Source of the DNA: Nanobdellota archaeon
GTDB lineage: Archaea; Nanobdellota; Nanobdellia; PEZQ01
Assembly: GCA_018220985.1 (NCBI GenBank)
Contig: JAAOXS010000002.1
Coordinates: 1-54,318 of the forward strand
Reading direction: 5' to 3'
DNA length: 54,318 bases
Shown here: one piece after another, positions 1 to 54,318 of the stretch
Layout of the letters: each line of letters begins with the position of its first letter
How positions within the stretch are numbered: the first letter of the stretch is position 1
Translations under genes and position numbers: made by a program
The notes under the pieces: model-generated
The model's input: only the letters and a program-made list of their open reading frames with translations
Database searches by the model: none
Told to the model about the DNA's origin: nothing

Positions 1-1
1 C

Positions 2-502
2 CATTATGGTGATCTGGGTGTTGTTCTAAAAGAAAATATGGATGACCTGAAGTTCAAACAGATAACCGAATTGACAGTTAAAGAGATAAATGATTCACCA
101 ATTAGAAGTTTTAAAATATTGCCTGGAACAAAATTCGGTTTATTTGAAATTCATCCGACAGGTATTTTTCCAACAAGTAGTTCTATTCTTGACAGGAAAT
201 CATTTCTAAACAGATTACAAACTAAGATAAAAGAAAAAATTAGTTTGAATCAAAGAGAAGACGGGCATGTTAACATTTTGATAGTCAAGGCTAATCACTG
301 GACTTTACATAATTATTCTATGATTGGTGGACTTGCTGACTACGAATTTGAAGAAATTGAACCAATCGTTAACTCAACACTTAGTGAGAATACTCCTTCT
401 AAGAATTTATCGGCTATTATACTCTTTGAAGGTGACTTGGGTAGACGAAGAATTATTAAAAATTCAGAAACGGAAGTGCCCTTACCTAATGGAATTTTCT
501 GA
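2..502 (+). CDS. hypothetical protein, 5'-truncated by the window edge
   Basis: ORF frame stays open upstream of the listed ATG (HYGDLGVVLKEN-MDDLKF...), so the gene probably begins outside the window. Confidence 0.6.
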   Translation, partial: HYGDLGVVLKENMDDLKFKQITELTVKEINDSPIRSFKILPGTKFGLFEIHPTGIFPTSSSILDRKSFLNRLQTKIKEKISLNQREDGHVNILIVKANHWTLHNYSMIGGLADYEFEEIEPIVNSTLSENTPSKNLSAIILFEGDLGRRRIIKNSETEVPLPNGIF

Positions 503-650
503 TCAGACTTGTTTATTATTTGGTATTTTAATCCCGAATTTCTCACACATTCTCAGTAGGAATTCATAATCTTTTTTGCCTTGCACGTAAATGATTGTGT
601 TCTATTTTGAGTTACAGAACATGTTTTGGATAACAATATTGTTGTTGTAG

Positions 651-1973
651 ATGTTGTTACGAGATTTAGAAAAGTTTTTTAGTCTTGTTATGTATTATTT
701 TTTTGTGAAATACTTTGCTTTAGTCGTTTTTTTACTGATTTTGTTAAGCGGTTGTGTTACTCAGTCTGACAAAAAAGTCAATGATTCATCTCTGATTACT
801 GGTGAAGTAGTTTATTCAGAAACTAGGGGTGATGATATACAAGCCAGTGAGAGATCCTGTTTAGACGTTGATAACTCAGAAAAGTGTTTCTATGAATTAG
901 CTGTAACTAGCGAAAACGTTTCTTATTGCGATTCTGCAGGAATATACAAGAATCAATGCTTGAATGAATACAATTTTTTGATAGCTATAAAAAACAAAGA
1001 TTCAAATTATTGTAGTGAAATTGACGATTCAGTAACTGATTATTCAATGTCTTTGAAAAACCAAAATAAAGGAAATGTATGGCACACAACTTTATCAGGA
1101 ACGGGTGGTAGTCCTGGACAATTATTTACTGTTAGTGGTATGTCATTTAAAATTGTTAATTACGATTTGGACACGAATACTGCAACTTTATTAGAAACAG
1201 AAAAAGGAATAACCTACTTCATAAGTGAAGATTACACGCAGATTGATTCTATAAAACTAAAATTAGATATGATCATGGCAGTAGGAGATATTTATCTTCT
1301 TAATTTTGAAATAAATGAAACAATAGTAACTAATGATTTTCCTAAATATTGTTTAAATTCAGTAAACAACTCAGGTAATTTAGAAGATTCTGAAACATAT
1401 AATCTTAAAGAGTATAAAATAAATTATTTAGCAAATTTTACGCAATACTATTTTGATCCTAATTTTTGGAATGATGTTTTCAACTTACAATCATGTGAAA
1501 TTCGAATGGAAAATGGTGAGAAAAAAGTTTTTGAATCAACCAATCTTCAGGAGGGTTGTAATTTCGCTGTTTCAGTGTTGAATAGTGATATTAACAGTTG
1601 TTCTAGGATTTCGAATTGTGATAGGGTATGTTATTTATTGATAGGAATTAGAGATAATAATACTGATTATTGCGATCAACTTAAGACATTACCTTGGAAG
1701 TCATGCATGTACAATCGAATATCTGATGATTACGCAACTTGTATGAACATTATTGCTGTTAATACTGCAAATTTAAGTTTATGTTCCGAAGGGTATGATA
1801 ATTGTGAATCAATAGTAATATCTTCAAACCCTGCTAAATACCAAACACTATGTCTACAAGCAAAAGATGAGAACAACTGTTATTATAATACTGCAATTAA
1901 TTTAGGGGATATTTCCATTTGTGAATTTGCTGGAAAGATGAAGATATCATGCTTAGAAAAAATCAATAAATGA
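651..1973 (+). CDS. Cys-rich putative lipoprotein
   Basis: Hydrophobic N-terminus ending in lipobox LLSGC; repeated Cys-spaced segments; likely start at the internal Met MYYFFVKYFALVVF (~690). Confidence 0.65.
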   Translation: MLLRDLEKFFSLVMYYFFVKYFALVVFLLILLSGCVTQSDKKVNDSSLITGEVVYSETRGDDIQASERSCLDVDNSEKCFYELAVTSENVSYCDSAGIYKNQCLNEYNFLIAIKNKDSNYCSEIDDSVTDYSMSLKNQNKGNVWHTTLSGTGGSPGQLFTVSGMSFKIVNYDLDTNTATLLETEKGITYFISEDYTQIDSIKLKLDMIMAVGDIYLLNFEINETIVTNDFPKYCLNSVNNSGNLEDSETYNLKEYKINYLANFTQYYFDPNFWNDVFNLQSCEIRMENGEKKVFESTNLQEGCNFAVSVLNSDINSCSRISNCDRVCYLLIGIRDNNTDYCDQLKTLPWKSCMYNRISDDYATCMNIIAVNTANLSLCSEGYDNCESIVISSNPAKYQTLCLQAKDENNCYYNTAINLGDISICEFAGKMKISCLEKINK

Positions 1974-2017
1974 TTAAGAAGAAATATTTCCCTTTAATTC
2001 TTTAAAATAATTTTTTA

Positions 2018-2593
2018 TTATTCTTTTGATAACTCTTCTAATTTTGATTTGTGCAGGCTTTCAAAAAAGTTAGCAAAATTTGTTATTGCAAAGTCTTGAT
2101 TTTCAAGAAATGGTTTATAACTGTTTATATTAAAATTCATGTTTACGTTTTCATAAAGCATTTTGATTGTTTTAAGAGCAATTTCATAAATTTTTCCTTC
2201 ATCATTGCTAGCAAGTTTTGTTGCTTCCAATTCCATTGATAATGGTGGCATTAGTACTTCAAAAATTTTTTTTAATTTTTCTTTTTGTTTAGGGGTTTTT
2301 TCAGGTTCTTTTATGTAATCTAGTATGCCACTAATACCAAGAAACAGATAAGGATCATCTTTTTGCAGGCGAGTTAATATGTTTCCATTTTCAGCCAGTT
2401 CTTTATATGTTTTTAAAAAAGTTGTTTCTTTTAAAATTATTGAAGCTAAATAATCTTCTCCATTTACTTCAATAATGTAAGTTCCTAATTCTTTATCTGC
2501 TATAACATTTGTTCCATCCACAGTCCCAACTAATCCGTTTGATGAAGGTGGTATTTTAGCGGTTACCATAACTAAATTAAAAATGTATTCCAT
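2018..2593 (-). CDS. hypothetical protein (191 aa)
   Basis: Long ORF, no recognised family. Confidence 0.5.
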   Translation of the reverse strand: MEYIFNLVMVTAKIPPSSNGLVGTVDGTNVIADKELGTYIIEVNGEDYLASIILKETTFLKTYKELAENGNILTRLQKDDPYLFLGISGILDYIKEPEKTPKQKEKLKKIFEVLMPPLSMELEATKLASNDEGKIYEIALKTIKMLYENVNMNFNINSYKPFLENQDFAITNFANFFESLHKSKLEELSKE

Positions 2594-2620
2594 TTTTAAA
2601 ATTAACTATTAACTAAAAAT

Positions 2621-3568
2621 TCAAGAACTTGTGATTATTTTTATTCCAAAATAAGAAAAATAAATTATTAGAATAGCAATTGATTCTTTTCTCTCAATTT
2701 TCCTACCACTCTTAAAAAAGAACAGAACTACTCCAGAAATCAAAAATAAGAAAACCATGTCAAACAATAAAACACCACTAACAATTAAAGGAGCTATAAA
2801 CGCGCCAATACTTGGTGTGAGCAATAAATCCAGTATATTACTTCCTATTAAGTTACCAACCGCAAGCGAACCAACTTTTTTCTTAACAGCAGATATGGAC
2901 GTTACTATTTCAGGCAAGCTCGTGCCAACACCAACAATGAGTATTCCAACTAATGATTGTTCAACCCCAAAATTTTTGCTTAAAATTAGTGCATTAGAAA
3001 CTGTCAACTCTGAAGATAATATTAATATGAACAATCCAACGATTAAAGAGGTTAATGTCCACAAAACTTTTTTATTAACTGGCTTATCAATTTTTTCTTG
3101 AAAGCGCTCTTTTTTGAAAAGATAAAACATGTACGCGAAAAAAATGATTCCTAAAAAAACACCTTCAACACGAGTTATTTCACCATTCAAACTAACAACT
3201 AACAACAATACAGTTGCCAGCAACATCATTAAACCATCCCTATTCAATTGTTTCTTAGTTATGCTTAACGCACCGAACAGTCCTGCTAAACCAACTGCTA
3301 AACTTATTTGCCCAATAGAAGTTCCTATTGTTTCACCAATTATGAGGTTGGAATTTAGCACTCCTAACAACCTGTGAGCTCCGCCAGTTACGTGAATAAA
3401 TAGTTCAGGCAAGTTAGTTCCTATTGATAGTATGACAAGTCCTACAAACGCTCTTGATAATTTATAATAACGTGAGAGTCTTAAAGAACCTTTAATTACG
3501 AGTTCAGCGCCTAACCATAATCCTGCCAATCCCAAAATTAAAAGTAGCACTTCAAGCATTTTTAACAT
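2621..3568 (-). CDS. Na+/Ca2+ exchanger family (CaCA/YrbG-like) membrane protein
   Basis: Two inverted halves, each with a GTNLPEL / GTSLPEI alpha-repeat motif, multi-TM. Confidence 0.88.
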   Translation of the reverse strand: MLKMLEVLLLILGLAGLWLGAELVIKGSLRLSRYYKLSRAFVGLVILSIGTNLPELFIHVTGGAHRLLGVLNSNLIIGETIGTSIGQISLAVGLAGLFGALSITKKQLNRDGLMMLLATVLLLVVSLNGEITRVEGVFLGIIFFAYMFYLFKKERFQEKIDKPVNKKVLWTLTSLIVGLFILILSSELTVSNALILSKNFGVEQSLVGILIVGVGTSLPEIVTSISAVKKKVGSLAVGNLIGSNILDLLLTPSIGAFIAPLIVSGVLLFDMVFLFLISGVVLFFFKSGRKIERKESIAILIIYFSYFGIKIITSS

Positions 3569-3602
3569 TAATAAAATAGTTTTTTAGAAGCTTTAAAAAT
3601 TA

Positions 3603-4787
3603 CTAAGTTGTTTTTTTTGTTTTTTGCGGGTTAAATTTTAATTCAATTATTAGTGCTATCAGCATTAAACCACTTCCAATGAATCCGAGAATTCCAGGAT
3701 AAAAATATTGAATAACAAAACCGCCCAGTAATGGACCGATTATTTGGGATACACTGCGCATAGCATCCATCACACCCATGAATTTGCCTCTTTCACTGTC
3801 ACCTGCTTTACTGCTAACAATACTGATGAATGTCGGTTGTGTTAACCCCGCCCCAACTGAGAAAAGCATTAATGCTAAATAAATGCTTATTTGAGTTGTT
3901 GTTATTGCTATGAAAAGCATTGATATCATTGTTATTGTTATACCCGTTATCGCAAGCGTTCTTTCCTCAAACTTGTCAACGAGTTTGGAGTAAACAAGTA
4001 GTTGGAATAGTATTCTTACAAGACCTACAAGCATTAACATGAATCCAACATCTCCTGGCCCGAGATTGAATTGAGCTTCTGAAATTAGTGCGAGGCTTCC
4101 TGTTAGTGTTGAGAATGCGGTTACGAAAAAGAAGAATTCGAATAAGAAATTTTTTAGAACAGGGTGTTTTAATGCTTGTAAGAAATCTTTCAGTGGGAAG
4201 AAGTCGTTGATTTTTAGTTTAACTTTTTCTCGTTTAATCTTAGGTTCTCTTAGTATTGTGATTGTTAGAATAATTGTTAATAGTGAGAATCCAGCTGCGA
4301 GAAATGAAGGTAATGAGTAGTTAATTGTTGCGAGAAAACCTCCTAATGCTGGTCCTATAAAGAATCCAATGCCAAACACTGCGCTCATGTATCCATAATT
4401 TTTTTGCCTGTTTTTTCCAGAGCTAATATCTCCTAAGTACGCTTTTGCAAGTGTCATATTGCTTCCCAATAATCCGTCCACAACGCGTGATAATACTATC
4501 ATCCAAATAGAGTTTGCGAAGCCAAGTATTATGAATCCTATGAACGTGGAAAATTGGCTTATGATGAGTAGTGTTTTTCTACCATACCTGTCGCTGAGTT
4601 TTCCGATTATTGGTGCGCTTACGAATTGGAATACTGAAAAAACAGCTAGTATTAATCCTACTTGAAATGGTGTTGCGCCAAGGTCAAGTGCGAAAAAAGG
4701 AAGAAATGGTAGGATAAGGCTCCAACCAAGTATTTCTGTGAGCATTATTAAGTAAATAGAGATTAATTCACTTTTTTTCGTCATCAC
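3603..4787 (-). CDS. MFS transporter (tetracycline/multidrug efflux-like)
   Basis: 12-TM pattern, GKLSDRYGRK motif A, DAMRSVSQIIGPLLGG. Confidence 0.88.
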   Translation of the reverse strand: MMTKKSELISIYLIMLTEILGWSLILPFLPFFALDLGATPFQVGLILAVFSVFQFVSAPIIGKLSDRYGRKTLLIISQFSTFIGFIILGFANSIWMIVLSRVVDGLLGSNMTLAKAYLGDISSGKNRQKNYGYMSAVFGIGFFIGPALGGFLATINYSLPSFLAAGFSLLTIILTITILREPKIKREKVKLKINDFFPLKDFLQALKHPVLKNFLFEFFFFVTAFSTLTGSLALISEAQFNLGPGDVGFMLMLVGLVRILFQLLVYSKLVDKFEERTLAITGITITMISMLFIAITTTQISIYLALMLFSVGAGLTQPTFISIVSSKAGDSERGKFMGVMDAMRSVSQIIGPLLGGFVIQYFYPGILGFIGSGLMLIALIIELKFNPQKTKKTT

Positions 4788-4868
4788 TCATAACCTAATT
4801 TAATCTTTTTTATGAGTTTTGTTTTTTTGCATAACATTTTTATAATTTAAGGTTAATATTTTCTAATC

Positions 4869-5138
4869 ATGAAAGTTAGAGCGTCTCACATTTTAGTTTC
4901 TAAACTTAGTATTGCACAGCAATTACTTGAAAAAATTAAGGGCGGTGAAGATTTTGCTACTCTTGCTTTAGAGTTTAGTGAATGTCCTTCGAAAAAGCAT
5001 GGTGGTGATTTAGGTTTTTTCACGCGAGGGCAAATGGTTAAAGAATTTGAAACAGCAACTTTTGGTTTAGGGATTGGTGAAATTTCAGAGCTTGTTAAAA
5101 CACAGTTTGGTTATCATATAATTAAGCGAACAGGATGA
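4869..5138 (+). CDS. single-domain parvulin-type peptidyl-prolyl isomerase
   Basis: RASHILVS...FATLALEFSECPSKKHGGDLGFFTRGQMVKEFE...TQFGYHIIKRTG. Confidence 0.92.
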   Translation: MKVRASHILVSKLSIAQQLLEKIKGGEDFATLALEFSECPSKKHGGDLGFFTRGQMVKEFETATFGLGIGEISELVKTQFGYHIIKRTG

Positions 5139-5560
5139 GAGAATTAACATTTGATGATTTAAATTATTGTGCGAAGCATCGTGCGAATTGTTACGGTGAG
5201 CTTTTAGAAGTTAGTGAAGAAAAGTTAAGAAAAAAGTTTTTGAAAGGTAAAATAAAATTTTTGTTGGAGGATGTTGGTTACGTAATGTTAAGGGATGATT
5301 ATGATAATCCTGCTTACGCGCATATTAGTGCAATACTCATTGAAAAAATGAAGCATGGGAAAGGTTTTGGTAGTAAAATTTTAAAACTCGCTGAAGAAAC
5401 TGCTTTAAAATCTGGTTTTGATGGAATCACTCTTTCAGTTCGTCCTGAAGGTGAAGATTTAATTCACGCTTTTTATAAAAAGAACGGTTATGAAAAAGTT
5501 AAGGAAGTTAATAACCGTGTTTATTATTTGAAAAAAATAAGAAAAAAAAGAGAAATTTAG
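5135..5560 (+). CDS. GNAT-family N-acetyltransferase
   Basis: HGKGFGSKILKLAEETA acetyl-CoA-binding motif and AFYKKNGYEKV; overlaps the parvulin ORF by 4 nt. Confidence 0.8.
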   Translation: MRELTFDDLNYCAKHRANCYGELLEVSEEKLRKKFLKGKIKFLLEDVGYVMLRDDYDNPAYAHISAILIEKMKHGKGFGSKILKLAEETALKSGFDGITLSVRPEGEDLIHAFYKKNGYEKVKEVNNRVYYLKKIRKKREI

Positions 5561-5605
5561 TGGAGCGTAAATATTTTTTTTGGGGCAAGATGAATTTTTG
5601 TTGTT

Positions 5606-5625
5606 GCGAGGAGGTTAATCCTCGC
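5606..5625. other. GC-rich perfect hairpin in AT-rich intergenic DNA (possible structured RNA or terminator)
   Basis: GCGAGGA-ggttaa-TCCTCGC, 7-bp perfect stem. Confidence 0.35.
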
Positions 5626-5815
5626 CACGTACTCGTTTTCAACCAAACCAATTATTATTTTTTTAGTATCACCTCATCGTTTTAATAAGTGTTATTCATT
5701 ACTTGTTTTTTGTTTTATAAAGCCGTTATGAAATGATAATACATTTTATTAAAACAGATGGAACGTTCATAAAACTTAAAAACAGTCAATCACGCTCTAA
5801 GAGTTATAAGATAAG

Positions 5816-6430
5816 ATGGCGCCAGGATTATTACTTTCTAACATTAACAGTGCTGTTGAAGTAATGTTATTTTTGTTAACTTTTACAATGGGTGCTTACG
5901 TTTTTAGAATTCACAAGTTTACTAAGAATAGGAATCATAAACTTCTTGCAATTGCATTTATCCTAATTGGTTTATCATTCATGACTAAGGCGGGCTTGAA
6001 TTTTGCTGTGAATAATGGTTTTTTATTTGGAAATTTTTCTTTAATTACTATTATTTACGTTGCATTCATGCTTTTTGGTTATACTGTTTTAGATAAGCTT
6101 TTTTTGAATATTCGAACTTATCGAGTTTTTAGTATTCAAATAATTTTGTTTGTTCTGGCTTTGTTTCTTGTTCAACTTAGTTCGTTATGGTTTTTTGATT
6201 TAGTAAGTTTTTTATTGTTGAGTTTTCCTGTTCTGTACTTTTTTGAGAATTATAAGAAAAAAAGAACGCGTAGTTCTTTGCTGGTATTATTAGGTTTTGC
6301 TGGTGTAATGATGAGTCATGCAAGTTTTTTCTTAATTTTCGTGAATAAATCTTTATTTTTTGTAGATAACCTTATAAGGCTCGTTGCGTACGCAATATTA
6401 TTGGTACATTACGTGTTTATCAACAAGTGA
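5816..6430 (+). CDS. multi-TM membrane protein
   Basis: ~6-7 hydrophobic segments; immediately followed by a wHTH gene. Confidence 0.6.
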   Translation: MAPGLLLSNINSAVEVMLFLLTFTMGAYVFRIHKFTKNRNHKLLAIAFILIGLSFMTKAGLNFAVNNGFLFGNFSLITIIYVAFMLFGYTVLDKLFLNIRTYRVFSIQIILFVLALFLVQLSSLWFFDLVSFLLLSFPVLYFFENYKKKRTRSSLLVLLGFAGVMMSHASFFLIFVNKSLFFVDNLIRLVAYAILLVHYVFINK

Positions 6431-6437
6431 GAAAAAA

Positions 6438-6692
6438 ATGAGTAAAAAAAGAAATAGTCTTGAAATAATTCATGATATCTTACTTACTCTTAAGAGGAAT
6501 CCTACAATTAAAAAAACACATTTAATGTATAAAACAAATCTTACTTACGTGCGTTTAAACAAGTATTTGGATGATTTGGTTGGAAAAGAACTTGTCGCTG
6601 GTGATGAGCAAACAGTTATTACTCCTAAGGGTGAGCAGTTTCTTAAGGAAGTTCGTAAAATGCGTGAGTTCATGGATAGTTTTGGTTTGTAA
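6438..6692 (+). CDS. winged-helix transcriptional regulator (archaeal HTH type)
   Basis: KRNSLEIIHDILLTLKRNPTIKKTHLMYKTNLTYVRLNKYLDDLVGKELV...ITPKGEQFL; start set at MSKKRNS. Confidence 0.75.
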   Translation: MSKKRNSLEIIHDILLTLKRNPTIKKTHLMYKTNLTYVRLNKYLDDLVGKELVAGDEQTVITPKGEQFLKEVRKMREFMDSFGL

Positions 6693-6734
6693 TACAATAA
6701 CATTTATTTTTTAATAATTCTTTTTTGATTAGTT

Positions 6735-6980
6735 ATGGTTAAAATAATTAATTTCGCTCACTTTTTTAGGGATAAGCGAAGTGTTCTTGAAGTGAATGGT
6801 GAATTGCCTTCCATAGTTAATAATTTTCCTAAGGACGGTGCTTTAATGCTTAGTATTAGTAATGAAGCAGGTGAGAGGAAAGCTTTCAAATTAACTATTG
6901 AAGAAGCAAGTCGGATGATTATATCACTTGAGTCTTTTCTTAAAAAACATGAGAGTGAGATAAGTAAGTTGTGGCATTAG
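6735..6980 (+). CDS. hypothetical protein
   Basis: Complete ORF, no family recognised. Confidence 0.5.
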   Translation: MVKIINFAHFFRDKRSVLEVNGELPSIVNNFPKDGALMLSISNEAGERKAFKLTIEEASRMIISLESFLKKHESEISKLWH

Positions 6981-6986
6981 GAACGT

Positions 6987-7442
6987 TTATTTTTGAATGA
7001 AGAACCAGTCTTTTTTTCCTTCAAAAAGAGAGCCTTTCAAATCTGATTTTTTTAACATTTTTTTTATTTTTTGTTCTGTCCAGTTTCTTTTTTGAATTGA
7101 AAAAACCACTTTTCGAGCGATTCGTTTCATTTCTTTTAATGCTTTTGAAGGGTTTTTCAAGTCTTGTAATACTGTTAGGGATAGTGCTGTGTCAAATGTT
7201 TTGTTTTTGAAAGGTAAGTTATGCGCGTCTCCTAAAATTCTTTCTCCATCAAATTGTTTGAGCATTTTCCAACTATTGTCTATTCCAACTGCGTTCTCAA
7301 TTTTTTTGGTTATAATTCCTGTTCCGCAACCAATGTCTAATACTCTACCAACTAATTCGTTTTTTATGATTTCAAATTTTTCTAATTGTTCTTCGCCGTA
7401 CAATTCATTATACCCTTTTGCAATTGCGTTATAATAGTTCAT
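6987..7442 (-). CDS. SAM-dependent class I methyltransferase
   Basis: VLDIGCGTGIITKKI, DTALSLTVLQDL, LKEMKRIA. Confidence 0.85.
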   Translation of the reverse strand: MNYYNAIAKGYNELYGEEQLEKFEIIKNELVGRVLDIGCGTGIITKKIENAVGIDNSWKMLKQFDGERILGDAHNLPFKNKTFDTALSLTVLQDLKNPSKALKEMKRIARKVVFSIQKRNWTEQKIKKMLKKSDLKGSLFEGKKDWFFIQK

Positions 7443-7498
7443 TATATTATTTTGGTTTGCTAAACGTTTTTATTCTTTTCCAAACTCATACTTTTTTA

Positions 7499-7738
7499 AT
7501 GATGAATCAATTACCGCGTTATTATGGTTTATTAAAAATTGTTGCGAACCCTGAATGTAAGTGTGTACTTGTTGATTTTGAAAAAATAAACCTTGAATTA
7601 AGTTATAATAATGTTTTAGAATTCGCTCAGGACGTTTCCGAATTGTCTGGTTTGGGTTTAATAAATTCGCCTTATAATTCGTATATTAAAATTACTTCAA
7701 CTGGATTATTCATTGTTGAAAAAATTTTTTATAACTGA
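7499..7738 (+). CDS. small wHTH-like hypothetical protein
   Basis: ORF MMNQLPRYYGLLKIV...ITSTGLFIVEKIF; the longer listed ORF overlaps the divergent methyltransferase start, so the internal Met is preferred. Confidence 0.5.
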   Translation: MMNQLPRYYGLLKIVANPECKCVLVDFEKINLELSYNNVLEFAQDVSELSGLGLINSPYNSYIKITSTGLFIVEKIFYN

Positions 7739-7744
7739 ACAAAC

Positions 7745-8164
7745 ATGTTATTTATTATGTACGAGCAGTTTGAACATAAGGCTGATGTTGGAGTTAGAGG
7801 TTTGGGCAGAACTGTTGAAAAATCTTTCGAGGAGTGCGCTCGAGCTATGTACGCGGTTATGACTGATTTAAGCAGTGTTAAACCAGTTAAAATTTTTAAT
7901 GTTGAATGCGGAGCGGAAAACGTGGAAGAATTATTGGTTGAGTGGTTGAATAGTTTAATAACTTTGACTGATACTCATAATTATTTTTTTTCAGAATTCA
8001 AAGTTAAAATTGAAAATAACAAATTAAATGGAAGCGTTAAAGGTGAGAAAATTAATCCTAAAAAGCACGAATTACTTACTGAAGTTAAAGCTGCTACATA
8101 CTCGCAATTAAAAGTTTTCAAAAAAGGAAAAAATTGGATTGCGCAAACAGTCGTAGATGTTTAG
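7745..8164 (+). CDS. archease (RtcB cofactor)
   Basis: YEQFEHKADVGVRGLGRTVEKSFEECARAMYAVMTDL...VEWLNSLI; likely start at MYEQ (7760). Confidence 0.9.
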   Translation: MLFIMYEQFEHKADVGVRGLGRTVEKSFEECARAMYAVMTDLSSVKPVKIFNVECGAENVEELLVEWLNSLITLTDTHNYFFSEFKVKIENNKLNGSVKGEKINPKKHELLTEVKAATYSQLKVFKKGKNWIAQTVVDV

Positions 8165-8394
8165 AATGATTCTAAATCCGTCAATGCTGCTTTTAATTTT
8201 TCAGTATCTTTAGGGAGTAATATTTCTTTTAATCCTTTCGTTTCAAGATTTATGCCAGCCTCGTCAGTAATTATTGTACTATTTGAAGTATTTGTTAGTG
8301 TGTTTAGTTCATCTAATGTTTCTTTTTCCTCATTCTTTCCTTTACCTTTAATAAAATAAGGTACGTTATTCACATTCAATTCTCTGTAATTCAT
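8161..8394 (-). CDS. hypothetical protein (77 aa)
   Basis: Short ORF between archease and rtcB. Confidence 0.35.
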   Translation of the reverse strand: MNYRELNVNNVPYFIKGKGKNEEKETLDELNTLTNTSNSTIITDEAGINLETKGLKEILLPKDTEKLKAALTDLESF

Positions 8395-8452
8395 ATAACT
8401 ATTATTAGTTCTGAAACATTTAAATCATTTATTAACTTGTAGTAGTATTGTT

Positions 8453-9874
8453 ATGTTCGAAAAAATTTCTGAAAATAAATGGTCAATTCGGAAGAAAGGC
8501 GAGATGAAAGTGCCTGTAATAATTTACGGTGATGATTACATTATTGACGAGTTAAGAAAGGATTATGCTCGCGACTGGTCGGCTACGCGCCAATTAATCA
8601 ATGTTGCTTCACTTCAAGGTATTGAAAAAGCAGCTCTTGCAATGAGTGATGTTCACCCTGGTTATGGTTTTCCCATTGGTGGTGTCGGAGCTTTCGATGT
8701 TGAAACAGGGGTTACGACAATGGCTGGTGTGGGTTTTGACATTAATTGTGGCGTGCGCACTCTAACAACTGGTTTGAAATATTCTGATGTTAAACCAGTT
8801 ATTGGAGAGTTAATGAATGAATTATTCAAAGCTGTTCCAGCAGGTTTAGGGAGTAAGGGTGATATTAATCTCTCTGTTAGTCAGATTGATGAATTGTTAG
8901 TTCAAGGTGCTGGTTGGGTTGTTGAGAAAAGTTATGGTATTACGAGTGATTTAAAATTTACTGAGGATAATGGTGTTGTTAAAAACGCTCTTCCAACCGC
9001 GGTTAGTTTGAAAGCTAAGCAAAGGCAGTATAAGCAAATCGGAACTCTTGGTTCGGGTAATCATTATTTAGAAGTTCAGAGGGTTACTGAAGTTTTTGAT
9101 GAGAAATCAGCTAAAATTTTTGGCTTAAGTATTGATGATGTTATTGTTTCAATTCATTGCGGTTCTCGTGGTCTCGGGCATCAAATCGGCACTGATTATT
9201 TGCCTTTTCTCGCTAAAGCATCGCGCAAGTATGGTTTGAAAGTTTTTGATAAGGAATTAGTGGGCGCGCCAATTAATAGTGATGAAGGACGACAGTACAT
9301 TGGTGCTGTTAACGCGGGTATTAATTGTGCTTTCGCGAATCGTCAGGCTATTACGCATTTGACTCGTGGCGTGTTTGAAAAAATGTTTTCTGAAAGTAGT
9401 GTGAAAGTACTGTATGGTGTGGGTCATAATACTGCTAAGTTTGAGAAGCATGATGGTAAAAAATTGTTAGTGCACCGTAAAGGTTCAACAAGGGCTTTTG
9501 GTCCTGGTTGTAAGGAAGTTCCTTTAAAGTATCGTAGTACGGGTCAGCCAGTGATTATTGGTGGTACTATGGGGACGCACTCGTACATTCTTAGAGGAAC
9601 AAAGTTGGGTATGAGTGAAACTTTTGGCAGTGCGTGTCATGGCGCTGGTCGTTCCATGTCTCGTGTTCAAGCTAAAAAAAAATGGGATGGTGATGTTTTA
9701 GTTAAATCCCTTGCTAAGAGGGGTATTATTGTTAAAGCGCATAGTTTTAAGGGTGTGGCTGAGGAAGCTCCTGGAGCTTACAAAAACGTGGACAGTGTTG
9801 TTAACGCTATGCACAACGCTGGTGTTGTGAGTAAAGTTGTGAAAATGGTGCCTTTAGGCGTTGTTAAAGGATGA
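8453..9874 (+). CDS. rtcB: tRNA-splicing ligase RtcB
   Basis: SDVHPGYGFPIGGV, GVGFDINCGVRTL, SIHCGSRGLGHQIG, GTMGTHSYIL, SACHGAGRSMSR. Confidence 0.97.
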   Translation: MFEKISENKWSIRKKGEMKVPVIIYGDDYIIDELRKDYARDWSATRQLINVASLQGIEKAALAMSDVHPGYGFPIGGVGAFDVETGVTTMAGVGFDINCGVRTLTTGLKYSDVKPVIGELMNELFKAVPAGLGSKGDINLSVSQIDELLVQGAGWVVEKSYGITSDLKFTEDNGVVKNALPTAVSLKAKQRQYKQIGTLGSGNHYLEVQRVTEVFDEKSAKIFGLSIDDVIVSIHCGSRGLGHQIGTDYLPFLAKASRKYGLKVFDKELVGAPINSDEGRQYIGAVNAGINCAFANRQAITHLTRGVFEKMFSESSVKVLYGVGHNTAKFEKHDGKKLLVHRKGSTRAFGPGCKEVPLKYRSTGQPVIIGGTMGTHSYILRGTKLGMSETFGSACHGAGRSMSRVQAKKKWDGDVLVKSLAKRGIIVKAHSFKGVAEEAPGAYKNVDSVVNAMHNAGVVSKVVKMVPLGVVKG

Positions 9875-9914
9875 TAGTAATGTTTAAAAGGCGTTTTTTG
9901 ATTTTTTTTAGAAT

Positions 9915-10472
9915 ATGTTAACTGGTGTTTTGGAAGAAATGGAAAAAGAAAAACTTGTTTTAGTTAAAACAATTCTTGATAATGTTGGTAAACTTAACAG
10001 CCCTAAAAGTTATCATGAAGATTTACAAGGTTGTATCAGTCCTGCAACGCTTTCTTGGAATGCGATAAACAATATTACTAAAAAAATGTATGATGGGAAT
10101 GTTTCACATTTAGGTGTTTCAAAAGATACAAGAGAGTGTAATAAAATTTTATCCCCTTTAGAAAATCAGTTTATCAAGGGTAATTATTCATTCATGTGTA
10201 ATTTTCACAAAATATTCAAATCATTAAATGTTGATTATGATAAAAAAGATGATAGTAAAGTTTACTTAATTGATAATATTGAACGTTGTAAAAATGAAAT
10301 TGTAACAAGCATTTCAAATATTTTAAACAAACCTATTAAAAAGAATGTGTTAAATCGTTCAAAATTAGAAGATTTTTTTTCCCCTAAAAAGAATGAATCA
10401 TTTGATATTACTCCTGGTTGGGGTAATGATGAAGGTCATAAGGAAAGTAAGTTTTTTAGGGATGATGAGTAA
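9915..10472 (+). CDS. hypothetical protein (185 aa)
   Basis: Complete ORF, no family recognised. Confidence 0.5.
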   Translation: MLTGVLEEMEKEKLVLVKTILDNVGKLNSPKSYHEDLQGCISPATLSWNAINNITKKMYDGNVSHLGVSKDTRECNKILSPLENQFIKGNYSFMCNFHKIFKSLNVDYDKKDDSKVYLIDNIERCKNEIVTSISNILNKPIKKNVLNRSKLEDFFSPKKNESFDITPGWGNDEGHKESKFFRDDE

Positions 10473-10529
10473 CTTTTAAATACTATTCTTCTGTTTTTAA
10501 ATAAAGTATATTAGGAGAATAATAAACAA

Positions 10530-11507
10530 ATGGGTCATCAGATTGGTAAGCGTCATAGGCCTCGTAGGGGTAGCTTGCAGTTTGCTCCGAGAAAGAGAGC
10601 TAAACGCGCGTACCCGCGTTTGAATCAGGTTAAAAATTCTAAAGAAGTTAAACTTCTCGGTTTTGCTGGTTACAAGGCGGGAATGACTCACGTAATGGGT
10701 GTTGAGCAAAGAAAGCAAGTTAAGTGGTCTGGCACTGAATTAAGCACTCCTGTTACAATTATTGAAGTTCCACCTGTTAAAGTTGCAGGTTTTCGTTTGT
10801 ACAATTCTGAAAATTCTTTAACTGAAGTTTGGGCTGATAAGCCTGTTAAAGAGTTATCTCGTAAAATTAAGGTTTCTAAAAAACAAGTTACTGCTGATCA
10901 ATTAAAGAAAGCTGAGGCTTTTTTGGAAAAAACTGTTGAAGTGAGGTTGATTCTTCACACTCAACCAAAACTCGCTAAAATTGGTAAGAAGAAACCGGAA
11001 ATTTTTGAAATAGCTGTTGGTGGAAGTGTTAGTGAGGCTTTTAATTACGCTAAAGAAAAATTGGGTAAAGAATTAAGAGTTGAGGATGCGTTCTCATCTG
11101 GTGACGTGGTTGATGTTGCAGCAATAACTAAGGGTAAGGGTTTTACAGGTTCTGTTAAAAGGTTTGGCGTTAAATTGTTAAGCCGTAAATCTGAAAAATT
11201 GAAAAGGAAGGCTGGGAGTCTTGGTCCTTGGAGTCCTGCGAAAGTTAATTTTCGAACACCTCAATTCGGTCAAATGGGTTACCATTCTCGTGTTGAGTAT
11301 AATAAACAAATTTTTTCAATTAATGATTCTTTAAAAATTCAAGGCGGGCTTGTCGGTTATGGTGATGTTAATAATCAGTGCGTTTTGTTAAAAGGTAGTG
11401 TTCCTGGTTCTAAGAAAAGATTAATAATTTTAAGACCTGCAATTAGGAATCATAAGAAATTGCAGAAACCAATTGTTAATCTTATTTCTGTGAGGTCACA
11501 GCAATGA
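10530..11507 (+). CDS. rpl3: ribosomal protein uL3
   Basis: RPRRGSLQFAPRKRAKR, GFAGYKAGMTHV, TKGKGFTGSVKRFG; operon position; AGGAGA upstream. Confidence 0.97.
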   Translation: MGHQIGKRHRPRRGSLQFAPRKRAKRAYPRLNQVKNSKEVKLLGFAGYKAGMTHVMGVEQRKQVKWSGTELSTPVTIIEVPPVKVAGFRLYNSENSLTEVWADKPVKELSRKIKVSKKQVTADQLKKAEAFLEKTVEVRLILHTQPKLAKIGKKKPEIFEIAVGGSVSEAFNYAKEKLGKELRVEDAFSSGDVVDVAAITKGKGFTGSVKRFGVKLLSRKSEKLKRKAGSLGPWSPAKVNFRTPQFGQMGYHSRVEYNKQIFSINDSLKIQGGLVGYGDVNNQCVLLKGSVPGSKKRLIILRPAIRNHKKLQKPIVNLISVRSQQ

Positions 11508-12310
11508 AAGCAAATGTTAAGTCAATAATTGGCTCTAAAAAAGGTGAGATAACTCTTCCATCACAATTTAAGGAAGTTTTAAGAACTGATATTATTAAGC
11601 GTGCTTTTCACGCTCAGGAATCCCATAAGCTTCAACCTTATGGTTCTAAGCCTCGTGCTGGTTTGGATTATTCAGCTGATCTTTCTAAGAGGCGTAGAAA
11701 ATATCGTGGCACTTATGGTAGTGGTCGTTCAAGGTCTCCGCGTAAAGTTATGTGGAGTCGTGGAAGCCAGTTTGGATATGAGGGTGCTGTAGCTCCTTTC
11801 ACTAAGGGTGGTAGGCGAACTCATCCTCCTAAAGTTGAGAAAAAAATTTATGAATTAATTAATAAGAAAGAGCGAAGGCTTGCTGTTCGAAGCGCTTTGA
11901 GCGCTACAATTCTTAAAAGTTTAGTTGAGAAAAAGCACGTTATCGAAAAAGTTGATGTTCCTCTAATTGTTGAATCTAAAGCTGAGAAATTAGATAAGTC
12001 TAAAAAAGTTTTTGAAATGTTATTAAAACTCGGGTTAAAAGAAGAAATGGAGCGCGTTAAAGAAAAAAGAATTCGCGCGGGTAAGGGTAAAATGCGCGGT
12101 AGAAAGTATAAGAAGAAAGTCGGACCTTTAATTGTTACATCTAATGGTTGCGCGTTATCACGCGCTGCTCGTAATTTGCCTGGAGTGCAAGTGGTTTCTG
12201 TTAAGAGGTTGAACGTGTCAGCTCTCGCTCCTGGTAGTCATCCTGGTCGTTTAACAATTTTTACTGAGGACGCGATTAAATTATTGGATAAGGAGGGTTT
12301 ATTCCAATGA
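11504..12310 (+). CDS. rpl4: ribosomal protein uL4
   Basis: RRKYRGTYGSGRSRSPRK, GGRRTHPPK, operon position. Confidence 0.96.
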   Translation: MKANVKSIIGSKKGEITLPSQFKEVLRTDIIKRAFHAQESHKLQPYGSKPRAGLDYSADLSKRRRKYRGTYGSGRSRSPRKVMWSRGSQFGYEGAVAPFTKGGRRTHPPKVEKKIYELINKKERRLAVRSALSATILKSLVEKKHVIEKVDVPLIVESKAEKLDKSKKVFEMLLKLGLKEEMERVKEKRIRAGKGKMRGRKYKKKVGPLIVTSNGCALSRAARNLPGVQVVSVKRLNVSALAPGSHPGRLTIFTEDAIKLLDKEGLFQ

Positions 12311-12555
12311 TATTATTGTATCCTTTAACAACTGAGAAGTCTGTTAAACTTGTTGAATCAGAGAATAAAGTGGTTTTTATTGTTGATAATAAAGCAACTA
12401 AGGTTAGTGTTAAGAGAGAGTTTGAAAAACTCTTAAAAACCAAAGTTGAGAAAGTAAACATTTCTAATGGTCCTAAGGGTCGGAAGAAAGCTTATATTAA
12501 ATTAAGTAAGGAGGCGAACGCGCTCGACGTTGCTACTGAGCTCGGAATAATGTAA
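12307..12555 (+). CDS. rpl23: ribosomal protein uL23
   Basis: LYPLTTEKSVKLVE...VDNKATKVSVKREFEKLLKTKVEKVN. Confidence 0.95.
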   Translation: MILLYPLTTEKSVKLVESENKVVFIVDNKATKVSVKREFEKLLKTKVEKVNISNGPKGRKKAYIKLSKEANALDVATELGIM

Positions 12556-12556
12556 A

Positions 12557-13222
12557 ATGCCTAAGAGAATTGATTCAAGACGTCGTGGTAAAGGAAAGCC
12601 TAAGTTCAGTCCGAGAACTTTTCGTAGTGTTGGAGCTCTTAGTTTACCTCAAAAAAATGTGCGGGGAATAATTCTTGATTTAGTTCATGATAATATTAAG
12701 TCAGCGCCTGTTATGGTTGTTGAATTTGAAGATGAGCTTGTTTTGTTAAGCGCTCCTCTTGGCGTTAAAGTCGGTGATGGCGTTACTGTTAAACAATTAA
12801 AGGATATAAGTGAGGGTGTTGAAATTTGCAATGTTGAAACAACGCCTCATGGTGGTCCAAGACTTGCTCGTTCTTCAGGTGTTATTGCAAAGATAGTTAG
12901 TAAAGATGATAAAAAAGTGGTTATTTCACTTCCTTCAAAAAAGACTAAAACGTTAAACCCTACTTGCCGAGCTCTTATTGGCAAAGTTAGTGGTGGTGGG
13001 AGAAAAGAGAAACCCTTATTAAAAGCTGGTAACGCGTATTATGCTAACAGGTCAAAAGGAAAGATTTGGCCGAGAAACGCGGCTTCAGCTCGTAATCCTG
13101 TTGACCACCCATTCGGTGGTGGTGATAGGCGTCCTGGAAAACATAAGACTATTAGCAGGCACGCGAGTGCAGGTAGAAAGGTTGGTTCAATAGCTGCGAG
13201 AAGAACGGGTAAGAAAAAGTAA
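12557..13222 (+). CDS. rpl2: ribosomal protein uL2
   Basis: NPVDHPFGGGDRRPGKHKTISR; operon position. Confidence 0.97.
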   Translation: MPKRIDSRRRGKGKPKFSPRTFRSVGALSLPQKNVRGIILDLVHDNIKSAPVMVVEFEDELVLLSAPLGVKVGDGVTVKQLKDISEGVEICNVETTPHGGPRLARSSGVIAKIVSKDDKKVVISLPSKKTKTLNPTCRALIGKVSGGGRKEKPLLKAGNAYYANRSKGKIWPRNAASARNPVDHPFGGGDRRPGKHKTISRHASAGRKVGSIAARRTGKKK

Positions 13223-13224
13223 AA

Positions 13225-13692
13225 ATGGTTAGGAGAAAGAAAAAGGATTTCAAGAAAGAAAGGGGTTTTATTAGTTTTAAGAAGAAGGGGGAATTCAAGT
13301 ATCGTGGCATTTCCGCTGAAGCGTTGGAAAAAATGTCTATTGACGAGTTCAAAAAATTAATTCCTTCAAGGCAGAAGCGTAGTTTGAACAGGGGTTTCAC
13401 TAAAATGCAAGAAACTTTGTTAACGAAAATAAGGAAGACTGAGAAAGCTGAAGAGGATGGTAAGAGGCAAAAATTGATTAAAACTCATGTTCGTGATTTA
13501 GTTATTCTCCCTGAAATGATTGGTTACACTATTAATGTTTATAATGGTAAGACTTTTGTACCTGTAACTGTGAAGCCTCAAATGGTTAGTCATTATTTAG
13601 GCGAATTCAGTCATACTCGCGTTCCCATTAAGCATGGTTCTCCAGGTATTGGTGCTTCAAGGTCAAGTATGGCAGTAGGTAGTAAGAAATGA
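13225..13692 (+). CDS. rps19: ribosomal protein uS19
   Basis: IKTHVRDLVILPEMIGYTINVYNGKTFVPV...HYLGEFSHTR. Confidence 0.97.
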   Translation: MVRRKKKDFKKERGFISFKKKGEFKYRGISAEALEKMSIDEFKKLIPSRQKRSLNRGFTKMQETLLTKIRKTEKAEEDGKRQKLIKTHVRDLVILPEMIGYTINVYNGKTFVPVTVKPQMVSHYLGEFSHTRVPIKHGSPGIGASRSSMAVGSKK

Positions 13693-14090
13693 GTGAAGAT
13701 AAGTCAGCAATTGTTAACGGAACTTTTGTCAACGCGTCTTTCAAGCACGCTGTTGAAATATGTAAATTTGTTAAAGGTAAGAAGCTTAATTCAGCTATTG
13801 GTTTGTTAAGTAATGTTGAAGAAAAAAAAATAGCTATTCCAATGACTCGTTTTAAGAAGAAAGTACCTCACAAGCCTGGAATTGGTCCTGGACGGTATCC
13901 TGTTAAAGCAAGTAAGGCTATTCGTGGATTATTGGAGAGTGCTGGTAAGAACGCTGAAGCTAAAGGTCTTAACACGGATAAGTTGGTAATTAAAGTTCTT
14001 GAAGCTAATCGCGCTTTATCCGCGAGACGGGCTGCTCGTTTTCGTAGGGGTAAACTTACTAATATTAAAATAATGGTGAGCGAAGAATGA
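13689..14090 (+). CDS. rpl22: ribosomal protein uL22
   Basis: SFKHAVEICKFVKGKKL...ARRAARFRRGK. Confidence 0.94.
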   Translation: MSEDKSAIVNGTFVNASFKHAVEICKFVKGKKLNSAIGLLSNVEEKKIAIPMTRFKKKVPHKPGIGPGRYPVKASKAIRGLLESAGKNAEAKGLNTDKLVIKVLEANRALSARRAARFRRGKLTNIKIMVSEE

Positions 14091-14701
14091 TTGAGAGAAA
14101 ATTTATTTCAGAGAAGGTTCGTGATATGCGAATAAAGAATTATTTGTCAAAAGCTTTGAAGAAATCAGCTTTTAGTAATGCTCGACTTCAAAAAACGCCT
14201 CTTGGCATGAAAGTTATAATTTATACTTCTAAACCAGGGCTTGTTGTTGGTTCTGGTGGTAAAAATATTAAACAAATTTCTGAAACTCTTCAAAGGCGTT
14301 TCAAACTTGAAAATCCTCAAATAGAGGTTAGTGAAGTTAAAGTTCCAGAATTAAATGCTCAAATAATGAGTGAACGAATATCTTTTCAAATTGAGAGATG
14401 GGGTGTTCAACGTTTTAAAAAGATTGGCTATTCAACTTCTGAAATGATTATGCGCGCTGGCGCGAGAGGTGTTGAAATCCTTATTTCAGGAAAAGTTCCT
14501 GGGAAGAGGGCTAAGCGCTGGGCTTTTCGTGATGGTTACTTACCTAAAGCTGGTAGTGTTGCAACTTACGAAGTTGCTAATGGTTTTACAGAAGTCCTGT
14601 TAAGACCGGGTATTATTGGTATTAGGGTTAAAATAATGCGTCCGGAAACAAATATGCCTGATGAGATAAGAATACTTGATGATGAAAGCAAAAAAGTTTA
14701 G
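14087..14701 (+). CDS. rps3: ribosomal protein uS3
   Basis: KH-domain VIIYTSKPGLVVGSGGKNIKQI, ARGVEILISGKVPGKRAK. Confidence 0.97.
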   Translation: MIERKFISEKVRDMRIKNYLSKALKKSAFSNARLQKTPLGMKVIIYTSKPGLVVGSGGKNIKQISETLQRRFKLENPQIEVSEVKVPELNAQIMSERISFQIERWGVQRFKKIGYSTSEMIMRAGARGVEILISGKVPGKRAKRWAFRDGYLPKAGSVATYEVANGFTEVLLRPGIIGIRVKIMRPETNMPDEIRILDDESKKV

Positions 14702-14870
14702 AAGTATGAGTAAAGTTGAGCGGGATGAAGCTCTTGCGGAGTTACGTAAAGAGCTTATGCGTTTAAAATCTCAAGTTAAGACAGGGTTAACTCCTGATAA
14801 TCCTTCAAGAATAAATCATATTCAAAAAAGTATTGCGCAAATATTAACTGTTAAGGAGGAGCTTGAATAA
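14676..14870 (+). CDS. rpl29: ribosomal protein uL29
   Basis: ELRKELMRLKSQVKTG...PSRINHIQKSIAQILTV; operon position. Confidence 0.9.
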   Translation: MMMKAKKFRSMSKVERDEALAELRKELMRLKSQVKTGLTPDNPSRINHIQKSIAQILTVKEELE

Positions 14871-14877
14871 ACAAATT

Positions 14878-15198
14878 ATGGTTAATAATGTCTGCAAAGT
14901 TTGCGGGTTGCCAAAAGAGATTTGCACTTGTGGTGATTTATTACTTACAACACAGGTAATAACTATTACAACTGAAAAAAGAAAATGGGGTAAAGTTTGG
15001 ACTTTGGTTAAAGGTCTTAACCCTGCTGAAATGGATGTTAAAAATCTTGCAAAACAATTGAAAAGAAAACTTGCTTGCGGTGGCACGTTCAAGAACGGTG
15101 TTATCGAACTTCAAGGAGATCACGTTAATAAAGTGAAAGATTTTCTGGTTTCGCAAGGTTTTCAACCAGAGAATATTGAAATTAAAGGCAGAAGATGA
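14878..15198 (+). CDS. translation initiation factor aIF1 (SUI1 family)
   Basis: CKVCGLPKEICTC...KRKWGKVWTLVKGL...KLACGGTFKNGVIELQGDH. Confidence 0.95.
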   Translation: MVNNVCKVCGLPKEICTCGDLLLTTQVITITTEKRKWGKVWTLVKGLNPAEMDVKNLAKQLKRKLACGGTFKNGVIELQGDHVNKVKDFLVSQGFQPENIEIKGRR

Positions 15199-15476
15199 TT
15201 CTTGAAGAATTTGTTAAACATGAGTTAATAGGTCTCTTTGTGAAAGTTTCTGAAAGCAAGAATTCAGCTCAAAAAGGTGTTGAAGGTGAAGTGGTTGATG
15301 AAACAAAAAACATGCTGGTAATACATTCTCAAACAGGTGAGAAAAAGGTATTTAAAGGGCAGTCAAGTTTCATATTCACACTATCAGATGGGCAGGAAAT
15401 CGCTGTGAAAGGTGATTTACTCCTTGCAAGGAGTGAGGATAGGTTAAAAAAAAAATGGTCAAAAAAGCGTTGGTGA
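15195..15476 (+). CDS. rnp1: RNase P protein component 1 (p29/POP4/Rnp1)
   Basis: HELIGLFVKVSESKN...GEVVDETKNMLVI...FKGQSSFIFTLSDGQEIAVKGDLLLARSEDR. Confidence 0.93.
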   Translation: MILEEFVKHELIGLFVKVSESKNSAQKGVEGEVVDETKNMLVIHSQTGEKKVFKGQSSFIFTLSDGQEIAVKGDLLLARSEDRLKKKWSKKRW

Positions 15477-15793
15477 AAAGTGTTGGTATAAAAACAGTCG
15501 CTCCTAAAGATTCTTGTAATGATAAGAAATGCCCTTATCATGGTGATTTAAGTGTTCGAGGTAAAATTTTTGAAGGCGTTGTTACTAGTGACCGGATGAG
15601 GAACACTGTTACTGTTGAATGGCCTCGTCAAATTTTTGTTAAAAAATACGAGCGTTTTTTGAAGAAACGTTCAAGTGTTAAAGCTCATAATCCTATTTGC
15701 ATTAAAGCAAAGCAAGGTGATAAAGTTAAAATAATGGAGTGCAGAAAGCTCTCTAAAACAAAAACTTTTGTTGTTTTGGAGGTGTTAGAATGA
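15455..15793 (+). CDS. rps17: ribosomal protein uS17
   Basis: CPYHGDLSVRGKIFEGVVTSDRMRNTVTVEWPR...GDKVKIMECRKLSKTK. Confidence 0.96.
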   Translation: MVKKALVKSVGIKTVAPKDSCNDKKCPYHGDLSVRGKIFEGVVTSDRMRNTVTVEWPRQIFVKKYERFLKKRSSVKAHNPICIKAKQGDKVKIMECRKLSKTKTFVVLEVLE

Positions 15794-16191
15794 AACCTGT
15801 TTCTGCTAAAACCAATCGTCCGCTACCTATTGGAGCTGTTCTTGACGTTGTGGATAATAGCGGTGCAAGAAAGTTGAAAATTATTGGTGTTAGAAAATAT
15901 GGTGGCGTTAAGAAAAGACTTGCCGCTGCTGGAGTTGCTGACGTAATTGTGGGAACTGTTAAAGTAGGTAAGCCGGGGATGCGTAAGCAAGTTGTTCTTG
16001 CAACAATTATTCGTCAAAGAAAAGAGTATAGAAGACCAAGCGGTATTCGAGTTAAATTTGAGGATAATGCTGCAATAATATTAACTGATGTTGCTGGAAC
16101 CCCTAAGGGTTCACGTATTAAAGGCGCTATTGCTAAGGAGGTTGTGGAACGTTTTCCCGCAGTGGGTAAACTTTCCAGCGTAATTGTATGA
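15790..16191 (+). CDS. rpl14: ribosomal protein uL14
   Basis: VLDVVDNSGARKLKIIGV...VVLATIIRQRKEYRR...FEDNAAIIL. Confidence 0.97.
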   Translation: MKPVSAKTNRPLPIGAVLDVVDNSGARKLKIIGVRKYGGVKKRLAAAGVADVIVGTVKVGKPGMRKQVVLATIIRQRKEYRRPSGIRVKFEDNAAIILTDVAGTPKGSRIKGAIAKEVVERFPAVGKLSSVIV

Positions 16192-16562
16192 AATCAGAAT
16201 GGAGTAATTCTTGGAAATCAAGTATGCAACCGCGAAAACAGCGTAAGTTCTTATTTAACGCTCCTGCTCATATTAAGCAAAAAAAAATGACTGCGCCTCT
16301 TTCTAAAACTTTAAGAAAAGAACATAATAAACGCTCTCTTGTTGTTAGGGTTGGCGATGAAGTTAAAATTGTTCGTGGAGATTTTAAAGGTAAGAAAGGT
16401 AAGGTTGAAAAAATAATTAAACCAAATGAACGTGTTATCATAAATAATGTTTCACGTGTTAAAGTGGATGGGACAAAAGCTAACGCGCCTGTTCACGCTT
16501 CAAAAATCATGATTACAAAAATTAATTTAGAAGATTCAAAAAGGATTAGGAGTAAAAAATGA
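16188..16562 (+). CDS. rpl24: ribosomal protein uL24
   Basis: KQRKFLFNAPAHIKQKKMTAPLSKTLRKE...GDEVKIVRGDFKGKKGKV. Confidence 0.96.
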   Translation: MKSEWSNSWKSSMQPRKQRKFLFNAPAHIKQKKMTAPLSKTLRKEHNKRSLVVRVGDEVKIVRGDFKGKKGKVEKIIKPNERVIINNVSRVKVDGTKANAPVHASKIMITKINLEDSKRIRSKK

Positions 16563-17248
16563 AAATTAAAAGAATAGCTGCTCCAAGAACTTGGCCTATT
16601 AAGAGGAAGCAAGGTACTTGGGTTACTTTTCCGAAAAGCTCTTTCAAGAAAGAGGAGTGTTTGCCTTTAACCCTTATTTTAAAGGATTTGATTGGTTTAT
16701 GCGCTTCTTCAAGAGAGGTTAAGAAGCTTGTTAATTTAGGCAGTGTTTTCGTTAATGGTCGTCGCGTTAAAAAGCCAGAAATAGGTGTTGGATTATTTGA
16801 TGTTATTAGCATTACTGGAGTTAAGAAATCATGGAGATTGGTTTATGATAGCACTCGAAAATTGTCAGTTATTATTTGCTCTGATGGTGATAAAAAAGTT
16901 GTAAGAGTTGTTGGCAAAACCGTTTTGTCTAAGGGTAGTTTGCAATTAAACTTGACGGGTGGCATTAACGTGGTTTCTTCAAAGAAAACAATTAATGTTG
17001 ATGATTCTTTACTTGTATCAATTCCTGATTTCAAAATTATAGAACACTTCAAACCAGTTAAGGGTGTTTTAGCTTACATTGTTGGCGGTTCTCATAAGGG
17101 TGAGTTAGCAATGGTTCTTGGCGTTAAGGATTTTAAGGGAGTTCAGGAAAACATGTTTTCTCTTAAATCAGGTAAGAACGAATTTCAAACACCTAAGTCT
17201 AATGTTTTTATTATGGGAAAAAATAAGGAGGCTGTTAAAGTATTATGA
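16559..17248 (+). CDS. rps4e: ribosomal protein eS4
   Basis: RIAAPRTWPIKRKQGTWVTFPKSS...VKKLVNLGSVFVNGRRVKK. Confidence 0.95.
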   Translation: MKIKRIAAPRTWPIKRKQGTWVTFPKSSFKKEECLPLTLILKDLIGLCASSREVKKLVNLGSVFVNGRRVKKPEIGVGLFDVISITGVKKSWRLVYDSTRKLSVIICSDGDKKVVRVVGKTVLSKGSLQLNLTGGINVVSSKKTINVDDSLLVSIPDFKIIEHFKPVKGVLAYIVGGSHKGELAMVLGVKDFKGVQENMFSLKSGKNEFQTPKSNVFIMGKNKEAVKVL

Positions 17249-17742
17249 AGAACGTTCTCGTTGATAAAGTAACTTTGAATATTGGTGTTGGCGAAGCTGG
17301 TGAGAAAGTTAATAAGGCTGGTAAAGTTTTGCAAACAATTACTGGTCAAAAGTCTGTTAACACTTCAAGTAAGAAAAGAATTCCTACTTGGGGTATTCGA
17401 CCGGGTGTTCCAATTGCTACTAAAGTAACTGTTCGTGGTAAGAGTGCTGAGGAATTATTGAAAAGGTTGTTGAACGCTGTTGACAACGTTGTTTACGAAC
17501 GCTCTTTTGACAAAATTGGCAATATTTCTTTTGGTATTAGAAGTTATATTGACATTACTGATATGAAGTATGATCCTTCAACGGGCATTTTCGGTTTGGA
17601 TGTTTGCGTTTCTTTTAAGCGGAAAGGTTATCGTGTTAAGATTCGTAGAAGAAAACCTTCAAAAATTGGTTCATCTCAGTTAGTAACTCCTGAGGATACA
17701 AAAAAGTTTTTGAAAGATAAGTATGGGGTGACAATTAAATGA
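17245..17742 (+). CDS. rpl5: ribosomal protein uL5
   Basis: [28 protein letters not shown]...[19 protein letters not shown]. Confidence 0.96.
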
Positions 17743-17969
17743 CTGCAAGTTCTTGGACTAAAACTTTTAAACAAGTTAAGCATAAAAAAGCTGATAAGCA
17801 AAGACAGCTTAAGCATAACAAACCTAACCCTCCTAAGTTTGGCAGGGGTTCTAAGCGTTGTAAGATTTGTTTAAGGTACGGTGCGCATATTCGCAAGTAT
17901 GGTTTGAATGTTTGCAGGCAATGTTTTAGGGAGATTGCAAGTGATTTGGGTTTTAAAAAATTTGGGTGA
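17739..17969 (+). CDS. rps14: ribosomal protein uS14 (zinc-binding)
   Basis: [34 protein letters not shown]: CxxC...CxxC. Confidence 0.95.
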
Positions 17970-17982
17970 AAAAAAAAATAAA

Positions 17983-18375
17983 ATGGCAAAGACAGATATT
18001 ATATCATCATCGTTGAACACGTTAAACATGTACGCTAGTCAAGCTAAGAAAGTTTGTTTTATCTCACCTTCTTCAAAATTGTTAATTAGTGTTTTTAAGA
18101 AGATTAAGGATTTAGGTTACATTAAAGAATTTGAAGTTATTGATGATGGAAAAGGTAAGGTTGTAAAAATTGAATTAACAGGTAAGATTAATGAGTGTCG
18201 CGCTATTAGACCGCGTAATTCTGTTAAATTCGCTGAATTAGAAAAATTTGAGAAGCGTTTTTTACCAGCTAGAAATTTTGGTTTTTTAATAATTTCAACT
18301 CCGCAAGGTATTATAACACATGTTGAGGCGAAACAAAAAAAGGTTGGGGGAAAATTGATTGCTTACGTTTTTTGA
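17983..18375 (+). CDS. rps8: ribosomal protein uS8
   Basis: LNTLNMYASQAKKVCFISPSSKLLISVFKKIKDLGYIKEFE...GFLIISTPQGIITHVEAKQKKVGGKLIAYVF; start set at MAKTD. Confidence 0.95.
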   Translation: MAKTDIISSSLNTLNMYASQAKKVCFISPSSKLLISVFKKIKDLGYIKEFEVIDDGKGKVVKIELTGKINECRAIRPRNSVKFAELEKFEKRFLPARNFGFLIISTPQGIITHVEAKQKKVGGKLIAYVF

Positions 18376-18378
18376 ATT

Positions 18379-18909
18379 ATGAAATATGAATTAATGCTTC
18401 TTGAAGGTGCAAGTGCTCGTTTCGAAAACGGTATTGTTAGCGTTAGTAAAAATGATAGGATTATTAGCAAAACTCTTGACCACCCCAGTATTAAGATTGG
18501 CATTGATTCTTCTAAAATAATTTTGTCAAGTGATTCTGATTCTCGTAAAATTAAGCGTTTAATTAACACTTACAAATCTCATATTAATAATTTGTTGAAA
18601 GGTTTGGATGAAGTTTACGTTTACAAATTGAAGATTTGTTCTTCTCATTTTCCTATGGACGTTTCAATTAAGGGGGATAAATTTGTTATCAAAAATTTTG
18701 TAGGTGAGCGAAAATCACGTTCGTCTAAAATAGTTGGTAATGCTAAAGTTGAAATTAACAGTGATGTTGTCACTGTTTCAAGTTATAATAAAGAGTTTGC
18801 AGGTCAAACAGCTGCTAATTTGGAGAACATTGCGAAAGTTAAGAATAAGGATAGGAGACGTTTTCAGGATGGTATTTACATGATTATTAAGGCGGGTGTC
18901 GAATTATGA
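18379..18909 (+). CDS. rpl6: ribosomal protein uL6
   Basis: Operon position; YKLKICSSHFPMDVSIKGDKFVIKNFVGERK. Confidence 0.94.
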   Translation: MKYELMLLEGASARFENGIVSVSKNDRIISKTLDHPSIKIGIDSSKIILSSDSDSRKIKRLINTYKSHINNLLKGLDEVYVYKLKICSSHFPMDVSIKGDKFVIKNFVGERKSRSSKIVGNAKVEINSDVVTVSSYNKEFAGQTAANLENIAKVKNKDRRRFQDGIYMIIKAGVEL

Positions 18910-19502
18910 GAGAATTGGTTTTGCGAAGAAAGTTGAAACGCGCTAAGCCTGTTTTCAAGCGACATGAAGCGAATAAGCGTAAGCGTTTAAATGATTCACC
19001 TTATCGTAAGCCTAAAGGTTACACTTCCGCTAAGAAAAGAAATATGCGGGGCAGAGTTAAAATTCCAGCTCAAGGTTATCAATCACCTATTGCTGTTAGA
19101 AGTTTGCACCCTTCTGGTTTGAATATTCTTAATGTTAATTCTTTGAAAGATTTGGAATTAGTTACTAAGGATTCTATTATTGTAATTTCTTCAAGAATGG
19201 GTTTGAAGAAAAAGTATGAATTAGCTAAGAAATTAGTTGATAAGAAGGTTAGGGTTGCAAATTTTGATATTGTTAAATTTATTAAGGACTCTGATGAATT
19301 AATGAAAAAGCGTGGTTTAAATCGCGCTGAACTTTTAAAATCTCGTGATAAGAAATCTAAAATTGTTAAAAAAGAGGATTCTAAAGGAACTAAAAAGGAG
19401 AGTAAAGATTTAGAGGTTAGAGAGGGTTCAAAGAAAAGTGTTTATAAAAAGCAGAAAAGTATTAAAGGCGCTGAGAAAGAGGTTGTGAAAGGTTTGAAAT
19501 GA
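18906..19502 (+). CDS. rpl32e: ribosomal protein eL32 with basic C-terminal extension
   Basis: FKRHEANKRKRL...HPSGLNILNVNSLKDLE...; Lys-rich tail of ~55 aa. Confidence 0.9.
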   Translation: MRELVLRRKLKRAKPVFKRHEANKRKRLNDSPYRKPKGYTSAKKRNMRGRVKIPAQGYQSPIAVRSLHPSGLNILNVNSLKDLELVTKDSIIVISSRMGLKKKYELAKKLVDKKVRVANFDIVKFIKDSDELMKKRGLNRAELLKSRDKKSKIVKKEDSKGTKKESKDLEVREGSKKSVYKKQKSIKGAEKEVVKGLK

Positions 19503-19960
19503 AAAGTTTAAAAACGCAGAAAAGAGTGGCGGCATCTTTGCTTAAATCAGGTAGTAATAGGGTTGTTATTAAATCTGATAATCTTTCAGATGTTAAGTCA
19601 GCAATTACTCGTGAGGATGTTAGAGGTTTAATTGTTAAAGGAATCATTTCTAAGAAGAAAGTTAAAGGCATTTCACGTGGTCGTGCGCGCGTAATTCAAG
19701 CGCAGAAAAAGAAAGGTCGTAGAAAGGGTTTTGGTAATCGTAAAGGTGCTAAGAACGCGAGAACTCCTAAAAAAAGGTTATGGGTTAATAGAGTTCGAGC
19801 TCAGAGAAAACTTGTTAAAGACTTCAAATCTAAAGAATTGATTGACAATAATGTTTTTACAAAAACGTATTCATTGATTAAGGGTGGTTTTTTCAGAAGC
19901 CGTTCCCACATCAAGGTTTACTTGAATGATCATGGATTAATTAATAAGGTGAAAAAATAA
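19499..19960 (+). CDS. rpl19e: ribosomal protein eL19
   Basis: LKTQKRVAASLLKSGSNRV...GRRKGFGNRKGAKNARTPKKRLWVNRVRAQRKL. Confidence 0.95.
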   Translation: MKSLKTQKRVAASLLKSGSNRVVIKSDNLSDVKSAITREDVRGLIVKGIISKKKVKGISRGRARVIQAQKKKGRRKGFGNRKGAKNARTPKKRLWVNRVRAQRKLVKDFKSKELIDNNVFTKTYSLIKGGFFRSRSHIKVYLNDHGLINKVKK

Positions 19961-20463
19961 TGGCTAAGAACGCGATTTACTCTGTTAAGTTTAGGAGAAG
20001 AAGACTAGGTTTAACTAATTATACTCGTCGTTTGGCTTTGCTTAAATCAGGTAAGCCGCGTTTAGTTGTTAGGTTATCTAATCGTTATGTTCTCGCTCAA
20101 GTCGTGAAATCAGTTGATGGTCATGATTCAATTATTTACTCTGCTTCAAGTAAGGAATTAACTAAGATGGGTTGGAAAGGTTCTTTGAAGAATTTACCTT
20201 CAGCTTACCTTACTGGTTTACTTGTTGGCAAGAATTGTTCTGTTAAAGAGTTAATTCTTGATTGTGGGGTTTCAAAACCTTCTTCACGCGTTTTCGCAGT
20301 TTTAAAAGGCTGTGTTGATGCTGGTAAATCCATTCCTCATTCTGAAAAAGCATTACCTATTGTGGAAAGGTTAGAGGGAAATCATATTAATGAAAAGTTA
20401 TCAAATGATTTGATTAAAATTAAGGAGAAAATTTTGAAAGATGGAAAGAAGAAAACCAAATAA
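19960..20463 (+). CDS. rpl18: ribosomal protein uL18
   Basis: FRRRRLGLTNYTRRLALLKSGKPRLVVRLSNRYVLAQVV. Confidence 0.96.
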   Translation: MAKNAIYSVKFRRRRLGLTNYTRRLALLKSGKPRLVVRLSNRYVLAQVVKSVDGHDSIIYSASSKELTKMGWKGSLKNLPSAYLTGLLVGKNCSVKELILDCGVSKPSSRVFAVLKGCVDAGKSIPHSEKALPIVERLEGNHINEKLSNDLIKIKEKILKDGKKKTK

Positions 20464-21163
20464 GGCGCGTGGAAGAAGAAGAAGACCTGATGAGCGGAAA
20501 GGTGGTTTTAACCGTGAGAATGATTTGGAATCGTGGAAGCCTCGAACAGCTCTTGGTAGAGCTGTTAAAAGCGGTGAAATCAAATCCATTGACGAAATTT
20601 TGAGTTCAGGTATGGAGATAAGAGAGTCTGAAATCGTTGATTCTTTACTTCCTGATTTGGAAATTGAATTCATACCTATTGGTCAAAGTAAGGGTAAGTT
20701 TGGCGGTGGTAAGAGAAGAATTTATCGCGTAACGCAGAAAACAACTGCTGAAGGTCAGACTGTTAAATTCACTGTTCTCGCTATCGCGGGTAATAGTAGT
20801 GGTTATATTGGTATGGGTTCTGCAAGTTCAGGTGAGACAGTTCCTACTCGTAAGAAAGCGGAAAAGGAAGCTAAACTTAGTTTGTTTAAAGTAGGTTTAG
20901 GTTGTGGTAGTTGGGAGTGCTCTTGCGCTGACCCTCATTCACTGCCTTTTGCTGTTAAGGGTGGTGCTGGCAGTGTTGAAGTAACTCTTAAACCTGCACC
21001 TAAGGGTACGGGTCTTGCAGTTAATGATACTTGCAAACAAATATTATCTATTGTGGGCATTAAGGACACATGGGCTTTTACTCGCGGTCAAACGCAGACG
21101 CGTATTAATCTTGCAAAAGCGACGTTTAACGCGCTTAAACAGTTAAGGAGTACGAAATTATGA
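20441..21163 (+). CDS. rps5: ribosomal protein uS5
   Basis: VKFTVLAIAGNSSGYIGMGSASSGE...LGCGSWECSCADPHSLPFAVKGGAGSVEVTLKPAPKGTGL. Confidence 0.97.
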   Translation: MERRKPNKARGRRRRPDERKGGFNRENDLESWKPRTALGRAVKSGEIKSIDEILSSGMEIRESEIVDSLLPDLEIEFIPIGQSKGKFGGGKRRIYRVTQKTTAEGQTVKFTVLAIAGNSSGYIGMGSASSGETVPTRKKAEKEAKLSLFKVGLGCGSWECSCADPHSLPFAVKGGAGSVEVTLKPAPKGTGLAVNDTCKQILSIVGIKDTWAFTRGQTQTRINLAKATFNALKQLRSTKL

Positions 21164-21585
21164 TAGCAATTATTCGTTTAAGGGGTTGTATTGGCGTTAA
21201 CAGGCGTATAGCTTTCGCTTTGGACCTTTTACGCTTGAAAAGGGTTAATCATTGCGTGATTATTAAAGAGTCTAAAGAATTATCAGGTACTTTGAAGAGG
21301 ATTAGGGATTACACTACTTTCGGAGAAGTTTCTGATGATGTTTTGAAAAAAATGGTTGAGAAGCGAGGTAGGAAAGTTGGTGGTAATCGTTTGGATTCTA
21401 AGGATGTTACTAAAATGATGAAATTGCTTGGCGATAATAAGAAATTGGTTGAGGCTAATTTCAAGCCTGTTTTTCGTTTGAAACCTCCTACTAAAGGTAT
21501 GAAAAGTAAGAAGAAGCATTTCCCTCAGGGTGATTTGGGTGATAGGGGAAAAAGTATTAATGATTTGTTGGAGAGGATGATTTAG
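21160..21585 (+). CDS. rpl30: ribosomal protein uL30
   Basis: IAIIRLRGCIGVNRRIAFALDLLRLKRVNHCVI...FRLKPPTKGMKS. Confidence 0.95.
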   Translation: MIAIIRLRGCIGVNRRIAFALDLLRLKRVNHCVIIKESKELSGTLKRIRDYTTFGEVSDDVLKKMVEKRGRKVGGNRLDSKDVTKMMKLLGDNKKLVEANFKPVFRLKPPTKGMKSKKKHFPQGDLGDRGKSINDLLERMI

Positions 21586-21589
21586 TTAT

Positions 21590-21946
21590 ATGGTTTTGAG
21601 AAAGCGTAAAAAATTCACTAACACGCGTACTGCACACAATCAGCATGGTAAGCGCCATAGGGGTAGTGGTAATCGTGGTGGAGTGGGTCGCGCTGGTGCT
21701 GGTAAGCGTGGTAAGCAGAAGAAACAGTCTTTTTTGGATTTGGGTAAGTACGTTCTTAAACCTAAGTCTAAGTTGAAGTCAATTAACATTTCCGAACTTC
21801 CAAAAGATAAGGAAGTTGTGCTTAAAGGTTTTAAATTACTTGGTCGTGGTTCGGGTTTTAAAAGTGTTATTAAAGTGTCTGCAGCAACTGAAAGAGCTGT
21901 TAAAAAAATCACTGAAGCCGGCGGCAAAATTGAAATTTTAAAATAA
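21590..21946 (+). CDS. rpl15: ribosomal protein uL15
   Basis: QHGKRHRGSGNRGGVGRAGAGKRGKQKK; operon position. Confidence 0.93.
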   Translation: MVLRKRKKFTNTRTAHNQHGKRHRGSGNRGGVGRAGAGKRGKQKKQSFLDLGKYVLKPKSKLKSINISELPKDKEVVLKGFKLLGRGSGFKSVIKVSAATERAVKKITEAGGKIEILK

Positions 21947-22003
21947 TTTTTTTGTTATTTTCTGAAAAACCTTTTTAAATTCTTTCTAATTGATATATGT
22001 GTT

Positions 22004-23371
22004 ATGGCTTGGTATGAGGTATTACCTGAGTTAAAGAGTCCTGTTAAAAAGCTTAGTTTCAACACTAAGCTTGGCTGGACACTTGCAGCGCTCACAATGT
22101 ACTTCGTACTTTCACACATTCCTTTGTATGGTTTAAGTCCTGCGTACAAAACACAATTTGAAGCTTTAGCTGTTCTTTTAGCTGCTAGTTTTGGAAGCAT
22201 AATTTCTTTAGGTATTGGACCAATCGTAACTGCAAGCATAGTGTTACAATTATTGAACAGTGCTGGCGTGCTTAACATTGACACTAATACGACTGATGGT
22301 AAGAAAAAATATCAGGCTTTTCAGAAAGTGTTCGCACTCGCATTCGTTGTTTTCGAAAACGCGTTGTACGTTATGTCCGGTGCATTGCCAAGCGCTACTG
22401 GAACACTTCCCGTTCAAGTGCTGATGATAATTCAACTCATTATTGGTGGTGTAATTTTAATGTTTTTAGATGAACTGACTAGTAAGTGGGGTTTCGGTTC
22501 TGGAATTAGTTTATTCATTGCTGCGGGAGTGTCAATTCAAATAATCACTAATGGATTTAACCCGTTCCCAGACCCTAATAATCCTGCTCTGCCTGCAGGT
22601 CAGGCTTTTAAAGTGATAGCTTTCCTTTTACAAGGCAATTTTGAAGCAATGATTTGGCCTCTTGTAACAATTTTAGCTACTGTTCTAGTTTTTGCTATTG
22701 TTGTTTATTTGCAAGCTATGAAAGTTGAAATACCTCTTAGCTTTGGCAGGGTTCGAGGTTTTAGCATTAAATGGCCGTTAAAATTTATTTACACGAGCAA
22801 CATGCCTGTTATCCTTGTAGCCGCGCTTATTGCAAGCATGTCGTTTTGGGGTTTGATGCTGGCTAATATGGGTTTACCTTTGCTCGGACAATTTGAAGAG
22901 CAGTCTGATGGGGGACAGCCTGTTGCGGTTAGTGGTTTAGCTAAGTACATTAATCCTCCAACTCTTCGTAAAATAGTTGTTAATCCTGAAATGGATGATT
23001 TCATATCTTTCTTTGTTTACTTATCATTTATGAGTCTTGGAGCAGTTGTTTTTTCACTTTTATGGATGAATATTGGAGGTCAAGACCCTAGTAGCGTTGC
23101 GGATCAAATTATGGATTCTAAACTTCAAATTCCGGGTTTTAGGCAGGATAAGCGTATTATTACGCGATTATTGTCGCGTTACATACTGCCGTTAACTGTG
23201 TTGGGGGGTTTTAGCGTGGGCTTATTAGCTGCTTTCGCTGATTTGCTTGGCGCTCTTAGTAGGGGAACGGGAATACTTTTAGCTGTAATGATTATATATC
23301 AATTGTATGAACAAATCGCACAACAGCACTCTCATGACATGCCTGATTTTCTTAGGAGGTTTATGAAATGA
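22004..23371 (+). CDS. secY: preprotein translocase subunit SecY
   Basis: Multi-TM; LGIGPIVTASIVLQLLNSAGVL; WGFGSGISLFIAAGV; PLSFGRVRGFSIKWPLKFIYTSNMPVIL; follows uL15. Confidence 0.97.
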   Translation: MAWYEVLPELKSPVKKLSFNTKLGWTLAALTMYFVLSHIPLYGLSPAYKTQFEALAVLLAASFGSIISLGIGPIVTASIVLQLLNSAGVLNIDTNTTDGKKKYQAFQKVFALAFVVFENALYVMSGALPSATGTLPVQVLMIIQLIIGGVILMFLDELTSKWGFGSGISLFIAAGVSIQIITNGFNPFPDPNNPALPAGQAFKVIAFLLQGNFEAMIWPLVTILATVLVFAIVVYLQAMKVEIPLSFGRVRGFSIKWPLKFIYTSNMPVILVAALIASMSFWGLMLANMGLPLLGQFEEQSDGGQPVAVSGLAKYINPPTLRKIVVNPEMDDFISFFVYLSFMSLGAVVFSLLWMNIGGQDPSSVADQIMDSKLQIPGFRQDKRIITRLLSRYILPLTVLGGFSVGLLAAFADLLGALSRGTGILLAVMIIYQLYEQIAQQHSHDMPDFLRRFMK

Positions 23372-23817
23372 GTTTAGTTCTTTTTGATTCGTTAGTTAAT
23401 GTTTTGCAGTTTGTAGGAATTCTTTTTGCATCAACAGGTCTGGCAATTGCTTCACAGTTCATTTACAAAAAGTTCTCTGATCAGGATAAGATTAAGGAAA
23501 TGAATAAATCAATTAAAATGAAACGCGCTGAAATGAAAGGCGTTAAGGATCCTGATGAGTTAATGAAAATGAATAATGAAATGATGAAAGCTAATAGTGA
23601 TAAGATGAAATTAATAATGAAACCAATGATGATGTCTTCGTTCTTATTTATTCTCGCGTTTCCAGTGTGGAGTAACCTTTTTAAAGGATTTAATCTTTTT
23701 ATTTTTACTACTTCACTGCCAATTATCGGCGCTGATGTGGGTTGGCTTTTAACCTACATTTTCGCTTCGATGATTTTAACAAGTGTAGTGCGTAAAAAAA
23801 TGGGTGTTCAATTATGA
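23368..23817 (+). CDS. EMC3/TMCO1-family (DUF106) YidC-like membrane protein
   Basis: Position after secY; TM-coiled coil-TM layout, MKMNNEMMKANSDKMKLIMKPMMMSSFLFILAFPVW. Confidence 0.85.
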   Translation: MSLVLFDSLVNVLQFVGILFASTGLAIASQFIYKKFSDQDKIKEMNKSIKMKRAEMKGVKDPDELMKMNNEMMKANSDKMKLIMKPMMMSSFLFILAFPVWSNLFKGFNLFIFTTSLPIIGADVGWLLTYIFASMILTSVVRKKMGVQL

Positions 23818-24104
23818 GGCCGGGATTAAGGACTAGAGGATTTAAGAAAGTGAGGAAAAAATTACCTTCAGGTGTTTTAACAACTCATTTTAAGAAGGAG
23901 AATCCTTCAAGGCATAAGTGTGGTGTTTGCGATTCTGAACTTCATGGGCTTCCTCGTATGAAACCAATTAGGTATTCTAATCTTAATAAAAGCGCTCGAA
24001 CTGTTAACAGGAAGTTTGGTGGCAGTTTGTGTTCTAAGTGTTCTCGTGATAGTATTAAAAAAATTGTTAAGGTAATTGTTAAGGTGAATGAAAATGTTGA
24101 ATAA
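23814..24104 (+). CDS. rpl34e: ribosomal protein eL34
   Basis: RTRGFKKVRKKLPSG...HFKKENPSRHKCGVCDSELHGLPRMKP...CSKCSRDSI. Confidence 0.92.
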   Translation: MRPGLRTRGFKKVRKKLPSGVLTTHFKKENPSRHKCGVCDSELHGLPRMKPIRYSNLNKSARTVNRKFGGSLCSKCSRDSIKKIVKVIVKVNENVE

Positions 24105-24510
24105 TGGTCGTGTTTGTGTTAAAACTGCTGGCAGAGAGTCAGGTAGTGTTTGCGTTGTTATTAGTAAAGTTGATGACGCTCACGTGTTAATTGATGGTAT
24201 GGTTAAAAGGCGTAATTGTAGTATTCGTCATTTAGAGCCTGTTCCAAAAACTGTTAAGATTACTAAGTCATCATCTAAAAAGGAAATTGTTGATGCTCTT
24301 ATTGAGTTAACACTTGTTAGCGCTGATGATGCTAAAAAATTCTTGAATAAGAAACCTAAAACTCCTAAAAGTAAACCAGTTAAGGTTAAGGCAGTTAAGG
24401 AAAAGAAGAAGGTTAAAAAGAAGGTTGTGAAAAAGGAAGTTAAGAAAGAGGAAAAGAAAGTAAAGAAAGTTGAGAAGAAACCTGTTAAGAAAAAAAATTC
24501 TAAGAAATGA
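24088..24510 (+). CDS. rpl14e: ribosomal protein eL14 with Lys-rich C-terminal tail
   Basis: GRVCVKTAGRESGSVCVVISKVDDAHVLIDGMVKRRNCSIRHLEP; low-complexity K/V/E tail. Confidence 0.88.
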   Translation: MKMLNNGRVCVKTAGRESGSVCVVISKVDDAHVLIDGMVKRRNCSIRHLEPVPKTVKITKSSSKKEIVDALIELTLVSADDAKKFLNKKPKTPKSKPVKVKAVKEKKKVKKKVVKKEVKKEEKKVKKVEKKPVKKKNSKK

Positions 24511-24512
24511 AT

Positions 24513-24968
24513 TCATCCAATGTGCGAGTGATTTGATTTCACTCGTGGTTTTCTCCATTTATTAGCGTGATAAGTGTTGAATTTTTTCATGTAATTTTTT
24601 GTTTGTGGAATTATTTCCAATGATTTTTTGAAGAATTTTATTTGTTCTTTTTCATTGGAGTGCAGTGCTGCCATTAGTTCGTGAAATTGACTCATTAATT
24701 CATTATACTTGTTCGCAACGTCTTTTTTCTGTTTTTCAGTGTAAAAATTTGATTCAATAATGTCAACTGTATTGTTCGGTTCGAGAACACTGAACAAATG
24801 GTTTAACGCGCCTTGCAGCATATCTGCGGTTACGAGTATTAAGTTTTTTATTACTGGAGGGTTTAGGATTCGTGTATTTAAATTGCTTTCAACATCTCGT
24901 AATAATGGTAATGCCCACTCTTTTCTTATTAAGTTGTATTGTTGTTCTACGAGTAATCTTTCATTCAT
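24513..24968 (-). CDS. helical hypothetical protein (151 aa)
   Basis: ORF opposite to the flanking operon genes, between rpl14e and truB/cbf5. Confidence 0.6.
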   Translation of the reverse strand: MNERLLVEQQYNLIRKEWALPLLRDVESNLNTRILNPPVIKNLILVTADMLQGALNHLFSVLEPNNTVDIIESNFYTEKQKKDVANKYNELMSQFHELMAALHSNEKEQIKFFKKSLEIIPQTKNYMKKFNTYHANKWRKPRVKSNHSHIG

Positions 24969-25003
24969 AATACATATTTACTATTTTCTTTTTTAAAAAA
25001 GTT

Positions 25004-25026
25004 TTTTAAACGTTGTTAACAACGTT
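25004..25026 (+). promoter_or_regulatory. TATA-like element plus 18-bp palindrome upstream of truB/cbf5
   Basis: TTTTAAA at 25004-25010 overlaps the start of the perfect palindrome AACGTTGTTAACAACGTT at 25009-25026; ATG at 25036. Confidence 0.5.
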
Positions 25027-25035
25027 ATTAATGTT

Positions 25036-25947
25036 ATGACATTAATAAAATGTTTTGAAGAGTTCTCTTTACCTGAAAAAAGGGAGAGAAGTAGTGAAGA
25101 ATTACTGAAGTTTGGATTAGTCGTTGTTGATAAGTCGAGCGGTCCGACAAGTCATGATACTGTTCATCATGTTAAAAAATTTTTTAACTTGAAAAAGGCG
25201 GGGCATTCTGGAACTCTTGATCCTAAAGTTACTGGAGTTTTACCTACTGGTGTTGGTAAAGCAACCAGATTATTGGGTTATTTATTGAAAGCGCCTAAAG
25301 AGTATGTGTGTTTAATGAAACTTCATGATGAAGTATCTGACGTTGATTTGGATAAGTGTTTTAAAAAGTTTAGCGGGGAGATTGACCAATTAGTTCCGCG
25401 CAAGTCTCGAGTTAAGCGCAGAGTGCGTAAAAGAACTATTTACGAACTCGAATTACTGGATAGGGATGGTAGTTTCGTGCTTTTCCGTGCTTTAACGCAG
25501 GCGGGCACGTACATTCGTAAACTCATTCATGATATGGGTGAATTTTTGAAAACGGGTGCGCACATGCTTGAATTAAGGCGAACGCGTGTCGCTCACTTAA
25601 AGGAAGTTTTGTGCGTGGATTTGTACGAATTATTAATGGCTTCTCACGAGTTGGGAAAAAATAATGATGTTTACGTTAAGCAATTCTTTTTTTCAGGTGA
25701 AAAACTTGTTGAGCATTTACCGCGAGTTTTCGTTTTCGATTCAGCTGTTACAAGTTTAAGTCATGGTTCAAGTCTTAAAATTCCAGGATTAGCAGCTTTT
25801 GATGATAGTATTACTAATGGGTGCGATGTTGCCGTTTTCGATTTGAAAGGTAATTTGGTTATGGTTGGAATAGCACAATTATCTGTTGAGCAAGTTTTAA
25901 AACAGAAAACAGGTGTTTTTGTTAAACCTTCATGCGTGATTGTTTAA
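25036..25947 (+). CDS. truB: tRNA/rRNA pseudouridine synthase Cbf5 (TruB family)
   Basis: FGLVVVDKSSGPTSHDTVHHVKKFFNLKKAGHSGTLDPKVTGVLPTGVGKATRL; PUA-like C-terminus. Confidence 0.96.
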   Translation: MTLIKCFEEFSLPEKRERSSEELLKFGLVVVDKSSGPTSHDTVHHVKKFFNLKKAGHSGTLDPKVTGVLPTGVGKATRLLGYLLKAPKEYVCLMKLHDEVSDVDLDKCFKKFSGEIDQLVPRKSRVKRRVRKRTIYELELLDRDGSFVLFRALTQAGTYIRKLIHDMGEFLKTGAHMLELRRTRVAHLKEVLCVDLYELLMASHELGKNNDVYVKQFFFSGEKLVEHLPRVFVFDSAVTSLSHGSSLKIPGLAAFDDSITNGCDVAVFDLKGNLVMVGIAQLSVEQVLKQKTGVFVKPSCVIV

Positions 25948-26367
25948 CTCATCTTTTTTTTCAGAGCGTTTCTCATGGTATTTTCTAAGCGTTTCTTGTA
26001 TTTTATCACCGATTTTTTCAGGATTGTAAACTCCTTGAAATGATAAGTTGTCTAAATTAGCGCTTTGAGTTCCCATTTTAACAGTTCCAATATTCATGAA
26101 TCTGTGAATCGCGCTTTGCCCGACGTGAACATTAATTATCGCATCATGCCTTAATGCGTTAACATTCTTCGTTATGAAACTACGCTTTTTAATTAAACGT
26201 TCATCAGTCACTATGTATTTTGTTGTTTTTCTATAATATTCTAATAAAGGGATTGTTAATAGTGTTGGCGGAAATACTAGTGCGCCTGCAACGACTGCAG
26301 CGTACCAGTGCCAATAATTCCATCTTGACGGATTTATTTCTAAAACTGTTTTTTCATTACTTGGCAT
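25930..26367 (-). CDS. PH-domain (bPH2/YdbS-like) membrane protein
   Basis: Two TM segments then YRKTTKYIVTDERLIKKRSFITKNVNALRHDAIINVHV...IGTVKMGT. Confidence 0.75.
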   Translation of the reverse strand: MPSNEKTVLEINPSRWNYWHWYAAVVAGALVFPPTLLTIPLLEYYRKTTKYIVTDERLIKKRSFITKNVNALRHDAIINVHVGQSAIHRFMNIGTVKMGTQSANLDNLSFQGVYNPEKIGDKIQETLRKYHEKRSEKKDELNNHA

Positions 26368-26454
26368 ACTCTTCTCATACGTTTTTCTCTTTAATAATGA
26401 TTTCTTTTATAGCCATAACATTTTTAAAACAAATTTTCGTGTTAAACATTTATT

Positions 26455-26495
26455 GCTGAGGTGACACAGCGCAACCTTTTTTTTAAGAAAAAAAA
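26455..26495 (+). pseudogene. internally deleted relic of tRNA-Ser plus downstream T/A hairpin
   Basis: GCTGAGGTGACACAGCGCAACC then T8-AAG-A8; matches the 5' acceptor and 3' end/flank of the intact tRNA-Ser at 26535 with the middle removed. Confidence 0.5.
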
Positions 26496-26534
26496 TATTG
26501 ACCAAAAAAAATGGAGGGATAAAAGTTAAAAAAT

Positions 26535-26617
26535 GCTGAGGTGGCAGAGCGGTTAATGCGCGGGCCTTGAGAGCCCGTTCCCGTCAGGGAGCAAGGGTTC
26601 GAATCCCTTTCTCAGCG
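26535..26617 (+). tRNA. tRNA-Ser (anticodon TGA), CCA not encoded
   Basis: Acceptor GCTGAGG/TCTCAGC, anticodon stem-loop CGGGC-CTTGAGA-GCCCG, long variable arm TTCCC-GTCA-GGGAG, T-arm AAGGG-TTCGAAT-CCCTT, discriminator G. Confidence 0.95.
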
Positions 26618-26623
26618 CTAAAC

Positions 26624-26648
26624 CTTTTTTCTTTTAGAAAGAAAAAAG
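26624..26648 (+). terminator. perfect 11-bp hairpin just after tRNA-Ser
   Basis: CTTTTTTCTTT-TAG-AAAGAAAAAAG; a second IR CTTTCTTT-A-AAAGAAAG follows within ~40 nt. Confidence 0.45.
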
Positions 26649-26977
26649 TTTTATCAAAAAAGAAATTTAACTTCTTTCTTTAAAAGAAAGAAAACCTGTA
26701 GTAAAAGAAATAATCTAATAATTTGGATTTTATTTTAATGCAAACTTTAATATTATTTTAATATTATTATAGGAATTCGTGAATTGAAACCGTTAACATT
26801 AAAAGAATTTCAAAGCTCCTTTTAAACACTAATGGGTTCTATTAACAATAAATGCTGTCATGAGTCTTTTTAATAGCAACAGAGCATATCTTCTGCATAA
26901 ATATGGTAATTCAGGGTATCGCCACACCTGTATAAACGAGGTTTAAGATATTTTGGCGCGTCTTTAATAAGGTTATT

Positions 26978-27492
26978 TTAACTTAACATTAACATATCTA
27001 GTTTTTCTAATTCACCAAGCCATTCAGGTATTTTGGATATATTATTACGTTGAAGCCACAGCTCCTCGAGATTGTTAAGATTTTTTATGCTCTCAGGAAT
27101 TTCTTCTATTTCATTTCCCATTAATTTTAAACCCCTTAAATTTACGATATTTCCAATCCATTCTGGAATTTCAGATAATTCAAGAAAGCTTGAATCTAAT
27201 GATTTAAGATTAGTTAAATCACCAACCCATTCAGGTAATTCTTTTAGTTTACCAAGATTTGACGAGTATACAGTTAATATTCTATAACCTTTTGTTAATT
27301 GCTTTGCTTCTTCTTTATAACTAAATATTACCTGATTCTGATTTTGAAAAAAAGGGAAGTGAGGAAAAAAGATTAAACCCGAGAAATCATTCACACTTAC
27401 CCATTTAGGTAAAATCTTTAATTCATTGATGTCCTCGCAGTGTGCATTTATGCCTTTTTTTTCCCTAAAAAAATTTCCTCATATAATTTCAT
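26978..27492 (-). pseudogene. leucine-rich-repeat protein gene, apparently frameshifted in a homopolymer
   Basis: LRR repeats LKELPEWVGDLTNLKSLD..LSEIPEWIGNIVNLRGLKLMGNEIEEIPESIKNLNNLEELWLQRNNISKIPEWLGEL; upstream coding sense continues to an ATG at 27492 only across a +1 shift at an A8 tract. Confidence 0.65.
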
Positions 27493-27764
27493 CAACTTAT
27501 AGTAATTCTAAAATTATAAAACCTTTGTGAACAAAAAATATATTTTGTAGTTTTAATATAAAAAAATGATTCTACTCTAGAGTAATCTTGGTCAAGAATT
27601 GTTGATGGTGTTTTAGTGAAAAAAAGGAACTAAGCAACGGGATAAAGAACCTCATGATTATAAAATACTAAAGAAGATTGACCCGTCATTGAAAGATTAT
27701 AAACTGTGAATTTAGCAATTTTTTTGTGTTAGGAAAGTTTTAAAAGTATTGCTTATTTTTTTTT

Positions 27765-28121
27765 ATGAAAATGGTTAACCATAATATGAATAAGATGTTG
27801 GAATGCTTGTATGATAATACTATTGAAAAATTACATTTTCCTGCTGATGTTACAATTGAAAAAATTAGAGATAAAATTGATAGACCTGAAAGTTTAGGTT
27901 CTTTAGTTGAATTAGCAAAACTAATTGGTCTTGGTAAGGATGAACTAAACGAGAAAACTGGAATAGCTAAAATTACTATTTATGACAATTTTGAAAATAA
28001 GTATGATTCTCTTATTAGTTTAGGTTATGTTCAAAAAGTAACAATAAATAACAACCGTAGGGGTAGACCGGCAGTAAAGTATATGCTTACTCCAGAGGGT
28101 TTGTCTTTTTTAACGGAATAG
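27765..28121 (+). CDS. winged-helix DNA-binding protein
   Basis: KTGIAKITIYDNFENKYDSLISLGYVQKVTINNNRRGRPAVKYMLTPEGLSFL; TATA-like TTTTAAAA ~25 nt upstream. Confidence 0.65.
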   Translation: MKMVNHNMNKMLECLYDNTIEKLHFPADVTIEKIRDKIDRPESLGSLVELAKLIGLGKDELNEKTGIAKITIYDNFENKYDSLISLGYVQKVTINNNRRGRPAVKYMLTPEGLSFLTE

Positions 28122-28174
28122 AATAGAATCGAATAGGTAGTTTTTTAAACCAATTTTTACCATTCTTGTGAGTA

Positions 28175-28477
28175 ATGTTTTGCGATAAGTGCGGATGTAT
28201 TGGCGTGCCAGTTGATGGTATGGTCATGTGCCGTGATTGTGGTAGGGTTATTGCTAATCCTAAGATTGAGAAGAAACAGTTTTCTAACAAGTTAACTCTT
28301 GATAATAAGATTCCTGAAGTGATTGGGAGCGCGTTTTTTAATTGCCCTAGGTGTAAGTGCATTAAAGGGGAGCATTATGAAATACCCCCTCAATATGGTG
28401 ATGAGGAAAGCGCTTTTTTCGTAAAATGTTCTAATTGTGGTTTTTCTAAAAAAGAAGAGGGAACTAAAACATCATAA
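28175..28477 (+). CDS. TFS/RpoM-like zinc-ribbon transcription factor
   Basis: N-terminal CDKC...CRDC and C-terminal CPRC...YGDEESAFFVKCSNCGF with acidic DE pair. Confidence 0.8.
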   Translation: MFCDKCGCIGVPVDGMVMCRDCGRVIANPKIEKKQFSNKLTLDNKIPEVIGSAFFNCPRCKCIKGEHYEIPPQYGDEESAFFVKCSNCGFSKKEEGTKTS

Positions 28478-29052
28478 TGCCTGACGTGCTTGGATTAAAA
28501 CCTGAAGATTATTGGAATAAAATGCGTTCTGTTGATTATGATTCTAAAAAGAATATTGAAAAAACTCAGCGTGAAATGACTTTAAAATCATTAGAAATTT
28601 TGGGTTTGAGTAATGGAAAAATTTTGGATGCTGGTTGCGGTAGCGGTTTTTCAACAAGGGTTATTCAAGAGCAAGGTTTCAAAGTTGTTGGTGTTGACGT
28701 TTCCGAGGAAATGGTTAAGTTGGGGAAGAGTAAGGGGTTAAGCATTATTTGTGCGGACATGTCCGCAATGCCTTTTGAAAACAGTTCTTTTGATGGTTTA
28801 ATTAGTATTAGTGCGTTACAATGGGTGACTGGTGGTTATGAAGAAGTTTTGGAGAAGTATCATGAAATCATATTTGAGTTTGCAAGGGTTTTGAAAAGTG
28901 GTGGTTTGAGCGTTATCCAATTTTATCCTTCAACTCTTAAAGAGTTCGATTTGGTTAAAAGCATTTTTTCCAAAAAGTTTATTGTTGAAGTTGTTAGTGC
29001 TTGGAGTGGTCGCAAGACTAAACGTTTTTTAAAATTAAAAAAGAAAAGATAA
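28477..29052 (+). CDS. Bud23-like SAM-dependent methyltransferase
   Basis: ILDAGCGSGFSTRVI, FDGLISISALQWV, SGGLSVIQFYPST. Confidence 0.75.
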   Translation: MPDVLGLKPEDYWNKMRSVDYDSKKNIEKTQREMTLKSLEILGLSNGKILDAGCGSGFSTRVIQEQGFKVVGVDVSEEMVKLGKSKGLSIICADMSAMPFENSSFDGLISISALQWVTGGYEEVLEKYHEIIFEFARVLKSGGLSVIQFYPSTLKEFDLVKSIFSKKFIVEVVSAWSGRKTKRFLKLKKKR

Positions 29053-29061
29053 TTTTTTTTT

Positions 29062-29550
29062 TTATTGTGCTGTGCACACTTTTCCCGCGCTTGCTCCGCC
29101 TGGAACAGTGATTGATAATTGATAGTTCGTATCAGCGATTAGGTCAACTTCAACATCGTTCCCACCATTAACTATGATGTCAGTAATTGTTTCGCTTTCA
29201 TCAACGTTTAATCTTGTCGCCCAAGGAGTTGCATCTGTTGCGTACCCTAAGTTGGTTATGCCATCTTCATCACTGATTGTTAATGCTACGTCACCGGATT
29301 CAATTGGTCTTGTGCCTGAATTTCTTATGACTACTGTAACTAAGTCATTTGTTGCATCGCACGTTACGAATTGAATTGAGATTCCTTGCTGTGTTTGAGA
29401 AGTTATTATATCTGTAGAATCTTCAATTTCTGATTGCGCGCCTTCTTGAACTGAGCCAAGCCAGAAACTGACTGTTCCAGCAACTGCAACAGTAATCATT
29501 AATAAGAGCACTATAGAAATGATTGGTGTAACACCTTTCTTATTAAGCAT
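29062..29550 (-). CDS. archaeal type IV pilin/flagellin-like protein
   Basis: Class III signal: MLNKKGVTPIISIVLLLMITVAVAGTVSFWL. Confidence 0.88.
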   Translation of the reverse strand: MLNKKGVTPIISIVLLLMITVAVAGTVSFWLGSVQEGAQSEIEDSTDIITSQTQQGISIQFVTCDATNDLVTVVIRNSGTRPIESGDVALTISDEDGITNLGYATDATPWATRLNVDESETITDIIVNGGNDVEVDLIADTNYQLSITVPGGASAGKVCTAQ

Positions 29551-29583
29551 ATTGAATAATTGATTCGTGGAAGTATATAAATC

Positions 29584-31053
29584 TTATTTCAAACGCGGTT
29601 TCAGAACTGTTATTAATTCATTCACGTTTTCACGCCATTGTTTCATTGAATCCCTATCCCTAATTGTTACAGTATTGTCTTCCATTGTTTCATAATCAAT
29701 TGTCACGCAGTAAGGTGTTCCTATTTCATCCTGTCTACGATAACGTCGCCCTATGCTTCCTGAAGCATCGTAAAATGTTTGGAATTCGTTTTTTAATAAT
29801 TCAAATATTTGCCTGCTTTTTTCTGGCAGTTCTTCCTTATTTACTAAGGGAAATACTGCTATTTGCACTGGAGCTATTTTCGGACTTAATTTTAGCACGA
29901 TTCTTTCTTTTTCCTGCGTGTACGCATCAACAATTAGTGTTAAGAATGCTCTTTCAACTCCCAGGCTTGGCTCGCTTGCAACGTAAGGCATTACTTTTTT
30001 ATCATCATCCATCACACTCATTTTCTTTTTAGAGAATTGCTCGTGCTGTTTTAAGTCAAATTGCCCCCTGTTCGCGTTTCCAGCTATTTCTTTCCAACCA
30101 AAGGAGAATTGGTATTCTACATCCCACGTGTCTTCAGCATAATGGCTTAGCTCCTTTTTCAAGTGCTGTCTTAACCTTAATTTTTTAGGATTAATCCCTA
30201 AACTCAAGTACCATTTGCACATTCGCGCGTTCCAATAAGCTTGCCACTTGTTTTTCATAACTCCTTTTTTCACGCATTCTTTAATACTCATTTTTTTATG
30301 CTTCAACTTTTTTTCTTGCATTTCTTGAGTGTACACGCTAATTTCCAAGTCTTCAACTTCCTGTAGTCGCGGGCAATCATTTTTTTTGTTAGGATTTATG
30401 AAAAATTCTAGTTCCATGTGTTCAAATTCTCTTACCCTAAACAAAAAATTTCTTGGTCGAATCTCGTTTCTGTATGCTTTTCCTATTTGAGCTATTCCGC
30501 AGGGTAGTTTTAGTCGTGAGTTTTCGTAAACGTTTTTGAAATTAGCGAATATGAGTTGTGCTGTTTCAGGGCGTAAGTAAGCTTTGTTTTCGCTTTCAGC
30601 GCCTACACTTGTTTCAAACATTAAGTTGAAAACTTTTGTGTTAGAGAATTCTTTTTTACAATTAGAGCATTTAATTTTGTTTTCGCGTATTAACTTGTTT
30701 AACGCTTTCACGTCTAATCCATCAGTGGAAATTTTTAAAACATCTTCAATAACGTGGTCTGCCCTATATTCTTTATTACATTTAGTGCAAGTTATTATTG
30801 GATCCGTGAAGTTTTCAGTATGCCCGCTTACTTCCCAAACTTTCGGATTAGTGATGATAGATCCGTCAAGTCCAACAATATTCTCTTCATTTTTTACGAA
30901 TTCGTTCCACCAGTTTTGTTTTATCCTATTTTTCATTTCAACACCGAGCGGACCGAAGTCGTAGAATCCTGATAGTCCGCCGTAAATTTCTCCGCTAGGG
31001 TAAACAAATCCTCTGCGTTTACAATAACTGGCTAATTCGTCTATGCTTATCAT
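29584..31053 (-). CDS. glyS: glycyl-tRNA synthetase (archaeal/eukaryotic alpha2 type)
   Basis: CKRRGFVYPSGEIYGGLSGFYDFGPLGVEMKNRI; FETSVGAES...YLRPETAQLIFANFKN; FLFRVREFEHMELEFF. Confidence 0.97.
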   Translation of the reverse strand: MISIDELASYCKRRGFVYPSGEIYGGLSGFYDFGPLGVEMKNRIKQNWWNEFVKNEENIVGLDGSIITNPKVWEVSGHTENFTDPIITCTKCNKEYRADHVIEDVLKISTDGLDVKALNKLIRENKIKCSNCKKEFSNTKVFNLMFETSVGAESENKAYLRPETAQLIFANFKNVYENSRLKLPCGIAQIGKAYRNEIRPRNFLFRVREFEHMELEFFINPNKKNDCPRLQEVEDLEISVYTQEMQEKKLKHKKMSIKECVKKGVMKNKWQAYWNARMCKWYLSLGINPKKLRLRQHLKKELSHYAEDTWDVEYQFSFGWKEIAGNANRGQFDLKQHEQFSKKKMSVMDDDKKVMPYVASEPSLGVERAFLTLIVDAYTQEKERIVLKLSPKIAPVQIAVFPLVNKEELPEKSRQIFELLKNEFQTFYDASGSIGRRYRRQDEIGTPYCVTIDYETMEDNTVTIRDRDSMKQWRENVNELITVLKPRLK

Positions 31054-31094
31054 TATTTTATTCTTGTTTATGATTACTAAAAAAGGTTTTCCAC

Positions 31095-31316
31095 TTATCT
31101 TTTTTTCTTACTTGTTAGATAGTATATTTCTGCGATGAATCCCATTGTTGCTATTACTACTCCTATAATGCCTATTGAGTTTAACAGGACTAATCCTGCA
31201 AGTGCTATGCCTAATCCGAAGTATGTTAGTGAGCGCGTGCTCGTCATTATCATGCAGTCTGTTTTGCATTTTTTACCGTAAACCTTTTGTAAGAGTTGTT
31301 CAATTTTTTTGCACAT
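31095..31316 (-). CDS. small membrane protein
   Basis: Two TM segments, Cys-containing N-terminus. Confidence 0.5.
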   Translation of the reverse strand: MCKKIEQLLQKVYGKKCKTDCMIMTSTRSLTYFGLGIALAGLVLLNSIGIIGVVIATMGFIAEIYYLTSKKKR

Positions 31317-31380
31317 ACTATCATTCTTGTATTTCTTGTTTAAAAAAAGTTTTTAAAACCTTATTTGTTTACAAGCTGTT

Positions 31381-31677
31381 ATGAAGAAATTTTTGTTACT
31401 CGCACTCGTATTATTTTCGGGTTGTGTTGGACAAGTTCCTATTGACAAGTACGTTAGTGCTGGTTGTGTTCGCGCGTGCGAACATTTTGATGGAAACATG
31501 TCTGACGGTCCTTGTTTGACTAATGAAATTTTTAAGGATTGGGTTTGTGATATTGCTCATAATCCGAGATTACCTATTGATGATTTGGAAGAAAATCAGT
31601 GTGAGAGTTTTTTGAACGGTGAAGCAAATCATTTTGTGGAAGTCACGCCCACTTGTGAACTCATTAAAGTTCAATGA
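31381..31677 (+). CDS. small Cys-rich putative lipoprotein
   Basis: MKKFLLLALVLFSGCVG lipobox; TATA-like element ~27 nt upstream of ATG. Confidence 0.65.
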   Translation: MKKFLLLALVLFSGCVGQVPIDKYVSAGCVRACEHFDGNMSDGPCLTNEIFKDWVCDIAHNPRLPIDDLEENQCESFLNGEANHFVEVTPTCELIKVQ

Positions 31678-31679
31678 TT

Positions 31680-32198
31680 TTATTCGCCTTCAAATTCTAC
31701 GAGCCAGTAAGCGTTAACGCCTAATTTTTCAATTCCTTTCAAGTTAGGTAAATTAATTACGAATAATGTATCTATGAGTTCCGCGCCTGTTTTTTTGATA
31801 AGGTTAATAGCTGCTTTTGCAGTTCCTCCTGTAGCGATTAAATCATCAACTAATACGACTTTCTCATTTTCTGATATGACATCATCATGAACTTCAATAG
31901 TGTCAGTGCCGTATTCTAGTTCATATTTTTCACTAATCGTGTTTCCTGGAAGTTTTCCTTTTTTTCTTATTGGAATGAATTTAAGTCGTAGTTTGTAAGC
32001 AAGTGCTGCGCCGAATATGAATCCTCTTGATTCAATGCCAACAATTGCGTTTACGTTTTTTCCTCTAATCCTGCTTGCTAATAAGTCAATTGTTTCTTCA
32101 AATGCTTCAGGGTCTAATAATAATGTTGTAATGTCTCTGAACATTATTCCTTTTTTAGGAAAATCAGGTATTGTTCTTATAGTGTTTTTAATATTCAT
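31680..32198 (-). CDS. apt: adenine phosphoribosyltransferase
   Basis: IRTIPDFPKKGIMFRDITTLL, IVGIESRGFIFGAALA, VVLVDDLIATGGTA. Confidence 0.97.
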   Translation of the reverse strand: MNIKNTIRTIPDFPKKGIMFRDITTLLLDPEAFEETIDLLASRIRGKNVNAIVGIESRGFIFGAALAYKLRLKFIPIRKKGKLPGNTISEKYELEYGTDTIEVHDDVISENEKVVLVDDLIATGGTAKAAINLIKKTGAELIDTLFVINLPNLKGIEKLGVNAYWLVEFEGE

Positions 32199-32947
32199 TT
32201 TTCACCTATTTTTTGAATTGTTTTTGTTAATAATTTTTTAACTTTTTCAGAATTTTCATTGAAAACTTTTACAATTTCTTCAATGCTTACAGGTTTTTCA
32301 TCTTCTTTCCAGCAATCATAATCAGTGCTCATCGCAACTGCTGAGTAAGGTATTCCTAATTCATTTGCTAAACTGCATTCAGGCGCTGTTGACATGTTAA
32401 TCACATCCGCACCCCATGTTTTAAACATGTGTGATTCAGCCTTAGTTGAGAACCTGTTGCCTTCAATTGTTATTACTGTGCCTTTTTCATGATATTTTAA
32501 TCCTAATTCTTTAGCGGAGTCTATTAACGTTTTTCTTAGCTCGTTCGAAAATGGTTCAGCTGAAGATGAGTGTATTGGTTTATTTTTTTCAAATTCTTCG
32601 TAAAAACTTATTTTTCTTAATCGGGTGAAATCAATGAATTGGTCAAGAATAACTAAGTCGCCTCTTCCAATTTTTTCGCGTAAAGAACCGCACGCGGTTG
32701 TTGCTAAAATGTGAGTTACACCTTCTTTTTTTAAAGCCCATAAGTTAGCACGATTATTAATTTGGGTTGGGGGAATTACATGTTCCTTTCCATGTCTTGC
32801 AATAAAAACAACTTCCACACTTTTAATTTTTCCAACAGTTATTTGCGATGAGGGTTTACCGTAGGGTGTGTAAATTTCTTTTTCTTCAATTTCTTCAAAA
32901 ATGTCAAGGTCATAAAAACCACTGCCACCTATGATTCCTATTTTCAT
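32195..32947 (-). CDS. mtnP: S-methyl-5'-thioadenosine phosphorylase (MTAP)
   Basis: IGIIGGSGFYDLD, FIARHGKEHVIPPTQINNRANLWALK, CSLANELGIPYSAVAMSTDYDCW. Confidence 0.95.
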   Translation of the reverse strand: MKIGIIGGSGFYDLDIFEEIEEKEIYTPYGKPSSQITVGKIKSVEVVFIARHGKEHVIPPTQINNRANLWALKKEGVTHILATTACGSLREKIGRGDLVILDQFIDFTRLRKISFYEEFEKNKPIHSSSAEPFSNELRKTLIDSAKELGLKYHEKGTVITIEGNRFSTKAESHMFKTWGADVINMSTAPECSLANELGIPYSAVAMSTDYDCWKEDEKPVSIEEIVKVFNENSEKVKKLLTKTIQKIGEK

Positions 32948-32973
32948 AACGTTTTTTTAAAATCGTTTTTTTG

Positions 32974-34128
32974 TTAAATAGTTTTTGATAAATTAAATCT
33001 ATGTTTCAATATTATTGCATAAATTTTTGATATTAGAAATCCTTGCAGTACTAAATTTTTGTAATAAAAAATTGCGAAGTCGCTTCCCAATCTTAAGAAT
33101 CCTTTGTTTCTTGATGGTTTAAATTTTCGCATTTTTTTATCTTTAATCCAGTTTAACAAATTTTTTGAAACGAGATTCGCTTGTTTTAACGTGTTGTACG
33201 CGTTTTTTGAAAAGGATTTGTTAAAATTATCATTAACTAAGAAAGCGCAATCCCCCATTGTGAATACACTATTATGGCTTGTGCTTTGAAGAGTTGAATT
33301 AACCAGTACGCCGCCATTTTTTGTTTTCAATCTTGATTCTTTAACAACATTGTTTGGTTTTACGCCTCCGCACCAAATGATTGTTCCACTTCGAACAATC
33401 TTGTTTTTTAGAAGTACGTGATTTTTTCTTATTTGTTTAACTTCATATCCTAGTAGTGTTTCAATTCTTAAATCGTTTAATCTTGAAATAACTTTTTTCC
33501 TAATGCTTGTTGGAAAATTTTTAAGAATTTTTTTGTTATTGCCGATTATGATTATTCTCGCATTTTTTTTAATATTATATTCTCGCATTTTTTTTTGCAC
33601 GAGTTCTTTTAAGTAACAAGCTAATTCTACACTGCCAACGCCACCACCAATTATTGTAAAAGTTAATAACTCATTTAATTTATCGCCTTTCATGTTTCTT
33701 GCTTTACTAAGAGATGTTGAAACACTTTCTTTCAATCGGGTTACGTCAATGATGTTATGAAAAGTTAATGCGTGAGTTTTAACTCCTTTAATGTTATGAT
33801 AGTTTGGTTCACCTCCTATTGCGAGGATTAAGTAGTCATAACTTATTTTTTCCGTTCCTGTTCTTACATGTTTTTGTTCAGGCGCTATTGATAGTGCTTT
33901 TTTGTTTTCGTAATTTATTCCTTTACTTTTAGTTATTCCCGAAAAAGGTATTACAACATTTTCAACGCGTTTCTTATTTGTTAGTAAATCGTGCAAGAAT
34001 GGTTTGAAAACGTGAAATTGGGAGTTGTCAATTATAGTAACATCGCTTGTTTTTATTGTTTTTTTTATGTTAATAGCGCTTGTTAACCCGGCTATTCCTC
34101 CTCCTAAAACTATTACTTTTCTTTTCAC
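32974..34128 (-). CDS. NDH-2-like FAD-dependent NADH dehydrogenase
   Basis: VIVLGGGIAGLTSAI, YDYLILAIGGEPNY, FTIIGGGVGSVELACYL, TIIWCGGVKPN, FTMGDCA. Confidence 0.88.
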   Translation of the reverse strand: MKRKVIVLGGGIAGLTSAINIKKTIKTSDVTIIDNSQFHVFKPFLHDLLTNKKRVENVVIPFSGITKSKGINYENKKALSIAPEQKHVRTGTEKISYDYLILAIGGEPNYHNIKGVKTHALTFHNIIDVTRLKESVSTSLSKARNMKGDKLNELLTFTIIGGGVGSVELACYLKELVQKKMREYNIKKNARIIIIGNNKKILKNFPTSIRKKVISRLNDLRIETLLGYEVKQIRKNHVLLKNKIVRSGTIIWCGGVKPNNVVKESRLKTKNGGVLVNSTLQSTSHNSVFTMGDCAFLVNDNFNKSFSKNAYNTLKQANLVSKNLLNWIKDKKMRKFKPSRNKGFLRLGSDFAIFYYKNLVLQGFLISKIYAIILKHRFNLSKTI

Positions 34129-34160
34129 AGTTTATTACTTGAAAAAACAATAATAAAAAC

Positions 34161-34169
34161 CTTTATAAA
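34161..34169 (+). promoter_or_regulatory. TATA-box-like element upstream of rpl18e
   Basis: CTTTATAAA ~35 nt before the ATG at 34201. Confidence 0.55.
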
Positions 34170-34200
34170 ACAATTATTTTTTTGAATATTAAGTCTGATA

Positions 34201-34548
34201 ATGGTAAAACGAACTGGCGCAACTAATTTGGAAATGATTGATTTAATTCATGATTTAAAAAAGGAGAAAACTCCTTTTTGGAAAAGTATTGTGAAAGAAT
34301 TATCTCGTTCAACTCGCAGTAGGCGAGCTGTTAATTTAAGCAGGATAAATCGTTACGCAAAAAAAGGTGAGACAATTATTGTTCCTGGTAAAGTATTGGG
34401 CAGTGGCAACGCGCCTGAAAAAATTGTTATTGCTGCTTGGAGTTTTACTAAAACCGCTGAAGATAAAATAAAAAGTGTTAATGGTAAAACATTAAATATT
34501 CGTGATTTGTTAAAAAACAAGCCGAAAAGGGTTAGGATAATTGGATGA
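34201..34548 (+). CDS. rpl18e: ribosomal protein eL18
   Basis: RAVNLSRINRYAKKGETIIVPGKVLGSGNAPEKIVIAAWSFTKTA. Confidence 0.95.
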   Translation: MVKRTGATNLEMIDLIHDLKKEKTPFWKSIVKELSRSTRSRRAVNLSRINRYAKKGETIIVPGKVLGSGNAPEKIVIAAWSFTKTAEDKIKSVNGKTLNIRDLLKNKPKRVRIIG

Positions 34549-34967
34549 TGAGTAGGGTATTCATTGATGGAAATAATGGCGTTCTTGGAAGAGTAGCTGC
34601 AAGAGCTGCTAAAAGCGCGTTGGAAGGTAATCACGTTTTCATTTTTAACGCTGAGAAATTAGTTGTTTCAGGTGATAAAACTTACTTGTTAAATCGTTAT
34701 TTGGATAGAATTCATAGAGGCGAATCTGTTCACGGTCCTTTTTTCCCTAAGACATCTAAGGGTATTGTTAAGCGAACTGTTCGTGGCATGTTACCTTACA
34801 AGTCAGGTAAGGGCAGGCAAGCGTTTAAGCGTGTTAAAGTTTATGAAGGCGTACCTGAACAATTTTCTAATGAGAAATTGGAATTGCCAAGTAAGTTGAA
34901 GGAAGATTTTAAAACGAAAAAGTATTTGAGAATTAAAAATATTAGTCAGAGGATTGGCGGTAAATGA
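34545..34967 (+). CDS. rpl13: ribosomal protein uL13
   Basis: VLGRVAARAAKSALEG...GPFFPKTSKGIVKRTVRGMLPYKSGKGRQAFKRVKVYEG. Confidence 0.96.
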   Translation: MMSRVFIDGNNGVLGRVAARAAKSALEGNHVFIFNAEKLVVSGDKTYLLNRYLDRIHRGESVHGPFFPKTSKGIVKRTVRGMLPYKSGKGRQAFKRVKVYEGVPEQFSNEKLELPSKLKEDFKTKKYLRIKNISQRIGGK

Positions 34968-35371
34968 AAACTATTCAAACTATTCAAGCAATTGGCAAGC
35001 GTAAAACAAGTGTTGCTCGTGCAACAATTAAGAAAGGTACTGGTGTTATTAGAGTTAATTCTTTGAAAGTTGAAGCTTTACAACCTGAAATGTTTAGGCA
35101 AATAATTATGGAGCCCATAATTCTTGCGGGGGATAAGGCAAGTAATGTTAATATTAATGTTAATGTGTTTGGCGGTGGCGTGATGTCTCAAGCTCAAGCT
35201 GTTAGAACTTCTATTGCTAATGCGTTAGTTGATTTTTTAAAGGATAAAGAGTTAAAAGATAAGTATTTGGATTATGATAGGCATATGCTTGTTGCAGATG
35301 TACGTCAGAAAGAGATGAGGAAACCTTATCGTTCTAGGGCGAGGGCGAGAAGGCAGAAGAGTAAGAGGTAA
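34964..35371 (+). CDS. rps9: ribosomal protein uS9
   Basis: AIGKRKTSVARATIKKG...GGGVMSQAQAVRTSIANAL...RKPYRSRARARRQKSKR. Confidence 0.97.
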   Translation: MKTIQTIQAIGKRKTSVARATIKKGTGVIRVNSLKVEALQPEMFRQIIMEPIILAGDKASNVNINVNVFGGGVMSQAQAVRTSIANALVDFLKDKELKDKYLDYDRHMLVADVRQKEMRKPYRSRARARRQKSKR

Positions 35372-35380
35372 AAAAATAAA

Positions 35381-35572
35381 ATGATAATTCCAATTAAGTG
35401 TTTTAGTTGCGGAAAACCTGTTGCACATTTATGGGATTCTTTTACTGAAGGTGTTAAGAAGAAGAAGGTTGAGAAAGTTCTTGACGATTTAGGTTTGGAA
35501 AGACAGTGTTGCAGAGCTCTTTTTTTAGGGCATGTTGATATGATTAAAACAATTTCAAAATATAGGAAGTAA
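35381..35572 (+). CDS. rpoN: DNA-directed RNA polymerase subunit N (Rpb10)
   Basis: MIIPIKCFSCGKPVAHLWDSF...LGLERQCCRALFLGHVDMI. Confidence 0.96.
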   Translation: MIIPIKCFSCGKPVAHLWDSFTEGVKKKKVEKVLDDLGLERQCCRALFLGHVDMIKTISKYRK

Positions 35573-35579
35573 TGGTTTA

Positions 35580-35798
35580 ATGACTAAGAAGAGTAAAGTC
35601 GGTTCAACGGGAAGGTACGGTGCACGTTATGGTTTAAAAATTAGGCGAAGAGTTTTAAGTATTGAACGTTTAAGTCGTAAAAAGCATAAGTGTCCTTACT
35701 GTTCGAGATTAAGGGTTAAGAGGTTGAGCTCTGGAATTTTTGAGTGCAGTAAATGCAGTTCAAAATTCACGGGTAGAGCTTACACGTATGATGGTTGA
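35580..35798 (+). CDS. rpl37ae: ribosomal protein eL43 (L37Ae)
   Basis: VGSTGRYGARYGLKIRRRV...HKCPYCSRLRVKRLSSGIFECSKCSSKFTGRAYTY. Confidence 0.95.
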   Translation: MTKKSKVGSTGRYGARYGLKIRRRVLSIERLSRKKHKCPYCSRLRVKRLSSGIFECSKCSSKFTGRAYTYDG

Positions 35799-35931
35799 GT
35801 ATAAATGTTTTAATTGTGGGAAAAAAATTGACGGAGAGCAAATTAAGCGACGTGTTCGTTGTCCTTACTGTAGTAGTAAGGTTTTGTTCAAGCAAAGACA
35901 GCCTGTTAAAAAAATTGTTAAGGCAAGATGA
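35788..35931 (+). CDS. rpoP: DNA-directed RNA polymerase subunit P (Rpb12)
   Basis: YKCFNCGKKIDGEQIKRRVRCPYCSSKVLFKQRQPVKK; overlaps eL43 3' end. Confidence 0.9.
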   Translation: MMVEYKCFNCGKKIDGEQIKRRVRCPYCSSKVLFKQRQPVKKIVKAR

Positions 35932-36146
35932 AGATTAAAATAAAACTTTTCGTTGATAACAGCGTTCGAGAACTCCTTGATGTGCAAAGGCAAGTTAAAG
36001 GCAGGTCGAAAACAAGTTATGACGAGGATGGCATAATCATTGAAGCAGAGGATGTTACTGCTGCTCGCGCAGCTGTTAACGCGAATTTACTGCTTTTAAA
36101 AACTGTTGAAAAGGTGAATGAAAAATGGAAGTACCTGAAAAAATAA
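35928..36146 (+). CDS. pcc1: KEOPS subunit Pcc1
   Basis: GIIIEAEDVTAARAAVNANLLLLKTVEKV; position between rpoP and prefoldin beta. Confidence 0.8.
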   Translation: MKIKIKLFVDNSVRELLDVQRQVKGRSKTSYDEDGIIIEAEDVTAARAAVNANLLLLKTVEKVNEKWKYLKK

Positions 36147-36469
36147 GAGAAGATATTGTTAGGTTGCAAAGTTTGCAGCAAAAATTGCAGTCTTTAATGA
36201 TGCAAAAACAGAATATTCAAATGCAAGTTGTTGAAGCGGATAACGCACTTAAGGAATTAGGTAATAAGCAAGCTTCAGAGGATGTTTACGAAATTGTTGG
36301 TGCTATAATGTTGAAGAAGGATGTTGGTGAACTTTCTAAAACGTTAACTGAGCGGAAAGACATTTTCGAGCTTCGTTCAAAATCTTACGATAAGCAAGTT
36401 AAAAACGTTAATGAAGATTTAAAAAAATTGCAGGAGAATATTGCGAGTAGTTTGAAAGAGAAAAAATGA
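36125..36469 (+). CDS. pfdB: prefoldin beta subunit
   Basis: LQSLQQKLQSLMMQKQNIQMQVVEADNALKELGN...VYEIVGAIMLKKD. Confidence 0.92.
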   Translation: MEVPEKIREDIVRLQSLQQKLQSLMMQKQNIQMQVVEADNALKELGNKQASEDVYEIVGAIMLKKDVGELSKTLTERKDIFELRSKSYDKQVKNVNEDLKKLQENIASSLKEKK

Positions 36470-36714
36470 GTGTTTTTGAAAGAGTTAGTGTTATACTGGA
36501 AGACGTCGTGCTTGATGATTCCGTTCCAAAAAATGTTAGGGAGCGAATTAATGAAGCTGTCTTGCTTTTAAACAAGTCTTTTGATGATTCCGATTTGCTT
36601 AGGGATTCAGTTAACGAAATTCTTGATTTAGTTGTTCAGGATACTAATTTACCTCTTCATACTCGAACTCAAATATGGAATTCCGTTTCCATTTTAGAAT
36701 CTGCAGAAAACTGA
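36466..36714 (+). CDS. UPF0147-family protein
   Basis: VLDDSVPKNVRERINEAVLLL...VVQDTNLPLHTRTQIWNSVSILES. Confidence 0.88.
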   Translation: MSVFERVSVILEDVVLDDSVPKNVRERINEAVLLLNKSFDDSDLLRDSVNEILDLVVQDTNLPLHTRTQIWNSVSILESAEN

Positions 36715-36792
36715 TTTCACAGCATAATAAAGCTTTTTAATGCGTGTTGTGAAAAAATTATTAACCCAAAAATTGGTATAGGTGAAATTAAA

Positions 36793-37188
36793 TTGATAGA
36801 TAAAATAAAAAACACTTTTTCAAGTTTTAAAAGTGCTTTCCCTAAAGAAAGTGATGATGAATTAAAAGAAGATTTTGTAGAATTAACTGCGAAAACAAGT
36901 GATTTAGGCGGTGCTAAGTTAGTTGTGAAATATTTTACTTTATCTGATTTCGCTGAAGTTAGAGAAATTCTTGATTCATTACGTGATGGTTACACAATAG
37001 CTTTCATTAAGATAAGGCCTTTAAAGGAACGTAATCTTAACGAGTTAAGACGTGCTATTGATAAGATTAAGAAAACGTGTTTTGCTCTTGAAGGTGAAGT
37101 TGTCGGTCTTGAGGAGGATTGGATTGTAGCTGTTCCTCCTTACGTTAAAGTTCATAGGGGGAGCTTAAATGAGGAAACATCATTTTAA
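36793..37188 (+). CDS. sepF: SepF-like cell-division protein (TTG start)
   Basis: LVVKYFTLSDFAEVREILDSLRDGYTIAFIKIRPL...LEEDWIVAVPPYVKV; AGGTGA upstream. Confidence 0.8.
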   Translation: MIDKIKNTFSSFKSAFPKESDDELKEDFVELTAKTSDLGGAKLVVKYFTLSDFAEVREILDSLRDGYTIAFIKIRPLKERNLNELRRAIDKIKKTCFALEGEVVGLEEDWIVAVPPYVKVHRGSLNEETSF

Positions 37189-37657
37189 CTCTTTGGTTTT
37201 TAACGCTTTATGTTCTCAGTGCGAGACTGATTCAGTTATAATTCATCAGAGAATGATTGACCTCCCTGAAGTAGGTAAGACTCTTAGGATTAATTCTTAT
37301 TGTGAGAATTGTCATGTGAATAGTTCTGAGTTCGTTCCTTTTCATGATAAGAAGAATTCTGTTTTCAAATTTTTGATAAATGATAAGTTGGATTTGAATG
37401 CTAAGGTTATTAAGAGTCAGGATTGTACTTTTAGGATTCCGGAGTTGGGTGTGGAGTTGGAGCCTGGACCTGAGTCTCAGGCTGAGATTATTAATGTTGA
37501 GGGTGTTTTGTCTAATATTACTTTGGCGTTGGATTATGAGTATGGTTCTAATAAGTTGAGTAATGATATTGCTCGTATTAGGAAGGGTAAGAAGAAGGTA
37601 ACTCTTGTTTTGGATGATCCTATGGGTGTTAGTAGGGTTATTCCTCGAAAATCGTGA
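37169..37657 (+). CDS. ZPR1-type zinc-finger protein
   Basis: CSQCETDSVI...IDLPEVGKTLRINSYCENCHVNSSEF...IPELGVELEPG. Confidence 0.88.
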   Translation: MRKHHFNSLVFNALCSQCETDSVIIHQRMIDLPEVGKTLRINSYCENCHVNSSEFVPFHDKKNSVFKFLINDKLDLNAKVIKSQDCTFRIPELGVELEPGPESQAEIINVEGVLSNITLALDYEYGSNKLSNDIARIRKGKKKVTLVLDDPMGVSRVIPRKS

Positions 37658-37774
37658 ATAACTTTAATAACAACCTTTTTTAGAAAAAAAACTTGAGCAA
37701 AAAACGTATTATTCTTTGTTTGAAGCTTAAAATCGTGAAAACTTTATAAATATTGAATTTTCTTTTATTTTATT

Positions 37775-37975
37775 ATGGGGCTTTCATTTTATGACGCGCT
37801 TATCGTTAGCGTTTTCATGGGCGTAATGTTTGGCGTTCTTTTTGGCGTTAAGTACTTGGTTAAAATTGAACGTCAGCAGAAAAAGACTTTGCAGAAAATT
37901 CTTAAAGTTGAAGAGCTAATAGTTTCAGCTGAGAAAAAAATTTTAGCTCGTTTAAATAAGAATAAAAAGAAATAA
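37775..37975 (+). CDS. small membrane/coiled-coil protein
   Basis: One TM followed by a Lys-rich helix; TATA-like CTTTATAAAT ~29 nt upstream. Confidence 0.5.
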   Translation: MGLSFYDALIVSVFMGVMFGVLFGVKYLVKIERQQKKTLQKILKVEELIVSAEKKILARLNKNKKK

Positions 37976-38007
37976 AATAAAAAGAAATATAAAATAAAAA
38001 GAAATAA

Positions 38008-38145
38008 TTAAGCAAGTACTTCATACTTTCCTATTTCTATTTGTTTTAGATTATTTGGTATTTCTGTTAGGTTTCTAGAGTGTACATATAGTTCTTTTAG
38101 TTTTGTTAGTTGTTTATAGGGTAAGGATATTCTTTTTTCATTCAT
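38008..38145 (-). CDS. 45-aa leucine-rich-repeat mini-protein or fragment (not in the supplied ORF track)
   Basis: Manual translation MNEKRISLPYKQLTKLKELYVHSRNLTEIPNNLKQIEIGKYEVLA*. Confidence 0.45.
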   Translation of the reverse strand: MNEKRISLPYKQLTKLKELYVHSRNLTEIPNNLKQIEIGKYEVLA

Positions 38146-38194
38146 GCAAAATTTAACTTAAATGCCTTTTTTAAGGTTTATGGTCTATTTTTGT

Positions 38195-38974
38195 TTAGAA
38201 GATGATGAATAGTGAGATTAAATAACCTATTATTGAGCTTATCGTAAGTACTGGCATTGCAGGGTAGTATTTTCCTTTTTCCGTTTGTAAAAGCATTATT
38301 ACAAGCCCTGCGAACGCGCCGAGCGCGATTAGCAAACTCGTTATTGGAGTTAGTATAAACGTGCTTGCGAATAGTAGTGGAAACGCAACATCTCCGCCGC
38401 CGAGCACGCTCTGATCTTTTTTGTTTTTGTTTATCACTATTCCTGGGAAGACTCCTGTTTGCGATTGCGTTTTAGCCATTTTAATCATGTGCTTAGAGTA
38501 GTTAACTGAATAAATATCGTAGAATGATATGAATCCGAGTAATAGTATTGTTGTTAACGGGTTAAACATGGGTGTTATGACTGCTATGGCTCCGCCGTAA
38601 ATCAGTATTTCGCTGATGTTATGCCAGAAGTCGTCGGACTCGTTCAATTTTATCCATGAAATTATTAGTGCGATGAGGAGTGCGTATTCTTGTACAAACG
38701 CGTAGAGTGATACTGTTATTGCAGCTGTTGTGCCCATAAAATAAACTGTTTTCCATATTTGTGGTTTTTTTAGTTTTATTATTATGAGTATTATTATTGT
38801 TATTAGTACGAGCATGCCTACAAATTTTGTTAAGGATAATACGCCTTCATCGGGTAGTGTTTCCATGCCAAAGGGCAGTGGGTTTGACCTGTAATGGTTA
38901 ACCACAAATAATCCGAATATTTGGCATGCTAAGAAGATGAGTGCTATGTAAAATGTGTTCTGCCTTTTCCCCAT
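38195..38974 (-). CDS. presenilin/signal-peptide-peptidase family (A22) intramembrane aspartyl protease
   Basis: Multi-TM with FYDIYSV, VLGGGDVAFPLLF and PAMPVL motifs. Confidence 0.88.
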   Translation of the reverse strand: MGKRQNTFYIALIFLACQIFGLFVVNHYRSNPLPFGMETLPDEGVLSLTKFVGMLVLITIIILIIIKLKKPQIWKTVYFMGTTAAITVSLYAFVQEYALLIALIISWIKLNESDDFWHNISEILIYGGAIAVITPMFNPLTTILLLGFISFYDIYSVNYSKHMIKMAKTQSQTGVFPGIVINKNKKDQSVLGGGDVAFPLLFASTFILTPITSLLIALGAFAGLVIMLLQTEKGKYYPAMPVLTISSIIGYLISLFIIF

Positions 38975-38991
38975 TAATTATTTAATGATTA

Positions 38992-40200
38992 TTATTCGTT
39001 TATAATTTCTCCGATTAAGCAGTGCGTTTTTGCTTCAACAATTTTAACCATGACTGTTTCCCCAATTGTTCCATTATTTATTATTACTTGTTTGTACGCG
39101 TAATTTCTTCCTATCATTCCGTTTTTGTTTTTTTCATCAATTAATATTTCGCCTTTCCAGCCTACCCATTTTTTATTGTTCTCTAAACTGATTTGTTGGA
39201 ATAGTTTTGTTATTTTTCTACTTCTCTCTTTTCTAATTATGTTTGGCAATTGTTTCAATTCACTTGCTTGCGTACCCTCCATCGCGCAGTACATGCTAAT
39301 ATTGATTACGTCTGGTCTAATTTTTTGTACTAATTCAATTGTTTTTTTGAAATCGTTTTCGGTTTCGGTTGGGAATCCTGTAATAATGTCTGTTGCAATG
39401 GTTATTTTCGGAAACGTTTTTCTGAATTCCATAATTATTTTTTCAAAACTTTTAGTGGTGTATCCTCTGTTCATTTCTTTTAACACTTTATCACTGCCTG
39501 ATTGTACTGGTAAGTGTAAAAATTTGAATATTGAATTCGACTTATAAGCATCTATTAGTTCTGGTAGTATTTTCAAAACGTGTTTTGAGTTCATCATTCC
39601 AACTCTAATCTTTGAATTTCCTTTAATTTTTTTTAATAATTTGGCAAGGTTTGTTCCAATATCCAATCCGTAAGTTGACATGTCTTGCGCTGTCAGCCAA
39701 ACTTCTTTAGAACTTACTTGTTTTACAATATCTTCAATTGGGAATGAGTGTAAATGACCTCGTGCTTTTTTCGTGATGCAATACGCACAATTTCCTAAGC
39801 ACCCGTCAGCAATGGGTATTATCTTTATTATTTCGTTTTCTTCTTGCTCTAATCTCGCCCTGTTCGATTTCTTTTTTTGTGAGGGTTCGTTATTAATTAT
39901 ATCTGGTATGCTTTCCAACTCGTCTAATTCTGCGAATAAGTGTTGCGGAAATCGTTTTTTTAAATTTTTTTTTTTAACTTCAACTAAGCAGCCAGTAACT
40001 AAAACTTTTTTTTCTTTTAATTCTTCTAATTTCTTGATTATCTTATTTTCTGTTGGTTTTTTCACTGTGCACGTGTTAACTATTATTAATTCAGCTTTAT
40101 TTTTAACAATTTTATGACCTTTTTTTTCTAATAATTTTTTTATGATTGCGCTGTCGCTTTTATTGTAAGCGCATCCGTAAGTAATAATTTTTATTCGCAT
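38992..40200 (-). CDS. radical-SAM tRNA methylthiotransferase (MiaB/MtaB-like)
   Basis: KIITYGCAYNKSDSAII; DGCLGNCAYCITKKARG; FKFLHLPVQSGSDKVLKEMNRGYT; IATDIITGFPTETE. Confidence 0.94.
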   Translation of the reverse strand: MRIKIITYGCAYNKSDSAIIKKLLEKKGHKIVKNKAELIIVNTCTVKKPTENKIIKKLEELKEKKVLVTGCLVEVKKKNLKKRFPQHLFAELDELESIPDIINNEPSQKKKSNRARLEQEENEIIKIIPIADGCLGNCAYCITKKARGHLHSFPIEDIVKQVSSKEVWLTAQDMSTYGLDIGTNLAKLLKKIKGNSKIRVGMMNSKHVLKILPELIDAYKSNSIFKFLHLPVQSGSDKVLKEMNRGYTTKSFEKIIMEFRKTFPKITIATDIITGFPTETENDFKKTIELVQKIRPDVINISMYCAMEGTQASELKQLPNIIRKERSRKITKLFQQISLENNKKWVGWKGEILIDEKNKNGMIGRNYAYKQVIINNGTIGETVMVKIVEAKTHCLIGEIINE

Positions 40201-40261
40201 TATTCAAAAATGTATGATAGAACTATTTTTATTTCTTGCGCAAACCAACTTTTTTTCTCTT

Positions 40262-40507
40262 TTATTTGTTGTAGAAGATTAGTGTTGTCGCGCCAATACC
40301 TAGTATAATTCCAAAAATGGTTGCTTTAAAGTTTATGACGAATCCGCCCATGCTTTCCATGAATATGCTGAATAGCATCACCCATGTGAATATTATGAAA
40401 GCGTACAATGTCATCACGTGTTTCTTCATCGGATTAATCACGATTACTTCTGGTTTTCTCACGCGCTTTTTAGCACTTCCTTTTTTAGCGATTTTTTTTC
40501 GAGGCAT
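40262..40507 (-). CDS. small membrane protein with basic N-terminus
   Basis: MPRKKIAKKGSAKKRVRK followed by two TM segments. Confidence 0.55.
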   Translation of the reverse strand: MPRKKIAKKGSAKKRVRKPEVIVINPMKKHVMTLYAFIIFTWVMLFSIFMESMGGFVINFKATIFGIILGIGATTLIFYNK

Positions 40508-40602
40508 AATGTATTATTCATTTTTTTTGAAATATAAAACTTAGGTTATTATAGTGTTAGTGTATAAAAATTATTTTAAATATGTAAATTCTATTATTAA
40601 CT

Positions 40603-40905
40603 ATGTGTTTGAAAAATTTACTATTTGAAGATTCTATTAAAAGATTATGTGAAAAACATGATTTAAACGAATATTGTTCAAATATTCGAAAATTGTCAAA
40701 AAACCAGTATACTGCATTTTTTAACTGGTTTACTAAATATAATTTAAAAAATGATTTGGAGTTGAAATCAATTATTCTTAAACATAAACCTTTAATTTCA
40801 GCATTAGAATCTTTGAATAATGTTGATTCTGCTAGTTTTGAGTGCAAGAATAGTGGTATTTTTAGTATTCATGTTGTCAAAAAAGATTTAAATATTGAAG
40901 AATAA
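40603..40905 (+). CDS. hypothetical protein (100 aa)
   Basis: ORF preferred over the overlapping antisense ORF. Confidence 0.45.
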   Translation: MCLKNLLFEDSIKRLCEKHDLNEYCSNIRKLSKNQYTAFFNWFTKYNLKNDLELKSIILKHKPLISALESLNNVDSASFECKNSGIFSIHVVKKDLNIEE

Positions 40906-41000
40906 TAAAAGATATTATTATGAGAGTTGATCGTCCCACATTATAAGAAAGACTTTATTACTCTCAAGTTTTCTAAAAAAATTGTGTTAGGTGATGTTTT

Positions 41001-42491
41001 ATGAATAAAGTTAAGAGCGATGGCGAAAAAATTAGTGAAGCTTTAAAATCTGAGGATAAATTAAAATCTTACTGGCATATTCTCACGCCAAAAGGTGATT
41101 TAATCGATTTAAAATTGGTTAATAATAATGTTTCAGGCTTTGATTTTGGCAAGTATGATAAATTAAGAACTTTCACACAGTACGAAATGGCTAAGGATAG
41201 ACGTGTGAAAAGCACGCCGCCTCACGTTACTTACATGCGCAAGCTTGAAATAGCTGATTATGAGGAAGGCAGTGATCCTGGAAATTTAAGGTATTATCCT
41301 AATGGTAAATTGATTCGTGATTTAATAATGCAGTACGATGATGAAATTATGGTTGAGAATGGTGCTATGAAAATTGAAACACCAATGATGCTCGATTCAA
41401 ATCATCATTCTTTAGTTAAGTACATGAACCGTTTCCCTGCCAGACAGTACATTGTTGAAAGCGTTAAAAGAAAATTTTTCTTACGTTTCGCATCTTGTTT
41501 CGGCCAGTTTTTGATGATGAAGGATGCTGTTATTTCTTATCGTAATTTGCCGATTTGGGTTTACGAGCTTGCTCAAAACTGTTTCCGTCTTGAAAATCGC
41601 GGGGAGCTTAGTGGATTGAGGAGAGTGAGAACTTTTGTCATGCCTGATTGTCACGCGTTTTGCGCTGACATGGAACAGGCTAAAACCGAGTTCTTTAAGC
41701 GTTTTAATATTAGTGTGGATTTAATGAATAATATTGGTTTTGAGGTTAAGAACGAGTTTGAGTTTGCTATTCGTGTTGTTCGTTCTTTCTGGGATGAGAA
41801 TAAGGATTTCATTAAAGAATTAGTTAAGCAGTGGAATAAGCCAACTCTTATTGAGATTTGGGATGAAAGACATTTCTATTTTGTTTTGAAATACGAGTTT
41901 AATTTTGTGGACGTGTTAGATAAGGCGAGTGCTTTAACAACTGATCAGATTGATGTTGAGAATGGTCCAGAATTTCCTGTTAAATTTATGGATAAGGATA
42001 ACAAGAAGAAGCCTGTGACAATTCTTCACTGGTCTCCTAGTGGTGCTATTTGTCGTGTGATGTATAGTTTATTAGAACGCGCTGCGTGGATGGAGAAGGG
42101 TGGTAAGTTACCTATTCTTCCTTTCTGGTTAAGCCCTGAGCAGGTTAGGATTTTACCAGTGGCTGATAGGCATATTGTTGCTGCTGAAAAGTTATCTAAG
42201 AAGTTAGTGGGTGTTCGTGTTGGGATTGATGATAGGGCTGAAGGTGTTCCCAAGAAAGTTGCGAAAGTTAAGAGTGATTGGATTCCTTATTTCATAGTCG
42301 TGGGTGATAAGGAAGCTGAGAGCGGAGAGTTAAACGTTTTTAAGCGTGATGATAACAAGTTTGAAATGTTAAGCATTCAAAGTTTTAAGAAATTGTTGAA
42401 GAATAAACAAGGTAGTATGCCTTTTCGTAAAATGTACGTTCCGCAATTAATATCTAAGCGGCCTATTTTTGTTCCGTGGGGTAAGCGATGA
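41001..42491 (+). CDS. thrS: threonyl-tRNA synthetase, catalytic and anticodon-binding portion lacking the N-terminal archaeal editing domain
   Basis: SYWHILTPKGDLID...PPHVTYMRKLEIADYEEGSDPGNLRYYPNGKLIRDLI; CFRLENRGELSGLRRVRTFVMPDCHAFC; C-terminal anticodon-binding domain; upstream AGGTGAT. Confidence 0.93.
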   Translation: MNKVKSDGEKISEALKSEDKLKSYWHILTPKGDLIDLKLVNNNVSGFDFGKYDKLRTFTQYEMAKDRRVKSTPPHVTYMRKLEIADYEEGSDPGNLRYYPNGKLIRDLIMQYDDEIMVENGAMKIETPMMLDSNHHSLVKYMNRFPARQYIVESVKRKFFLRFASCFGQFLMMKDAVISYRNLPIWVYELAQNCFRLENRGELSGLRRVRTFVMPDCHAFCADMEQAKTEFFKRFNISVDLMNNIGFEVKNEFEFAIRVVRSFWDENKDFIKELVKQWNKPTLIEIWDERHFYFVLKYEFNFVDVLDKASALTTDQIDVENGPEFPVKFMDKDNKKKPVTILHWSPSGAICRVMYSLLERAAWMEKGGKLPILPFWLSPEQVRILPVADRHIVAAEKLSKKLVGVRVGIDDRAEGVPKKVAKVKSDWIPYFIVVGDKEAESGELNVFKRDDNKFEMLSIQSFKKLLKNKQGSMPFRKMYVPQLISKRPIFVPWGKR

Positions 42492-42895
42492 AAGTTTTGA
42501 ATTTGCACTGTTCCACGTTTTCTTATAACACTGTTAAGCCAACTCCTGTTGCTGTCGGTAATGCTAATGAGGGTGTTTTTGATAATGTGATGGTTTGTCT
42601 TACGAGTTTTGAAAAAAGTGATGAGGGTAGGGTTAGTGAAATTGTTGAGAGTTTTAAGAAGAATTTGTTGGTTGATTTTTCTCGTATAAAGTTTTCAACT
42701 GTTTTATTATATCCTTATGCTCATTTATCTAAGAGTTTGGGGAGTCCTAGGAAGGCAGTTGAGTTTTTAGAATTGTTGAAAGAGAGTTTGAACGATTGTG
42801 AGTTTAAAGTTGAAAGTTCTCCTTTTGGTTGGTATAAGAGTTGGGAAATGTCTTGTAAGGGGCATCCTTTAGCTGAAGCTTTTAGAGAGTATTAA
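42488..42895 (+). CDS. freestanding archaeal ThrRS editing domain (tRNA_Thr_ED-like)
   Basis: KVLNLHCSTFSY...VLLYPYAHLSKSLGSPRKAVEFLELLKESL...ESSPFGWYKSWEMSCKGHPLAEAFREY; ATGA overlap with thrS. Confidence 0.9.
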   Translation: MKVLNLHCSTFSYNTVKPTPVAVGNANEGVFDNVMVCLTSFEKSDEGRVSEIVESFKKNLLVDFSRIKFSTVLLYPYAHLSKSLGSPRKAVEFLELLKESLNDCEFKVESSPFGWYKSWEMSCKGHPLAEAFREY

Positions 42896-42947
42896 GTATG
42901 TTGATAGATTATTTTACTTAATTTGTTAGTTCTTTTTTTTTCATATT

Positions 42948-43457
42948 TCATTTTGCTAAATGAATATAATAAGAATATAATAAATTTCTATCTTTACCAT
43001 CTAATTTATCAAACCATTTCTTGTTTGCATTATTTTTTGTTAGTTCTTGCAATAATTTTTTTATTTCTTCGTAATTTTCTTTTTTATTTTTAGGATTTAT
43101 TAGTTCAATTTTAGTTTTTATTTCTTGAAGAATTTCTTTACGGTTCTTTGTTTTTTTAGAAACTGGTTTTAGCGCGTTTTTCGCAATGTGATATAAATGT
43201 CTTGCATATTCTCGTCCTCTTTTAACATTAAATTTAGAATGTTTTGAGTTGTATGATTCTATTATGTCTTTTATTGCATTACACCTGCCTTTATCTCCTC
43301 CCATCCATTCAGGATATTTTTCTCTTATTTCTTCACATAACAAATATAGTCTTGGAACTATTTTTTTAGCTTCGTTAGGTGTTATGTCCTGTCCTTTTCT
43401 TTCTTGTTCTATGATGTTCACAATTTTTTCTAAAATATCTCTTAGATCATTATTCAT
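42948..43457 (-). CDS. helical hypothetical protein (169 aa)
   Basis: Complete ORF, no family recognised. Confidence 0.5.
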   Translation of the reverse strand: MNNDLRDILEKIVNIIEQERKGQDITPNEAKKIVPRLYLLCEEIREKYPEWMGGDKGRCNAIKDIIESYNSKHSKFNVKRGREYARHLYHIAKNALKPVSKKTKNRKEILQEIKTKIELINPKNKKENYEEIKKLLQELTKNNANKKWFDKLDGKDRNLLYSYYIHLAK

Positions 43458-43465
43458 ATTTTTTT

Positions 43466-44125
43466 TTAATAATTATATTTTACGCTTATCCTGCTTACGT
43501 GTTTTCCTATTTCTTTTGACGTGTTCGCGAGTTGAGCTAACCAGTAAACAATGTCTTTTAGTAATAGTAAGTCTTTTTGTCTTAGTTTTGTTTTAAAAAT
43601 GTTTGAGTATATTTCGTATTCCAAGTCTCGTGCTTCATGTCTTAGTCGTATTATGTTGTCATTAAGGCTTGTTGCAAGTTCGAAATCTTTTCTCATGTAA
43701 ATTATTGTTTCATGCACTAATTCCGTAATTTTAACTGAGTACGCTGAGAGTTTTAGAATATCGTTTTTTAGTTTAGTGTTTAATCTTACTTGTTTTATGA
43801 GTAATAATTTGCTTAAGCGTTCACTTATGTCTGATAAAGTGTCTATCATGCTTGCAAGTTTAGACCAGTCTTCATGAGTGTATGGTAATAAGTTGCCTTT
43901 GAATAATTTTTTGTTTAGTGTTGCGTTAATCTTATCATTTTCGTCTTCTAACATTTCTATTCGCGCGCATTTTTCACTGATTTTTTTGTTTTCAAAATAA
44001 TCTATTAAAACTTGGTTTACGAGTTTTACACTTGCCACACTGTTCTCAACGTGTTGTACGAATAGTTTTAGAATTGTTTTTTCGTTTTTTTTTATTCTAA
44101 AAATTTTGTTAAGTATATTCATCAA
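43466..44125 (-). CDS. PhoU-like/DUF47 phosphate-transport accessory protein
   Basis: All-helical DUF47-like sequence, divergent to the PiT transporter. Confidence 0.75.
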   Translation of the reverse strand: MMNILNKIFRIKKNEKTILKLFVQHVENSVASVKLVNQVLIDYFENKKISEKCARIEMLEDENDKINATLNKKLFKGNLLPYTHEDWSKLASMIDTLSDISERLSKLLLIKQVRLNTKLKNDILKLSAYSVKITELVHETIIYMRKDFELATSLNDNIIRLRHEARDLEYEIYSNIFKTKLRQKDLLLLKDIVYWLAQLANTSKEIGKHVSRISVKYNY

Positions 44126-44162
44126 TAAGTATTATTAGGGTGTAAAGTAGTATTTATTATGT

Positions 44163-45098
44163 ATGATTGAATTAGTTTTTTTTGTTCTCGTTTTTTATTT
44201 AGCTTGGTGTATTGGAACTAATTTGGAGAGTTTTGCGAGCATTGTGGGCAGTAGGGTTGTTTCTCTTAGAAAAGCTCTTATTATCGCGTCAATAGCCGTG
44301 TTTATTGGCGCTTGTTTTTTTGGCGGTAACGTTTCCAAAACTTTACGTGAAGAAGTTACTAACATTTCAGGTGACGTTTTTGTTTTAAGCGTTCTTGCTG
44401 GTGCTGGTTTTTGGATTGCTTTTGCGAGTTGGCGGTCGTGGAACATTTCTACAACTGCTAGTATTGTTGGTAGTTTAGTTGGTGTTGCATTATTTACGGG
44501 CAGGGTTGTTAATTGGTCTACTGTTTTTGAAATATTGCTGGGTTGGTTTACTTCTCCGCTTATTGGTTTTTTCTTATCTTTCTTTTTCGTTATTATTCTT
44601 TCGCGTTTAATCAATTTTTTTGTTAAAGGTTTTGAAGGTTTAGAAATTTGGGAGTTGCGTTTAGCGTTTGTTCAGTTAGTGTTTACTTTTTTTAGTGTTC
44701 TGGTTCGCGCTGCTAATGATGTGGCGCAGGCAGTTTTCTTTTTTGATTTATCAAGTCATGTTTTCATTCTTATCGCAGCGTTTGGTATGAGTGTTGGTTT
44801 ACTTACTCTTGGTAAGAATGTTGTTAAAGGTTTAGGTTCGCGTCTTACCAAGCTTTCGCCTAGTTCAGGTTTGGCTGTTCAATTATCAACTTTTTTTGCT
44901 TTATCTTTTTTCACGGGTTTTGGAGTGCCTGTAAGTGGTAGCGTGATTTTTGTAAGCGCTATGGCGGGAGCTGGTTTTGCTCGCGGTCAGCGCGTGAATA
45001 AGAGTTTTTTGAAGCAGACAGTGATGTCTTGGATTATTACCATGCCTGTTACAGCAGTTATCAGTGTTGGTTTTTTTATTGTTTTAGGATTATTTTGA
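44163..45098 (+). CDS. PiT-family inorganic phosphate transporter
   Basis: AWCIGTNLESFASIVGSRVV and RAANDVAQAV duplicated PiT signature regions. Confidence 0.88.
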   Translation: MIELVFFVLVFYLAWCIGTNLESFASIVGSRVVSLRKALIIASIAVFIGACFFGGNVSKTLREEVTNISGDVFVLSVLAGAGFWIAFASWRSWNISTTASIVGSLVGVALFTGRVVNWSTVFEILLGWFTSPLIGFFLSFFFVIILSRLINFFVKGFEGLEIWELRLAFVQLVFTFFSVLVRAANDVAQAVFFFDLSSHVFILIAAFGMSVGLLTLGKNVVKGLGSRLTKLSPSSGLAVQLSTFFALSFFTGFGVPVSGSVIFVSAMAGAGFARGQRVNKSFLKQTVMSWIITMPVTAVISVGFFIVLGLF

Positions 45099-45801
45099 TT
45101 GGTGCGTGGTCGCTTCCCATTACGTATTTTAATATTTTTGAGTTTTCTATTTTGTTTTCTAATCTTTTGCTGGTTAGGAAGTAATCTATTCGCCAGCCCA
45201 CGTTTCGTTCTCTTGCTTTAAACCTGTAAGTCCACCACGTGTATTGCCCGCTTTCTTTGTTGAACATTCTGAAAGTGTCTGTGAATCCTGTGTTTAACAA
45301 TTTTGTGAAGTCTTCTCTTTCTTCTGAACTGAATCCAGGGTTTTTAGTGTTTGTTTTAGGGTTGGTTAAGTCTATTTCTTTATGAGCTACGTTTAAGTCT
45401 CCGCAAAGAATTACTGGTTTTTTTTCATTTAATTCTTGTAAGTATTGTCTGAATTGTTCGTTCCATTTTCTTTTGTATTCTAGTCTCGCAAGTTCTCTTT
45501 GCGCGTTAATAACGTAAACGTTCACTAAGAAGAATTTTTCGAATTCGAGAGTGAGTATTCTTCCTTCACTGTCCATTTTTGTTACGCTTAATGGTTTTTG
45601 TTTGGTTAGGATGGCTGTTCCAGAGTACCCTTTTTTTTCGGCAAAATGCCAGTAAGAATGATAGCCTTCAAATTCTTTTTTTTCGTTTATTTTTGTTTCT
45701 TGTAAGCAGAGCATGTCTGGTTGTTCGCGTTCTAAGAATTCGTTAAATCCTTTTCGCATTACTGATCGTATCCCATTCACGTTCCAAGAAATTATTTTCA
45801 T
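45076..45801 (-). CDS. xthA: exodeoxyribonuclease III
   Basis: KIISWNVNGIRSV, LCLQETKI, CGDLNVAHKEIDL, WRIDYFLTS, GSDHAPI. Confidence 0.96.
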   Translation of the reverse strand: MKIISWNVNGIRSVMRKGFNEFLEREQPDMLCLQETKINEKKEFEGYHSYWHFAEKKGYSGTAILTKQKPLSVTKMDSEGRILTLEFEKFFLVNVYVINAQRELARLEYKRKWNEQFRQYLQELNEKKPVILCGDLNVAHKEIDLTNPKTNTKNPGFSSEEREDFTKLLNTGFTDTFRMFNKESGQYTWWTYRFKARERNVGWRIDYFLTSKRLENKIENSKILKYVMGSDHAPIKIILKQ

Positions 45802-45811
45802 AAATATGTTA

Positions 45812-45841
45812 ATAACGTTTTTTATTTGTATTAAACGTTAT
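45812..45841. repeat. 9-bp inverted repeat in divergent promoter region
   Basis: ATAACGTTT - 12 nt - AAACGTTAT. Confidence 0.55.
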
Positions 45842-45914
45842 CAAAACAGTTAAATATTTCACATGCATTATTTTCTTTTAAGGTGTATTTAAAATAAAAC
45901 TTTTACCTGGTCTT

Positions 45915-46667
45915 TTGATTGTATTTTTGGTTAGCACTAGTGGGTGTATAACTATTATTCAAAGTGGGTTTGTTGGAATTGAAAAAACGTGGGGGGAATA
46001 TAATCCTAAAGAATTGGGTACTGGAATGAATACGTACATTCCAATTATGCAGGAAATACAATCTGTGCCAATAAAAACAATGGAGATAGCAGAGGCGATT
46101 AGTGTGCCGAGTAATGAGGGTTTAATAGTTGGTTTGGAAGTTTCAATACTTTTCCATTATCAGCCGGATAAAGTAAGTGAATTGTACGCGAGCGTTAGTG
46201 ATCCGCTGAACACGCTAATAATTCCTTTTACTAGAAATATAGTGCGTGATCAAATAGCTGGTCACACTGTTAAAGATGTTTATAGCACTGCGAGAAAAGA
46301 TATTTCTAATGCGATTTTGGCAACTATGCGCGAAGCACTTGCGGATAGGGGTATAGTTATAGAAGCAGTTTTGTTAAGAGATGTTACGTTACCTGCAAAA
46401 GTCACGCAAGCAATTGAGTTAAAACTTCAGAAGGAGCAGGAAGCGTTACAGAAAGATTTTGAGTTAATATCAGCGCAAAAAGATGCTACTATTAGAATAA
46501 CTGAGGCTGGAGGTATTGCAGAAGCTCAAAGAATTATTAGTGAAAGTTTAACGCCTGCTTATTTGCAGTACGAGTTCATAAAAGCGTTAACAGCGAATGA
46601 TAATAACATTATTTACGTGCCAACTGAAGCTAATTTGCCAATACTTGAAGCAAGCAGAATAGGATAG
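45915..46667 (+). CDS. prohibitin/SPFH-domain lipoprotein-like protein
   Basis: LIVFLVSTSGC lipobox; SPFH/prohibitin core including REALADRGIVIEAVLLRDVTLPAKVTQAIELKLQKEQEAL; TTG start as listed. Confidence 0.85.
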   Translation: MIVFLVSTSGCITIIQSGFVGIEKTWGEYNPKELGTGMNTYIPIMQEIQSVPIKTMEIAEAISVPSNEGLIVGLEVSILFHYQPDKVSELYASVSDPLNTLIIPFTRNIVRDQIAGHTVKDVYSTARKDISNAILATMREALADRGIVIEAVLLRDVTLPAKVTQAIELKLQKEQEALQKDFELISAQKDATIRITEAGGIAEAQRIISESLTPAYLQYEFIKALTANDNNIIYVPTEANLPILEASRIG

Positions 46668-46759
46668 AAAAAAATTTTTTGTGTTTTGTGTTTAATGTTA
46701 TTTGTTAATGTTCATAATATTTATAAAAGGTTGTTTGGTCTCGTACATAAGGTGATTTT

Positions 46760-48112
46760 GTGAAGGTTTTATTAGTTAGAAATCATGATGGTGGAAACAT
46801 TAACACGCGGCTTCCAGAAAGTTTGAAAAAAGCGCAGGGTGTTTATCCACCACTTGCTTTAGCGTATATTGCGGGATTTCTTGAAAGTAATAATGTTGAT
46901 GTTGAAATATTAGACACTATTGCATTAAACCTTACTAAAGAAGAGACTAAAAAACACATTGCAAAAGCCAATCCTACTATTGTTGGTGTTACTTCTATGA
47001 CGCCTACTTGTAGAGGTGCGTTAGAGATTTGTGAATTAGCTAAAGATGTTGATAAAAACATTTTAACAGTAGTTGGTGGTGTTCAAATGAGTGTTTACCC
47101 TAATGAAATGATTTCATATTCTTATGTTGATGTTGGAGTGGTTGGTGATGGCGAGCATGCAATGTTGGATATTGTTAAAAAAACTGAAGCTAGTAAAAAA
47201 GTTAAAGGACTGGTTTATGGTAAGCGTGTTGAAAATCTTGATGATTTACCTTTTCCAGCAAGACATTTATTACCTAATGATAAATATTGGTGTGTGATTA
47301 CTGATCATCCTTTCACTACATTGATGACTAGTAGGGGTTGTCCCTTTCGTTGCGGTTTTTGTTTTCCTCATGATAAAGTGCTTAGACTTAGAAGTGCTAA
47401 AAACATTGTTGATGAAATGGAATATATTGCTAAAAAATACAAGTTTAAAGAAATAATGTTGTATGATGATACGTTTACAGTTAATCGAAAACACGCTGTT
47501 TCAGTTTGTAAAGAAATTCTAAAAAGAAAGCTTAATGTTAAATGGGAGGCGCCTACGCGCGTGGATCGTGTGGATAAAAAATTATTAGAATTAATGAAAA
47601 AAGCTGGCTGTATTCGGTTAAGATATGGTATTGAAAGTGGTTCTCCTCGAATTTTAAGAGATATGAATAAACTTATCACTCTTGACCAAGCTGCTAAAGC
47701 TGTAAAACTTACTAAAGAAATAGGTATTGAAAATTTTACTTATTTTATTCTTGGTTACGCGCGAGGAAATGAGCGAACAATGCAAAAAACAATTAATTTC
47801 GCTAAAAAAATTGATCCGGATTGGGTTATGTTTACTGCAGCTACACCTTTACCTAAAACAAAATTGTATGATGATTCTGTTGAACTTGGTTTGATTGATA
47901 AAAATTATTGGAAAGATTTTACTTTAGGTAAACGAAGTGACCGTACTCCTTATTTAGTTAAGGATGCTGATAAATGGGTTAGTAAAGCATATAAGACGCT
48001 TTATTTAAGGCCTTCTTTTATTTGGAATAAACTTAGAAAAGTTAATTCTGTGTACGCTCTTAAAAAAAATATTCAGGGTGCTCTTGGAATTTTACATTTT
48101 GAGATGAATTAA
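46760..48112 (+). CDS. B12-binding-domain radical SAM protein (GTG start)
   Basis: YPPLALAYIAGFLESNNVDVEILD; TSRGCPFRCGFCFPHDKVLRLRSAKNIVDEME; AAGGTGA upstream. Confidence 0.92.
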   Translation: MKVLLVRNHDGGNINTRLPESLKKAQGVYPPLALAYIAGFLESNNVDVEILDTIALNLTKEETKKHIAKANPTIVGVTSMTPTCRGALEICELAKDVDKNILTVVGGVQMSVYPNEMISYSYVDVGVVGDGEHAMLDIVKKTEASKKVKGLVYGKRVENLDDLPFPARHLLPNDKYWCVITDHPFTTLMTSRGCPFRCGFCFPHDKVLRLRSAKNIVDEMEYIAKKYKFKEIMLYDDTFTVNRKHAVSVCKEILKRKLNVKWEAPTRVDRVDKKLLELMKKAGCIRLRYGIESGSPRILRDMNKLITLDQAAKAVKLTKEIGIENFTYFILGYARGNERTMQKTINFAKKIDPDWVMFTAATPLPKTKLYDDSVELGLIDKNYWKDFTLGKRSDRTPYLVKDADKWVSKAYKTLYLRPSFIWNKLRKVNSVYALKKNIQGALGILHFEMN

Positions 48113-48116
48113 TATT

Positions 48117-49553
48117 TTAGAATATTCTTTTTTTGATTATTAATTTTAGCATTTTTGTTCCAGTTTTAATTTTGTTAAATCCAATTGAGTGTTTTGATTC
48201 TCCTCGCATTCGTTTATAATAACTTACTGGTATTTCTATAATTCGCATCTTTTTTTTAAGAACTTCAATCATCATTTCAGGTGAAAATTCTGGTCCTGTT
48301 CCGTTAAGATTATGCTTTATTTTTAAGTAAGATGGTTTCCAAATTCCGCGGTAAGTGCATCCTACATCAGTAAATCTTGGCTCAAGATTCCACCATAGAA
48401 CTTCTATGAATTTTCCTAAAAAAACGTTTCCCCATCTTAAGAACCAACCCATGTTTGCGCCTTGTTCAATCATTTGTCTTGTTGTTCTTGTTCCAATAAC
48501 CATGTCAGAGTCTTTTAAATATTCTAATATTTTTCCTATATCTTTTGATCGGAATGTTCCGTCAGCTTCTGTGATAATAAGTATATCTCCTGTTGCATGG
48601 TTCATACCTGTTTTTAGGGCGTTTCCGTATCCTTGTTTGTGTTCAGTTATTACTCTTACAGTTTTGGATTTTGCTATTTTTGCTGTTTTGTCTGTGGAAT
48701 TGTTATCGACAACTAATATTTCATGTATGCTTGGAATTTTAAACTCGTCTATAACATTTCCAATTGTTTCTTCTTCATTATACGCGGGTATTATTAAGCT
48801 AACTTTGTAATTGTAAAAATTTTTGCTTTTCAGGTCAAAGCTTATGGAGTTCATATCTTCAACAGTTGTGATGTTTGCATAGTTTCCTTTTAAAAAAAAT
48901 GGGTAGACACTTTTTTCTTTTATGGCTATATTATTTATGACATCGGTTATTTCTACTTCATTTCTTAATTTTGAAGGTGGTGTGAGTGATATGTATTCAA
49001 AGATTTTTGGGGTAAAAATGTAAGTTCCACAGCCTATGAAGTTATTTTTTGGTTTTTTTGGTTTTTCAATTAAGCATTTTATTTTTCCATTCAGGAATTC
49101 GCCTGAATAGTTTTTTCTTATTTTTTTCTTATTTGATGTTTCTAAAAAACAGCATATGGCATCATAATTTTTTGGGAGGTTTTTTTGCATTTCGTGATGG
49201 TTTGAATTAGTGTAGATTTCATCTCCGAGTATTACGAGAAATTTTTCTTTGATAACATTTTTTAATAAATAAATTGCTGAACCTATTCCTGATAGTTTTT
49301 TTTGGGTTACATAATTGATTTGTACTCCAAATTTAGATCCGTTGCCAAGTTGTTTTTTTATTTGATTTCCTAAATAACCAATTATGATATATATCTTTTT
49401 TATTCCGAACTGATCTCGCATTATTTCAATATTTCGTTGAATAATTGGTTTGTTTTCTATGATTGTTAAAGGTTTAGGAATATTTTTTGTTTTAGAGTAT
49501 GCTCTTAAGCCTCTTCCTGCTGCGGGTATTACACCAATTCTTATTTTTTTCAT
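48117..49553 (-). CDS. bifunctional sugar nucleotidyltransferase + GT2 glycosyltransferase fusion
   Basis: N-half VIPAAGRGLRA...KPLTIIENKPIIQRNIEIM; C-half VSLIIPAYNEEETIGNVI...EILVVDNNSTDKTA...ITEADGTF. Confidence 0.9.
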   Translation of the reverse strand: MKKIRIGVIPAAGRGLRAYSKTKNIPKPLTIIENKPIIQRNIEIMRDQFGIKKIYIIIGYLGNQIKKQLGNGSKFGVQINYVTQKKLSGIGSAIYLLKNVIKEKFLVILGDEIYTNSNHHEMQKNLPKNYDAICCFLETSNKKKIRKNYSGEFLNGKIKCLIEKPKKPKNNFIGCGTYIFTPKIFEYISLTPPSKLRNEVEITDVINNIAIKEKSVYPFFLKGNYANITTVEDMNSISFDLKSKNFYNYKVSLIIPAYNEEETIGNVIDEFKIPSIHEILVVDNNSTDKTAKIAKSKTVRVITEHKQGYGNALKTGMNHATGDILIITEADGTFRSKDIGKILEYLKDSDMVIGTRTTRQMIEQGANMGWFLRWGNVFLGKFIEVLWWNLEPRFTDVGCTYRGIWKPSYLKIKHNLNGTGPEFSPEMMIEVLKKKMRIIEIPVSYYKRMRGESKHSIGFNKIKTGTKMLKLIIKKRIF

Positions 49554-49715
49554 GATTAGTTTATTTTTTTTACTTTATTATTTAAATGTTAATAAATTTG
49601 TTATTACATTACAAATTATGTGTTTATAAGGTTTATATATTGGAATATTGTACATTTTTTTTAGTGTTTGCTTTAAGAAAAATATTAATAAAACGTTTGA
49701 ATTGTTTAAGAATTA

Positions 49716-50468
49716 ATGGTTAAACTATTTTTTGAGAACAGTAAGCAGAACAAGCTTTGTGGAATATTGTCTGATGTTAATAAAGAGGTAGTTGTGATTA
49801 TGTGTCATGGCGCTAATTCAAGTAAGGATAGTAAAACTTTTTTAATGTTGGAGAAAGAATTGAATGCAAAAAGTTTGTCAACTTTCAGGTTTGATTTTTA
49901 TGGGCATGGTGGGAGTGAAGGTAAGTTTGAGGACATTACTGTTTCTGAGGGTGTTGATGATGTGTTAAACGCTGTTAAATTAATGGTTGGTAAGGGTTTT
50001 ACCCGGATTGGTTTGGTTGGTTCAAGTTTTAGTGGTATGGTTTGTTTACTTGCCGCGCCATTAGTAAAAGAGTTATTTGTTTTAGCGTTAAAATCTCCTG
50101 TGTGTGATTATTATGATAAATTAGTTTGGCAGGGAATTTATGATTTTAAAAAATGGAAGAGGCAAGGTTTTGTTAGTAAGTATTTGAACACGAAAAAATT
50201 GAATTATTCTTTTTTTGAGGATGTTATGACACTTAAGGGTGAGGGTTATTTGGCTGCTGGAAAATTGCGTGTGCCAACAATAATTGTGCATGGTGATAAT
50301 GATAAAACCGCGCCTTTAACTTATAGTGTTAAAACTTCTAAGTTGATAAAAAATTGTGAGTTGGAAATCATAAAAGATTGCGGTCATAGTTATTTTGAAC
50401 CAGAGCATTTTGATAAGATGATACGATTAATTGGTGAGTTCATAGTGGTTTCAGCGTATCGTAATTGA
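49716..50468 (+). CDS. alpha/beta hydrolase
   Basis: IMCHGANSSKDSK, RFDFYGHGGSEG, GLVGSSFSGMVCLLA, VHGDNDKTAP, DCGHSYFEPEHF. Confidence 0.9.
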   Translation: MVKLFFENSKQNKLCGILSDVNKEVVVIMCHGANSSKDSKTFLMLEKELNAKSLSTFRFDFYGHGGSEGKFEDITVSEGVDDVLNAVKLMVGKGFTRIGLVGSSFSGMVCLLAAPLVKELFVLALKSPVCDYYDKLVWQGIYDFKKWKRQGFVSKYLNTKKLNYSFFEDVMTLKGEGYLAAGKLRVPTIIVHGDNDKTAPLTYSVKTSKLIKNCELEIIKDCGHSYFEPEHFDKMIRLIGEFIVVSAYRN

Positions 50469-50525
50469 GTTGTAAATCTTGTTTGAGTTATTTTGTTTTG
50501 TAAAATTTACTAGTTACTCGTTAAT

Positions 50526-50550
50526 CGGGGTTCGAATCCCTGCAACCCCA
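50526..50550 (+). pseudogene. tRNA 3'-end fragment (T-arm + acceptor 3' strand)
   Basis: CGGGG-TTCGAAT-CCCTG-CAACCCC-A; no matching 5' GGGGTTG half found nearby. Confidence 0.7.
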
Positions 50551-50635
50551 CTATCAAATATTTGAATAATCGCAGAAATATTCCAAGTTTTTCCAAATAT
50601 TTTTCTTTAACTGTTCAGAGTTTTTGAATGATTAC

Positions 50636-51154
50636 TTATATGGGGTAAATAAAAAGGCCAGAGTCTTCTTTAAACAATCTATTTTCTAAATCTTCATCTG
50701 TAGCTCGTTTTAATAATTTTAAATATTTGTATAACGCTATTGGTTTTTCTTTTGGTTTTAGTTTTACTAATGGAACTATTTCTCTTAAATCCCTATTAGG
50801 TATTTCTTCAAGTAAAAATAAAGTGTCTTCTAAGGATTTTCCTAAGTATGTTTCTTTCACGTATCCTGCTATGTTTATCCATGTTTTCCCATTTTTTTCT
50901 GTTGATTTAGTTGTAAAAATTGTTTTTCCATTGTAATCTATTAATTTTATTTCAGGGATTGACTTGATTTTTCCATCATAAAATTTGTATTTTCTGATAA
51001 GGCCCGTTCTTGATTTACCTAATTCTTTATACAAATCAATTCCGAACAATTCTTTAAGTAAGTCCGTTTGTTCTCGAGAAAGTTTTGCGTATTGAGAAAT
51101 ATTACTGTCATTAAGCCCTGTGTTTTTATCATCTTCAATAAACCCGAATTCCAT
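50636..51154 (-). CDS. orphan hypothetical protein (172 aa)
   Basis: Complete ORF, no family recognised. Confidence 0.5.
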   Translation of the reverse strand: MEFGFIEDDKNTGLNDSNISQYAKLSREQTDLLKELFGIDLYKELGKSRTGLIRKYKFYDGKIKSIPEIKLIDYNGKTIFTTKSTEKNGKTWINIAGYVKETYLGKSLEDTLFLLEEIPNRDLREIVPLVKLKPKEKPIALYKYLKLLKRATDEDLENRLFKEDSGLFIYPI

Positions 51155-51376
51155 AATAAAATTGATTTTTAGACAATTTTTAAATGTTTCTAAGTAAAAA
51201 AAAGAAGCGTTTATTTAATTCAATAAATTTTATATTAAGTGTTTCGTTGGTTGGTTAAGCGTTTAGTGATGATAAATAAAGCAAGTTCCTGCAACACTAC
51301 TAAACTTTTGTGTGTGTTAATAATTAATAACTACAGTATCAAAATGTTTAATATTCTGAAAAAAAACTAGATTTGT

Positions 51377-51811
51377 ATGTTTTTGAGTAATTTAGAGAAA
51401 TTAACTGTGGAATCTGATAAATTGTTTGATTTTGGAAAAATAATCAAACACCATGCATTAGTAAGCAATAAAAATGGTTTTTCTGAAGAAAACTATTCTA
51501 ATGTAAAAAATGTTTTGGAAGAAATTAACGATTGGTTTCCTAATGGAGAAAGAGTCAAGTTTTCAGATAAAGAAAAAAATTTGTTTATTGATGTTAGTAT
51601 TTTTTATAATAACTTAAAGAATCAACTGAACTGGATGGTGGATTGGCAAAATAAATTATATAATGATATTAATCCAATTAAAAAATTAGATTTGGATTTA
51701 GAAGAAGAAGAAAAAAAAATTCCAGGCATTAAATTTTTATATGAAGGTGTGATTGGAGATTATCAAAAATCTCAAGAACAAATAAAAATTTTAAATAATA
51801 TATTATATTAG
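51377..51811 (+). CDS. orphan hypothetical protein (144 aa)
   Basis: Complete helical ORF, no family recognised. Confidence 0.45.
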   Translation: MFLSNLEKLTVESDKLFDFGKIIKHHALVSNKNGFSEENYSNVKNVLEEINDWFPNGERVKFSDKEKNLFIDVSIFYNNLKNQLNWMVDWQNKLYNDINPIKKLDLDLEEEEKKIPGIKFLYEGVIGDYQKSQEQIKILNNILY

Positions 51812-51911
51812 AAGTAATGTTTCATAAAAATAGGGTTTAAGTTCTTGTGTAATAAAACATAAATATCTTGAAATATTATTAATTTATACAAAACAATAAT
51901 CTTTGTTTACA

Positions 51912-52490
51912 ATGATAAAAATTTTGGATAAAATCAATGAGAATAATAGTTTGTGTATTTATTGTAAAAGAAAATTAGAAAATAATAATGATAACCAAAT
52001 ATGTGATTCTTGTTTAAAAATTATAAAGGATTACAAACCTAACACGTCAAGTTTAACAAATTTAAAAGAATCAGATATAAAGCAATTGAACAAAATTATT
52101 GAAATACTATCAAAAACGTTTTACGTTTACGTAACTGGAAGTGTTCTTGAAAAAAAGGAATATAATGATATTGATTTAGTAATTAGTTATTTTGATTATA
52201 AAAAATTAAATGATAATATAGAATATAATTATTATAATGAAGTGAAGAAAAAAACGTCAAAATGCTTAGATAATGATTTATCAAGAATAATTCATGATTT
52301 AAAAAACGCGGGATTTAACATTAAAATAATAGATCTTAAAATAGGCATAAATGATATATATGCATATTCTAGAATAATTTATAGATTTAAAGCAAAAATT
52401 AATGAAATTGAATTTGATATAGGGTTTGCTCCACTCCCTTTTTTATATTTCAATAGAACACCTAAAATAAATTTTACTCAACTAAAATAA
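51912..52490 (+). CDS. zinc-ribbon protein with nucleotidyltransferase-like GS...D-x-D motif
   Basis: N-term CIYCKRKLENNNDNQICDSC; then VTGSVLEKKEYNDIDLVISY; start set at internal ATG. Confidence 0.6.
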   Translation: MIKILDKINENNSLCIYCKRKLENNNDNQICDSCLKIIKDYKPNTSSLTNLKESDIKQLNKIIEILSKTFYVYVTGSVLEKKEYNDIDLVISYFDYKKLNDNIEYNYYNEVKKKTSKCLDNDLSRIIHDLKNAGFNIKIIDLKIGINDIYAYSRIIYRFKAKINEIEFDIGFAPLPFLYFNRTPKINFTQLK

Positions 52491-52615
52491 ATTATGAATA
52501 ATGCTGAAGAACCATTTAATATATTATAATTGAAGTGTAATTCATGCACGAGCCGTGATATAGAAGTCAAGTGTAAATCCACTAATTACAATGTTTTAGG
52601 AGTTTATAAAATTAA

Positions 52616-52660
52616 TGCAGGGGGAGAGACTTGAATCCCCCCGAGCCCGCTACCTTAACC
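52616..52660. pseudogene. tRNA-like fragment (orientation uncertain)
   Basis: GCAGGGGGAGAGACTTGAATCCCCCCGAGCCCGCTACCTTAACC; shares 21/22 nt with 54229-54250. Confidence 0.5.
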
Positions 52661-52745
52661 TTCCGAAATTCTAACTTTATTAAATAAATTCATAATAATA
52701 ACTTTTGACTACAGAATTATCTAAAAATATTATCAAAATAAAAAA

Positions 52746-53303
52746 CTATCCAAAAACACTGTCGAGCAATTCAATACACTTAACTAAATCTCTTTTTTCA
52801 ATAATTATTATTGTATCTGTGAAACAACTAAAAGTTTCAACAATATTCAATCCCGCCTGACTAAAAACTGAATAAAAATAATTAACAACTCCAGGCGTAC
52901 TATCAATACTCTTAGGGCTGATAATTGTAATTTCAACCAAGTTCCCTTTTTTAGAAATAAAATTAACATTTAATTTATTCAAACTAACAATTGTAGTAGC
53001 ACTCTCACCTTTAACAACATGTTCTGCAGTTCCATCAAAACTCTTAACTGTGTAAACAAAAACACCAGTCCTAACATTGTACTTGCTATTCTTAACAACT
53101 TTCAAAACTTGCTTATCAACTTCAACGTGTTTTAAATCTTGAGTGTAACGCTTACAAGCAACCATCACAGCCTCAAAATTTTTTATTCCAGTTTCTTTCA
53201 TAATCCAACGAGCAAGACCTGAATAATTAATCAAACCTTTAACTAAACAATCATTAACACTACTCTGACCATTCAAGAATTTTCTAACCTTTTCAGCAAT
53301 CAT
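52746..53303 (-). CDS. ACT-domain protein (archaeal, aspartokinase-ACT-like)
   Basis: C-term ISPKSIDSTPGVVNYFYSVFSQAGLNIVETFSCFTDTIIIIEKRDLVKCIELL. Confidence 0.75.
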   Translation of the reverse strand: MIAEKVRKFLNGQSSVNDCLVKGLINYSGLARWIMKETGIKNFEAVMVACKRYTQDLKHVEVDKQVLKVVKNSKYNVRTGVFVYTVKSFDGTAEHVVKGESATTIVSLNKLNVNFISKKGNLVEITIISPKSIDSTPGVVNYFYSVFSQAGLNIVETFSCFTDTIIIIEKRDLVKCIELLDSVFG

Positions 53304-53384
53304 CGTATAATAACAAACATTTTTGTTTATTTATGTTCAATAATGTTCAATAATTATTTAAATGTTTTTTGTAATACGAATAAG

Positions 53385-53984
53385 ATGAAAGGAAAGTATT
53401 ACGGGCAAACAACCCTTGGAAAAATAATTACTTTAGATGAGTTGATTAATTTAGATATTTCTGACTCTAAGAAAAAGGAAATGATTGTCAAAGGCCTAAT
53501 GATGTATGGGGGTAATCTTGGAGGCTGGATAGGAACAGAAGATAATCTGGGCTTAAGTTGGAATGAAAGATACTACATTAAAGAACTCGTGCAAACAAAT
53601 GAAGCAACTAATCCAAGTTATGGTTGTCACGTGTATGATTTATTGTTTGAAAAATACTCTGATTTGTTTAACTTAGAATACCTAAAATACATTGGACCTC
53701 TAAAAACAAGCGCTAATAATTTTGAGGATTTAATTAAGTCAAGAATGTATAATGGTATACAAGCAGGTTCAGAAAACTCTTTAGTTCCAGAATTCACTTT
53801 CTATTACGATTCTGAATTATGTAATTTAGGGATAGTTTTTAGTTCTGATAGTCTTTTTGAAGTGCATATGGGTTGGTTTAAAGAATTTGATTATTCAATA
53901 ATTGATAATGAAATTGTTTTTCATGGAATTATTTATTCTACTGAAAAGACGATTATAAACCCTCCAAAACAATCAAGAAGATGA
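53385..53984 (+). CDS. hypothetical protein
   Basis: Start MKGKYYGQTT preferred: TATTTAAA lies ~27 nt upstream; the listed ATG at 53343 lies upstream of that element. Confidence 0.5.
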   Translation: MKGKYYGQTTLGKIITLDELINLDISDSKKKEMIVKGLMMYGGNLGGWIGTEDNLGLSWNERYYIKELVQTNEATNPSYGCHVYDLLFEKYSDLFNLEYLKYIGPLKTSANNFEDLIKSRMYNGIQAGSENSLVPEFTFYYDSELCNLGIVFSSDSLFEVHMGWFKEFDYSIIDNEIVFHGIIYSTEKTIINPPKQSRR

Positions 53985-54017
53985 AAATATTATTATTATT
54001 ATTAAATAATTTAATTA

Positions 54018-54131
54018 GTGAATATAAGGGATTACTTGATAAAACATAAAAAAGAATGTGAAGCGTGTGCCAGAATCAAGAAAGAGGGCGCGGAAATATG
54101 TAAAGGAGACAAATGTATATTAAGTATATAA
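54018..54131 (+). CDS. 37-aa Cys-rich mini-ORF (GTG start; not in the supplied ORF track)
   Basis: Manual translation (V/M)NIRDYLIKHKKECEACARIKKEGAEICKGDKCILSI*. Confidence 0.35.
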   Translation: MNIRDYLIKHKKECEACARIKKEGAEICKGDKCILSI

Positions 54132-54220
54132 AGATAAGTTTTTGAAAAACCTCAAAAAAAAATCATTGAAATAAATATTTCAAGTTATACTCATGAAACC
54201 TACTTTGAAATCAAGTTTGG

Positions 54221-54250
54221 TCGGGGGTTTGAATCCCCTCGAGCCCGCTA
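54221..54250. pseudogene. tRNA-like fragment (orientation uncertain)
   Basis: TCGGGGGTTTGAATCCCCTCGAGCCCGCTA; T-arm-like stem; 21/22 nt shared with 52631-52652. Confidence 0.5.
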
Positions 54251-54318
54251 TAAATTTTTATATTCGCGTATTTCTTATTAATTTGTTAAATGGCTAATTT
54301 GTTTAAAAAAGATGTAAA

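Follow-up and report, generated by a model that had tools for sequence, protein, structure and literature searches.

We find that the threonyl-tRNA synthetase (ThrRS) locus of this small-genome archaeon in the window, the whole stretch of 54,318 nucleotides that was analysed, very probably consists of the two halves of an archaeal ThrRS-R arranged in reverse order within one operon, of which the 135-aa half would be a freestanding deacylase acting in trans and the catalytic half a gene that can be replaced. The features of the window locus (WIN) and its flanks are the following:

41001..42491, forward strand: ThrRS gene of the archaeal (ThrRS-R) type, 496 aa, with linker, class II core and anticodon-binding domain
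42488..42895, forward strand: gene of the tRNA-Thr editing protein, a freestanding single domain of 135 aa (PF08915, DTD-like fold)
42488..42491, forward strand: ATGA overlap, in which the start codon of the editing gene and the ThrRS stop codon share letters
40989..40995, forward strand: AGGTGAT, a Shine-Dalgarno-like motif read from the sequence, 5 nt before the ThrRS ATG
40262..40507, reverse strand: gene for a small membrane protein that bounds the block of synteny with the sister genome G001 upstream (39% identity)
45076..45801, reverse strand: exonuclease III-like gene (named from sequence inspection), downstream syntenic anchor with G001 (57% identity)

The first-pass annotation had described a split ThrRS that lacks the N-terminal editing domain (ED) and a reverse gene order, catalytic then editing, with a 4-nt ATGA overlap. 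Both points hold. The editing and ThrRS proteins are encoded as separate ORFs (41001-42491 and 42488-42895), and the profile NF003068 is divided between them, with the editing protein matching positions 1-137 and ThrRS matching from position 142. Because of these matches, the cut is placed exactly at the border between editing domain and linker. The Shine-Dalgarno-like motif would support the start ATG of the ThrRS gene, and the ATGA overlap by itself suggests co-translation of both genes. A chance pairing is ruled out by the E-values given below and by other genomes, in which the arrangement is conserved.

As had been predicted, a profile search assigns the 135-aa protein to PF08915 and the 496-aa protein to the synthetase core and anticodon domains. 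The 496-aa protein matches tRNA-synt_2b with an E-value of 2e-16 and HGTP_anticodon with 2.2e-15, while none of PF08915, TGS and tRNA_SAD matched in this search. The threonine--tRNA ligase profile NF003068 scores 565 bits (cut-off 484) and aligns from position 142 of 613. In an alignment with solved ThrRS chains, C166, H218 and H343 fall on the three zinc ligands of the E. coli enzyme, and the motif 2 arginine R196 and the motif 3 arginine R352 are kept. Its nearest relatives are ThrRS of the archaeal type. The protein has the class II core, the anticodon domain and the zinc ligands of an archaeal ThrRS-R and lacks the N-terminal editing domain in cis.

PF08915 covers the whole 135-aa protein (134.9 bits against a cut-off of 30.2, positions 1-136/137, E 1.6e-39). 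Its structure model has a pLDDT of 94 and superimposes in Foldseek on the M. jannaschii domain 4rrf with a TMq of 0.94 and an rmsd of 1.4. Residues P76, Y77, A78, H79, Y116, K117 and E130 correspond to P80, F81, A82, H83, Y120, K121 and E134 of PabNTD, so that the only change in the active site is Y for F. The full-domain match, the DTD-like fold and the counterparts of PabNTD His83, Tyr120, Lys121 and Glu134 identify the protein as a member of PF08915. It contains this domain alone, without an anticodon-binding domain, and thereby departs from the layout of crenarchaeal ThrRS-2. Most likely, it is a freestanding deacylase that would act in trans on Ser-tRNA-Thr.

G001, which is 99% complete, is the one further genome sampled from the window's order. 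Both share a long syntenic block, corresponding to window positions 34964-45801, and the flanks of the ThrRS site are conserved, with the small membrane protein upstream being 39% and the exonuclease III-like protein downstream 57% identical. An editing gene is located at the same syntenic place, and its product is 58% identical to the window ED. The ThrRS at this site is a different one. It is a 640-aa protein of the common bacterial type (ThrRS-C), composed of TGS, tRNA_SAD, core and anticodon domains and so equipped with an editing domain of its own; its gene lies 286 nt ahead of the ED gene. Since window and G001 differ beside a shared ED, the catalytic gene has been exchanged in place in one of the two lineages. 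The form in the window is likely the older one, given its relatives in family f71. That the ED has been kept next to a foreign ThrRS argues that it can do without its ancestral partner.

Family f71, which belongs to the window's class, carries catalytic-then-editing pairs in three genera (L099, L100, L101). Between the f71 genomes G170 and G236 both genes agree, with identities of 69.8% and 68.9%. Between G170 and G190, however, the EDs are 87.4% identical and the catalytic proteins only 41.3%. The catalytic protein of G190 groups with the fused enzyme of another family in the tree with ThrRS-C outgroups, where both are long rows. This is likely a second catalytic replacement beside a retained ED. 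Because of the ThrRS type in G001 and the identity mismatch between G190 and G170, it is probable that the editing gene has persisted while the catalytic half next to it was replaced in place on two or more occasions. The first-pass annotation held neither the recurrence of the arrangement in several DPANN lineages nor the catalytic swap beside a constant ED, once to a bacterial-type ThrRS in the sister genus and again in a second family.

A survey of gene order recovers the same order in several DPANN lineages against a background of fused enzymes. In the phylum of the window, PF08915 is found in 95 of 285 genomes, mostly inside open frames of about 510-950 aa, which represent the fused form. 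Archaeal-type pairs in catalytic-then-editing order occur in the window, in three f71 genomes, in an Aenigmatarchaeota MAG (L005) and in a Micrarchaeota MAG (L030). L125 has the same order with a ThrRS-C-like core without TGS and SAD matches and a 4-nt overlap. The domain is present in 136 of 160 sampled Aenigmatarchaeota genomes, mostly fused, and in at least 170 of 197 Micrarchaeota genomes, again mostly fused among the matches listed. The survey also took in 250 genomes from another archaeal phylum, sampled around a Bathyarchaeota MAG. Among the matches listed there, nearly all frames have about 566 aa or more, 13 frames of 383-481 aa have the size expected for an ED with an anticodon domain, and three are shorter than 200 aa, two of these at contig ends. 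Single-domain EDs away from any ThrRS are found in L123 and L124.

Several further arrangements were seen in these samples. Some Aenigmatarchaeota genomes that also encode a fused ThrRS contain freestanding ED paralogs beside genes for cysteine desulfurase and IscU-like proteins (L116:2809-3216(-), L119:2878-3291(+), L120:2773-3186(-)). Their position beside sulfur genes fits the reported link between tRNA-Thr-ED and sulfur genes, and with Tyr120 changed to I/V and Glu134 to V they may differ in specificity. Freestanding PF08915 proteins that are divergent and lack the Glu134 position are encoded at L103:2801-3229, L104:3002-3415, L105:2914-3438(-) and L106:215-562. The genomes of the last three (G018, G068, G256) have a bacterial-type ThrRS. 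The freestanding ED of L103 is located in a 100% complete genome (G060:C16), for which no ThrRS matched at E 1e-20 with 4 of 7 candidates scored, and this may be a limit of the search. In the Aenigmatarchaeota MAG G285, ThrRS and ED genes form two pairs. At L005:1037-2539 the ED follows a catalytic gene of archaeal type that contains a TAA in frame; a frameshift was considered here and rejected in favour of this stop codon. At L115:2990-5203 the ED precedes a ThrRS-C-like core that lacks TGS and SAD. This double set might reflect an ongoing replacement or an error in the sequence. In family f13, class mates of the window, an archaeal editing domain is fused to a ThrRS-C-like core (L041 in G173, L049 in G024), which is another ThrRS domain shuffle.

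In the archaeal-type catalytic tree, from which the ThrRS-C outgroup and two long rows were left out, the window protein, L099, L101 and L005 form one clade with support of 98/95. L030 is sister to the fused micrarchaeal enzyme (98/94). Forcing it into the window clade is rejected with a p-AU of 4.4e-6, which rules out a single origin that includes the micrarchaeal pair. Because L030 is rejected from the clade of window, f71 and L005, the catalytic-then-editing order arose at least twice. When the distant ThrRS-C outgroups and the two long rows are included, the split catalytic proteins form no clade and the window becomes basal, probably through long-branch attraction. In the ED tree, window and G001 are united with 100/100 on a long branch of uncertain position; grouping them with the EDs of f71 is not rejected (p-AU 0.31). 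The window ED could be of different origin from the adjoining catalytic gene. The first-pass annotation had proposed an intermediate between fused and dispersed forms. This is borne out for the micrarchaeal L030 pair, which is nested among fused relatives in both the catalytic and the ED tree. For the window's own clade, whose root is not fixed by the trees, we infer a fused ancestor and a step from fused to split. The reversed order might have arisen if a fused gene was duplicated in tandem and the two copies then lost opposite halves.

The mechanism that we propose starts from a ThrRS-R cut at the border between editing domain and linker, the halves of which share one operon but in the opposite order. 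Charging of tRNA-Thr would fall to the 496-aa protein. The 135-aa DTD-fold deacylase, probably a homodimer that does not need the catalytic protein, would act in trans and strip serine from mischarged tRNA-Thr. Editing in trans, as predicted in the first-pass annotation, is made probable by the separate ED, by the pairs in other genomes and by published work on A. pernix and on U73, from which the activity here is extrapolated. The NTD of A. pernix is a trans module that in isolation tells Ser from Thr, and isolated archaeal editing domains deacylate Ser-tRNA-Thr (PMC4491819). The 135-aa protein would read the acceptor end (U73) and not the anticodon, and tRNA-Thr-ED alone is reported to discriminate tRNAs via U73 (PMC8762117). 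Among 22 tRNA genes examined in the window's genome, with the acceptor stem read by eye for a few, U73 occurs only in tRNA-Thr(UGU), tRNA-Thr(GGU) and tRNA-Cys. Because U73 is restricted to these tRNAs, a single-domain ED could stay selective without an anticodon domain, and U73 would then be the specificity element in this organism. With the two halves apart, replacement of the catalytic gene in place, as in the relatives, is possible while the editing gene stays.

One alternative is an assembly or sequencing error that broke or rearranged a fused gene, an objection already named in the first-pass annotation. The window stems from one MAG whose coverage is not known. Such an error is nevertheless highly improbable: the same ED gene occupies the same syntenic place in the independent, 99% complete G001, five further genomes have the same gene order and no sequencing error could put the domains in reverse order. 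We reject it as origin of the split because of the synteny and the other genomes. A second full-length fused ThrRS was also sought. Neither a second ThrRS nor a second editing domain was found in the 24 contigs of the window's own genome (G000, 83.57% complete), and one could lie in the missing part.

Overlapping co-directional genes (window, L005, L125) or near-abutting ones (L099, L100, L101, L030) would also be expected if both proteins re-associated as a non-covalent ThrRS complex that edits in 'quasi-cis', with operon and ATGA overlap serving equal protein amounts and the ED doing little alone. Archaeal EDs do dimerise, with Glu134 of one subunit entering the site of the other (PMC4491819). 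We regard this complex as rather unlikely, as the EDs of G001 and G190 persist by an unrelated or divergent catalytic protein, which speaks against a long-kept interface, the single-domain EDs of L123 and L124 lie away from any ThrRS and isolated EDs are active (PMC4491819). Independent acquisition is unlikely as well. The ED would then be a tRNA-Thr-ED like that of the SepCysS family, acting on any tRNA with U73 including Ser-tRNA-Cys, and its placement in the operon would be secondary. The long, separate branch of the window and G001 EDs, the presence of U73 on tRNA-Cys and the standalone tRNA-Thr-ED genes described near SepCysS (PMC5424206, PMC8762117) agree with such an origin. Yet the ED lies in a ThrRS operon in two families, its cut point is the border of the fused domain and a clade with the split f71 EDs is not rejected. 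SepCysS (TIGR02539) has no match in G000, which is 83.6% complete, or in G001, and we reject a SepCysS association of the window ED. Within the preferred reading of reversed ThrRS-R halves, we tentatively suggest that the split may have made the ED a self-standing quality-control gene for tRNAs with U73 (Thr, perhaps Cys). This gene would outlive its synthetase, which is exchanged in place between ancient forms of ThrRS and even for one that carries an editing domain itself, and fidelity would be inherited separately from the charging enzyme.

Freestanding editing is known from ThrRS-ed/ThrRS-2 and from standalone tRNA-Thr-ED near SepCysS and in Ignicoccus (PMC4491819, PMC5424206, PMC8762117). 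The literature searched, which left out most subscription papers, yielded no account of a ThrRS-ED operon in reversed order from DPANN; as far as this literature goes, the permuted operon, its recurrence in DPANN and the catalytic exchange beside a retained ED are new. The series of fused, split in operon, swapped catalytic partner and dispersed forms represents a natural record of how proofreading becomes trans-acting, and the G001 pair of trans-ED and SAD-bearing ThrRS is a concrete case for testing the tie between ED and enzyme. Two ancient ThrRS forms are known to replace each other, possibly in syntenic context (PMC3191353). The window's ThrRS site adds a syntenic locus with in-place homeoallele replacement, which is one of two routes that Andam and Gogarten proposed (PMC3191353).

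Compared to the full-length ThrRS-R of P. abyssi and M. jannaschii, the window locus has the same editing, linker, core and anticodon domains and active-site residues, but it encodes two proteins instead of one, in reversed gene order and with an ED that would act in trans. Similar to crenarchaeal ThrRS-1 and ThrRS-2 (ThrRS-ed) of A. pernix and S. solfataricus, an ED-less catalytic protein is accompanied by a separate editing protein. In crenarchaeal ThrRS-2 the ED is linked to an anticodon-binding domain (PMC4491819), whereas in the window a bare 135-aa ED lies in the ThrRS operon. The standalone tRNA-Thr-ED, found near SepCysS and as Ser-tRNA-Thr hydrolase of Ignicoccus hospitalis, is a freestanding homolog like the window ED, which is a bare single domain with a ThrRS-type active site. 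The former is tied to cysteine/SepCysS genes, the latter to a ThrRS gene in a genome where SepCysS was not found. DTD and ATD resemble the window ED in fold (TMq about 0.6-0.73); they differ in sequence family and specificity, while the window ED keeps the PF08915 motifs.
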